Shown here in pieces: positions 1 to 40,682 of a DNA stretch of 40,682 nt. The translations under genes were made by a program, and so were the position numbers. The notes beneath the pieces were generated by a model that ran no database searches, was not told the origin of the DNA, and saw only the letters and a program-made list of their open reading frames with translations. How positions within the stretch are numbered: position 1 is the stretch's first letter; each line of letters starts with the position of its first letter. The stretch comes from Thermoflexales bacterium (GTDB taxonomy: Bacteria > Chloroflexota > Anaerolineae > J036 > Brachytrichaceae): NCBI GenBank assembly GCA_025056965.1, contig JANWVF010000092.1, forward strand, positions 1-40,682, given 5' to 3'.

Positions 1-8
1 GCCCGGCC

Positions 9-485
9 TCACGCTGCCGTGTTGATTTGCAGGCGCCAACCCAACCAGACGACGACGGCGACGTAGGCGGCCAGCAGCAGCCACAGGCTCGGGCCGGTCA
101 GGCCGATCATCAGCGCGATTTCGGAGGAACGCGCAGCGGCGAGGAAGACGGCGGCTCCGGCGGCCAAGACGCCTGCGATTGCCGCGATGAGCGGCCGACC
201 GATGAAGCGGCGCAAGAGCAGCACCAGCAGCGCCACGCCGCCGCCGCTGGCCGCGCCAAACAGCGTCGTCGCTACCAACCCGCCCTCCAGCAGGCCGGTG
301 AAGAGCGTGCCGAACGGGATGGCGATCAGACTGGTGAGGATCGTCAGGATGCTGCTGCCGTCGCCGAACTGCGCCAAGAACGGGCGCAGCCCGAAGACCA
401 GTGAGAGCCACACGGTCGGCAGGATTAGCCCGCCCAGCCCACCGATCAGCGCGCCCTTGATGAGGAGAGCGATCGCGTCAATCAT
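9..485 (-). CDS. Small integral membrane protein, unknown function
   Basis: A 158-residue, strongly hydrophobic protein with about four predicted membrane segments rich in Ala, Leu, Val and Gly, and a short Arg-containing loop (RRFIGRP) in the middle. I do not recognise the family. The reading frame extends upstream to 551, but that would overlap the divergent acylphosphatase gene, so the ATG at 485 is preferred; from there the protein begins directly with a hydrophobic segment. A TACACT -10-like hexamer on the minus strand lies 6 nt upstream of this ATG. The gene is complete at its 3' end (TGA at 9-11). No catalytic motif is visible and the neighbours give no functional hint. Confidence 0.6.
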   Translation of the reverse strand: MIDAIALLIKGALIGGLGGLILPTVWLSLVFGLRPFLAQFGDGSSILTILTSLIAIPFGTLFTGLLEGGLVATTLFGAASGGGVALLVLLLRRFIGRPLIAAIAGVLAAGAAVFLAAARSSEIALMIGLTGPSLWLLLAAYVAVVVWLGWRLQINTAA

Positions 486-488
486 GCG

Positions 489-497
489 TATAGTGTA
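489..497. promoter_or_regulatory. Overlapping divergent -10 elements
   Basis: The 18-nt gap between the divergent start codons (485 minus, 504 plus) contains TATAGT on + at 489-494, 9 nt before the acylphosphatase ATG. On the minus strand it contains TACACT at 492-497, 6 nt before the membrane-protein ATG. Both spacings predict transcripts with almost no 5' leader. The -35 regions would have to lie inside the opposite genes. Confidence 0.4.
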
Positions 498-503
498 ACC
501 ATC

Positions 504-785
504 ATGGAGGATCAAGCACGTCTTCACGCGATCGTGCGCGGCGTCGTGCAAGGGGTGAACTTTCGCTACACCACGCGGCGCGAGGCGCAGCGCCTATCGC
601 TGGTGGGCTGGGTGCGCAACCGGCCGGACGGCACGGTCGAGGTGACCGCCGAAGGACCGCGCCCTCAGCTCGAGCAGCTGTTGGACTTCTTGCATCGCGG
701 CCCGCCGATGGCGCGCGTCACCGCCGTCGAGGCGACCTGGCAGCCGGCCGGCGGCGAATTCACAACTTTCGAGATCATCGGATGA
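504..785 (+). CDS. acyP: Acylphosphatase
   Basis: A 93-residue protein of the usual acylphosphatase length. It hydrolyses carboxyl-phosphate bonds of small acylphosphates such as 1,3-bisphosphoglycerate or carbamoyl phosphate in the cytosol. The signature GVVQGVNFRYTT carries the phosphate-binding loop and catalytic Arg21, and GWVRNRPDGTVEV carries catalytic Asn39; the remainder follows the ferredoxin-like alpha/beta sandwich of the family. The ATG at 504 follows a TATAGT -10-like element by 9 nt and has no Shine-Dalgarno sequence, suggesting leaderless translation. It is divergent from the membrane protein at 9-485 and its neighbours give no pathway context. Confidence 0.93.
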   Translation: MEDQARLHAIVRGVVQGVNFRYTTRREAQRLSLVGWVRNRPDGTVEVTAEGPRPQLEQLLDFLHRGPPMARVTAVEATWQPAGGEFTTFEIIG

Positions 786-808
786 GCCGCGCGCAACCGT
801 CGGGTGAC

Positions 809-836
809 TTGCCGTATCATCGTATACGCGTACAAT
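809..836 (+). promoter_or_regulatory. Promoter with GntR/FCD-type operator
   Basis: TTGCCG (809-814) and TACAAT (831-836) are separated by 16 nt and form a good sigma-70-like promoter 10 nt before the TTG start of the regulator. A perfect 8-bp palindrome CGTATACG (821-828) lies in the spacer. The core GTATAC matches the half-site logic (GT...AC) of many FadR/FCD-subfamily operators, so steric autorepression is a reasonable inference. Confidence 0.55.
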
Positions 837-846
837 CGCATACGGT

Positions 847-1551
847 TTGACCGATCTCACCCTACCCCGCCCGACCGGCGCGGTCACCTCGGAGTGGATC
901 GCAGCGGCCCTGCGACAGGCCATCCTGGAAGGCGAATACAAGAGCGGCCAGCCTCTGCCCCAGGATGAGGTTGCCGCGCGCTTCGGCGTCAGCAAAATCC
1001 CGGCGCGCGAGGCGCTGTTGCAGCTCAAAGCCGAAGGCTTGGTGACGTTCTACCCGAACCGCGGCGCCGTGGTGTCGGAACTCTCGGCCGACGAGGTGGA
1101 TGAAATCTACGCCATGCGCGTCGCGCTAGAGACGTTGGCCCTGCGCCGCGCCCTGCCGAACATGACCCGCGCCGATTTCGTCCGTCTGGATGGCCTCATC
1201 ACAATCATGGACGACGAGCGGGACGCGCTGAAGTGGAGCGCGCTGAACTGGGAGTTTCACGCCGCGCTCTACCGACCTTGTGGCATGCCGCGCCTGCTGG
1301 ATGTCATTCGCACGTTACACGGCAACGTCCAGCGCTACGTGGTGATCTATCTGACGAGCGTGGATTACCACGCCGAGGCGCAGCGCCAGCACCGAGTGAT
1401 CTTGCGCGCCTGCCGACGGGGTGACGCCGACGCGGCCGCCGACCAGTTAGCCAAGCACCTGGAGCAGGCAGCGAAGAAGATGACCGTCCTTCTGAAGCGA
1501 CGGGCAAATGAGGAGCGCCATGACCATCGTGCGAGAAATCCCAACGATTGA
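847..1551 (+). CDS. GntR family transcriptional regulator, FCD subfamily
   Basis: A 234-residue regulator. Residues about 10-75 form the GntR winged helix, including QDEVAARFGVSKIPAREAL as the recognition helix-turn-helix. Residues about 85-215 form the all-helical FCD ligand domain, with the NWEFHAALY and later His-containing helices expected to bind a metal or small carboxylate. No ATG is available near the N-terminus; TTG at 847 gives a complete domain and sits 10 nt after a TACAAT -10 box. The 3' end overlaps the start of the pyruvate dehydrogenase-like gene by 32 nt, so the two are almost certainly cotranscribed. E. coli PdhR is also an FCD regulator next to aceE, which makes a pyruvate-type effector a plausible inference. 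The ligand itself cannot be read from sequence. Confidence 0.85.
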   Translation: MTDLTLPRPTGAVTSEWIAAALRQAILEGEYKSGQPLPQDEVAARFGVSKIPAREALLQLKAEGLVTFYPNRGAVVSELSADEVDEIYAMRVALETLALRRALPNMTRADFVRLDGLITIMDDERDALKWSALNWEFHAALYRPCGMPRLLDVIRTLHGNVQRYVVIYLTSVDYHAEAQRQHRVILRACRRGDADAAADQLAKHLEQAAKKMTVLLKRRANEERHDHRARNPND

Positions 1552-3907
1552 TAGAACCGAGGAAGATACCCTTGTCCGCGTCTTGAAAAACATCGAGCGG
1601 CGCTTGCTTTGGCTGAGCACGCTGATGATCCACCATGCCAATCACGTGCGCCCGAACCCAGACAAGACTAAAGTGGGCGGCCACCAAGCCAGCGCCGCGT
1701 CGTCGGTCAGCATCCTCACCGCGCTTTACTTTCACTTCCTCAAGCCTACGGATCGGGTGCTGGTCAAGCCACACGCCTCGCCGGTCTTTCACGCGGCCAT
1801 GTATCTCATGGGCATCCTGCCCCGCAGCTACCTCACGCGGCTGCGCGAGTTCGGCGGCATCCAGTCTTACCCGAGCCGCACCAAGGATGTTGCGCCGGTG
1901 GATTTCAGCGGCGGCTCGATGGGGCTCGGGCCGGTGGCGCCTACCTTCGCCGCGCTGGTGCAGAAGTATGCCGAGGCGCACTTTGGCTACACCACTGCCG
2001 ATCGCTTCATCGCCATCAGCGGCGACGCCGAGCTGGATGAGGGCAACATCTGGGAAGCGTTGATTGACGAGGAGATCCAGCATCTATCCAACGTGATCTG
2101 GATCATTGATCTGAACCGGCAGAGCCTGGATCGCATCACGCCCGGCGTGCGCGCCGCCAAGCTCAAGAGGCTGTTCGCCGACTGCGGGTGGAATGTGCTG
2201 GAAGCCAAATACGGTCATGACCTGCAAAGGATCTTCGCCCGTCCGGGCGGAGAGGCGCTGCGGGAGTGCATTGACGACATGAGCAACGAGGAATATCAGC
2301 ACCTAATCCGCAGCGACGGCCGTACCGTGCGCGAGGCGCTCGCGCGGCGGCCCTATGGTCGCGACATCCTGCGCTGCGTGCGCGATGTGGACGACGCCCA
2401 CTTGCCCGAACTGCTGGGTAACTTGGGCGGCCACGATCTCGGCCTGCTCATAGAGAAGCTCTGCGAAGCCGAGCAGACGACGGAGCGGCCGAGCGTGATC
2501 TTCGCGTATACCATCAAAGGCTATGGGCTGCCGATCTACGGCGATCCGGCCAACCATGCCGCGCTGCTCAGCGCCGAACGGATCAGTGAGCTGCGCGCCT
2601 CGTTCGGCCTGACCGAGGCGACGCAGTGGGACGGCTTCGATCCCGACTCGCCGGAGGGACGCTTGTGCGCAGAGCGCGGCCGCTTTCTGCGCCTGAGGGA
2701 GCGCGCGCGCGACATCCCGCCGCCGCCGGTGCGCGCCGAAGATGTGCCGGACGAATTGAACGCCACCGCGCTCCCCATTGTCTCCACGCAGGAAGCTTTC
2801 GGGCGCACTCTGATGCGCCTGGCCGACGTGCCTCGGGTCGGCGCGCGCATCGTCACGTCGTCCGCCGACGTGGCGGTGAGCACCAACTTGGGTGGGTGGA
2901 TCAACAAGGTCGGCACGTTTACCCTGCGCGATGTGACCGACTACGAGGCCGGGCGGGTGCGCGTCCTCAACTGGCAATTCGGCAAGCAAGGGCGGCACAT
3001 CGAGATGGGCATCGCCGAGATGAATCTGTTCTCGCTGATCGGGCAGATGGGCATGGCGCACGAGCTGATGGGCCAGTTGCTCTTCCCGATCGGCACGGTG
3101 TATGACCCGTTTGTCTGCCGTGGGCTAGACGCGATCATCTACGGCTTGTACTCCGGCGCGAAGTTCATCTTCGTCGCCACACCCAGCGGCGTGACGCTGG
3201 CCCCGGAAGGCGGCGCACATCAGTCTTCGGTCACGGCCTCGCTCGGCATCGAGCTGCCGGAGCTGGACTACTACGAGCCGACGTTCGCCATCGAGGTTGA
3301 GTGGGCGCTGTGTGAGGCGATCAAGCAATGCTGCGATCGGCAAAACGGCCGATCGTCCTATCTGCGGCTTTCGACCAAGCCGATCGAGCAGGCTCTGCTT
3401 GAGCCGGTGATCGCGCGGCTGGGCAAAGATGAGCTGCGGCGGCAATTCCTGGCCGGCGGCTACGTCGTCCATCGTTCGCCCGACGGCGATCCGCGCGCGG
3501 CGCTCCACATCGTCACGTCCGGCGTCATGCTGCCCGAGGCCATCGAGGCGGCGCGCTACCTCGAAGGCGAAGGGGTGATGGTCAACCTGATCAACCTCAC
3601 CGGCCCGCGCCGCGCCTACGATGACTGGCACGCGGCGCAGCAGCGCGGCGATAGTGCCCATCACTTGGCGAAGCTCATCCCCGAGGAGTCTCGCCGGGCG
3701 CCTATCCTCACCGTGCATGATGCCGCGCCGCACGCCCTGGCGTGGCTCGGCAGCGTCTTCGGCCAGAAGACCCGGGCGCTGGGCGTGACCAAGTTCGGCC
3801 AGTCCGGCTATCGCGCCGATCTATACCGATACTTCCACATTGACACGGAGAGCATCATCAAGCACGGCTTCGCGCTGGTGGACGAGTCGCTACAATCGAG
3901 CCTATAG
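1520..3907 (+). CDS. Pyruvate dehydrogenase E1-like (AceE-type) transketolase family enzyme
   Basis: A 795-residue thiamine-diphosphate enzyme resembling the homodimeric pyruvate dehydrogenase E1 (E. coli AceE, 887 residues), lacking the long N-terminal E2-binding extension. Matching segments include GGHQASAASS, the SMGLGP loop, the ThDP/Mg motif GDAELDEGNIWEAL followed by IDLNRQSLD, and AHTIKGYG. The C-terminal half has the pyrimidine-binding and transketolase C-terminal domains. The likely reaction is ThDP-dependent decarboxylation of a 2-oxoacid such as pyruvate, but the partner acceptor is unknown because no E2 or E3 gene is present. An ATG also exists at 1508; the ATG at 1520 is preferred because AGGAG (1511-1515) precedes it, although with only 4 nt spacing. 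The gene overlaps the upstream GntR regulator. Confidence 0.82.
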   Translation: MTIVREIPTIDRTEEDTLVRVLKNIERRLLWLSTLMIHHANHVRPNPDKTKVGGHQASAASSVSILTALYFHFLKPTDRVLVKPHASPVFHAAMYLMGILPRSYLTRLREFGGIQSYPSRTKDVAPVDFSGGSMGLGPVAPTFAALVQKYAEAHFGYTTADRFIAISGDAELDEGNIWEALIDEEIQHLSNVIWIIDLNRQSLDRITPGVRAAKLKRLFADCGWNVLEAKYGHDLQRIFARPGGEALRECIDDMSNEEYQHLIRSDGRTVREALARRPYGRDILRCVRDVDDAHLPELLGNLGGHDLGLLIEKLCEAEQTTERPSVIFAYTIKGYGLPIYGDPANHAALLSAERISELRASFGLTEATQWDGFDPDSPEGRLCAERGRFLRLRERARDIPPPPVRAEDVPDELNATALPIVSTQEAFGRTLMRLADVPRVGARIVTSSADVAVSTNLGGWINKVGTFTLRDVTDYEAGRVRVLNWQFGKQGRHIEMGIAEMNLFSLIGQMGMAHELMGQLLFPIGTVYDPFVCRGLDAIIYGLYSGAKFIFVATPSGVTLAPEGGAHQSSVTASLGIELPELDYYEPTFAIEVEWALCEAIKQCCDRQNGRSSYLRLSTKPIEQALLEPVIARLGKDELRRQFLAGGYVVHRSPDGDPRAALHIVTSGVMLPEAIEAARYLEGEGVMVNLINLTGPRRAYDDWHAAQQRGDSAHHLAKLIPEESRRAPILTVHDAAPHALAWLGSVFGQKTRALGVTKFGQSGYRADLYRYFHIDTESIIKHGFALVDESLQSSL

Positions 3908-3918
3908 GTGTTGACAGC

Positions 3919-5016
3919 GTGCCCAGCCTGCGCCCCGGGCGGAGTGACCGCTGCGTGTCAGGGCCGATCGCGTGCGCTGCGCGGCTCGCCGTTGCGTTCG
4001 CTTTGACGGCGTGCGCGCCGCTCGGCGCCGGCTCACCGCTCGAAGCGGATGCGGCCCGGCCGGCCGTTCCGGCCACATACTACCCGACGGCGACGCCGAT
4101 TCCAACTTGGACGCCGCTGCCACGGCCGACGCTCCCCTCGCCCACCCCGACGGCGACGCCTGAGCCGACTGCATCTCCCACTTCTCCGCCGGTTTTGCCC
4201 ACGGCTACCCTCGTCCCTACACCATTGCCCGCTATGTCACCTACGCCTTCGCCGATGGCGACTCCACCGGCGCCGACGACAGCCGAGGCCAAGACACCTG
4301 CGCCAACCGCTGCCGCGCCGGCCGAGGCGAGCCACAAGGCCGGCTGTCCGGTTGTCTCCGGCGGCTACGACCTGGCACCAATCGAGGGCCTGCCCTATAA
4401 GAACAACGCCCTGACCGACCACAACCCCGATCTGCGGCTGTCGGTTATCGGGCTGGCGCCTACTAATGCGCCGCTGACCCTGGTGGACTACAACGGCCCG
4501 GCCGATCCCGATGCGCCGAAGCTCTACGGTTTGTTCCAGCCGCACCGCGCGCCGGCCTTCCTGCGCGCCTACCTGCGCTTCGACTGGGTGTGGAACGAGA
4601 GCCAGGGTGAGCCATACGGCACGCGCGGCGGGTTGAACTTAGATTGGCCGGTTGCCGCGCTTGAGGTAGCGGCGGCGCCGGGTGAGACGATCTACCCGCC
4701 GGCTCGTGAGCCGGTCATCTATGGCGGCGGCGCGATGGCGCTGGTGCTCTTCGCTGCCGAAAGTGAGCTCACCCTCGGCTATTCCAGACACGACGACGTA
4801 GGAGTCGGCTACGTGGTGCATCTGCTGAACCTGTGCGTAGATCCGGGCCTCGTCGCGCTCTACCGGTCGCAGCTCAGCGGCGGGCGGCGGGCAACTGGCT
4901 ATCTGCCCGTCGTGCGCAAAGCCCAGCCGATCGGCACTGCGACCGGCGCATTCATCGTCGCCGTGCGCGACCGCGGCGCCTTCTTGGATCCTCGTTCGCG
5001 CAAGGACTGGTGGTAA
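3919..5016 (+). CDS. Predicted lipoprotein with Thr/Pro-rich linker and conserved C-terminal domain
   Basis: A 365-residue exported protein. A hydrophobic segment ends in the lipobox LTAC, with Cys32 as the predicted lipidated residue. The GTG at 3955, 10 nt after GGAG, would give a more typical 20-residue signal ending at the same Cys and is a credible alternative start. Residues about 50-140 are a low-complexity Pro/Thr/Ala linker typical of cell-surface spacers. Residues about 145-365 form a compact, probably beta-rich domain with paired cysteines and a characteristic LLNLCVDPGLVALYRSQ segment, ending in DPRSRKDWW. I do not recognise an enzyme family. It follows the AceE-like gene by 11 nt and a hairpin lies just downstream. 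Confidence 0.72.
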   Translation: MPSLRPGRSDRCVSGPIACAARLAVAFALTACAPLGAGSPLEADAARPAVPATYYPTATPIPTWTPLPRPTLPSPTPTATPEPTASPTSPPVLPTATLVPTPLPAMSPTPSPMATPPAPTTAEAKTPAPTAAAPAEASHKAGCPVVSGGYDLAPIEGLPYKNNALTDHNPDLRLSVIGLAPTNAPLTLVDYNGPADPDAPKLYGLFQPHRAPAFLRAYLRFDWVWNESQGEPYGTRGGLNLDWPVAALEVAAAPGETIYPPAREPVIYGGGAMALVLFAAESELTLGYSRHDDVGVGYVVHLLNLCVDPGLVALYRSQLSGGRRATGYLPVVRKAQPIGTATGAFIVAVRDRGAFLDPRSRKDWW

Positions 5017-5019
5017 GAC

Positions 5020-5035
5020 GCGCGAGGTGTCGCGC
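5020..5035. terminator. Hairpin between convergent genes
   Basis: GCGCGA and TCGCGC form a perfect 6-bp stem with a GGTG loop in the 26-nt gap between the lipoprotein stop and the ubiX stop. There is no T-tract on either side, so it is at most a weak bidirectional terminator or an mRNA-end protector. Confidence 0.35.
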
Positions 5036-5042
5036 CCATGCG

Positions 5043-5639
5043 TCACGGTGATTCGCCCGTCGTCGGGCGGCTGCGCAGACCTTGCCAGCGTTTGACCAAG
5101 TCGTTTTGAACGCCGATGCGGTCCAGCACTCGGCCGACAATCTGCGTCACCATGTCATCTACGCTCTGCAGGTCGGCGTAGAAAGCCGGCACTGGCGGGA
5201 AGACCACCCCGCCGATCTCCGCGAACTGGGTAAGCGCGCGCAGATGGCCGACGTGCAGCGGCGCTTCGCGAAAGAGCGCGATCACCGGCCGGCCTTCCTT
5301 TAAGCACACATCTGCTGCGCGGGAGATCAGATCGTCGGTGATGCCGTAGGCAATGGCGGCGATCGTCTTCACCGAGCACGGCGCGATGATCATGCCGTCG
5401 GTCTTGAACGAGCCGCTGGCGATGCTGGCACCGACGTCGCCGATCGGATGAACGACGCATGCCAACCGCTCGACCGCCTGCGTGCTCCAGCTGGTCTCGG
5501 CGGCGATCGTCATGCGCGCGGCAGCGCTGAGGATCAGGTGCGTCTCGATCTCCGCTGCCCGCAGCACTTCGAGCAGGCGGATGCCCAGAATCGCACCGCT
5601 TGCGCCGCTCATACCGATGATCAACCTGCGCGGTGTCAT
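5043..5639 (-). CDS. ubiX: UbiX-family flavin prenyltransferase
   Basis: A 198-residue flavoprotein of the UbiX/Pad1 family, which attaches a dimethylallyl unit to FMN to make the prenyl-FMN cofactor used by UbiD-type decarboxylases. The N-terminal [18 protein letters not shown] is the Rossmann-like FMN loop. The segments [20 protein letters not shown] and EAPLHVGHL are the FMN and prenyl-phosphate binding motifs typical of the family. The frame extends upstream to 5741, but the ATG at 5639 starts exactly at the conserved N-terminus and avoids overlap with the divergent gene at 5700. No ubiD partner is in the window; a role in quinone or aromatic-acid metabolism is therefore only inferred. 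Confidence 0.93.
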
Positions 5640-5655
5640 TACGCGATGGGCGGTC

Positions 5656-5688
5656 AGTATAGCGAATTGCTTAACGATCAAGTACACT
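5656..5688. promoter_or_regulatory. Divergent promoter region of ubiX and the nucleotidyltransferase
   Basis: The 60-nt divergent gap holds TATACT on the minus strand (5656-5661), 16 nt from the ubiX start. It also holds TACACT on + (5683-5688), 11 nt from the 5700 start. No convincing -35 element is seen for either. Confidence 0.35.
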
Positions 5689-5699
5689 GCCGAAGCACC

Positions 5700-6563
5700 A
5701 TGAAGATCACGAAAGCCGTCATTACTGCTGCTGGTCGGCATCAGCGCGACCTGCCGTTGCAGACGCTGATTGACCGCGATGGCATTCAGAAGTCCGCGCT
5801 ACAGATCATCATCGAGGAGATCATCACTGCCGGCATTCACGACATCTGCGTCGTCATCCATCCGGGCGATGCAGAGGCTTACGCCGCGGCCGTGGGCGCA
5901 CATGCCCACCGGCTGACGTTCGTCGAGCAGCACGAGCCGCGCGGCTATGGCTACGCCGTGCTTTGCGCGCGAGAGTTCGTCGGCGGGGCGCCGTTTCTGC
6001 ACCTCGTGGGCGACCACTTGTATGTGAGCGATGACGCCGAGGGGATTGCTTGTGCCCAGCAAGTCGTGCGTGTCGCAGAGGCTCACGCTTGTAGCGTCTC
6101 GGCCGTACAGGCCACCCGCGAGTCGCTTCTGCCGAACTACGGCGCGGTGGGTGGCAAGCGCTTGCCTAACCGGCCCCGCCTCTACCAAATAGATCATGTG
6201 CTCGAAAAGCCGACGCCGACCGAGGCAGAACAGACGCTGCTTGTGCCTGGGCTGCGCGCCGGCTACTATCTGTGCTTCTTCGGCATCCATGTGCTCACCC
6301 CTGCGGTCATCGAGCTGCTGGCCGAGCAGGCTGCCACAAACGCAGACACAATGACGCTCTCGGACGCGCTGGCGCGGCTGGCGCACCGCGAACGCTACTT
6401 GGCCTACGAAGTGATCGGTCGCCGATACGACATCGGCGTGCGCTATGGCCTGCTGAACGCGCAGATCGCGCTTGCGTTGGCCGGGAGAGACCGTGCCGAG
6501 GTGTTGGCGCAGCTCGTCGAGCTGCTTGCGACAGGGGCTGCAACTGCGCATCCTCACGCCTGA
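5700..6563 (+). CDS. Divergent GalU-like sugar-phosphate nucleotidyltransferase
   Basis: A 287-residue protein with the nucleotidyltransferase fold of glucose-1-phosphate uridylyl/thymidylyltransferases: VITAAG start, [15 protein letters not shown] helix, [28 protein letters not shown] (the metal-binding Asp of the usual GD motif) and [12 protein letters not shown] near the C-terminus. The NTP-binding loop, GxGTRxxP in typical GalU, reads GRHQRDLP here: the first Gly, the Arg and the Pro are kept, the second Gly and the Thr are not. The nucleotide preference therefore cannot be assumed. The gene ends 14 nt before the kinase-pyrophosphorylase fusion, so the pair is probably one operon for nucleotide-sugar formation. 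ATG at 5700 is chosen because upstream codons run through the divergent promoter region. Confidence 0.75.
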
Positions 6564-6577
6564 GGCTGAAACGACCT

Positions 6578-9500
6578 ATGACCCATCTCGTCGAAATCAT
6601 CACTACCAGCGATCCGCACCTGCGCAACCGCTCGCTGGACGCATTCGCGCGCCAGGCCGACATGGGTACGCTGCTCGAAGAATGCGCGGCCTTGGAGGAC
6701 TTTCGCAAACGCAGCGGCAACCTCTACGAGCGCGTGCGCGCGCTCTTCTTCCTCTACGCGATCTATCGCTTCCATCTGCCGGCTAAGCCCGAGATGCCGA
6801 AGCGCGGATTGATTCCCTTCGAGGGGTACGAACATCTGCTGAGCCGTCGGTTCGAGGAGGCCATCGCTGCCTTTCAGCGGGCGTGGCGAGCGCACGGGCC
6901 GAGTGACGCGCTGGCCAGCGCGCTAGCAGAGGCGTATCACCGACTCGGCTTTCAAACCCTGGCCGACCAGGTGCGCCGCAGCGTGCGCACCGTGCGCGGC
7001 AACCAGTGGATGTTCCGCATCGGCCACCCCGCCGATCATCCCTTGCGCATCCGGCGCGAGCTCTTGGGCGCGAAAGCCGACGCAGGCGCAGGACAGGACG
7101 GCTTGTCGCGCATCTCCGGCGGCGTTATCCTGCGCGAGCGCACGCCGGTGCGCATGGATCTCTCGCACAGCGCGTGGAGCGACATCTTCTTTCTCGGCAT
7201 GGACTTTCCCGAAGGCGCGCGCGTGCTGAACGTCTCGATTGACCTGGCCGTGCGCGGACGAGATGCCGCGCCGCGCCCACCGGTCGAGGCTTACCTGCGC
7301 GTCATTGATGAGCCGGTGCTGCGGCTGACCAGCGTAGATTTAGGCGCGACCGCCGACTTGACGCACCTGCGCGATGTGTTCGACTTCGCGCGCGACTATC
7401 TGGGCTTGCTCAAGGCAGCCATCATCGCATCCGGCATCGTGCCGCCGGGGATGGAAGGTGCCGATCAACCGCTGAGCGAGCTGCTCGCCCGGCTTGTAGC
7501 TCCGGGCTATGGCCTCGAGCTGGTCAGCAACGTGAACGACATCCCGAAAGGCTCGCGTTTGGCCGTCTCGACGAGTTTGCTCGCCTGTCTGATTGCTTGT
7601 TGTATGCGGGCAACCGGCCAAGCCAGATCGCTCAGCGGCCCGTTGGCCGAGCATGAGCGCCGGCTGGTCGCGGCACGGGCTATCCTCGGCGAATGGTTGG
7701 CTGGCAGCGGCGGTGGCTGGCAGGACAGTGGCGGCGTATGGCCCGGGATGAAGCTGATCTACGGTGTGTTGGCCGAAGAAGGCGACCCGGAATACGGCAT
7801 CAGTCGCGGACGCCTGTTGCCCAATCACAAGATCCTCGACGAGGCCGACGCCGGCGAGGCGGTACGACAAACGCTGCAAGATGCGCTGATCCTCGTCCAC
7901 GGCGGCATGGCGCAGAACGTAGGGCCGATCCTGGAGATGGTCACCGAGAAGTATCTGCTGCGCAGCGAGGCCGAATGGGCCGGGCGCAAGGCCGCCATGC
8001 AAGTGCTCGATGACATCTTGGCTGCGTTGCGCAGCGCCGACCCCAGGCACGCGGTTCGGGAGATTGGCCGGCTCACGACCTACAACTTCTTCGGTCCGCT
8101 GCAGACGATCATCCCCTGGGCCAGCAACCTATACACCGAGATGCTGATCGAGCGGGCTAAGCAAGCGTTTGGCGGAGACTTCTGGGGCTTTTGGATGCTC
8201 GGCGGCATGAGCGGTGGCGGGATGGGCTTCATCGTCGCGCCGGAGATCGCCCAGCAGGCCAAGGCACGGCTGCACGAGATCATGCTCGACGTCAAGCGCG
8301 AATTGCAGTATGCCCTACCCTTCGCGATGGATCCGGTCGTTTACGACTTCGCCATCAATCCCGTAGGCACGCGCGCCGATTTGCTGTGCGGCGAAGAGGC
8401 GCTGATGCCTGCGGGCTACTATGCACTCCATGCGCCTCGGCTGGTTAAGCTTGACTCGGGGGCGCTCACGCGCATGCGGCGCGCCGACCTTGACCGCTTT
8501 GCGAATGCGACGCGCAGCCGGCCTGAGTTCGCCGGCATGACTAAGGTGCTATTCGATCGGCTGCTCCCGCAGCTGGATCACGCAGCGGGATCAAGGGACG
8601 CAGGACGTTCGCTTGAAGAGCTGCTGAGCGCATTCGGCTTCGACCGGGCGATGCACGAGCAGATCCGGGCCGACCTCAGAAGCGGTCGCATCGGGCTGGC
8701 CCAGAATCGCCTGCCGGCCAACGTGCAAATCGAAGATGTGTCGGCTTGCTCCCCGACTTCCGACCCCTCTAGGCCGCTTGTAGATGCGACCGACCGCGCA
8801 CAAATGGGCGAGTTCGAGCGCATCGGTGCGGAAGCGCTGCGCGATGGGCGCGTGGCGGTGATGACGTTGGCAGCCGGCGCCGGCAGCCGCTGGACGCAGG
8901 GAGCAGGCGTCGTCAAGGCGCTGCATCCCTTCGCCAAGCTGGGTGGCCGACATCGCACGTTCATCGAGGTGCATCTGGCCAAAAGTCAGCGCGTGGCGTG
9001 CCGACATGACGCGCGTCTGCCGCACATCATCACGACCAGCTACTTGACCCACGACCCGATTGCATCATTCCTCGTGCGTCAACCCTCATTGCCCGAGGTG
9101 CCGGTTCATCTATCCGAAGGACGCAGCGTCGGCCTGCGCATGATCCCCATGGCGCGTGATCTGCGCTTCCAGTGGGAGGAGACGCCGCAGCAACTGCTCG
9201 ATGAACAGGCGCAGAAGATGCGCGAGAGCCTCCATGCTGCCCTGATCGCTTGGGCACAGCGATCTGGTGAGGGAAGCGACTACACCGACAACACACCGAT
9301 GCAATGCCTGCACCCGGTCGGCCACTGGTTCGAGTTCCCCAACTTGCTGCGCAACGGCGCCTTGCGCGCCATGTTAGACGCCTACCCTAACCTACGCTAC
9401 CTGATGCTGCACAACATAGATACGCTGGGCGCCGATGTAGATCCCGCCATGCTCGGCTTGCACATTGCCCGTGGCGCATGCTTGACCTTCGAGGTGATCA

Positions 9501-9976
9501 CCCGGCGCGTGGAAGATCGGGGCGGTGGGTTGGCTCGCGTGAACGGACAACCACGGCTGGTGGAGGGTCTGGCTATGCCACGCGAAGAGGCCGAGTTCGC
9601 CCTCTCATACTACAACAGCGCCACCTGTTGGATAGATATTGACCAATTACTGGGCGTTTTCGGCCTCTCCCGCGCCGACTTGGATGACGGAGACAAGGTG
9701 AACAAAGCGATCCGTGCGATGAGCGCGCGAATGCCCACATACATCACGCTCAAGGATGTGAAGAAGCGCTGGGGGCACGGACAAGAGGATGTCTTCCCGG
9801 TGACGCAATGGGAGAAGCTGTGGGGCGATATGACCGCTTTGCCTGATGTGAAGGTCGGATTCGCTGTTGTGCCCCGGCTGCGTGGTCAGCAGCTCAAGGA
9901 TCAAGCGCAGCTCGACGGCTGGCTGCGCGATGGATCGGCCGGCTATGTCGAGCGCTTGTGTGGGTGGCGTGATTGA
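6578..9976 (+). CDS. Fusion of fucokinase-like GHMP kinase and UDP-sugar pyrophosphorylase-like domain
   Basis: A 1132-residue protein with two recognisable catalytic modules. Around residues 185-420 are GHMP-kinase elements of the L-fucokinase/FKP type: [14 protein letters not shown] with RVLNVSIDL (motif 1), [15 protein letters not shown] (ATP loop) and [13 protein letters not shown]. Residues about 755-1132 resemble eukaryote-type UGP/UDP-sugar pyrophosphorylases: [20 protein letters not shown] as the nucleotide loop, [37 protein letters not shown] and [16 protein letters not shown]. Residues 1-180 are helical and TPR-like in part ([14 protein letters not shown]). The inferred activity is sugar to sugar-1-phosphate to NDP-sugar; the sugar is unknown. 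The ATG at 6578 follows the upstream stop by 14 nt. The order (kinase first, pyrophosphorylase last) is opposite to that of Bacteroides FKP. Confidence 0.8.
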
Positions 9977-10002
9977 CACTTTGCGGCACGCATGGATAGA
10001 AT
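9973..10002 (+). promoter_or_regulatory. lysW promoter, leaderless type
   Basis: A consensus TTGACA (9973-9978) and TAGAAT (9997-10002) are separated by 18 nt. The -10 box ends 8 nt before the lysW ATG, so transcription should start at or within a nucleotide or two of the A of ATG. The -35 box overlaps the TGA stop of the upstream fusion gene. No Shine-Dalgarno sequence precedes lysW, consistent with a leaderless mRNA. Confidence 0.65.
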
Positions 10003-10010
10003 CGCACGCT

Positions 10011-10199
10011 ATGCTTAACTCAGCGTTCATCGTAACTGCCGAATGCCCTGAATGCGGCGCGACCGTGCCCTTTAAGAGCGCACCGGTCTTGCATGAGCTC
10101 GTCCGCTGCTCCGACTGTGGGGCGGAGCTTGAGGTGATCTCCCTTGAACCGTTGGCGCTTGATCTGGCGCCGACCGAAGAAGAGGACTGGGGAGAGTGA
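10011..10199 (+). CDS. lysW: LysW, amino-group carrier protein
   Basis: A 62-residue acidic carrier protein. In the LysW pathway the alpha-amino group of 2-aminoadipate is coupled to the gamma-carboxyl of its C-terminal glutamate, and all later intermediates stay attached to it. The zinc-ribbon cysteines are C12, C15, C33 and C36 (CPECG and CSDCG), and the C-terminus EEEDWGE carries the diagnostic EDWGE tail with Glu62 as attachment point. The ATG at 10011 gives the standard length. The gene has its own strong promoter and is followed by lysX after 9 nt. Possible parallel use in arginine synthesis, as in Sulfolobus, cannot be excluded. Confidence 0.96.
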   Translation: MLNSAFIVTAECPECGATVPFKSAPVLHELVRCSDCGAELEVISLEPLALDLAPTEEEDWGE

Positions 10200-10208
10200 G
10201 CCGGCCGG

Positions 10209-11057
10209 ATGAAAGTTTGCATCGTCTGTAGCCTGGTCCGCCCAGAAGAGAAGATGCTTTTGGAGGCCTTCCGCCAGCGTGGGGTGGAAGTAGATGTCGT
10301 TGATGATCGAAGCGTCGTCTTCGATCTGTGCGACCTGGCCTCCTGGCGGCGCTACGACGTAGTCGTTGAGCGTTGCGTTTCGCAGAGCCGGGCCACGTAC
10401 GTCCAGCGCATCATGAAGCTGGCCGGCGTGCGGACGGTCAACACGCACGAAGTGATCGAGAACTGCGGCGACAAGTTCATCACTACACAACTCTTGCTAC
10501 AGCACGGCGTGCCGACCACGCGCGTGATGATGGCTTTTACGCCGGCCAGCGCTCTCGAGGCGATTGAGCGCATCGGCTACCCATGCGTGCTCAAGCCGGT
10601 CATCGGCTCGTGGGGGCGAGGTGTAGTGCGCGTCAACGATCGAGACGCTGCTGAGGCCGTGGTCACGCTGCGCGATGAGCTTGGAAGCTACGTCCAGCAC
10701 ATCTACTATGTGCAGGAGTTGATCAGGAAGCCTGGGCGCGATATTCGCTCCTTCGTTGTCGGGGATAAGACGATCGCTGCTATCTATCGCACTTCTGATC
10801 ACTGGATCACGAACACGCACTTAGGTGGCAAGGCCAGCAATTGTCCGGTCACGCCAGAGATTGACGCGATCAGCGTCGCGGCGGCGCGCGCAGTTGGCGG
10901 TGGCATCGTCGCGGTGGACTTGTTTGAAGATCCGGCGCGCGGGTTGCTGGTCAACGAGGTGAACCACACGATGGAGTTCCGCAACAGCGTGCCGGCCACC
11001 GGCGTGGACATCCCCGGCGCTATGGCCGACTATGTGATCAACATCTGCAAGGCCTGA
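10209..11057 (+). CDS. lysX: LysX, LysW--aminoadipate ligase (ATP-grasp)
   Basis: A 282-residue ATP-grasp ligase of the RimK/LysX family. It couples 2-aminoadipate to the C-terminal Glu of LysW, using ATP. The ATP-grasp core is visible as YPCVLKPVIGSWGRGVVRV, the acyl-acceptor region DHWITNTHLGGKASNCPV, and the metal-binding NEVNHTMEFRNSV. The ITNT and NHTMEF segments correspond closely to my recollection of Thermus LysX and support aminoadipate over glutamate as substrate, though discrimination between LysX and ArgX by eye is not certain. The gene is directly downstream of lysW. Its stop lies in a hairpin shared with the convergent transglutaminase gene. Confidence 0.93.
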   Translation: MKVCIVCSLVRPEEKMLLEAFRQRGVEVDVVDDRSVVFDLCDLASWRRYDVVVERCVSQSRATYVQRIMKLAGVRTVNTHEVIENCGDKFITTQLLLQHGVPTTRVMMAFTPASALEAIERIGYPCVLKPVIGSWGRGVVRVNDRDAAEAVVTLRDELGSYVQHIYYVQELIRKPGRDIRSFVVGDKTIAAIYRTSDHWITNTHLGGKASNCPVTPEIDAISVAAARAVGGGIVAVDLFEDPARGLLVNEVNHTMEFRNSVPATGVDIPGAMADYVINICKA

Positions 11058-11068
11058 CTTGCTCAGGC
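11052..11068. terminator. Bidirectional hairpin containing both stop codons
   Basis: GCCTGA - CTTGC - TCAGGC forms a perfect 6-bp stem with a 5-nt loop. The lysX TGA (11055-11057) is in the left arm and the minus-strand transglutaminase stop (11063-11065) is in the right arm. There is no T-tract. It is placed to end or insulate the two convergent transcripts. Confidence 0.45.
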
Positions 11069-11866
11069 GCTGCGGATGCTCACGCGGACCTCGAGCGTCT
11101 CCCGCGCATTGCCTTTGAATACGCCGCGTGTAGGCGGCGTGTCGGCATAGTCCCGGCCGACGGCCACACGCACATAGCGCTCATCTTGCATGCAGTTGTG
11201 GGTGGGATCGAGGGAGATCCAGCCATGCCCGGCGATGAACACGTCGGCCCAGGCATGGGTCGCGACCTCGGTCCCGAAGAATTTCGGGTCGTACAGATAG
11301 CCGCTGACGTAGCGTGCCGGGATGCCTTGGCAGCGACACGTGGCGATGAATAGGTGGGCGAAGTCCTGGCACACGCCCCGACGAAGCTGGATCACTTCGT
11401 CGGCGGTTGTCTTCACATGCGTTGCGCCGCGCTCGTACTGGATGTTTCGGTAGATGGCCTGCATCAAGGCCATCGCCGTTTCGTAGGGTGAGCCGGCGAT
11501 GTGGGGCGCAGCGAAGGCGCAGATCATCTCGTCGCGTGGCGCGTATGCCGTCGGTGCGAGGTAGTCGAAGCGTTCGAGCGGTGATAGGTCGGTGCAGGTA
11601 TCGGTAAATGTGGCCGGGGTAAGCACCTCGCTGTTCGCTGTGATCACTACGCGATCGTGCGGCTGAAGCCAGTCGAAATAATGCACGGTGTTGTTGAAGT
11701 GATCTACGAATGACAGGACGTTAGCCCGCTCCGGACGCACTTCAAGGTGAAAGCTTAGACAGCGCTGGCCGCCGGTATCGAGCGGTCTTTGGCGTACCTC
11801 GGTGTGTGCTTCGCTGATCGGCGAGTCGTAGATGAGCGTGGTGATGTGCTGGATGAAGATCCTCAT
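11063..11866 (-). CDS. Transglutaminase-like cysteine protease-fold protein
   Basis: A 267-residue protein with an N-terminal beta domain (residues about 1-110) of the bacterial transglutaminase-like type, followed by the transglutaminase core. The catalytic triad is clear: Cys166 in RRGVCQDFAHLF, His204 in VATHAWADVF and Asp220 in ISLDPTHN. Proteins of this type are recurrently encoded with alpha-E and circularly permuted ATP-grasp proteins, where they are thought to act as peptidases or amide-exchanging enzymes on an amidoligase product. Here it is the third gene of that minus-strand trio (14433 to 11063), 45 nt after the alpha-E gene. The substrate is unknown. The ATG at 11866 has no strong Shine-Dalgarno sequence. 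Confidence 0.9.
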   Translation of the reverse strand: MRIFIQHITTLIYDSPISEAHTEVRQRPLDTGGQRCLSFHLEVRPERANVLSFVDHFNNTVHYFDWLQPHDRVVITANSEVLTPATFTDTCTDLSPLERFDYLAPTAYAPRDEMICAFAAPHIAGSPYETAMALMQAIYRNIQYERGATHVKTTADEVIQLRRGVCQDFAHLFIATCRCQGIPARYVSGYLYDPKFFGTEVATHAWADVFIAGHGWISLDPTHNCMQDERYVRVAVGRDYADTPPTRGVFKGNARETLEVRVSIRSA

Positions 11867-11911
11867 AATGCCTGAATGATGCGTTGAGACAGTTGTGTAG
11901 GCAGTCTCCGC

Positions 11912-12910
11912 TCACTGCTGTTGCGCTTGTTGTCGGCGTGGACTGGGTAGCACGACCTGAGTGTTGAAGAAAGCTTGGGCGACTTCATCGGCGGCTTCGT
12001 TGATGCGCCGTAGCAAATGCGACAGGAAGGGATGCATCCGCTCTTCAAGGACGTCTTGGATGTCTAGGTACTCCAGCTCGGAGCATAGTCGTCCCAGCGC
12101 GCGCTGGGCCTTGGCGCAGTGTGCCGATCCGACTGTGGCTACAGCGCTGACGCCGCTAAGGTAGTCCACGGCTTGCTGGCTGCGCTTTAGGCAGAACAGC
12201 ACAGCGCGCGGGAACGCCTGGTTGAGCAGCAGGAATTCGGCGACCCGCCAGGCACGCAGCGGCTCGACCGATTGCTTGCGGAACGCCTCGAAGGCGCTGC
12301 ACGATTTCAGTGTTGCGATGAGCTGCAACGAAGCTTCTGGAGTGTCGTCAGGCAATGCGTGTAGCCCTGCATACTTCACGTCCAGGATGCGCACGGTTTT
12401 CTCCGCGCGCTCCAGGAACTTGCCGAGCTGGATGAACTCGTAGCCTTCGCCGTGCATGAGCGTCGCTTCGGTGATGCCTTGAAAGGCGTGCGAACCGTCC
12501 CGCACTTGGCTGAAGAACTCATGCGGACCGCGCAGCACGGCGCCCCGGTCTACGCGGTGCACGAGGAAGTAAAGACGATTCAGTGACTCCCACATCTCGC
12601 TGCTGATCTGCTCGCGCACGCTGCGGGCGTTCTCCCTGGCGCGGTGGATGCATGTTACGACTGCATTGGGGTTAGACGGGTGCCAGATTAGAAACTCGGT
12701 GACGGTCTGGGCATCGTAGCGATCGAAGTGTTGAAGGAATAACTCTTCGTCACCGGTGATGGCAATGAGCGGCTGCCAACCCTGTTCCGAGCTCTTCAGC
12801 TGCGTGTCCAGCAGCGCATGGAAGTTCACCGTTAAGATGCGCGTGATGTCCTCGGCACGCTCGATGTAGCGCGCCATCCAGTACAGTGCGTCAGCAACCC
12901 GACTCAGCAT
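11912..12910 (-). CDS. Alpha-E domain protein
   Basis: A 332-residue all-helical protein of the alpha-E family. The N-terminus [21 protein letters not shown] is the signature of the family, and internal segments [25 protein letters not shown] and FPRAVLFCL fit the repeated helical pattern. No catalytic chemistry is established for this family; it accompanies circularly permuted ATP-grasp ligases and transglutaminases and is thought to be a structural or substrate-binding partner. The frame is open upstream to 13087, but the ATG at 12910 begins exactly at the conserved N-terminus and lies after the ATP-grasp stop (53-nt gap). Order in the operon: ATP-grasp, alpha-E, transglutaminase. Confidence 0.9.
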
Positions 12911-12963
12911 ATGGCCGACTCCGATGCACCACGTGGGTGATGTCCGAGGCTTGTATGCGTTTG

Positions 12964-14433
12964 CTAGTCGTAGAGCACCCAGGTGTCCTTGCTGCCGCCA
13001 CCCTGCGACGAGTTGACGACCAGCGATCCACGCTGCAAAGCGACCCGCGTTAGGCCACCTGGCACAATCGTGATTCGTTCGCCGCACAGGACATAGGGCC
13101 GTAGGTCAATGTGACAGCCGCGCAACTCGCCGTCTATGTAGGTTGGGTGGCGGCTGAGTGAGATGACCGGCTGAGCGATGAAATTGCGCGGCTGTGCCCG
13201 GATGCGCGACCGGAAAAGCTCGATCTGCTCGCGGCTGGCGTGTGGGCCGACGAGCATGCCATAGCCTCCGCTTTCATTCACCGACTTCACCACTAGTTCT
13301 TCGAGGTGGTCCAGAATGTAGGCACGATCCTCCTCGCGGGCAGCCAGATAGGTTGGCACGTTCTCCAAGATTGGCGATTCGGAGAGGTAATACCGGATCA
13401 TCTCCGGCACGAACGCGTATATAGCTTTGTCATCGGCGACGCCGGTGCCGACTGCGTTCGCTAAGGTCACATTGCCCATGACGTAAGCTGCGAAAAGTCC
13501 CGGCGCGCCGAGTAGGCTATCCGGGCGGAAGCTCAGTGGGTCCAGGAAATCATCATCCACGCGCCGGTAGATGACGTCCACTTGCTTAAGCCCTGTCGTT
13601 GTGCGCATGTAGACTTTGCCGTCGTGGACAACGAGGTCTCGTCCCTCGACGATCTCGATCCCCATCTGGCGCGCGAGATAGGAATGCTCGAAGTAGGCAG
13701 AGTTGTAGATGCCCGGGGTGAGCAGAACGACGGTAGGTTCAACGTCCGGGTGTGGCGCAACCGAGCGTAAGGTGTTCAGCAGCTCTTGTGGGTAGTGTTC
13801 TATGGGGCGCACGCCGTAATGCTCGAAGATACGCGCGAAAGTGCGCTTCATGGCCTGCCTGTTCTCGAGCATGTAGCTGACCCCAGATGGCGAGCGCAAG
13901 TTATCCTCTAGGACGTAGTAGCGACCATCTTTGTCGCGAACGATGTCAATGCCTGCTACATGGGCGTATACGTTGCGCGGCACGCGCACTCCTACCATCT
14001 CGCGTCGAAAGTGTTTTGCGCCGAATACTAGCTCTGCCGGTATGCGGCCATCGCGGATGATCTTCTGGTCGTGGTAAATATCTTGTAGGAACGCATTGAG
14101 CGCGCGCACGCGCTGAATCAAGCCTCGTTCCAGCAGCGCCCACTCATCCCTTTGGATGATCCTGGGAATCAGATCGAATGGGAAGATCCGTTCAATGCCC
14201 TCCTGGCTGCCATACACCGTAAATGTGATGCCTTGGTAGAGGAAGAAGATGTCCGCAGCGCGGCGGCGTTCGTCGAAGCTCTCGTGGGTTAGCTGAGCAA
14301 GGTCCGCACACAGTGCTTGGTAGTGCGGCCGAGGTTGGCCGTCCTTTTCAAACATCTCGTCGAAGAACGGACCTACCTCGTAGCTTCCATTGAGCAGGGG
14401 CCGTGAACCGGGTGCGCTTTCTGCGGATGCCAT
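12964..14433 (-). CDS. Circularly permuted ATP-grasp ligase
   Basis: A 489-residue protein of the circularly permuted ATP-grasp type (formerly DUF404/DUF407), the usual length for the family. Recognisable segments are [13 protein letters not shown] near the N-terminus, [32 protein letters not shown] (ATP-grasp acidic/Asn metal motif), [61 protein letters not shown] and [16 protein letters not shown], ending in [13 protein letters not shown]. The family is predicted to make amide or peptide bonds using ATP; the substrate here is unknown. The frame is open to 14553 but that overlaps divergent lysY, so ATG at 14433 is chosen. It heads the minus-strand trio. Confidence 0.92.
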
Positions 14434-14484
14434 GCTGGTGTCGTGCAATAGTCCTAGACGTAGGATCGTAAACAGGATTAGTGA

Positions 14485-14508
14485 ATTATAGAGGCGCGTC
14501 GCTATAAT
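14485..14508. promoter_or_regulatory. Facing TATAAT boxes for lysY and the ATP-grasp trio
   Basis: On + TATAAT (14503-14508) ends 7 nt before the lysY ATG, predicting a leaderless mRNA. On the minus strand TATAAT (14485-14490) is about 50 nt before the ATP-grasp ATG. The two -10 elements are only 12 nt apart in an 82-nt divergent gap, so the promoters must compete or be coordinated. Their -35 elements are poor. Confidence 0.5.
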
Positions 14509-14515
14509 CGGCGCG

Positions 14516-15619
14516 ATGCCGGAATCCCTCCTTTCGTCGAAGGCTCGCTGCACTATCGTCGGTGCAACCGGCTATACCGGTGGTGAGCTCTTGCGCATTC
14601 TAGCGTTTCATCCTCACGCTGAGGTTGTGCAGATTACCTCGCGTAGCCGTATGGGGGAGTATGCTCATGTGCTCCACCCTAACCTTCGCGGGATGCGGTG
14701 CGGTAGTTTGCAGTTTATCCGCCCTGAGGATGCTCAGAGGACTGACGTCGTTTTCTTGTGCTTGCCTCATGGTGAAGCTGCGGCTCAGGTGGATCGCTGG
14801 GCTGCCTGTGCTGATTTTCTTGTTGATCTTAGTGCAGACTTCCGCCTAAGAAATATTTCTGCCTATGCGAAATGGTATGGCCATGAGCATCCGTCGCCAC
14901 AGTGGCTCGGCAAATTCGTGTATGGCCTGCCGGAGTTAACGCGAGAGCACCTGCGCGGCGCGCGATACGTCAGCGGCGTCGGCTGCAATGCTACGGCGAC
15001 CAACCTCGCGCTGCTCCCGCTTGTGCGCGCCGGCATGCTTGACTTTAGCCAGCCGATCATCGCTGATGTGAAAGTGGGCAGCAGCGAGGGCGGCGCAGAG
15101 AGCAGCCCGGCCACACACCACCCCGAGCGCAGCGGCGCCGTGCGTTCTTATGCGCCAGCCGGCCATCGGCACATCGCCGAAGTTGAGATGATGCTGGAGA
15201 TGGAACTGGCTAAACTGCCCGAGGGCGACCAGCCCAACACTGCGCCGACGATCCATATGACCGTGACTTCAATCGAGATGGTGAGAGGCGTGTTGGCCAC
15301 CGTGCATGCCTTCCTGCGACAACCGGCGCAAGAGAAAGACCTCTGGAGAGCCTTTCGCGCGTGCTACAAAGACGAACCGTTCGTTCGCATCGTCAAGTCG
15401 AACACCGGCATATTCCGATTGCCCGAGCCGAAGATCCTCGCCGGCAGCAATTGGGCCGATGTCGGCTTCGCACTCAGCGACGACGGACGCAAGGTCACGC
15501 TCCTATGCGCGATAGACAACTTGATGAAGGGCGCAGCCGGCAGCGCCGTGCAATGCTTGAACGTGATGATGGGCTGGGACGAGCGAGCCGGCCTGGAGTT
15601 TCCCGGCCTACATCCCTAA
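14516..15619 (+). CDS. lysY: LysY, LysW-aminoadipyl-6-phosphate reductase (ArgC family)
   Basis: A 367-residue NADPH-dependent reductase of the ArgC/LysY family. It converts the LysW-bound aminoadipyl phosphate to the semialdehyde. The Rossmann loop is [16 protein letters not shown], the catalytic cysteine is Cys157 in [13 protein letters not shown], and the HRHIAEVE-type segment appears as [15 protein letters not shown]. The protein is slightly long for the family. Its start is 7 nt after a TATAAT box. Base composition changes inside the gene: codons in roughly the first 360 nt are T-rich at third positions, whereas the rest is GC-rich like the neighbours. By context it is LysY rather than ArgC, although one enzyme could serve both pathways. 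Confidence 0.9.
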
Positions 15620-15629
15620 GGACTACCCG

Positions 15630-16436
15630 ATGATCGTAATCAAAGTCGGCGGATCCGCCGGTATTAACTATGACCTCGTGTGTGATGATGTGGCCGCGCT
15701 GGTCAAAGAAGGACACCAGCTCGTGATGGTGCATGGCGGCTCACACGAGACGAACGTGCTGAGCGAAAAGCTCGGCAAGCCGCCGCGCATTCTGACCTCG
15801 CCTCAGGGGTTCACGTCACGCTACACCGATGCGGAGACGCTGGACATCTTCGCGATGGTTTACGCCGGGAAGATGAACACGCGCATCGTTGAGCGATTGC
15901 AAAAGCGCGGCGTGAACGCCGTAGGGTTAAGCGGCCTGGACGGTAGGTTACTGGAAGGTCCACGCAAAGCCAGCGTGCGTGCCATCGTGGACGGACGACA
16001 GGTGTTGGTGCGCGACGATTTCACCGGCAAGGTCGAGCGGGTCAACGCCGGCTTGTTGCGGCTGCTGCTCGACCACGGATACACGCCGGTAGTATCGCCA
16101 CCGGCCTGCAGCACCGAAGGCGAAGCGATCAACGTAGACGGCGATCGTGCTGCAGCCATGATCGCGGCGGCGCTCGGCGCCAAGCAGCTCATCATCTTAT
16201 CGAACGTGCCCGGCTTACTGCGTCACTTCCCCGACGAGCGCACGCTCATCCCGCGCATCCGGTATGGTGAACTGGAGCAGGCATTGTCCTTCGCCGAAGG
16301 GCGAATGAAGAAGAAAGTGCTAGGGGCAAGCGAGGCGATCGCCGGCGGCGTGTCGCAGGTGATCTTCGGCGATGCGCGCATCAGCCGGCCTGTGTTCCAG
16401 GCGATGCAAGGCGCCGGCACGGTGATTGAGCGATGA
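15630..16436 (+). CDS. lysZ: LysZ, LysW-aminoadipate kinase
   Basis: A 268-residue amino-acid kinase of the ArgB/LysZ family that phosphorylates the side-chain carboxyl of LysW-bound aminoadipate. Visible motifs: VIKVGGSAG (phosphate-binding Lys and Gly loop), MVHGGSHETN, LSGLDGRLLEG, VVSPPACSTEGEAINVDGDRAAAMIAAAL (substrate and ATP site) and LSNVPGLL. AAGGA-like Shine-Dalgarno (AAGGA just upstream) is present, unlike lysW, lysY and lysJ. The gene begins 10 nt after the lysY stop and is cotranscribed with it. It is the last + gene before the PadR/4-TM pair. Confidence 0.92.
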   Translation: MIVIKVGGSAGINYDLVCDDVAALVKEGHQLVMVHGGSHETNVLSEKLGKPPRILTSPQGFTSRYTDAETLDIFAMVYAGKMNTRIVERLQKRGVNAVGLSGLDGRLLEGPRKASVRAIVDGRQVLVRDDFTGKVERVNAGLLRLLLDHGYTPVVSPPACSTEGEAINVDGDRAAAMIAAALGAKQLIILSNVPGLLRHFPDERTLIPRIRYGELEQALSFAEGRMKKKVLGASEAIAGGVSQVIFGDARISRPVFQAMQGAGTVIER

Positions 16437-16530
16437 ATGCTGATCAACGGAAAGACAACGCACCGCTGATCAAGCCAGGTCATTCTCTGAGATCGCTGGG
16501 AGTGTCCTCGTGTTAATCTCCCACAAGTGC

Positions 16531-16550
16531 AAGGGCGCTTCACGCGCCTT
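16531..16550. terminator. Weak hairpin in the lysZ 3' region
   Basis: In the 256-nt gap after lysZ, AAGG/CCTT and CGC/GCG pair with one bulged G and a 5-nt loop. No T-tract follows. The rest of the gap (16437-16692) shows no convincing gene or site. Confidence 0.2.
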
Positions 16551-16692
16551 CGACCTGCTGTAGCGGTGCGCTGTTCTCCGCTAGCAATTTACACTCACAT
16601 ACGGGAAGGTCAAGCGCGTCGGAGCTTGATCGGACATTTGTTCTTTGCCGCTGCGCGACGCACTCGGCAATCTCCCAGCTTCCCGGAACGGG

Positions 16693-17103
16693 TTACATCA
16701 TCCCAAAGAAGAAGCTGCCGCGCAGACGCACGACGCTGAGCAGGACGAGCAGCAGTGACACGAGAACTAGGAAGAAAGCGTTCCGGAAGCGGATCGCGGC
16801 CGACCGCTTCTTGAACATCGGCAGCATGTGAGCCAGCCCGGTCGCAATCAAACCGTAGAACGCATGCTCGATATGCACCGCCGGACGGAAAGCGCCGTTG
16901 GCTGCCAAGAGGATGAGGTTGATTAAGCCAAGCACGAACTGCACGGTGATAGCGACTGCGTAAGCCGTGCCGAGTTGGCGATCCGTGGTGGTGAACGATT
17001 GCTTCCCCAGCCATCCGACCGCATAGCGCACCAGCACGATGACGGCCAAGACAGCCAACACCCAACGAATGAGACCATGAATCGTAATTAGAGTTGCCAG
17101 CAT
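16693..17103 (-). CDS. Four-TM membrane protein with conserved histidines
   Basis: A 136-residue protein with four predicted membrane helices. Histidines and aromatic residues are placed at helix ends (TIHGLIRWVL, HIEHAFYGLIATGLAHMLP), a pattern seen in small uncharacterised membrane proteins that may bind heme or a quinone; this is only a resemblance. The ATG at 17103 is supported by a strong Shine-Dalgarno sequence, AAAGGAG, 5 nt upstream on the minus strand. It lies 40 nt downstream of the PadR gene and is probably its regulated partner. Confidence 0.65.
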   Translation of the reverse strand: MLATLITIHGLIRWVLAVLAVIVLVRYAVGWLGKQSFTTTDRQLGTAYAVAITVQFVLGLINLILLAANGAFRPAVHIEHAFYGLIATGLAHMLPMFKKRSAAIRFRNAFFLVLVSLLLVLLSVVRLRGSFFFGMM

Positions 17104-17143
17104 TTCATCTCCTTTGTTTAGGGTTGTGCGGAATCAAATTGAG

Positions 17144-17683
17144 CTAGGCGCGCGCGGAGCCCCGGCGAAGAGGCACCCGGCGCGACTGCATACGCGCAAT
17201 TACCTGGCTGAGCCACTCTAGCTCGCAGCGCAGATAGTTCAGTTGATGATCTATCAAGAGTTGATAGCTACCCTGATGCTGCGGCGCCGACTCAAATTCG
17301 GTCAGCTGTTCGGCCAGAGCGGCGCGCCGCCGATTGAGCAACCGTAGCGCCTCGCGTTTAGGCAGCGCATCTATGAACGCCAGGCCAATGTCGCTGCCGG
17401 TCTTGGCAGCCACGAATTCGCCCAGGTTCTCGCGCAGCAGGCGCTGAAAGGCATCTTCACCCGCAGCCGTTAAGCTGTAGACGCGCTTATGAGGGCGATT
17501 GCCGGCGCGCGCTTCCTGCATCGTCACCCAGCCTCTGGCCTGCAGCTTGTCCAACAACACATATGCGGTGGATTTCTTCAAGTCGGTGCAGAAGGCCAGG
17601 TTGCGCTCGATGAAGTCGTTCAGCTGATAGCCGTGCATAGCACCTTGGCGCAATAGGCCGAGCAAGAGCAGTTCGCGTTCCAT
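17144..17683 (-). CDS. PadR family transcriptional regulator
   Basis: A 179-residue regulator. The N-terminus MERELLLLGLLRQGAMHGYQL followed by KKSTAYVLLDKLQARGWV and YSLTAAGEDAF is the PadR winged helix (residues about 1-85). Residues about 95-175 form the helical dimerisation domain of the PadR-s2/Vir-like type. The upstream frame extends to 17713, but ATG at 17683 matches the family start and leaves room for the operator at 17693-17721. It is followed by the 4-TM gene, a common arrangement in which PadR controls a neighbouring membrane protein. Ligand unknown. Confidence 0.88.
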   Translation of the reverse strand: MERELLLLGLLRQGAMHGYQLNDFIERNLAFCTDLKKSTAYVLLDKLQARGWVTMQEARAGNRPHKRVYSLTAAGEDAFQRLLRENLGEFVAAKTGSDIGLAFIDALPKREALRLLNRRRAALAEQLTEFESAPQHQGSYQLLIDHQLNYLRCELEWLSQVIARMQSRRVPLRRGSARA

Positions 17684-17692
17684 GACGGGCTT

Positions 17693-17721
17693 TTGACAAT
17701 CTTGAATAGTCAAAATTGACT
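17693..17721. promoter_or_regulatory. Triple half-site operator between padR and lysJ
   Basis: TTGAC (17693-17697), AGTCAA (17708-17713) and TTGACT (17716-17721) form two overlapping inverted repeats: one with an 11-nt spacer and one with a 2-nt spacer. The sites start 9 nt upstream of the PadR ATG, the position expected for an autoregulatory operator. Confidence 0.5.
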
Positions 17722-17749
17722 AAGCGAGAGTGTATCCGGTGTAAGCCGT

Positions 17750-17776
17750 TTGTCAAGGACGGATAGATCGTACAAT
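17750..17776 (+). promoter_or_regulatory. lysJ promoter, leaderless type
   Basis: TTGTCA (17750-17755) and TACAAT (17771-17776) with a 15-nt spacer. The -10 box ends 8 nt before the lysJ ATG and there is no Shine-Dalgarno sequence. This gives lysJ and downstream genes a promoter of their own after the PadR insertion. Confidence 0.45.
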
Positions 17777-17784
17777 GCGGCGCT

Positions 17785-18948
17785 ATGGTGCAATCCACCC
17801 GGGAAATCGAGCAGCGCTTCACCTCAGGTGTGTATCCGAAGCGCGACCTGACCATTGTGCGCGGCAAGGAAGCAACCGTCTGGGACGACGAAGGCCGCGC
17901 CTATGTGGACTGCGTAGGCGGACAGGGCGTAAGCACGCTAGGCCATGCAAACGAGGCTGTAGCCCGCGCAATCGCCGAGCAAGCGTTGACGATGATCTCG
18001 TGTCCGGAGATCTTCTACAACGACGTGCGCGCGCAGTTCGAGGCGCTGCTTGTGTCGGTCTTGCCGGCGGAGCTGGAGCGCGTTTACCTGTGCAACAGCG
18101 GCGCCGAAGCCGTCGAAGCGGCCATTAAGTTCGCGCGCCTAAGCACCGGCCGACCGAACATCGTGGCTACTGTGCGCGCCTTCCACGGACGAACGCTAGG
18201 CGCGCTGAGCGCCACTTACGAACCCAAATACCGCGAGCCTTTCCAGCCACTCGTGCCCGGTTTCAGCCACGTGCCGTATAACAATATCGAAGCGCTCGCC
18301 GCGGCGGTGAACGATCAAACTGCCGCCGTGCTCATCGAAGCCGTGCAAGGCGAAGGCGGCGTTCACCCCGGCAAGCCGGAGTACTTGCAGGCTGCGCGAC
18401 AGATCACGGAACAACACGGCGCGCTGCTAATCGTGGATGAGGTGCAAACGGGTTTCGCGCGCACCGGGCGATGGTTTGCCGTCGAGCATAGCGGCGTTAT
18501 CCCCGACTTGATGCCGATGGGCAAGGCGATCGCCGGCGGCGTGCCGATGGGCGCAGTGGGCATTCGCCATACTGTGAAGAACCTAGCCCCCGGCGTGCAT
18601 GGCAGCACGTTCGGGGGCAACCCGCTGGCCTGCGCCGCCGGCATCGCTTCGATTAACGAGATGAAGCGGCTCAACCTGCCCTACCAGGCTGCTCAGAAGG
18701 GCGCCTACTTCAAAGAGCGGCTCGAAGAGGTAAACGCGCCGGTCATCCGTGAAGTGCGCGGGGTCGGCTTGCTCATCGGCGTGGAGTTAAAAGCGAAGGT
18801 TGCGCCCTACCTGCGCGCGCTACAAGCGGAAGGGGTGTTAGCGCTGCCGGCCGGCCTCAACGTGCTGCGCTTCCTGCCACCTGCGGTGATCACCTACGAC
18901 CAGATTGACTTCGTCGTTGAGAAGACGGCTAAAGTCCTAGCCGCGTAG
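17785..18948 (+). CDS. lysJ: LysJ, LysW-aminoadipate semialdehyde transaminase
   Basis: A 387-residue class-III PLP aminotransferase of the ArgD/LysJ family. It aminates the LysW-bound aminoadipate semialdehyde to LysW-lysine, with glutamate as donor. Motifs in order: VWDDEGRAYVDCVGGQGVS, LCNSGAEAVEAAIKFAR (PLP phosphate), AFHGRTLGALSAT, LIEAVQGEGGV, LLIVDEVQTGFARTG (Asp and Glu contacting PLP) and PMGKAIAGGVPMGA with Lys247 as the Schiff-base lysine, then HGSTFGGNPLACAA. It is the standard length. It leads the second half of the lysine cluster and is followed by the hydrolase after 7 nt. Confidence 0.92.
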   Translation: MVQSTREIEQRFTSGVYPKRDLTIVRGKEATVWDDEGRAYVDCVGGQGVSTLGHANEAVARAIAEQALTMISCPEIFYNDVRAQFEALLVSVLPAELERVYLCNSGAEAVEAAIKFARLSTGRPNIVATVRAFHGRTLGALSATYEPKYREPFQPLVPGFSHVPYNNIEALAAAVNDQTAAVLIEAVQGEGGVHPGKPEYLQAARQITEQHGALLIVDEVQTGFARTGRWFAVEHSGVIPDLMPMGKAIAGGVPMGAVGIRHTVKNLAPGVHGSTFGGNPLACAAGIASINEMKRLNLPYQAAQKGAYFKERLEEVNAPVIREVRGVGLLIGVELKAKVAPYLRALQAEGVLALPAGLNVLRFLPPAVITYDQIDFVVEKTAKVLAA

Positions 18949-18955
18949 ATTAGTC

Positions 18956-19813
18956 ATGACCGTATTCCCGTTGACGGACGCTCCACCCACTCACGAGGAG
19001 ATACAACGTGTATCCTCTGTGGGAGAGCAGATGTTCATCCTACACTGGCGGCCGGAAGGGCCAACGCGCGGCTCAGCAGTACTTGCCCACGGCCTCTTCG
19101 AGCACGGCGGGCGCTACCACCACGTCGCCGAACGCTTCACCCGGCGCGGTTATCACGTTTGGGCAGCCGACCACTACGGGCATGGCCGCTCGGCCGGCCC
19201 TCGCGGACATATTCAGCACCTGAATCATTTCGTTGACGATCTGAAACTGGTGGTTGAACTAGCAACCTCCGAGACCGGCCACAAGCCGATCCTGGTCGGC
19301 CACAGCATGGGAGGGGTAATCGCTGCGCTCTACGCTATCCGCCACCAAGAGACGCTGCGCGCATTGGTGTTGTCGTCACCGGCGCTGCGGATCCACGCCT
19401 CGACTTTTATCATCACCGTCGGACGCATCGCCAGCGCGCTCTTACCGGCCATGGTGATCCCAAGCGGCCTTTCTCAACCCGCGACACACAACGCAGCCTG
19501 GGAAGCTTGGAAGAAGCAGGATGCCCTCGGACATAGCCGACTGACCCTTCGCACGGCCCGTTTCATCGTAGAGGCCGGCGAAGAAGCGCGCATCAAAGCG
19601 CACACGCTGCGCATCCCGCTCCTGCTGCTGGTTGCCGGCGAAGACACCTTTGTGGATAAGCGCGGCGCACATGAGTTCTTCGCGCGGCTGCGGTCGGGCA
19701 ACGGCGAGATGCATGAATACGACGGCTTCTACCATGAGATCTTCAACGAGGTTGAACGCGATAAGCCGTTCGGCGATCTGGAAGGGTGGCTGAGCAAGAT
19801 CGAGGCAGGATAA
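18956..19813 (+). CDS. Alpha/beta hydrolase, monoacylglycerol lipase/S33-like
   Basis: A 285-residue alpha/beta hydrolase resembling the lysophospholipase/monoacylglycerol lipase group. The oxyanion region is LAHGLFEHGGRYHHVAE, the nucleophile is Ser117 in VGHSMGGV, the acid is in GEDTFVDKRGAHEFF and the His in YDGFYHEIFNE. It has no signal peptide and is likely cytosolic. It sits 7 nt after lysJ and 27 nt before lysK, so it is cotranscribed with the lysine genes, yet no hydrolase of this type is part of the known LysW pathway. It could be a passenger or have an accessory role; the substrate is unknown. Confidence 0.82.
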   Translation: MTVFPLTDAPPTHEEIQRVSSVGEQMFILHWRPEGPTRGSAVLAHGLFEHGGRYHHVAERFTRRGYHVWAADHYGHGRSAGPRGHIQHLNHFVDDLKLVVELATSETGHKPILVGHSMGGVIAALYAIRHQETLRALVLSSPALRIHASTFIITVGRIASALLPAMVIPSGLSQPATHNAAWEAWKKQDALGHSRLTLRTARFIVEAGEEARIKAHTLRIPLLLLVAGEDTFVDKRGAHEFFARLRSGNGEMHEYDGFYHEIFNEVERDKPFGDLEGWLSKIEAG

Positions 19814-19840
19814 ATCACAACCATAGGTACAGCAAAGCAG

Positions 19841-20908
19841 ATGATCGAACTCCTCGAGCGATGTGTGCGCATCCCTTCGCCCAGCGGCCAGGAGCGTGAG
19901 GTGGCCGAGTTTCTATGCGACGAGATGCGTCGGCGACGTTTTGACCGAGCCTGGATTGACCCTGCAGGGAACGCGATCGGCGTTATCGGCGCCGGCCGGC
20001 GGCAGATCATGCTGCTAGGCCACATGGACACAGTGGGTGGCCACGTGCCGGTGCATTATGAAGATGGCCGCCTGTACGGTCGAGGCACGGTAGACGCTAA
20101 GGGGCCGCTATGCGCTTTCATCCTAGCGGCCGAGGCGCTCGCCACAGAGATCGCGCCGGAGTGGCAAATCGTCGTCGCGGGTGCGGTTGAGGAAGAAGCC
20201 GCGACATCTAAAGGGGCGCGCTTCATCGCGACGCAGTATCGGCCGGAGATGTGCATCATCGGGGAACCGAGCGGCGCCGAGGGCATCACGCTGGGCTATA
20301 AAGGCCGGCTGCTGATCCATGCCCATGTCGAACGCGCATCGCAACACACGGCTATCCCCCAGCCGAGCGTGAGCGAGCTGGCCGTAGCGCTGTGGAATCA
20401 CATCCGAGCATTGGCCGACGACTGGAACGCAGATAAGCCCAAGGCCTTTGACCAGCTTCTACCGTCGCTGCGCAAAATCCAGTCGGGGGACGACGGGCTG
20501 CGCGAGTGGTGCGACATGTTGATCGGTGTGCGATTGCCGTTGGAGTTCGGCCCAGAAGCCCTTCAACAGCAAGTCGAATTCTGGCGCTCAGGACGTGCCG
20601 ATGCCGATTATTTCGAGCTGCGCTTCAGCGGAGCCGAGCCGGCTTGGCGCGCTTCGAGGGACACACCATTAGCGCGCGCGTTCGTAGATGCGATCCGCGC
20701 CGAGAGGATGCGCCCAGTTTTCAAACTCAAAACCGGCACGGCCGACTTCAACGTAGTCGGGCCGATCTGGAACTGTCCCCTCATTGCCTACGGTCCGGGG
20801 GACTCGTCGCTTGACCACACGCCACACGAGCACGTCGCCGTTGACGAGTTCGAGAAGGCCGTTAGAGTACTAGTCGCCGCGCTGCGATCCTTGGTCGCCA
20901 CCGGTTGA
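19841..20908 (+). CDS. lysK: LysK, LysW-lysine hydrolase (M20 family)
   Basis: A 355-residue zinc-dependent M20 amidohydrolase. It releases lysine from LysW by cleaving the bond to the carrier's C-terminal Glu. Metal and catalytic motifs: LLGHMDTVGG, RGTVDAKGPLCAFI (bridging Asp), AVEEEAATSKGA (catalytic Glu), IIGEPSGAEGITLGYKGRL, and the late His in LDHTPHEHVAVDE. It is the usual length for ArgE/LysK proteins. The context with lysW, lysX and lysJ makes LysK much more likely than a general acetylornithine deacetylase or peptidase. Confidence 0.9.
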   Translation: MIELLERCVRIPSPSGQEREVAEFLCDEMRRRRFDRAWIDPAGNAIGVIGAGRRQIMLLGHMDTVGGHVPVHYEDGRLYGRGTVDAKGPLCAFILAAEALATEIAPEWQIVVAGAVEEEAATSKGARFIATQYRPEMCIIGEPSGAEGITLGYKGRLLIHAHVERASQHTAIPQPSVSELAVALWNHIRALADDWNADKPKAFDQLLPSLRKIQSGDDGLREWCDMLIGVRLPLEFGPEALQQQVEFWRSGRADADYFELRFSGAEPAWRASRDTPLARAFVDAIRAERMRPVFKLKTGTADFNVVGPIWNCPLIAYGPGDSSLDHTPHEHVAVDEFEKAVRVLVAALRSLVATG

Positions 20909-20932
20909 TCACATGCGCAACATCAGCGAATT

Positions 20933-22264
20933 ATGGCCGCAGAGTTTTCGTTTCGTCATTACCGACCGCGCGCACTCGAGATCATAGACACGACGCTGCG
21001 CGAAGGACAACAGTCGTCACTGCTGCACGACCACTACAAGTATTTCTTCACCACCACCGACAAACAAGAGATCACGCGCAGCCTTATTCTGTACGGCGTG
21101 AAATTCATCGAGTTGTTCGCGCCGAACGTCAGCACACAAGAAGCCGAGGACTGGCAGGCCATCAAAGCCGTGCGCGACGAACTCATCACGCAGAAGGGAT
21201 ACACGTTCTTGCTCGCGCATGTGCGCTGCCATCCGGCCGACGTCGAGGCAGCGATCAACATCGGCGCTGACGGATTGAACATGTATATCGGCACCTCCGA
21301 TGCGTCGCGCAGCTTCAATCACGGTCATGGGCTCGACGAGATCACCCGACGCGCGCGCACGTTAATCGAGGACGTGCGACGCAACTATCCGCACCTAGTG
21401 CTGCGCTTCAGCGGCGAGGACGCTTTCCGCACGCGCGAGGCCGACCTGTTCCGCGTCTACGACGAAGTCGCCGAGTATGTGGATCGTCTCGGAACGCCGG
21501 ACACGGTCGGTGTGGCAACGCCAGCAACCGTCGCGCAGCGCGTACATGCGCTGCGCGCGCGCTACCCCAAGGTCGCTTTGGAGGGGCACTTCCACGATGA
21601 CCGTGGATTCGCACTGGTCAACGCACTTGAGGCCGTGCGAGCGGGCATGCAGTACATTCAAACGACGCTGCTTGGGATCGGCGAACGCAGCGGCATCACC
21701 AGCATGACGGCCCTGTTGTTCAACCTGTTCGTAGATCGTGAATACGATCGGCTGGAAGGCTATCACCTGCGCGGCTCATACCCAATCAACGTGATGATGG
21801 CCGACAAGCTGCGCAAACTAGTGCCCTCGAAGGAACCGGTGAGCTTGACCAATCGCACTCACGCGGCCGGGGTGCACCAGAAGGGGATGTTGAACAGCAG
21901 TCTCACCTACGAAGCGCACCCGCTCGACCAGTTCGGCGTCACCGAGTCGGAGATCTTGCTTGGACCTCTGAGCGGATGGAACATCATCCACTACTTCCTA
22001 AAGGAAATCTGCAGCTTCGAGATTGACGAGGCGACGGCTAAAGCCATCTCGGCCGAGTTCAAAAATCGCATCTACAGCATCGCGCCAGTAGCCTCACCCG
22101 CTGACTTATTAATCCACATCGCGCAGAACGAGTTTGGCCTGCGCTCCCTCCAAGTGCCGGAGCAGTTCCGCCATGCCGTGGCGCAGAATATGACCGATGC
22201 CTCGACGCGGGAGATTGGAGAAGTTCGACATGCCAGCGGCGTTATTCTGCGCACACGCAGGTGA
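20933..22264 (+). CDS. Homocitrate synthase (LysS-like)
   Basis: A 443-residue member of the DRE-TIM metallolyase family, longer than Thermus homocitrate synthase by a C-terminal stretch. It is expected to condense 2-oxoglutarate with acetyl-CoA, the committed step of the aminoadipate route. Motifs: IIDTTLREGQQSS (divalent-metal Asp, catalytic Arg), LRFSGEDAFRTREADLFRVY, VGVATPATV, GHFHDDRGFALVNALEA (metal-binding HxH) and LGIGERSGIT. The N-terminal region has an insertion (LHDHYKYFFTTT) after the DTTLREG motif. The segment RFSGEDAF...DTVGVATP is typical of homocitrate synthases rather than 2-isopropylmalate synthases. A Re-citrate synthase or other 2-oxoacid specificity is a less likely alternative. 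Confidence 0.85.
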   Translation: MAAEFSFRHYRPRALEIIDTTLREGQQSSLLHDHYKYFFTTTDKQEITRSLILYGVKFIELFAPNVSTQEAEDWQAIKAVRDELITQKGYTFLLAHVRCHPADVEAAINIGADGLNMYIGTSDASRSFNHGHGLDEITRRARTLIEDVRRNYPHLVLRFSGEDAFRTREADLFRVYDEVAEYVDRLGTPDTVGVATPATVAQRVHALRARYPKVALEGHFHDDRGFALVNALEAVRAGMQYIQTTLLGIGERSGITSMTALLFNLFVDREYDRLEGYHLRGSYPINVMMADKLRKLVPSKEPVSLTNRTHAAGVHQKGMLNSSLTYEAHPLDQFGVTESEILLGPLSGWNIIHYFLKEICSFEIDEATAKAISAEFKNRIYSIAPVASPADLLIHIAQNEFGLRSLQVPEQFRHAVAQNMTDASTREIGEVRHASGVILRTRR

Positions 22265-22381
22265 GATCGCACCGCTCCGTCAACAGAGGGCAATAGGCTG
22301 GCGCGCCGAGGAAGCTTGCGAGGGGCAAGAGCAACGTCTGGCCGAGCTATCGGGTTCGAGCGAAGAACACTGCAGCGCGAA

Positions 22382-22387
22382 TATAAT
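22382..22387 (+). promoter_or_regulatory. -10 element of the coiled-coil gene
   Basis: A consensus TATAAT ends 8 nt before the ATG at 22396. It favours that ATG over the TTG at 22390 and predicts a leaderless transcript. No good -35 element is seen. Confidence 0.45.
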
Positions 22388-22395
22388 CCTTGTGG

Positions 22396-23148
22396 ATGCC
22401 GTTTACTATCAACGACCTGCAGGACCTCACCCGCCTACTCGCCGAGCGGCCGGAATGGCTCAGAGAGGTGCGCCGCCTTGTGCTCACCGAAGAGCTGCTC
22501 TCGCTGCCCGACATCGTACGCAGCCTTGCTGCAGCCCAGCAGCATAGCGAGCAGCGCATCAACGAGCTGGCCGAGGCCCAGCGCCGCACCGAGCAGCGCC
22601 TGGAAGAACTCGTCGAGGCGCAGCGCCGCACCGAGCAGCGCCTGGAAGAACTCGCCGCAGCCCAACAGCGCACCGAAGAAACCGTGCGCCGCCTGGTCAA
22701 CCAGATGGCCGAGGTGCGCGGTGAAATCCTGGAGATCAAGATTCGGGATAAGGCGCACGCCTATTTCGGCCGCTGGTTGCGTCGGGTTCAGGTCATTCCT
22801 TTTATCGAGCTGGAAGAGCGTTTGGAGAGCCAGCTCACCGATGACCAGATCATTGATCTGTCTTTGACCGATATCCTCGTGCGTGGGCGACCGCGCTTGG
22901 CGCCGGCGGACGGCGAGGTGTGGTTGGCCGTCGAAGTATCGGCAGTCGTGGACGCCAAAGACGTCGAACGGGCAGAACGGCGCGCCGCCCTGCTGCGAAG
23001 CGCCGGTCTACGCGCGGTGCCCGTTGCCATAGGGGGGCGCATCATTCCGCAGGCGCAAGCACTGGCTCGCATGCGCAACGTCGCGTTGATGCGCGACGGC
23101 AGCGACGAGGGTTGGGAGCAGGCATATCAGGCGGCGACTCAATCCTAA
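22396..23148 (+). CDS. Coiled-coil protein with PD-(D/E)XK-like C-terminal domain
   Basis: A 250-residue protein. Residues about 45-105 are a coiled coil made of four 14-residue units (EAQRRTEQRLEELV type), followed by a helix and a C-terminal domain (about 115-250). The latter has DILVRGR, then VWLAVEVSAVVDAKDVERAERRAALLRSAG, reminiscent of the D...ExS/ExK strands of restriction-endonuclease-fold proteins that occur with such coiled coils in cyanobacteria and Chloroflexota (DUF3782-like). The canonical Lys after the Glu is not present (EVS), so nuclease activity is doubtful. The start is set by the TATAAT box. It is convergent with the metallo-hydrolase, with a 5-nt gap. Confidence 0.7.
   Translation: MPFTINDLQDLTRLLAERPEWLREVRRLVLTEELLSLPDIVRSLAAAQQHSEQRINELAEAQRRTEQRLEELVEAQRRTEQRLEELAAAQQRTEETVRRLVNQMAEVRGEILEIKIRDKAHAYFGRWLRRVQVIPFIELEERLESQLTDDQIIDLSLTDILVRGRPRLAPADGEVWLAVEVSAVVDAKDVERAERRAALLRSAGLRAVPVAIGGRIIPQAQALARMRNVALMRDGSDEGWEQAYQAATQS
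22531..22698 (+). repeat. Four 42-bp in-frame tandem repeats
   Basis: Units at 22531-22572, 22573-22614, 22615-22656 and 22657-22698 each encode 14 residues of the coiled coil (two heptads). Units 2 and 3 differ at only 2 of 42 positions, so one duplication is recent; units 1 and 4 are more diverged. Confidence 0.85.
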
Positions 23149-23153
23149 GTTGC

Positions 23154-23828
23154 CTATGGGATGCACAGGGCCAGCGGGTGGCGCACTACCGGCCCGTGGC
23201 CGACAGCGACGATCTCCGGGCTAAGCTTAGCTTGTTCACGAACGCTCTGCAAGCCGCGTCCGTAGTCCCAGGTGACCGGCCCATCAACAAAGCGAAGCCT
23301 GCCGCCCGTCGCGTTGAGCGAATCGCCAGCAAACAGCAGCCGATAGGCAGGCGCATAGAACGACACGTGATCTGGCGTGTGACCCGGGGAGGCAATGACG
23401 CTCAATCCGCCCAGAACGGGCAAGGCCAGTCCGGGCACGAGAATCTCGTCTACTGCCGTCGGCGACATCGGCATCAAGCGCCCGAACAAGCCAAACAGAC
23501 CGCGCACCAGCATATTCCCTCGCACCGGGCGCGACATCGCGCCCCGTGCCATCGCCGAAGCTTCTTGGTCAGCAGCATAGATGCATGCCCCAGTCGCACG
23601 GCGTAGCTCGTCGGCGCCGCCATAGTGATCCGGATCAGCGTGCGTGATCAGGATCCGGCGCAGCTCTTGCGGCCGTCTGCCCAAGCGGGCAATCGCGCGC
23701 AACACGAGGCGCGGGGCACTCCCGGCAATTCCGGCGTCAATTAATGTCAGCCCTTCCGCTTCGGCAATCAGATACAGATTGACGAAGCGATCGCTAAGCT
23801 GGTATACGCCGGGGACGACCTCGATCAT
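23154..23828 (-). CDS. Metallo-beta-lactamase-fold hydrolase
   Basis: A 224-residue MBL-fold protein starting MIEVVPGVYQLSDRFVNLYLI, typical of glyoxalase II-like hydrolases. The metal-binding motif reads THADPDHYGG (His63, Asp65, Asp67, His68), with Asp where the second His of HxHxDH normally stands. Further ligands are in ASPGHTPDHVS, LFAGDSLNA and VGHGPVV. The Asp variant is known in other MBL groups and may mean a mononuclear site or different metal. The start ATG overlaps the stop of the upstream AroQ-like gene (ATGA), so the two are translationally coupled. Substrate unknown. Confidence 0.88.
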   Translation of the reverse strand: MIEVVPGVYQLSDRFVNLYLIAEAEGLTLIDAGIAGSAPRLVLRAIARLGRRPQELRRILITHADPDHYGGADELRRATGACIYAADQEASAMARGAMSRPVRGNMLVRGLFGLFGRLMPMSPTAVDEILVPGLALPVLGGLSVIASPGHTPDHVSFYAPAYRLLFAGDSLNATGGRLRFVDGPVTWDYGRGLQSVREQAKLSPEIVAVGHGPVVRHPLALCIP

Positions 23829-24529
23829 GACGTTCGGGATACGCCTTGCAACTCGGCGATCTGTTGAACAAAACGCACTTCCAAGTCGAGGGTCTGCTCA
23901 ATGATCCAACCAAAGACCTCAGCCATGAGGTCCTCGTTCAGCGCATAGCGCCGCGCTGCGTCGCGGGCCTGAGCAACGACGTCACTTTCGCGCCGCGGAT
24001 CGCGCAAAGCCGACCGCAAGGCATCGGGCTGACCGGCCAATTGCAGCATCGCAGGATCGCGCTCTAGTTTGGAGTGAGCGACGAACGCGCCAAGGTAGAT
24101 GCGCTCGTTGATGCGCGCCAAGAGGTCTGCGTCGGCATAGGCGGTTTCGCCGTAGTAGTGCGGATCGTCACCGGGCCGACACAGACGGGGCAGGATTGAG
24201 ATGTAGAACTGGATGAGCTGATCGCGCGGCGGCGAGGCAATAGCCGGCAGGCGCGGCAGGTCAAGCTTGCGACGCACCGGCGACGGCACGATCACTTGGG
24301 GCATCAAGGGGTGCTGGTCAGGCACATCGAAGCGGCCTAGGGACGCATGATAGCGTTCCAATCCTTCCAGCGACCATTCCATGAGGGAGAGATTCGGGCG
24401 ACCCTCGATGTGAATTGCGCCGGGCGTATAGACGGCCTCGTTCAGAACGAACCACGAGCGATCCTTGAAGCGACCAACAATCTGCTCGTTCAGCCGATCA
24501 AGCTTGGCGCGTAGCTCGGTGAGATTCAT
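23825..24529 (-). CDS. AroQ-like (chorismate mutase-related) helical protein
   Basis: A 234-residue protein. The N-terminal MNLTELRAKLDRLNEQIVGRFKDR resembles the first helix of AroQ-type chorismate mutases, and the C-terminal segment RYALNEDLMAEVFGWIIEQTLDLEV resembles their last helix. Between them lies an insertion of about 90 residues (SWFVLNEAVYTPGAIHIEG to PSPVRRKLDLPRLPA) not found in standard AroQ, so the protein is more than twice the usual 90-residue domain. The assignment rests on these terminal helices only. It lies 9 nt downstream of lepA and overlaps the metallo-hydrolase start by 4 nt, giving an operon lepA - this gene - MBL hydrolase. Confidence 0.5.
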   Translation of the reverse strand: MNLTELRAKLDRLNEQIVGRFKDRSWFVLNEAVYTPGAIHIEGRPNLSLMEWSLEGLERYHASLGRFDVPDQHPLMPQVIVPSPVRRKLDLPRLPAIASPPRDQLIQFYISILPRLCRPGDDPHYYGETAYADADLLARINERIYLGAFVAHSKLERDPAMLQLAGQPDALRSALRDPRRESDVVAQARDAARRYALNEDLMAEVFGWIIEQTLDLEVRFVQQIAELQGVSRTS

Positions 24530-24538
24530 GCAAGCAGC

Positions 24539-26377
24539 TTACTCTTCCAACTTAAGCATCGCCATGAAGGCTTCCTGAGGTATCTCGACCGAGCCAAACA
24601 TTTTCATGCGCTTCTTGCCCTCCTTCTGCTTTTCAAGCAGCTTACGCTTGCGGGTGACGTCGCCGCCGTAGCACTTGGCCAGCACGTCTTTGCGCAAGGC
24701 CGGCTTAGTCTCCCGAGCGATGATCTTCGAGCCGATGGCCGCTTGGATGGGCACCTCGAACATCTGCCGGGGAATGACTTCTTTGATCTTCTTCGTCAGC
24801 GCGCTGCCGCGCTGGTGCGCTTGATCGCGGTGAACGATCATCGCCATGCTGTCGAGGGGTTCGCCGTTGATCAAGATGTCCATCTTGACCAAATCGCCGC
24901 TGCGATAGCCATCAAATTGGTAGTCGAGCGAAGCATAACCGCGCGTCACGCTCTTGAGCTTATCGTAGAAGTCCACGATCATCTCGGCCAGCGGCATGCG
25001 GTATTTCAGCAGCACGCGGTTAGCGTCCAGGTACTCCATCGCCTCGCTTACACCGCGGCGCTTGGTCACCAGGTCCATGATCGGGCCGATATATTCCTTG
25101 GGCGTGAAGATTTCGATCTTCATCCACGGCTCGCGCATCTCGGCCAATCGAGATGGATCGGGCATATCGGACGGCCGATCCACCTTGATCACTTCGCCGT
25201 TGGTAAGCACGGCCTCGTATTCCACGCTCGGCGCGGTGACCACCACGTCCAGGTTGTACTCGCGCTCCAGCCGCTCCTGGATAATCTCCATGTGGAAGAG
25301 GCCAAGGAAGCCGACGCGGAAGCCGAAGCCCAGCGCAGCGCTGTTCTCCGGCTCAAAAGTCAGCGAGGCATCATTCAGTTGGAGCTTCTCGAGCGCATCG
25401 CGCAGCAGCGGATAGTCATCGGTATAGGTCGGGAAGATGCCGGCGAACACCATCGGCTTGGCCGGCTTGTATCCCTTCAAAGGCTGCGCCGGACGGGCAG
25501 CGTCCAGCATCGTGTCGCCCACTCGACATTCGCGCACACTCTTGAAGCCCGTGGCGATGTAGCCCACCTCGCCGGCACTCAGTTCGCCGATCACGGTCAT
25601 ACGCGGCGAAAAGATGCCGATCTCGACCGCTTCGCAGGATGCGCCGGTGGCCGCCATGCGCAGCTTGGTCTTCATGTTCACGCGACCGTTCACAATGCGC
25701 ACATAGGCGATGACGCCTTTGTAAGCGTCGTAGTGCGAGTCGAAGATCAACGCTTGAAGGGGAGCATCCGGATCACCCGTAGGCGGCGGCACCTCGTGCA
25801 CCACTCGCTCCAGCACCTCTTTGATGCCGATGCCTTCCTTGGCCGAGATGCGCAGGATGCGCGCCGGGTCGTCGCCTAACAAATTCCCCACCTCTCTCGC
25901 CACCTCATCCGGGCGAGCATGGGGCAAATCTATCTTGTTAATAACGGGAATGACGTGAAGGTTGGCTTCCAGAGCCAGATAGAGGTTGGCCAAGGTCTGT
26001 GCTTCGATCCCTTGCGAGGCATCCACGACGAGCAACGCGCCTTCGCAGGCGTTGAGCGCGCGGCTGACCTCGTATGTAAAGTCCACGTGGCCCGGCGTAT
26101 CAATTAGGTTGATCTCGTAAGTTTGCCCATCATCGGCCTGATAAGTCATGCGCACTGCCGAGGCCTTGATGGTCACACCTTTCTCGCGCTCGATATCCAT
26201 CGAATCGAGCACCTGCTCTTGCATCTCGCGCTTGCTAATCGTGCCGGTGAACTCCAGCAGTCGATCGGCCAGCGTGCTTTTGCCATGGTCCACATGGGCG
26301 ATGATGCAAAAGTTGCGGATGCGGCCGATGGCGCTGGCAGTCGAATCCGGCGCGGCTTTCGTTAGAATGTTCGTCAT
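24539..26377 (-). CDS. lepA: Elongation factor 4 (LepA), ribosome back-translocase
   Basis: A 612-residue translational GTPase. G1 is [19 protein letters not shown]3 [17 protein letters not shown]4 [14 protein letters not shown]; later LepA-specific segments include [19 protein letters not shown] and the C-terminal [25 protein letters not shown], which enters the decoding region. The length is close to the family norm, with about 12 extra residues before the G domain. ATG at 26377 is chosen; an in-frame TTG at 26392 lies only 8 nt after a minus-strand TATAAT, so a leaderless TTG start is possible. It heads a minus-strand run with the AroQ-like and MBL genes. Confidence 0.97.
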
Positions 26378-26400
26378 CACCAACCCAGACAACCAATTGG

Positions 26401-26406
26401 ATTATA
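26401..26406 (-). promoter_or_regulatory. -10 element of lepA
   Basis: ATTATA on + reads TATAAT on the minus strand. It is 23 nt before the ATG (26377) and 8 nt before the in-frame TTG (26392). It lies in the 58-nt divergent gap to the alpha/beta hydrolase gene. Confidence 0.4.
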
Positions 26407-26435
26407 TAGGCCAAAGTCGCAGCACTTAGCAGCCT

Positions 26436-27335
26436 ATGAGCGGTCCTCACACTCGCCTCATGCAACCTGCGCCACAGCTTGCGCCATACGCGCAGACGCT
26501 CACGCTCCCGGCATCCGGTGTATCCATTCACTACTTTGAAGCCGGCCCGCGCAATGCCCCCGCCACGGTCTTGATCCATGGCCTGCAAGACGAGGCGGAC
26601 ACTTGGCGACACGTCTTTGGGGCATTAGCGCAGGTGCATCGCGTGGTCGCGCTCGACCTGCCGGGGTTCGGGCGCAGCGATAAAGCCCGTCGCCGCTACA
26701 GCGTGCCTTTCTACGCGCGGGTCGTCATCGGGCTGATGGACTCGCTGAAGATCGGCTACGCGACGCTGATCGGTAGCTCACTTGGCGCGATGATCGGTGA
26801 AACGATCGCCCTCACCTACCCCGCGCGCGTCTCGCGCCTGGTCCTCGTAGGCGGCACGATTCACATCGTCGAACCGCCAAGCGGTGCGCCGCGCAATCTC
26901 ATCCAGCTCGTGCGGCTGTGGGCAAACGACCGCCGCTATTTCGAGGCGCTCCGCCAATCGCAGCAGGCCGCTTACGATTCACTGCGGCCTTACTATGCTG
27001 ATCTGGACGGCCTACCGCAAGCGGATCGGGACTTTTTATTCCGGCGGGTCAACGAGCGAGTGTGGGACGAAGCTCAACGGAAGGCATCGTTGTCGGTGCA
27101 GACAAGCCTGCTGCTCTTTCTGGCATTTCAGGCACGGCGATTAGTGCGGCGCATCCCAACCAGCCCGATACCAACGACGGTGATTTGGGGTACGGAGGAT
27201 CGCGTACTGCCCATCGGCAACGGCGTCGCGCGGGCGGCACTCCAGCGAGCTGCGCGCTTTGCGCGCATCGAAGGCGCCGGGCATTTGCCGCACCAAGAAA
27301 GGCCGGAGGCTTTCTTACAGGTAGTCAGGCAATAG
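26436..27335 (+). CDS. Alpha/beta hydrolase
   Basis: A 299-residue alpha/beta hydrolase of the esterase/haloalkane-type group. Features: VLIHGLQDEADTWRHVF (oxyanion loop), VALDLPGFGRSDKARR, the nucleophile elbow IGSSLGAMIGE, the acid in WGTEDRVLPIGN and the catalytic His in EGAGHLPHQERPE. The ATG at 26460 (MQPAPQ) is an alternative start. No signal peptide. Divergent from lepA and convergent with the small acidic protein at 27344. Substrate unknown. Confidence 0.82.
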   Translation: MSGPHTRLMQPAPQLAPYAQTLTLPASGVSIHYFEAGPRNAPATVLIHGLQDEADTWRHVFGALAQVHRVVALDLPGFGRSDKARRRYSVPFYARVVIGLMDSLKIGYATLIGSSLGAMIGETIALTYPARVSRLVLVGGTIHIVEPPSGAPRNLIQLVRLWANDRRYFEALRQSQQAAYDSLRPYYADLDGLPQADRDFLFRRVNERVWDEAQRKASLSVQTSLLLFLAFQARRLVRRIPTSPIPTTVIWGTEDRVLPIGNGVARAALQRAARFARIEGAGHLPHQERPEAFLQVVRQ

Positions 27336-27343
27336 AGATTCGG

Positions 27344-27679
27344 TCAGGACGAGGGCAGCAGGCCGCGCGGGTTGTCGCCCTGCGAGCCACGCGCATCGGC
27401 ATCTTCGTCGCGGTCATCACTGCTGCTCTCGAACCAGGCGTCTATGCGCGCTTGCTCACGCCCGGCATCGTAGCCGACGGCGAACATCGTCTTGCACAAC
27501 GAGCGAATGGTGATCTCAAACGCCTCGCGCGCATCCTCTTTGGCAAAGTTCCAGGCGCGTTCCTCACCCTGTAATTGGAGGCGATCCACATGCTCCATGA
27601 TCTCGGGATCCACCAACTCCTCCAGGGGAGTATCTCCCAGCACGTTCTCCAGCCACTTGGCAAAGTCAGATTGAGTCAT
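27344..27679 (-). CDS. Small acidic protein of unknown function
   Basis: A 111-residue protein, helical in its first 75 residues (MTQSDFAKWLENVLGD, then FAKEDAREAFEITIRSLCKTMFAVGYDAGR) with a disordered, Asp/Ser/Gly-rich tail. I do not recognise the family. It lies 30 nt downstream of the permease-prenyltransferase gene on the same strand and may be the last gene of that operon. The start ATG at 27679 is the only good one. Confidence 0.55.
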   Translation of the reverse strand: MTQSDFAKWLENVLGDTPLEELVDPEIMEHVDRLQLQGEERAWNFAKEDAREAFEITIRSLCKTMFAVGYDAGREQARIDAWFESSSDDRDEDADARGSQGDNPRGLLPSS

Positions 27680-27709
27680 CGGTCACACCCGTTGCCGGTT
27701 GATTGTTCG

Positions 27710-29413
27710 TTAGTATACAAGCCGACCGACGATCGCACCGATGAAACCAAGGATCATCAATCCACCGAACCAGCTGTGCAGGTTGGCCGTAGCGCGCAGC
27801 ACACGGTTAAGTTTGCGCGGCTCATCGGTCGCAAACGCGCGCTGCACCAGTGAGACGCCCATCGGCAAGGCCAACAACGGCAATAGCGCCAACAGCGGCG
27901 CATAGCCGATCAACACGAGGGCGGTCAAGACGATGAAACTCCCGCTCACCAGCACGAGGTACTCCCACTTGCTGGCCTGGCGGCCGAGGATATTAGCCAA
28001 GGTGCGCTTGTTCTTGGCCAGATCCCCTTCCAGATCGCGCATGTTGTTGGCGTGCAGGATCGCGGCGACGAGAAAGCCGATGGGCAACGACAGCAGCACA
28101 ACGTGCAGCGGCGCAGCCTGCGCTTGGACGTAATAGCTGCCGATGACCATCACCGGCCCCATAAAGATAAATACCACGATCTCACCCAGGCCGATGTAAG
28201 CGAAGGCTTTCGGGCCAGCGGTGTAGAACCAGCCAGCCAGCACGCTCAGGACGCCCAGGAGCAAGATGAATATGCCGCGTTCGGCTACCAGATACAGGCC
28301 AATGAGGGAGCCGACCCCGAAACAAACCAGTGCGCCGATGAACACTTGGCGCGGCGTGAGCATGCCCTCTTGAAGCGCGCGGTTGGGGCCAAGCGACTCC
28401 GGTGTATCGGCGCCTTTCTTCCAGTCGTAGTAGTCATTGGCCAGGTTCGTGCCGGCGTGAATCAACACCGAGCCGACTAGGGCAAGCACGAACAACCACA
28501 GGTCGAAGTGACCATCGTAGGCCGCCAGCACGGCGCCCAGCGTGACCGGCACGACGCTGGCAGTGAAGCTGAACGGTCGCGTCGCCATCCACCACACGCG
28601 CACGAAGCGACGCACGCGCGGCTCATCGTGAGGAATCGGCGCGGTGCGAGAAGCCCGATTGCTCTCGGCGACGCGCCACGGCACGAGCTGTCGCTCGAGC
28701 TCACCCATCAGCCAGTTCGCCGCGAAGCCCAGCAAGGCCACCACGATCAGCGCGGCGAAGATCGTCGGAATGTCGTACACCTGATAGGCTGCCCAGATCA
28801 TCGCACCTAGGCCACCTCGGGGCAGCAGCAGCTCAGTGCCGACGATCACGGTGAGCGCGAAGCCGAGGCCGAGGTTGACACCGGTGAGGATGCTCGGCAA
28901 CGCGCCGGGAAGCGCCACCGTCCAAATTAAATCCCACTGGCTCGCGCCGTGATTGCGCGCGATGTCAAAGTAGCGCGCATCCACATTGCGCACGCCGGCC
29001 ACAGTATTGAGCACCACCAAGAAGAACACCGAGATCACTACGATGGCGTACTTGGCCGGCTCGCCGATGCCCAGCAATAGCACCACCATTGGCACTAGGG
29101 CGATCTTGGGGATAGGATATATCGCAGCGACCAGGGGGGTGAAGAGGGCGCGGGCGATTCCGCTGACGCCCATGATCACGCCAAGCAAGATAGCCGGCAC
29201 GGTCGCCAGGACGAAGCCCACGGCCACACGGCGCAGGGTAATCGCTGTGTTAGTGAGCAGCGTGCCATCCTGCAGCAGGACAACGAGCCGAGCGAAAATC
29301 TCGCTCGGCATGGAGAAGAAGCGCACGTCGAGCGCGCCGAGGCGCGCCAGCACCTCCCACAGCACCAGCAGCGCCAACGGCGATACCAACGTTAGCCAGC
29401 GTTCGCGCAGCAT
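27710..29413 (-). CDS. Fusion: ABC transporter permease (SsuC/TauC-like) with MenA-type UbiA prenyltransferase
   Basis: A 567-residue membrane protein with two complete modules in one frame. Residues about 1-255 are a six-helix ABC permease of the nitrate/sulfonate/taurine type, with the EAA-loop region DIARNHGASQWDLIWTVALP. Residues about 275-567 are a UbiA-superfamily prenyltransferase close to 1,4-dihydroxy-2-naphthoate polyprenyltransferase (MenA): first Asp motif NLANDYYDWKKGADTPE, second NNMRDLEGDLAKNKRTLA. A charged linker (VAESNRASRTAPIPHDEPRVR) joins them, and no stop or frameshift is seen. No ABC ATPase or substrate-binding protein is adjacent. ATG at 29413; GTG at 29422 is possible. 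It lies about 60 nt after the aldehyde dehydrogenase. Confidence 0.82.
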   Translation of the reverse strand: MLRERWLTLVSPLALLVLWEVLARLGALDVRFFSMPSEIFARLVVLLQDGTLLTNTAITLRRVAVGFVLATVPAILLGVIMGVSGIARALFTPLVAAIYPIPKIALVPMVVLLLGIGEPAKYAIVVISVFFLVVLNTVAGVRNVDARYFDIARNHGASQWDLIWTVALPGALPSILTGVNLGLGFALTVIVGTELLLPRGGLGAMIWAAYQVYDIPTIFAALIVVALLGFAANWLMGELERQLVPWRVAESNRASRTAPIPHDEPRVRRFVRVWWMATRPFSFTASVVPVTLGAVLAAYDGHFDLWLFVLALVGSVLIHAGTNLANDYYDWKKGADTPESLGPNRALQEGMLTPRQVFIGALVCFGVGSLIGLYLVAERGIFILLLGVLSVLAGWFYTAGPKAFAYIGLGEIVVFIFMGPVMVIGSYYVQAQAAPLHVVLLSLPIGFLVAAILHANNMRDLEGDLAKNKRTLANILGRQASKWEYLVLVSGSFIVLTALVLIGYAPLLALLPLLALPMGVSLVQRAFATDEPRKLNRVLRATANLHSWFGGLMILGFIGAIVGRLVY

Positions 29414-29474
29414 ATTCGACACACTCTGACGAGCGATTACGATAGCCGACGCAGATAAGGCTGAGCTGAACGGG

Positions 29475-30923
29475 CTAGCCGTACTTCACATATACGGTCT
29501 TGGTGCGTGTGTAGAACTCGACTGCGGCCTGGCCCTGCTCCTTGAAGGTGTTGGCGCTGCTACCCTTGAATCCGCCGAACGGCGCTTGGAGCGCCACACC
29601 GGTCGTCGGTTCGTTGACCTTCACCACGCCGGCCTCGATGCGGTCGGCGAAGCGCAAAGCTTTGTTCAAATCGTTCGTGACGATGCTGGCCGACAGGCCG
29701 AAGCCGATGTCGTTGGCTTTGACGATGGCGTCGTCGAAGTCTTTGGCGCGAATGACGCCGATGACCGGCCCGAAGATCTCTTCCTGGGCGATGCGCATGC
29801 TCGGCTCGACATCCTCGAACACGGTGGGCTGGACGAAGAAGCCTGCACCGGATCGGATCGGCTCACCGCCGACCAGCAGCTTTGCGCCTTCGCGCTGGCC
29901 GATGCTCACGTACTCCAAATCGGTCTGCAACTGGTCGGCGCTGACCGCCGGACCCATCTGTACGCCGCTCTCCAGGCCGTTGCCTACTTTGAGATTGCGC
30001 GCTGCTTCAACGAGCGCCTGAGTAAATGCGTCGGCCACTCCTTCCTCGACGATGACGCGGCTGGTCGCCGTGCACGCCTGGCCGGTGAGGCCGAAGCCAC
30101 CGCGCACGGCAATATCTACCGCCAGCGGAATGTTGGCATCGTTAAGCACGATGGTAGGGTTCTTGCCGCCCATCTCAAGCTGAGTGCGCACCAGGTTGCG
30201 CGCGGTCTTCTCGTAAATCTTCATGCCGACGCTGTAAGAGCCGGTGAAGCTCAGGCCGGCAATGTCTTTGCTCTCGGCCAACGTGTTGCCCACCGCGCTG
30301 CCGCTGCCGACGACGAGGTTAATCACGCCAGGCGGAACTCCGGCCTCGATCAGAATCTCCACCAGCTTGAGCGCCGTGTGCGGCACGAGAGAAGCCGGCT
30401 TGAACACGACCGTGTTGCCGTAGGCCAGTGCCGGCGCGATCTTCCAGGCCGGGATGGCAATCGGGAAGTTCCAAGGGGTGATGACGGCGACGACGCCGAG
30501 TGCCTCACGCTTGGTGAATAGCAGCGTTTCAGGCGTATTGGCCGGGATCACGTCGCCGCCGGCGCGAAAGCCTTCACCGGCGTAGTACTTGAAGATGTCT
30601 CTCGCGCGCGTGACCTCGGCTTTCGCTTCGGCGAGCGTCTTGCCCTCCTCGCGGGTCAGCGTCTCGGCCAGCTCGTCTGTGCGCGCTGCGATGATCTGGC
30701 CGGCTTTATCGAGGATTGCGGCGCGGCTCGGACCGGGCAGCGCCGCCCACTTAGGCAGGGCTTCCTTGGCCGCTGCGATTGCGCGCCGGGTGTCCTCGGC
30801 GGTTGCCGAGGCGAAATACCCGATCACCTCACCGGTGGCCGGGTTGATGTTCTCAATTGTCTTTCCGTCGGATGCGCCGACCCATTCGCCGGCGATGTAG
30901 TTCTTGAACGTAGGGACTGACAT
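29475..30923 (-). CDS. Aldehyde dehydrogenase, probably 2,5-dioxovalerate (alpha-ketoglutarate semialdehyde) dehydrogenase
   Basis: A 482-residue NAD(P)-dependent aldehyde dehydrogenase. Cofactor segment VITPWNFPIAIPAWKIAPAL, general base Glu250 in LEMGGKNP and nucleophile Cys284 in GQACTATSR are present. The end GGFKGSSANTFKEQG resembles 2,5-dioxovalerate dehydrogenases of the sugar-acid route; succinate-semialdehyde dehydrogenase is the main alternative. The neighbouring UxaA/GarD-family dehydratase supports oxidation of 2,5-dioxopentanoate to 2-oxoglutarate. A Shine-Dalgarno AGAGG lies 4 nt before the ATG. Confidence 0.85.
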   Translation of the reverse strand: MSVPTFKNYIAGEWVGASDGKTIENINPATGEVIGYFASATAEDTRRAIAAAKEALPKWAALPGPSRAAILDKAGQIIAARTDELAETLTREEGKTLAEAKAEVTRARDIFKYYAGEGFRAGGDVIPANTPETLLFTKREALGVVAVITPWNFPIAIPAWKIAPALAYGNTVVFKPASLVPHTALKLVEILIEAGVPPGVINLVVGSGSAVGNTLAESKDIAGLSFTGSYSVGMKIYEKTARNLVRTQLEMGGKNPTIVLNDANIPLAVDIAVRGGFGLTGQACTATSRVIVEEGVADAFTQALVEAARNLKVGNGLESGVQMGPAVSADQLQTDLEYVSIGQREGAKLLVGGEPIRSGAGFFVQPTVFEDVEPSMRIAQEEIFGPVIGVIRAKDFDDAIVKANDIGFGLSASIVTNDLNKALRFADRIEAGVVKVNEPTTGVALQAPFGGFKGSSANTFKEQGQAAVEFYTRTKTVYVKYG

Positions 30924-30950
30924 TTGCCTCTGATTTTAACGTCAGCGTCG

Positions 30951-31304
30951 TCAAGCGGACGCCGCCCTTAGGCGCGCGTTGATCACGCGCCGCAGCTCAC
31001 GCAGCCGCCCCTCGAACTCCGGATCGCTATCGTCGGCCAGCGCCTCCGGCGACCAATCATGACAGTCGGCCAGATCCAGCAGGACGCTCGCTGCTTGCGC
31101 GCGGGCCTCGCGATTCACGCTGCGCCGCTCAAGCAGCTCCAACAACACCCAGCCCGACGTGAGCAACGTGGCGCGCTCGCGCAATGACTGCCAGAGCATG
31201 CCAGTACGGCCGAACCGGCGCTCGTGAATCAGCGCATGCAAGTCTGCCAAGCTCAGGCTGTCGTAGTAGGCGCGCTCCTCACGCGCTTCGGCTTCAAAAG
31301 CCAT
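30951..31304 (-). CDS. Small helical protein of unknown function
   Basis: A 117-residue, Arg/Glu/Ala/Leu-rich helical protein (SLSLADLHALIHERRFGRTG, LLELLERRSVNREARAQAASVLLDLADCHDW). No family recognised. It lies 6 nt after the dehydratase stop and 27 nt before the aldehyde dehydrogenase start on the same strand, so it is probably cotranscribed and translated. No catalytic motif is visible. Confidence 0.55.
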   Translation of the reverse strand: MAFEAEAREERAYYDSLSLADLHALIHERRFGRTGMLWQSLRERATLLTSGWVLLELLERRSVNREARAQAASVLLDLADCHDWSPEALADDSDPEFEGRLRELRRVINARLRAASA

Positions 31305-31310
31305 GGCCGA

Positions 31311-32981
31311 TCACAGAATCCCACCCAAGTTCCACGGTTGGAACTCCTCTTCGCCGATACCCTGCGCCTCGCTCTTGGATGGTCTGCCGGAAGCCACCTC
31401 GATCATGTAGTCCAGCAATTCGTCGGCTACGACCTGCATCGGCACACCCTCCAGCACCTTGCCGGCGTTGATGTCCATATCCTCTTCCATGCGCCGATAG
31501 GTCGCGCTGTTGCTCACCACCTTGATGCTCGGCGCCGGCTTGAAGCCGAAGCACGAGCCGCGGCCAGTGGTAAACACGATCAAGTTGCAGCCACCGGCCA
31601 CTTGACCGGTCGCGCCGACCGGATCGTAGCCCGGCGTGTCCATGAACGTGAAGCCGCGGCGCGTGATCGGTTCGGCATAGTCAACCACATCCACGAGCGG
31701 CGTCGTGCCTGCCTTGGCGATGGCGCCGAGAGACTTCTCGTAGATGGTGGTCAGACCACCGGCCTTGTTGCCGTGCGATGGGTTGTTGTCTATCTCGATG
31801 CCGTGTTTGGCCGCGTGTTGTTCCCACCAGTGGATCTTGCGAATGAGTTTCTCGCCGACTTCGCGGCTCACCGCGCGGCGCGTGAGCAAATGCTCGGCGC
31901 CGTAAATCTCCGGCGTCTCGGCCAGCACAACGCTGCCACCCTGCCGGACAATCTCGTCGGAGACCATCCCCAGCACGGGGTTCGCCGTCACGCCGCTCCA
32001 GCCATCGCTGCCGCCACACTGCAGCGCCACGGTCAGCGCGCTGATCGGCGTAGGCATGCGCCGATATTGATTTACCACCGGCAACAACTCCTTCACCATC
32101 GCCACACCAGCCTCGATGGTCTTGCGCACACCGCCGAGGTCCTGGATGGTGAGCGAAGGCGGCGAAAGCGGCGGATGCGCGTTCGCGATGGGCGTTTGGT
32201 GATGGACGAGCCGCACCGTCGGCGCTTCCTTGGCTGCTAGATGATAGTTCTCAACCAGCGCGCTGATCTGGTTGATCTCGCATCCCAGGCCGACGAGGAG
32301 ATAGCCGCCGACGTTAGGATGAGCAGCGATGCCGGCCAGCGTGCGCTGCAGCAGCACGTAGTCCTCGCCGCCGACGCGCGTCGCGCAGCCGAAGCCGTGC
32401 GCGATGGCGATGACCCCGTCCACATTGGGGAAGTCGGCCAGCAACTCCGCCGTGAAGCGGTGGGCGATGCGGCGAACTGTATGCGCTGAGCAGTTCACCG
32501 TGCCGATCACCGCGATGTAGTTGCGCGTGCCGACACGGCCATCCGCACGCGGATAGCCCATGAACCGTCGCCGCCGGTCCTCCGGCACGAGTGCAACCGG
32601 CCTGACGTCGGCGCCAAAGGCGTAGTCCTGCTCGAACATTTCATGCAGCGAGAGCGAGTCGCGTGACACAGCCGCGACCGCCAGGTTGTGCACGTGCACA
32701 TGCTCGCCGATCGCGACATCGCGCGTTGCGAAGCCGATCACCTGGCCATAGCGGCGCACTGGCCGACCCTGCTTCACCTCGCGAATGGCGAACTTGTGGC
32801 CGGAGGGAATCAAATGGTGAAGGCGGATCACCCTGTCGTGATGTGGCCCTGTGACCGTTGTGCCTGCGGCCAGGTTGACCTTGGCGATGGCCACATCGTC
32901 ATCGGGATGCAGTTGAATCGCAACGTCGTCGAACGAGAAGATGGCCGGCTCGGCCGGGGAGAGCAAATCAATAGCAGTCAT
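31311..32981 (-). CDS. UxaA/GarD family sugar-acid dehydratase (altronate or galactarate dehydratase)
   Basis: A 556-residue protein with the N-terminal SAF domain (residues about 15-105, IRLHHLIPSGHKFAI and GEHVHVHNLAV) fused to the C-terminal dehydratase region, the full-length UxaA/GarD architecture. Motifs: GYPRADGRVGTRNYIAVIG, AHGFGCATRVGG, GLGCEINQIS, LQCGGSDGWSGVTANPVLG, and FTTGRGSCFGFKPAPSIKVVSNS near the end. It removes water from a hexuronate or aldarate, giving a 2-keto-3-deoxy acid. D-galactarate is favoured by the dioxovalerate-type dehydrogenase downstream; altronate cannot be excluded. Its start overlaps the end of the upstream hydrolase by 14 nt. Confidence 0.87.
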   Translation of the reverse strand: MTAIDLLSPAEPAIFSFDDVAIQLHPDDDVAIAKVNLAAGTTVTGPHHDRVIRLHHLIPSGHKFAIREVKQGRPVRRYGQVIGFATRDVAIGEHVHVHNLAVAAVSRDSLSLHEMFEQDYAFGADVRPVALVPEDRRRRFMGYPRADGRVGTRNYIAVIGTVNCSAHTVRRIAHRFTAELLADFPNVDGVIAIAHGFGCATRVGGEDYVLLQRTLAGIAAHPNVGGYLLVGLGCEINQISALVENYHLAAKEAPTVRLVHHQTPIANAHPPLSPPSLTIQDLGGVRKTIEAGVAMVKELLPVVNQYRRMPTPISALTVALQCGGSDGWSGVTANPVLGMVSDEIVRQGGSVVLAETPEIYGAEHLLTRRAVSREVGEKLIRKIHWWEQHAAKHGIEIDNNPSHGNKAGGLTTIYEKSLGAIAKAGTTPLVDVVDYAEPITRRGFTFMDTPGYDPVGATGQVAGGCNLIVFTTGRGSCFGFKPAPSIKVVSNSATYRRMEEDMDINAGKVLEGVPMQVVADELLDYMIEVASGRPSKSEAQGIGEEEFQPWNLGGIL

Positions 32982-33840
32982 CGAGGAGAAAGCGCCTCAC
33001 GATGCGCACAAACTCGTCGGTCTTCTCAACCATGGGCAAGTGTCCGCATGCGTCAATCCAGACCAGACTGCCGTGCGGGGCGAGGCCGGCAGTATATTCG
33101 GCGTTGCGCGGCGGCATGATTTGGTCGTTGCGGCAGTGGATCAGCATGACCGGCATGGGCAATCGCGCCAGGGCATGCGGCGTATCCCAACCGAGCGATG
33201 CTTTCACCGTTAAGTTGGCCGTCCGCTCGTCCATCCGCATGAAGTCATCCAAGCCGTCGCGCAGGACTTGCATATCGTCGGGCAGACGGTGGAAGTAGCG
33301 GCTGCCCAGTAGCTTCGCGAACCCGTCGCTGCGAGCGAACGGGAACTTGCGCGCCTTGACCATCAGGCCGGTCACGCCGTGCATGAGAGCGATCATGCGT
33401 CGCTCTAGCTCGTTGCGAAATGTGCTGAAGTTGCTGATGATCAAGCGCCGCACGCGCTCCGGCTGCGTCGCGGCCAAGGCGATCGCGACCCCGGAGCCGT
33501 AGCTGTGACCGATCACGTCGGCCTGGGCAATGCCCATGACGTCCATGAACTCCAGGACGATCTCAGCCAGACCGCGATGGGAATAGACGTCAGGCGAAGC
33601 GCCGTTCGTTTGACGGGTTCGCGCGCCGAGAGGCGACGAAAGCCCGAAGCCAGGCAGATCGGGCGCATAGCAGCGAAAGGCATCTGACAGCGCGCGCATC
33701 GCGGGCAGCCAGTAGCGTGATGCACCGCCCCAGCCATGGATGAGCAGCAGCGGTGGGAGAGGCAATGAGCCGACCTGACGGTAAGCCAACTCACCGTGTC
33801 GCAGGCGAGCGGTGTAACACCCCGGGTCTGCAGAATGCAT
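32968..33840 (-). CDS. Alpha/beta hydrolase heading the sugar-acid operon
   Basis: A 290-residue alpha/beta hydrolase. LLLIHGWGGASRYWLPAM is the oxyanion loop, YAPDLPGFGLSSP follows, the nucleophile is in VIGHSYGSGVAIAL, the acid in HCRNDQIMPPRN and the His in DACGHLPMVEKTDE. The open frame runs to 34086 but collides with the divergent SpoVS-like gene; ATG at 33840 is favoured, ATG at 33864 is possible. Its 3' end overlaps the dehydratase start. In a sugar-acid operon it could be a lactonase-like hydrolase, but that is inference only. Confidence 0.8.
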   Translation of the reverse strand: MHSADPGCYTARLRHGELAYRQVGSLPLPPLLLIHGWGGASRYWLPAMRALSDAFRCYAPDLPGFGLSSPLGARTRQTNGASPDVYSHRGLAEIVLEFMDVMGIAQADVIGHSYGSGVAIALAATQPERVRRLIISNFSTFRNELERRMIALMHGVTGLMVKARKFPFARSDGFAKLLGSRYFHRLPDDMQVLRDGLDDFMRMDERTANLTVKASLGWDTPHALARLPMPVMLIHCRNDQIMPPRNAEYTAGLAPHGSLVWIDACGHLPMVEKTDEFVRIVRRFLLDDCY

Positions 33841-33892
33841 ATCACCGCTTAAGCTACATCTCATGCCTATCTCAATTCGATGCACACAATGC

Positions 33893-33898
33893 ATTATA
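33893..33898 (-). promoter_or_regulatory. -10 element of the sugar-acid operon
   Basis: ATTATA on + reads TATAAT on the minus strand, 29 nt before the ATG at 33864 and 53 nt before 33840. It touches the first base of the SpoVS-like start on +. No clear -35 element is visible. Confidence 0.35.
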
Positions 33899-34224
33899 TG
33901 GAAACGTCGAACATGACCAATCACACAGCACCAGGTGCAGAGGCGCTTCCAGCTGGACAGAAGACGGAGATCATCAAAGTCTCTGCCCAATCGCGCTCGA
34001 CAGCAGTCGCCGGGGCGATCGCGGGCATCATCCGTGAGCGCGGTCGCGTGGACGTGCAAGCCATCGGCGCCGGCGCAGTAAACCAAGCGATGAAAGCGGC
34101 AGCCATCGCGCGAGGGTACTTGCTCCTCGACGGAATTAACATTGTGGTGATCCCGTCGTTCTCCGACGTGGTGATCGAAGGCGCCGAACGCACCGCCGTG
34201 CGACTCTCGATCGAGCCTAGGTAG
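33898..34224 (+). CDS. SpoVS family (Alba-like) protein
   Basis: A 108-residue protein. After a variable 20-residue N-terminus, the SpoVS domain is clear: EIIKVSAQSRSTAVAGAIAGIIRERGRVDVQAIGAGAVNQAMKAAAIARGYL and the following hydrophobic strand. SpoVS is a small dimeric Alba-like, probably nucleic-acid-binding protein, known from sporulation in Bacillus but widespread in non-sporulating phyla. The start is uncertain: ATG codons occur at 33880, 33889, 33898 and 33913; 33898 is chosen because CACAAT ends 7 nt upstream. It is followed by a terminator and is divergent from the sugar-acid operon. Confidence 0.85.
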   Translation: METSNMTNHTAPGAEALPAGQKTEIIKVSAQSRSTAVAGAIAGIIRERGRVDVQAIGAGAVNQAMKAAAIARGYLLLDGINIVVIPSFSDVVIEGAERTAVRLSIEPR

Positions 34225-34251
34225 GAATTAGGCGCTTCAAAATCTAGGTCG

Positions 34252-34292
34252 AGAGGGCACTCGCAACGGCAGGTGAGCGCCCTCTTTCGTTT
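34252..34292 (+). terminator. Rho-independent terminator of the SpoVS-like gene
   Basis: AGAGGGC (34252-34258) pairs with GCCCTCT (34279-34285), with an inner CTC/GAG pairing across one mismatch, and TTTCGTTTT follows. This is the best intrinsic-terminator candidate in the window. Confidence 0.6.
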
Positions 34293-34319
34293 TCTCGCCG
34301 CATCCGTTATCCTCAGCGG

Positions 34320-35144
34320 GTGCGAACCGAACTTCACTGCCACACCTCAGCCTCGGACGGGCAACTCTCGCCCACCGAGGTCGTGCACTTGGCGCGTCAG
34401 CGCGATGTCGCGCTGCTCGCCATCACCGATCACGATACGATCGCCGGCAACGACGAAGCCCTAGCCGCAGGCGAGTTGCTCGGTGTGCGCGTGATCTGCG
34501 GCATCGAGATCAGCGCGCTCTCGCGCCAGGGAGAAGTGCACGTCCTAGGTTACGGCGTCCGACCGAGCGATACCGCGACGATCTCGCGCATTGCGGCGCT
34601 GCGAGCGGTGCGCGAAGCCCGCGCGCGCGCCATCCTCGACAAGCTCGCCCGCCTTGGCGTCCACATCCCCTTCGAGCAGGTACAGGCACTGGCCGGCGAC
34701 GCCATGATCGGCCGCCCGCACGTAGCGCGCGCGATGGTGAAGGCCGGCGCCGTCCAAACCGAACAGGAGGCTTTCGACCTCTACCTCGCGGAGGGTAAGC
34801 CGGCATTCGTCCCGCACGAGGGTCTGACGCCCGGACAGGCGGTGCAGCTCATCCATGCGGCCGGCGGCCTTGCCGTCCTCGCCCACCCCGGCTTGTATGT
34901 CGGCAACCTCGCTGCGTTGCTCGATGAGATGATTGGAGCCGGCTTGGACGGGATCGAGGTCTTTTACCCGCTGCACACGCCAGACCAAGAGGCGCGCTTT
35001 GCCGAGCTGGCGCATCGGCACGGCCTGCTGCTCACCGGCGGCAGCGACTTCCACAGTGTGCGCGGGGACGCCGAACCTTCACTGGGCAGCGTCCACGTTC
35101 CGCCGGAATACGTCGGAGCGCTGCTAGCGCGGCTGGGGGAGTGA
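34320..35144 (+). CDS. PHP-domain metal-dependent phosphoesterase
   Basis: A 274-residue PHP protein. The metal site is visible from the very start: RTELHCHTSASDGQLSP (HxH), LLAITDHDTIAGND, GIEISA, AHPGLY and GSDFHSV. This arrangement and length match the RNase AM / 3',5'-nucleoside bisphosphate phosphatase (YciV/TrpH-like) group, which degrades short RNA products or nucleoside bisphosphates. GTG at 34320 is required because the first His residues are at positions 6-8; no ATG precedes it in frame. The stop overlaps the next gene's ATG (TGATG). Confidence 0.87.
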   Translation: MRTELHCHTSASDGQLSPTEVVHLARQRDVALLAITDHDTIAGNDEALAAGELLGVRVICGIEISALSRQGEVHVLGYGVRPSDTATISRIAALRAVREARARAILDKLARLGVHIPFEQVQALAGDAMIGRPHVARAMVKAGAVQTEQEAFDLYLAEGKPAFVPHEGLTPGQAVQLIHAAGGLAVLAHPGLYVGNLAALLDEMIGAGLDGIEVFYPLHTPDQEARFAELAHRHGLLLTGGSDFHSVRGDAEPSLGSVHVPPEYVGALLARLGE

Positions 35145-36121
35145 TGCGCTCCACATTCAAAAGTTGGAAGTTCTGGCTGAGCATTGGGGTCAGCGCCGTC
35201 GCGCTGTATTTGGCGCTGCGCGACGTGGACTTCGCGGAGTTCATCCGGGCTGTGACAACGGCGCAGGCGGGCTGGCTAATTCCGGCCTTCGTGGCCTTCA
35301 TGATCGGCTTAGTTGTCCGCGCGCTGCGCTGGGCAACCCTGATGGGTAATTCGCACCTCGGCATCACCTTCCACGCCATGAACATCGGCTACATGCTTAA
35401 CATGGTGCTGCCGTTCCGCGTGGGCGAGATCGGGCGCGCGATCGTGATTGGTCAGCGCACCGCCGTGAGCACTGCGACGGCACTGTCATCCATCGTGGTC
35501 GAGCGCCTACTCGACTTGGCTGCCGTGGTGCTACTGTTCTTCATCTTCGCCCAATTCATCCCGATGGATGCGGCGTTAGCGCGCGCAGCAACGATCAGCG
35601 CCGGGCTGGTCGTCGTCTTGATCGTCGCCATCGGCGTAGTCATCTGGCAATCGGTGCGCTTCGAGCGGATCTTGAGCCGACTGCTGGCATACTTTCCGCG
35701 CATCAATGCGCAACGCTGGTTACAGCGCTACCGCGACTTTTGCGCGGGCTTTAGATTGATCAACTCAACCCAGCGCTTCATCACTGTGCTCATTACCACG
35801 ATCGGCATCTGGGCGGCTCAAATTCTCGTCGCCTACCTGACGATGGCAGCCTTTCTGCCGCCGCACGTAGACCAAGCCGGCTTGATGCTCGTCGCGGCCA
35901 ACCTGGGCGGCGCGGCGCCATCTGCACCCGGCGGGCTGGGGCCGGTGCAGTTGTTCGCGCGCGTCGCGCTGGTCGTGCCGTTCAAGCTCGACCCAACACG
36001 GGCTACCGCGCTGATCTTCGTATGGTCGCTTTGGCAGCAGCTGGCGCTCATCGTGCTGGGGATGATCGGTCTGGTGCGAATCGGCCTGTCGCTTGGCCAA
36101 CTGCGGCCGGCCGAGGCCTAG
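35144..36121 (+). CDS. UPF0104 / lysylphosphatidylglycerol synthase TM-region protein
   Basis: A 325-residue integral membrane protein with about seven to eight helices, matching the flippase-like membrane domain of MprF. Characteristic segments are VRALRWATLMGN, GYMLNMVLPFRVGEIGRA, SSIVVERLLDLAAVV and APSAPGGLGPVQLFARVAL. It lacks the soluble aminoacyl-transferase domain. It probably moves a lipid or polyprenyl-linked sugar across the membrane; the neighbouring glycosyltransferase supports a glycolipid. ATG at 35144 has GGGGGAG just upstream and overlaps the PHP stop by one base. Confidence 0.85.
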   Translation: MRSTFKSWKFWLSIGVSAVALYLALRDVDFAEFIRAVTTAQAGWLIPAFVAFMIGLVVRALRWATLMGNSHLGITFHAMNIGYMLNMVLPFRVGEIGRAIVIGQRTAVSTATALSSIVVERLLDLAAVVLLFFIFAQFIPMDAALARAATISAGLVVVLIVAIGVVIWQSVRFERILSRLLAYFPRINAQRWLQRYRDFCAGFRLINSTQRFITVLITTIGIWAAQILVAYLTMAAFLPPHVDQAGLMLVAANLGGAAPSAPGGLGPVQLFARVALVVPFKLDPTRATALIFVWSLWQQLALIVLGMIGLVRIGLSLGQLRPAEA

Positions 36122-36202
36122 CAACCGACGAGACGCTACATGCCCATCGGCGCCGTATATGCTGCGCGGCTCACACTGGGTTAAGCTGGCGAATGGTCAG
36201 AC

Positions 36203-37381
36203 ATGCGCATCCTCCATGTCCTCACCTACTACCGCCCTCACATCAGCGGGCTGACAATCTACGTCGAGCGGCTGGCGCGTGGCCTGGCGCGCGCGGGCCA
36301 TCGCGTGACGGTGCTGACTTCACAATACGACCGTGGCCTGGCACGCAGCGAGGTCATGGACGGCGTCACCGTCGTGCGCGCGCCGGTGCTAATGCGGATT
36401 AGCAAGGGCGTGATCATGCCAACCTTCGGCGTGATGCTGCGGCAATTGCTGAAGCAGGCCGACCTAGTTCACCTTCACCTGCCGCAATTCGACGGCGCCG
36501 GCATCGCCATCAACGCTCGGTTGTTCGGCAAGCCGTCGTTGCTCACTGTCCACGGCGACATCCGACTGCCCGACACGCCATTCAACCGCATCGTCCAGCC
36601 GGTCATCAATTTGATGAACCGCATCGCCGGGGACAACGTAGATCGGGTGGTTTCCTATACCGAAGACTTCGCGCGCCATTCGCGCTACTTCTCGCGCTAT
36701 GCCGACAAGCTGGCGATCATCCCGCCGCCGGTCGAGGTTGAGCCGCCGAGCAGCGAAGACCTCGCGGCCTTCCGTTACAAATGGCATATCACCGATGACC
36801 GGCGACCACTGATCGGAATGTGCGCCCGGCTGGCTACGGAGAAAGGCGTCGAGATCCTGCTGCGCGCGCTGCAGATCATTCGCGAAAAGCGCCCGAGCGC
36901 GCGCGTGATCTTCGCCGGCCCTTACAAAAACGTCATCGGCGAAGAGGCCTACGCGCGCCGGCTGCAACCGCAGTTCGACGCGCTGGGCGACGCATGGACG
37001 TTCGTCGGATCGCTGCAAGGCCGCGAGCTTTCGGCTTTCTTCACCGTATGCGACGTGACGGTGCTGCCCAGCTTGAACTCCACCGAGTCCTTCGGCCTCG
37101 TCCAGGTCGAGTCCATGCTGTGCGGCACGCCATCCATCTGTAGCAATCTGCCCGGCGTGCGCGTAGCGGTGCAGACCACCGGCATGGGCGAGGTGACGCC
37201 GATCGGCGATGCCCCGGCGCTGGCCGAGGCAATCCTGCGCGTGTGCGATAATCGGGAAGCTTACGTTAAGCCGCGCGACTTCATCGCGCGACACTACAGC
37301 ACTCAACGCACGGTCTGCGCTTACGAGGCGCTCTACGAAGAGCTGATCCGAGCGCGCCGGGCACGGCAGAGATCGGCTTGA
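36203..37381 (+). CDS. Glycosyltransferase family 4 (GT-B) protein
   Basis: A 392-residue GT-B glycosyltransferase. The N-terminal domain starts MRILHVLTYYRPHISGLTIYVERLA, has the acceptor loop and LVHLHLPQFDG; the C-terminal donor domain contains IGMCARLATEKGVEILLRAL, VIFAGPYKN, and the E-x7-E motif in NSTESFGLVQVESMLCGTP. It transfers a sugar from an NDP-sugar to a lipid or polysaccharide acceptor at the cytoplasmic face. Substrates cannot be read. It follows the flippase-like gene by 81 nt and precedes the DsbA-like gene by 31 nt. Confidence 0.88.
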   Translation: MRILHVLTYYRPHISGLTIYVERLARGLARAGHRVTVLTSQYDRGLARSEVMDGVTVVRAPVLMRISKGVIMPTFGVMLRQLLKQADLVHLHLPQFDGAGIAINARLFGKPSLLTVHGDIRLPDTPFNRIVQPVINLMNRIAGDNVDRVVSYTEDFARHSRYFSRYADKLAIIPPPVEVEPPSSEDLAAFRYKWHITDDRRPLIGMCARLATEKGVEILLRALQIIREKRPSARVIFAGPYKNVIGEEAYARRLQPQFDALGDAWTFVGSLQGRELSAFFTVCDVTVLPSLNSTESFGLVQVESMLCGTPSICSNLPGVRVAVQTTGMGEVTPIGDAPALAEAILRVCDNREAYVKPRDFIARHYSTQRTVCAYEALYEELIRARRARQRSA

Positions 37382-37412
37382 AACGAGCGACGTTCGCGAA
37401 CCGGTAAGAAAG

Positions 37413-38351
37413 ATGAGCCCTGCTGAACCGCTCCCGGAATCCCCGAGACAACCAGAGGACGCTTCGAGCAAACCAGACCTAGCCGACAAGCCACCGCTCG
37501 CGTCGGCCACGATGCCTCCCTTACAAGAGTATCCCTCGCGATCCGATCGGCGCGCGTTCGGGTGGTTCATGCTCGGCGCGGTCTTCGGCGCCCTCGTCGC
37601 GGTCGGCGCAATGCTGGTCATCACGGCCGCGCGCACGCCCAGCCGGGCTCAGCAACAAGCCGCGCAACCGCAGCCGGCTACACAAGCAGCGTTGGCCACG
37701 CCGCAGCAGCAAACCGCACAGGCACAGGCGACGCCGGAACAGCCGACCGCTCAGCCACAGGCGGATACCGGCATGGTGCTCTCCGATCCCCAGCCCTTCT
37801 TGCCCAAAGTTGAGGTGCGCCCGTCGAACACCCAGGGCGATGCCACCGCGCGCGTGACCATCGTGGAATACAGCGATTTCAACTGCGGCTTCTGCCGCCG
37901 CTTCTATGCCGAGACGCTCTCGCGCATCCTCGACGAGTATGTGAGAACCGGCAAGGCGCGCTTTAGTTACAAGCACTACCCGTTCCTCGCCGAATCGTCG
38001 GTGTGGAAGGCTCAAGCTGCGGAGTGTGCCGCCGAGCAAGGGCGTTTTTGGGACTATCACAGTCTGCTGTTCACGCGGAACATCTTCGGCAACGACCAGG
38101 CCAGCATGCGACAAGCGCTCACTGCCGCTGCCGGCGACATCGGACTGCGCACAGATGTGTTTGCCGATTGTCTGAGCCGCGAAGATGCGCTTCGGCGCGT
38201 GCAAGCCGACGCCGAGGAGGCGCGACGGCTGGGCGTCTCCGGCACACCCTCCTTCTTGATCAACGGCCGGCCGCTCGTCGGCGCGCAACCATACGAAGCC
38301 TTCAGGGCAATGATTGAGGAGGAGCTGGCTAAGGCGCCTGCAAAGCCCTAG
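37413..38351 (+). CDS. Membrane-anchored DsbA-like thiol oxidoreductase
   Basis: A 312-residue protein: cytoplasmic Pro/Ser/Asp-rich residues 1-48, one membrane segment (about 50-72, FGWFMLGAVFGALVAVGAML), a Gln/Ala/Pro-rich extracytoplasmic spacer (about 78-125) and a DsbA/thioredoxin fold. The active site is CGFC (Cys158, Cys161) in YSDFNCGFCRRFYAE, and the cis-Pro loop is GVSGTPSFLING. It likely catalyses disulfide formation or isomerisation outside the membrane. No DsbB/VKOR partner is nearby. The ATG at 37413 has only a weak AAGAAAG upstream. Confidence 0.88.
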   Translation: MSPAEPLPESPRQPEDASSKPDLADKPPLASATMPPLQEYPSRSDRRAFGWFMLGAVFGALVAVGAMLVITAARTPSRAQQQAAQPQPATQAALATPQQQTAQAQATPEQPTAQPQADTGMVLSDPQPFLPKVEVRPSNTQGDATARVTIVEYSDFNCGFCRRFYAETLSRILDEYVRTGKARFSYKHYPFLAESSVWKAQAAECAAEQGRFWDYHSLLFTRNIFGNDQASMRQALTAAAGDIGLRTDVFADCLSREDALRRVQADAEEARRLGVSGTPSFLINGRPLVGAQPYEAFRAMIEEELAKAPAKP

Positions 38352-38368
38352 CAGCGCCGGCTGAGGGC
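38345..38368. terminator. Hairpin between convergent genes
   Basis: GCCCT (38345-38349) pairs with AGGGC (38364-38368), with an inner AGC/GCT pair and a bulge. The hairpin spans the stop of the DsbA-like gene and the 21-nt gap to the MEMO-like gene. No T-tract. Confidence 0.3.
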
Positions 38369-38372
38369 GTGA

Positions 38373-39164
38373 CTAGCGGTAGAGCGCAAAGGCCGCCAAG
38401 TTCCCCTGCCGCCCGAGTAACTTCGCGTGCCGAGCGCCTTTTAGCTTGGCCAGCCGGATGGCCAGCGCCAGTACGCTCGCGTCGGCGGACGGCGCGGCCG
38501 AAGTATGTCCGCCTGCGCCTAACCAGCCTTTCAGGATGCCGGGACGCGCGGCGGGCGCCTGACCGGTGAAGAAGCGCAGATCTAGCCGCGCGATGGCATC
38601 ACAGGCGGCTTGTTCTTGTGATTGCGGCAGGTTGGCCGCGGCGATGATGAGGCCGAACCGCTCGGCGACGGGCGCCCAGTTACCTTCAGCCGGACGCGCG
38701 CCGGCCGGGATGCGCAGCGGCAGGCATTGTGTGTCGCCTGTGGCTACCTGGATGAACGGCAGGTGATCCTCGATCGTCGGCTCATCATCGGACACGCGCA
38801 GGACGGCGATCCCGGCGCGACCGAGTTCATCCAAGGCAGGGGCGGCGATGGCCATCAAGTCCAGCGGAGTGGCATAAGCATCGGCCGGGTCGCACAGCAC
38901 GGCGGAAGCGTCGTCGGCCGCCACGGCGGACGGCGCAAGCAGCACGGTCAACGCTGAGGGCAGCGGCACGCTGAGCAACAGCTTATAGGCACAGCCGGCC
39001 AGCGGACCACACTCGGGATGCGCGCCGCGCGGCACAATGAGCGCGCACAACGCGCCGGGGACGCTGGCCGCCGGCGCATCCTCGATGAAGGACTCGACCG
39101 AAGCGCGCAAACGGCCGGGGTCGGCGAAGTAATGGCGGCCGGCAAAGCGGGGCAAGCGCACCAT
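38373..39164 (-). CDS. Degenerate MEMO-like protein
   Basis: A 263-residue protein. The start MVRLPRFAGRHYFADPGRLRASVESF follows the MEMO family pattern (R.P..AG.FY......L). The next segment, ALIVPRGAHPECGPLAGCAYKLL, aligns with the usual IVPHAGYxYSGxxAAxAY, but the metal-binding His and the YSG are not conserved. Later segments are weak matches (FGLIIAAANLPQSQEQAACDAIARLDL). MEMO proteins resemble metal-dependent dioxygenases; with the His lost, this one is probably inactive or repurposed. It is 12 nt downstream of the rhomboid gene. Confidence 0.6.
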   Translation of the reverse strand: MVRLPRFAGRHYFADPGRLRASVESFIEDAPAASVPGALCALIVPRGAHPECGPLAGCAYKLLLSVPLPSALTVLLAPSAVAADDASAVLCDPADAYATPLDLMAIAAPALDELGRAGIAVLRVSDDEPTIEDHLPFIQVATGDTQCLPLRIPAGARPAEGNWAPVAERFGLIIAAANLPQSQEQAACDAIARLDLRFFTGQAPAARPGILKGWLGAGGHTSAAPSADASVLALAIRLAKLKGARHAKLLGRQGNLAAFALYR

Positions 39165-39176
39165 CGGGCGACTCGA

Positions 39177-39995
39177 CTAGGGCACAGACGGTCGTTGCAT
39201 CGCCGTCGCGATCAGCGTGAGGGCGACCAGGCCTAGGGCGAAGGCGGCTACGGGAAGCGCCTGGCGCAACAGCGAGTTGGTGTCCATCATAAAGTCGTTC
39301 GACAACTCCGGCGCATGCTGCCCGGCGATGACCGGCGCAAACGCGCGGGCAAACGGATCCACCGGCGCGTAGCGCGGGCACAAGAACCAACTTAAGATCA
39401 AGCCGCCGATGAAGCCGCCGAAGTGACCCCAGTTGTCTATGTTGCTGCCCGGCGCGAGGCCGATGACGACGTTAATCAGCAGGATGATGCCGAGGTTGAT
39501 TAGCTGCTGCCGGCCCAGCCGACCGAGCATCTCGCGATGCCGATAGAAGTACACCACCAGCGCGGCGAACAGGCCGAACAGCGCCGTAGATGCGCCAGCG
39601 GAACGGCCCCGGGTGAGCATGTAGCTGAAAATTGCACCCGACAAGCCGGACAACAGGTAGATGACGAGGAAGCGCGGACGGCCGTAGAGCGACTCGATCT
39701 GCCGGCCGAGCTGGAACAGGGCGAACATGTTGAACGCTAAGTGCGCGATGCCGATGTGAATAAAGTTAGCCGTGAGGAGCCGCCAGTATTCCTGCCGTGC
39801 GGTGATCAGCCAGGCGGTGTTGGCGCCAAAGCGATCGAGCACGGCCGAGTTTTGCGTGCCGCCGGCCAGCGTCATGACGACGAAGATGAAGATGCCTATC
39901 CCCATGAAGAGGTAAGTCCAGAACGGCCGGGCCGTGGGAATAGGCACGCTGAACTCGGTCGGCGCGGGCGATATGGGCCGACGATACGGATTCAT
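39177..39995 (-). CDS. Rhomboid family intramembrane serine protease
   Basis: A 272-residue membrane protease. The rhomboid hallmarks are WRLLTANFIHIGIAHLAFNM (WR and HxxxxHxxxN), catalytic Ser136 in SAGASTALFGL and catalytic His191 in NWGHFGGFIGGL. It has the six-helix core with a hydrophilic stretch and a seventh helix at the C-terminus (VAAFALGLVALTLIATAM). It cuts membrane proteins within or near their helices; targets unknown. ATG at 39995 overlaps the gmk stop by one base (TGATG), so it is coupled to gmk; GTG at 39998 is possible. Confidence 0.92.
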   Translation of the reverse strand: MNPYRRPISPAPTEFSVPIPTARPFWTYLFMGIGIFIFVVMTLAGGTQNSAVLDRFGANTAWLITARQEYWRLLTANFIHIGIAHLAFNMFALFQLGRQIESLYGRPRFLVIYLLSGLSGAIFSYMLTRGRSAGASTALFGLFAALVVYFYRHREMLGRLGRQQLINLGIILLINVVIGLAPGSNIDNWGHFGGFIGGLILSWFLCPRYAPVDPFARAFAPVIAGQHAPELSNDFMMDTNSLLRQALPVAAFALGLVALTLIATAMQRPSVP

Positions 39996-40645
39996 CACAG
40001 GCAGATCGGCTTACGTCCGACGCGGCAGCGCTCGGCGGTGACGATGGCGACGATCTGATCTACGGCCTCGTCCTGCTTGCCGGCGCGGTTGACGACTACG
40101 TAGTCAAACTCGTGGATGCGCTTCATCTCCTCGCGCGCCGTAGCGATGCGCAGCTTGAGTCCATCGGGGCTTTCCGTCCTGCGCTCGGTCAGCCGCCGCA
40201 CCAGCTCGGCCTCGCTCTCCGGGGCGAGAAAGATGGTCACGGCGTTCGGCACGATCTTACGAATCTTGGCCGCACCCTGCACGTCTATGCGCATCATCAC
40301 GTCTTTGCCGCTGGCGATAGCGTCGCGCACCTGCTGCTTGGGGATGCCCTTGTAGTCGCCGTAGACTAGGCTATGCTCGAGCAGCTCATCCGCCTGCATC
40401 ATGTCGGCAAAGGTGGACTTGCTGACGAAGATGTAGTCCACGCCGTCCACCTCGTCTTCACGCTTGGGGCGCGTGGTCATGGTGACGACGAACGCAAAAT
40501 CGTAGCCGCGCTCCTTCAGGCGGCGGAGCAGCGTATCCTTGCCCACGCCGGACGGACCGGACAACACGACCAGCATGGGCGGACGAGGATAGTGATACAA
40601 ATCCGATGCCGATCCGGATGCCGATGCCCCACACTCCGGTTTCAT
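39995..40645 (-). CDS. gmk: Guanylate kinase
   Basis: A 216-residue nucleoside monophosphate kinase that converts GMP and ATP to GDP and ADP. The P-loop is LSGPSGVGKDTLL (residues 29-40), followed by VTMTTRPKREDEVDGVDYIF (GMP-binding), VYGDYKGIPKQQV and LMRI-type DVMMRIDVQGAAKIR. The usual S/T after the P-loop Lys is Asp-Thr here (GKDT). The N-terminus has 23 residues before the family start at MLVVLSG (40576), but ATG at 40645 fits the TACAAT box 12 nt upstream. It heads the minus-strand gmk - rhomboid - MEMO-like operon. Confidence 0.95.
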   Translation of the reverse strand: MKPECGASASGSASDLYHYPRPPMLVVLSGPSGVGKDTLLRRLKERGYDFAFVVTMTTRPKREDEVDGVDYIFVSKSTFADMMQADELLEHSLVYGDYKGIPKQQVRDAIASGKDVMMRIDVQGAAKIRKIVPNAVTIFLAPESEAELVRRLTERRTESPDGLKLRIATAREEMKRIHEFDYVVVNRAGKQDEAVDQIVAIVTAERCRVGRKPICL

Positions 40646-40657
40646 AGGCGTAGCGGG

Positions 40658-40663
40658 ATTGTA
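40658..40663 (-). promoter_or_regulatory. -10 element of gmk
   Basis: ATTGTA on + reads TACAAT on the minus strand, 12 nt before the gmk ATG. It supports the longer gmk start at 40645 and predicts a very short 5' leader. The -35 region reaches the window edge. Confidence 0.4.
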
Positions 40664-40682
40664 GCGTATGCGCGGCGCGCCG

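Follow-up and report, generated by a model that had tools for sequence, protein, structure and literature searches.

A permease-MenA fusion in Chloroflexota as candidate membrane subunit of an importer for the menaquinone precursor DHNA

A gene of a Thermoflexales bacterium (Chloroflexota) joins the permease of an ABC importer to the prenyltransferase MenA in one reading frame. It lies in a stretch of 40,682 nucleotides (contig JANWVF010000092.1, assembly GCA_025056965.1), which is referred to as a whole as the window. The fusion is real, old, and conserved. Its product is probably the membrane subunit of an ABC importer that takes up 1,4-dihydroxy-2-naphthoate (DHNA) or a naphthoate very close to it, covalently joined to the enzyme that would use this cargo by attaching an isoprenoid tail. 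We infer the substrate from the fused enzyme and from the menaquinone genes missing in the genomes that carry the fusion, and the exact cargo is the least certain part of this reading.

The fusion gene occupies positions 27710 to 29422 of the reverse strand as an uninterrupted frame that was identified as an open frame and by Pfam and NCBIfam. It encodes 570 amino acids from a GTG at 29422 or 567 from an ATG at 29413 and has its stop at 27710. Counted from the ATG, residues 1 to 246 (28676 to 29413, reverse strand, like all further features of the gene) constitute a NitT/TauT-type permease half with a terminal, invariant Pro245-Trp246, as delimited by Pfam, homologue alignment, and Foldseek. 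Pfam BPD_transp_1 covered residues 77 to 245 at near full length (83 bits versus a cut-off of 26). The EAA/coupling loop, which in ABC importer permeases is the expected contact with the ATPase, spans residues 146 to 173 (28895 to 28978), and its key residues are invariant in the alignment; this half thus has the domain and the loop of a NitT/TauT importer permease. Its closest solved relatives by Foldseek and sequence are CmpB and NrtB, the permeases of cyanobacterial bicarbonate and nitrate transporters. A charged linker (residues 247 to 273; 28595 to 28675) follows, which is conserved in neither length nor sequence according to alignment, AlphaFold, and dN/dS. The remaining residues 274 to 567 (27713 to 28594) form a MenA-type UbiA prenyltransferase by Pfam, NCBIfam, and Foldseek. 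Pfam UbiA matched residues 291 to 542 at near full length (151 bits versus a cut-off of 34), and the menA model TIGR00751 scored above its cut-off (184.4 versus 102.15 bits); the narrower MenA model PRK06080.1-3 was missed slightly (254 versus 264). Both Asp-rich motifs are intact and were invariant in an alignment of 21 fused homologues: the first, N323..ND(327)YYD(330)WKKGAD(336), lies at 28406 to 28447, and the second, NNMRD(460)LEGD(464)..KRTLA, at 27995 to 28048, with the invariance there referring to the catalytic residues. UBIAD1 is the closest solved relative of this half. Pfam, TIGR00751, and the alignment therefore bear out the initial annotation, which had described a complete SsuC/TauC-type permease and a complete UbiA enzyme with both Asp-rich motifs in one frame. 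AlphaFold predicted two helical domains and a disordered linker (mean pLDDT, 80); with a pTM of 0.52, the relative placement of the domains is uninformative. The MenA half is predicted to prenylate DHNA, which is indirectly supported by genomes that have no strong MenA other than the fused one.

The same architecture was found in 27 distinct Chloroflexota genomes of several families, at 45 to 91% identity. Eight other species of the window's genus (Candidatus Roseilinea) have full-length fusions with 82 to 91% identity and no internal stops, and their genomes include G006, in a single contig, and G008, in 5 contigs. Caldilineaceae, Herpetosiphonaceae, Roseiflexaceae, and others carry the fusion at 45 to 69% identity. 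Two fusions from records titled Thermoflexus and Singulisphaera branched inside the Roseiflexaceae group, and these titles were treated as doubtful. In all fusions, the permease ends with Pro-Trp, the variable linker follows, and MenA starts with WW-x-A-x-R-x-x-S. Both halves are under strong purifying selection (dN/dS within the genus of ~0.07 to 0.10 for the permease and 0.05 to 0.11 for MenA) and the linker is not (0.5 to 0.8). The initial annotation had suggested checking whether the two-domain order recurs and whether the linker is conserved; the order does recur, including in the single-contig genome, and the linker varies in length and sequence. An assembly error or a missed stop was ruled out by the stop-free fusions of other species, including the 1- and 5-contig genomes. 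The idea of a recent, tolerated gene joining, also raised in the initial annotation, had to be abandoned in light of the phylum-wide spread, the low dN/dS of both halves (~0.05 to 0.11), and the fact that many genomes have the fusion as their sole strong MenA.

Phylogenies of both halves were used to place unfused relatives. In the MenA tree, the fused halves formed one group (SH-aLRT, 93) with one nested stand-alone member, and this type of MenA constitutes its own clade, separate from the canonical Chloroflexota MenA that adjoins MenG. The nested member (L161, G206:C2) belongs to a genome that has MenB and MenD, and it seems to have shed the permease half where DHNA synthesis is possible; it is the one clear case of fission, which is otherwise nearly absent among relatives of the fusion. 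In the permease tree, the fusion halves grouped with full support, and a split permease of G304 fell inside this group. G304 encodes binding protein, ATPase, permease, and MenA as four unfused genes in this order and lacks MenB and MenD. Its permease ends with Pro-Trp and a few further residues before a TGA that overlaps the menA ATG (ATGA). A frame change at such an overlap would yield the fusion, which shows how a fusion of this kind can arise. For the initial annotation, separate genes with a stop near the linker in close relatives would have been evidence against a genuine fusion; only the distant G304 has this arrangement, and there it suggests the route to the fusion, not an artefact. 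The placement of G304 itself is conflicting, as it lies outside the fused clade by the MenA tree (ancestral split) and inside by the permease tree (later fission).

A binding-protein gene adjoins MenA in G153, which also lacks MenB and MenD. Distant TauABC-type genes (27 to 36% identity) adjoin a canonical MenA in two further genomes (L100, G053:C1:1965000-1979000; L099, G054:C158), the former locus also having MenG beside MenA; both genomes are without MenB, MenD, and MqnA/D. This arrangement possibly represents an independent recruitment of a DHNA importer. Since the linkages in G304, G153, G053, and G054 all occur in genomes lacking MenB and MenD, the connection of TauABC-type importers with MenA probably arose more than once in MenB-less Chloroflexota. 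A third MenA lineage (L101, L102, and L113 in G024, G015, and G020), with ~47% identity to the fused half, follows genes for an alpha/beta hydrolase and a weakly glyoxalase-like protein; G015 and G020 have neither MenB, MenD, nor the fusion.

MenB and MenD are needed to make DHNA, the known substrate of MenA, with MenB producing DHNA-CoA. We scored MenB as present when TIGR01929 exceeded its cut-off. In a first set, none of 12 fusion genomes had MenB, and five relatives that lack the fusion did. The extended set, in which two genomes reached under two handles each were counted once, gave MenB in just one of the 27 fusion genomes, compared with 20 of the 33 genomes without the fusion (Fisher P of ~2e-6, a guide only, as it is uncorrected for kinship and the 33 genomes are non-random). 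MenD tracked MenB almost exactly, and 26 of the 27 fusion genomes, including that of the window, lack both. The sole exception, G400, has MenB, MenD, and two MenAs. Sister contrasts agreed in genus g2 (G009 versus G016 and G021) and in families f1, f50 (G266 and G405 versus G150, G421, G082, and G109), and f86 (G198 and G431 versus G389). MenB is also missing from thirteen genomes that do not carry the fusion, so its loss has other solutions besides the importer. The futalosine pathway was rejected as an alternative source, since a scan of 12 fusion genomes for MqnA/D yielded nothing but a fragment at the edge of a contig in G004. This MqnA/MqnD-family fragment (G004:C166:6-467) was the only such match in 22 genomes and is possibly contamination.

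A second strong MenA was missing in 12 of the 21 fusion genomes searched (at most a weak UbiA match), including the single-contig G006. The window's genome keeps a stand-alone MenA overlapping MenG, so that the fused MenA is an addition there; two other UbiA proteins of this genome obtained no NCBIfam assignment at an E value of 1e-25. Judged by MenB and MenD and, in 12 genomes, by MqnA/D, many fusion-bearing Chloroflexota have apparently lost the genes for DHNA synthesis.

The remaining importer subunits are encoded next to the fusion in distant relatives. At 18 loci outside the window's genus, the genes for binding protein, ATPase, and fusion follow each other in one operon with tight spacing or small overlaps. 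An Rfam scan upstream of the operons revealed no riboswitch or other element, only a tRNA. One locus (L105, G037:C19) has two tandem binding-protein genes before ATPase and fusion, and in Caldilineaceae-like loci (L049, at 7870 to 9132, as well as L048 and L051), a DUF362 protein is kept directly downstream of the fusion. In G009, the fusion has the ATPase gene as its neighbor, and the binding-protein gene lies on a different contig. The fusion stands alone in the window's genus and at L047. Thus, the remark of the initial annotation that no ATPase or binding protein is beside the gene holds within the window but not as a general feature, and the orphan ATPase it suspected elsewhere was located on contig C159 together with a binding protein. 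The window's genome has four NMT1-type binding proteins, three of them beside a permease; the gene of the fourth (C159:19265-20311) overlaps the ATPase gene and has no permease nearby. This protein shares 40 to 69% identity with the operon binding proteins. All 12 fusion genomes examined had an orthologue of it, and the 10 relatives lacking the fusion had none. A pair without a permease and a permease without an ATPase therefore most likely form one split importer. Walker A and signature motifs were found in the cognate ATPase, which is encoded in the operon in distant members; its probable counterpart in the window's genome is the one on C159.

The binding protein is an NMT1/SsuA-type lipoprotein, as in NitT/TauT importers. 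The predicted structure of an operon orthologue (pLDDT, 86) matched SsuA, TauA, ThiY-type, PqqT, and MqnD folds in Foldseek. By sequence, the binding protein scored far below the curated cut-offs for SsuA-type and taurine binding proteins (93.7 versus 163.5 bits for TIGR01728 and 61.4 versus 304 for TIGR01729), and by this measure the system would not be TauABC or SsuABC proper. To judge from the modeled structure, the fold would be one whose known ligands include small anions and at least one aromatic quinone acid (PQQ), and it does not by itself assign the ligand.

As the fused enzyme is MenA and MenB and MenD are absent, the best candidate for the cargo is DHNA, the substrate of MenA. MenB makes DHNA-CoA; therefore, import that replaces MenB must lie at or beyond DHNA, and o-succinylbenzoate was considered an unlikely cargo since MenB is absent. 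We propose that the SsuA/TauA-fold lipoprotein would capture the precursor released by neighboring microbes and that a TauB-type ATPase would drive two permease halves. The cargo would emerge on the cytosolic side beside the fused MenA, which would prenylate it and trap it in the membrane, and methylation by MenG would then give menaquinone. In the window's genus, the fusion would assemble with an ATPase and a binding protein encoded elsewhere in the genome, and channeling between permease and MenA may bring a benefit. The suggestion of the initial annotation that uptake of an aromatic or acidic precursor is coupled to its prenylation has thereby gained strong indirect support from the fusion genomes without MenB and MenD and has become specific. 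More tentatively, the importer might hand its cargo directly to the fused MenA (vectorial prenylation), making uptake and the committed step one machine and the first identified DHNA transporter; we know of no such group-translocation-like principle described for ABC importers. Several observations count against DHNA import: the stand-alone MenA retained in addition to the fused one in the window's genome, the presence of MenB and MenD in G400 despite the fusion, the MenB-less genomes that have no fusion, the feeding by DHNA of cultured auxotrophs with no known transporter, and the distance of the ATPase and binding-protein genes from the fusion in the window's genus.

UBIAD1 prenylates menadione-type substrates, and its relationship to the MenA half in sequence and fold could indicate that the importer carries another naphthoquinone-type compound (menadione, 1,4-naphthoquinone, or ACNQ) as a direct substrate of the fused enzyme. 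Cultured auxotrophs can be fed with several naphthoquinones (PMC10746273, PMC5738691). We nevertheless consider this unlikely, because the MenA half has the MenA motifs and exceeds the curated menA cut-off. NitT/TauT binding proteins usually bind small anions, and DHNA, with its carboxylate, matches this preference better than a quinone without charge does. It is also improbable, slightly more so, that the cargo is a sulfonate or other anion unrelated to MenA, that the fusion sets only the place or amount of MenA, and that the missing MenB and MenD are compensated for otherwise. SsuA and TauA are indeed the nearest named families of the binding protein, though far under the cut-offs, and closely related permeases occur without an adjoining MenA, two of them (G182 and G441) in MenB-bearing genomes. 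However, an unrelated cargo agrees poorly with the strict co-occurrence of fusion and binding protein, the absence of MenB and MenD from 26 of 27 fusion genomes, and the repeated linkage of importers to MenA where MenB is missing. It is highly improbable that the fusion is neutral, or an artefact of assembly or annotation, with no functional coupling: adjacent coupled genes like those of G304 can fuse by a single frame change and the linker is variable, but the fusion was kept across families and is present in complete genomes, with purifying selection on both halves and almost no fission.

The permease, ATPase, and binding protein are recognizable by sequence and fold as members of the NitT/TauT importer family (TauABC, SsuABC, NrtABCD, and CmpABCD). 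Here, in contrast, the permease is fused to a biosynthetic enzyme, which to our knowledge is the case in no known member of this family, and the predicted cargo is a naphthoate. The fused half resembles MenA (TIGR00751) and UBIAD1 in score and invariant catalytic motifs but is carried on the C terminus of a transporter permease. PqqT, the pyrroloquinoline quinone binding protein, shares the fold of our binding protein, and this fold can thus bind an aromatic quinone acid; its ligand is different, and identity is ~18 to 19%.

That auxotrophs retaining only menA and menG are cross-fed with DHNA is established for other bacteria (PMC9704088, PMC5738691). In such DHNA-dependent organisms (Porphyromonas pasteri, PMC9704088; gut bacteria, PMC5738691), the early pathway is lost as in the fusion genomes, so the precursor must come from outside; DHNA feeds cultured auxotrophs that have no known transporter, whereas here a candidate for a dedicated importer has a genetic tie to MenA. 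According to a 2017 paper, no transporter for either menaquinone or DHNA had been described (PMC5738691), and a 2023 study on Lactiplantibacillus plantarum still reckons with uptake pathways that are yet to be identified (PMC10746273). Our literature search, with most subscription journals outside its range, turned up neither a DHNA transporter described since then nor any mention of a permease-MenA fusion. As far as this search went, the component families are known and their combination and predicted function are new. This makes the locus a strong candidate for the transporter, so far undescribed, by which bacteria scavenge vitamin K (menaquinone) precursors from neighbors, and through the fusion an ABC importer would be physically connected to the enzyme using its cargo. 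It names a specific, testable transporter and predicts auxotrophy for menaquinone precursors in mostly uncultured Chloroflexota; we suggest adding DHNA to culture media for those bearing the fusion. Elsewhere in the window, a frame of 1234 amino acids (6272 to 9976) had as its sole Pfam match a UDPGP nucleotidyltransferase stretch near the C terminus.
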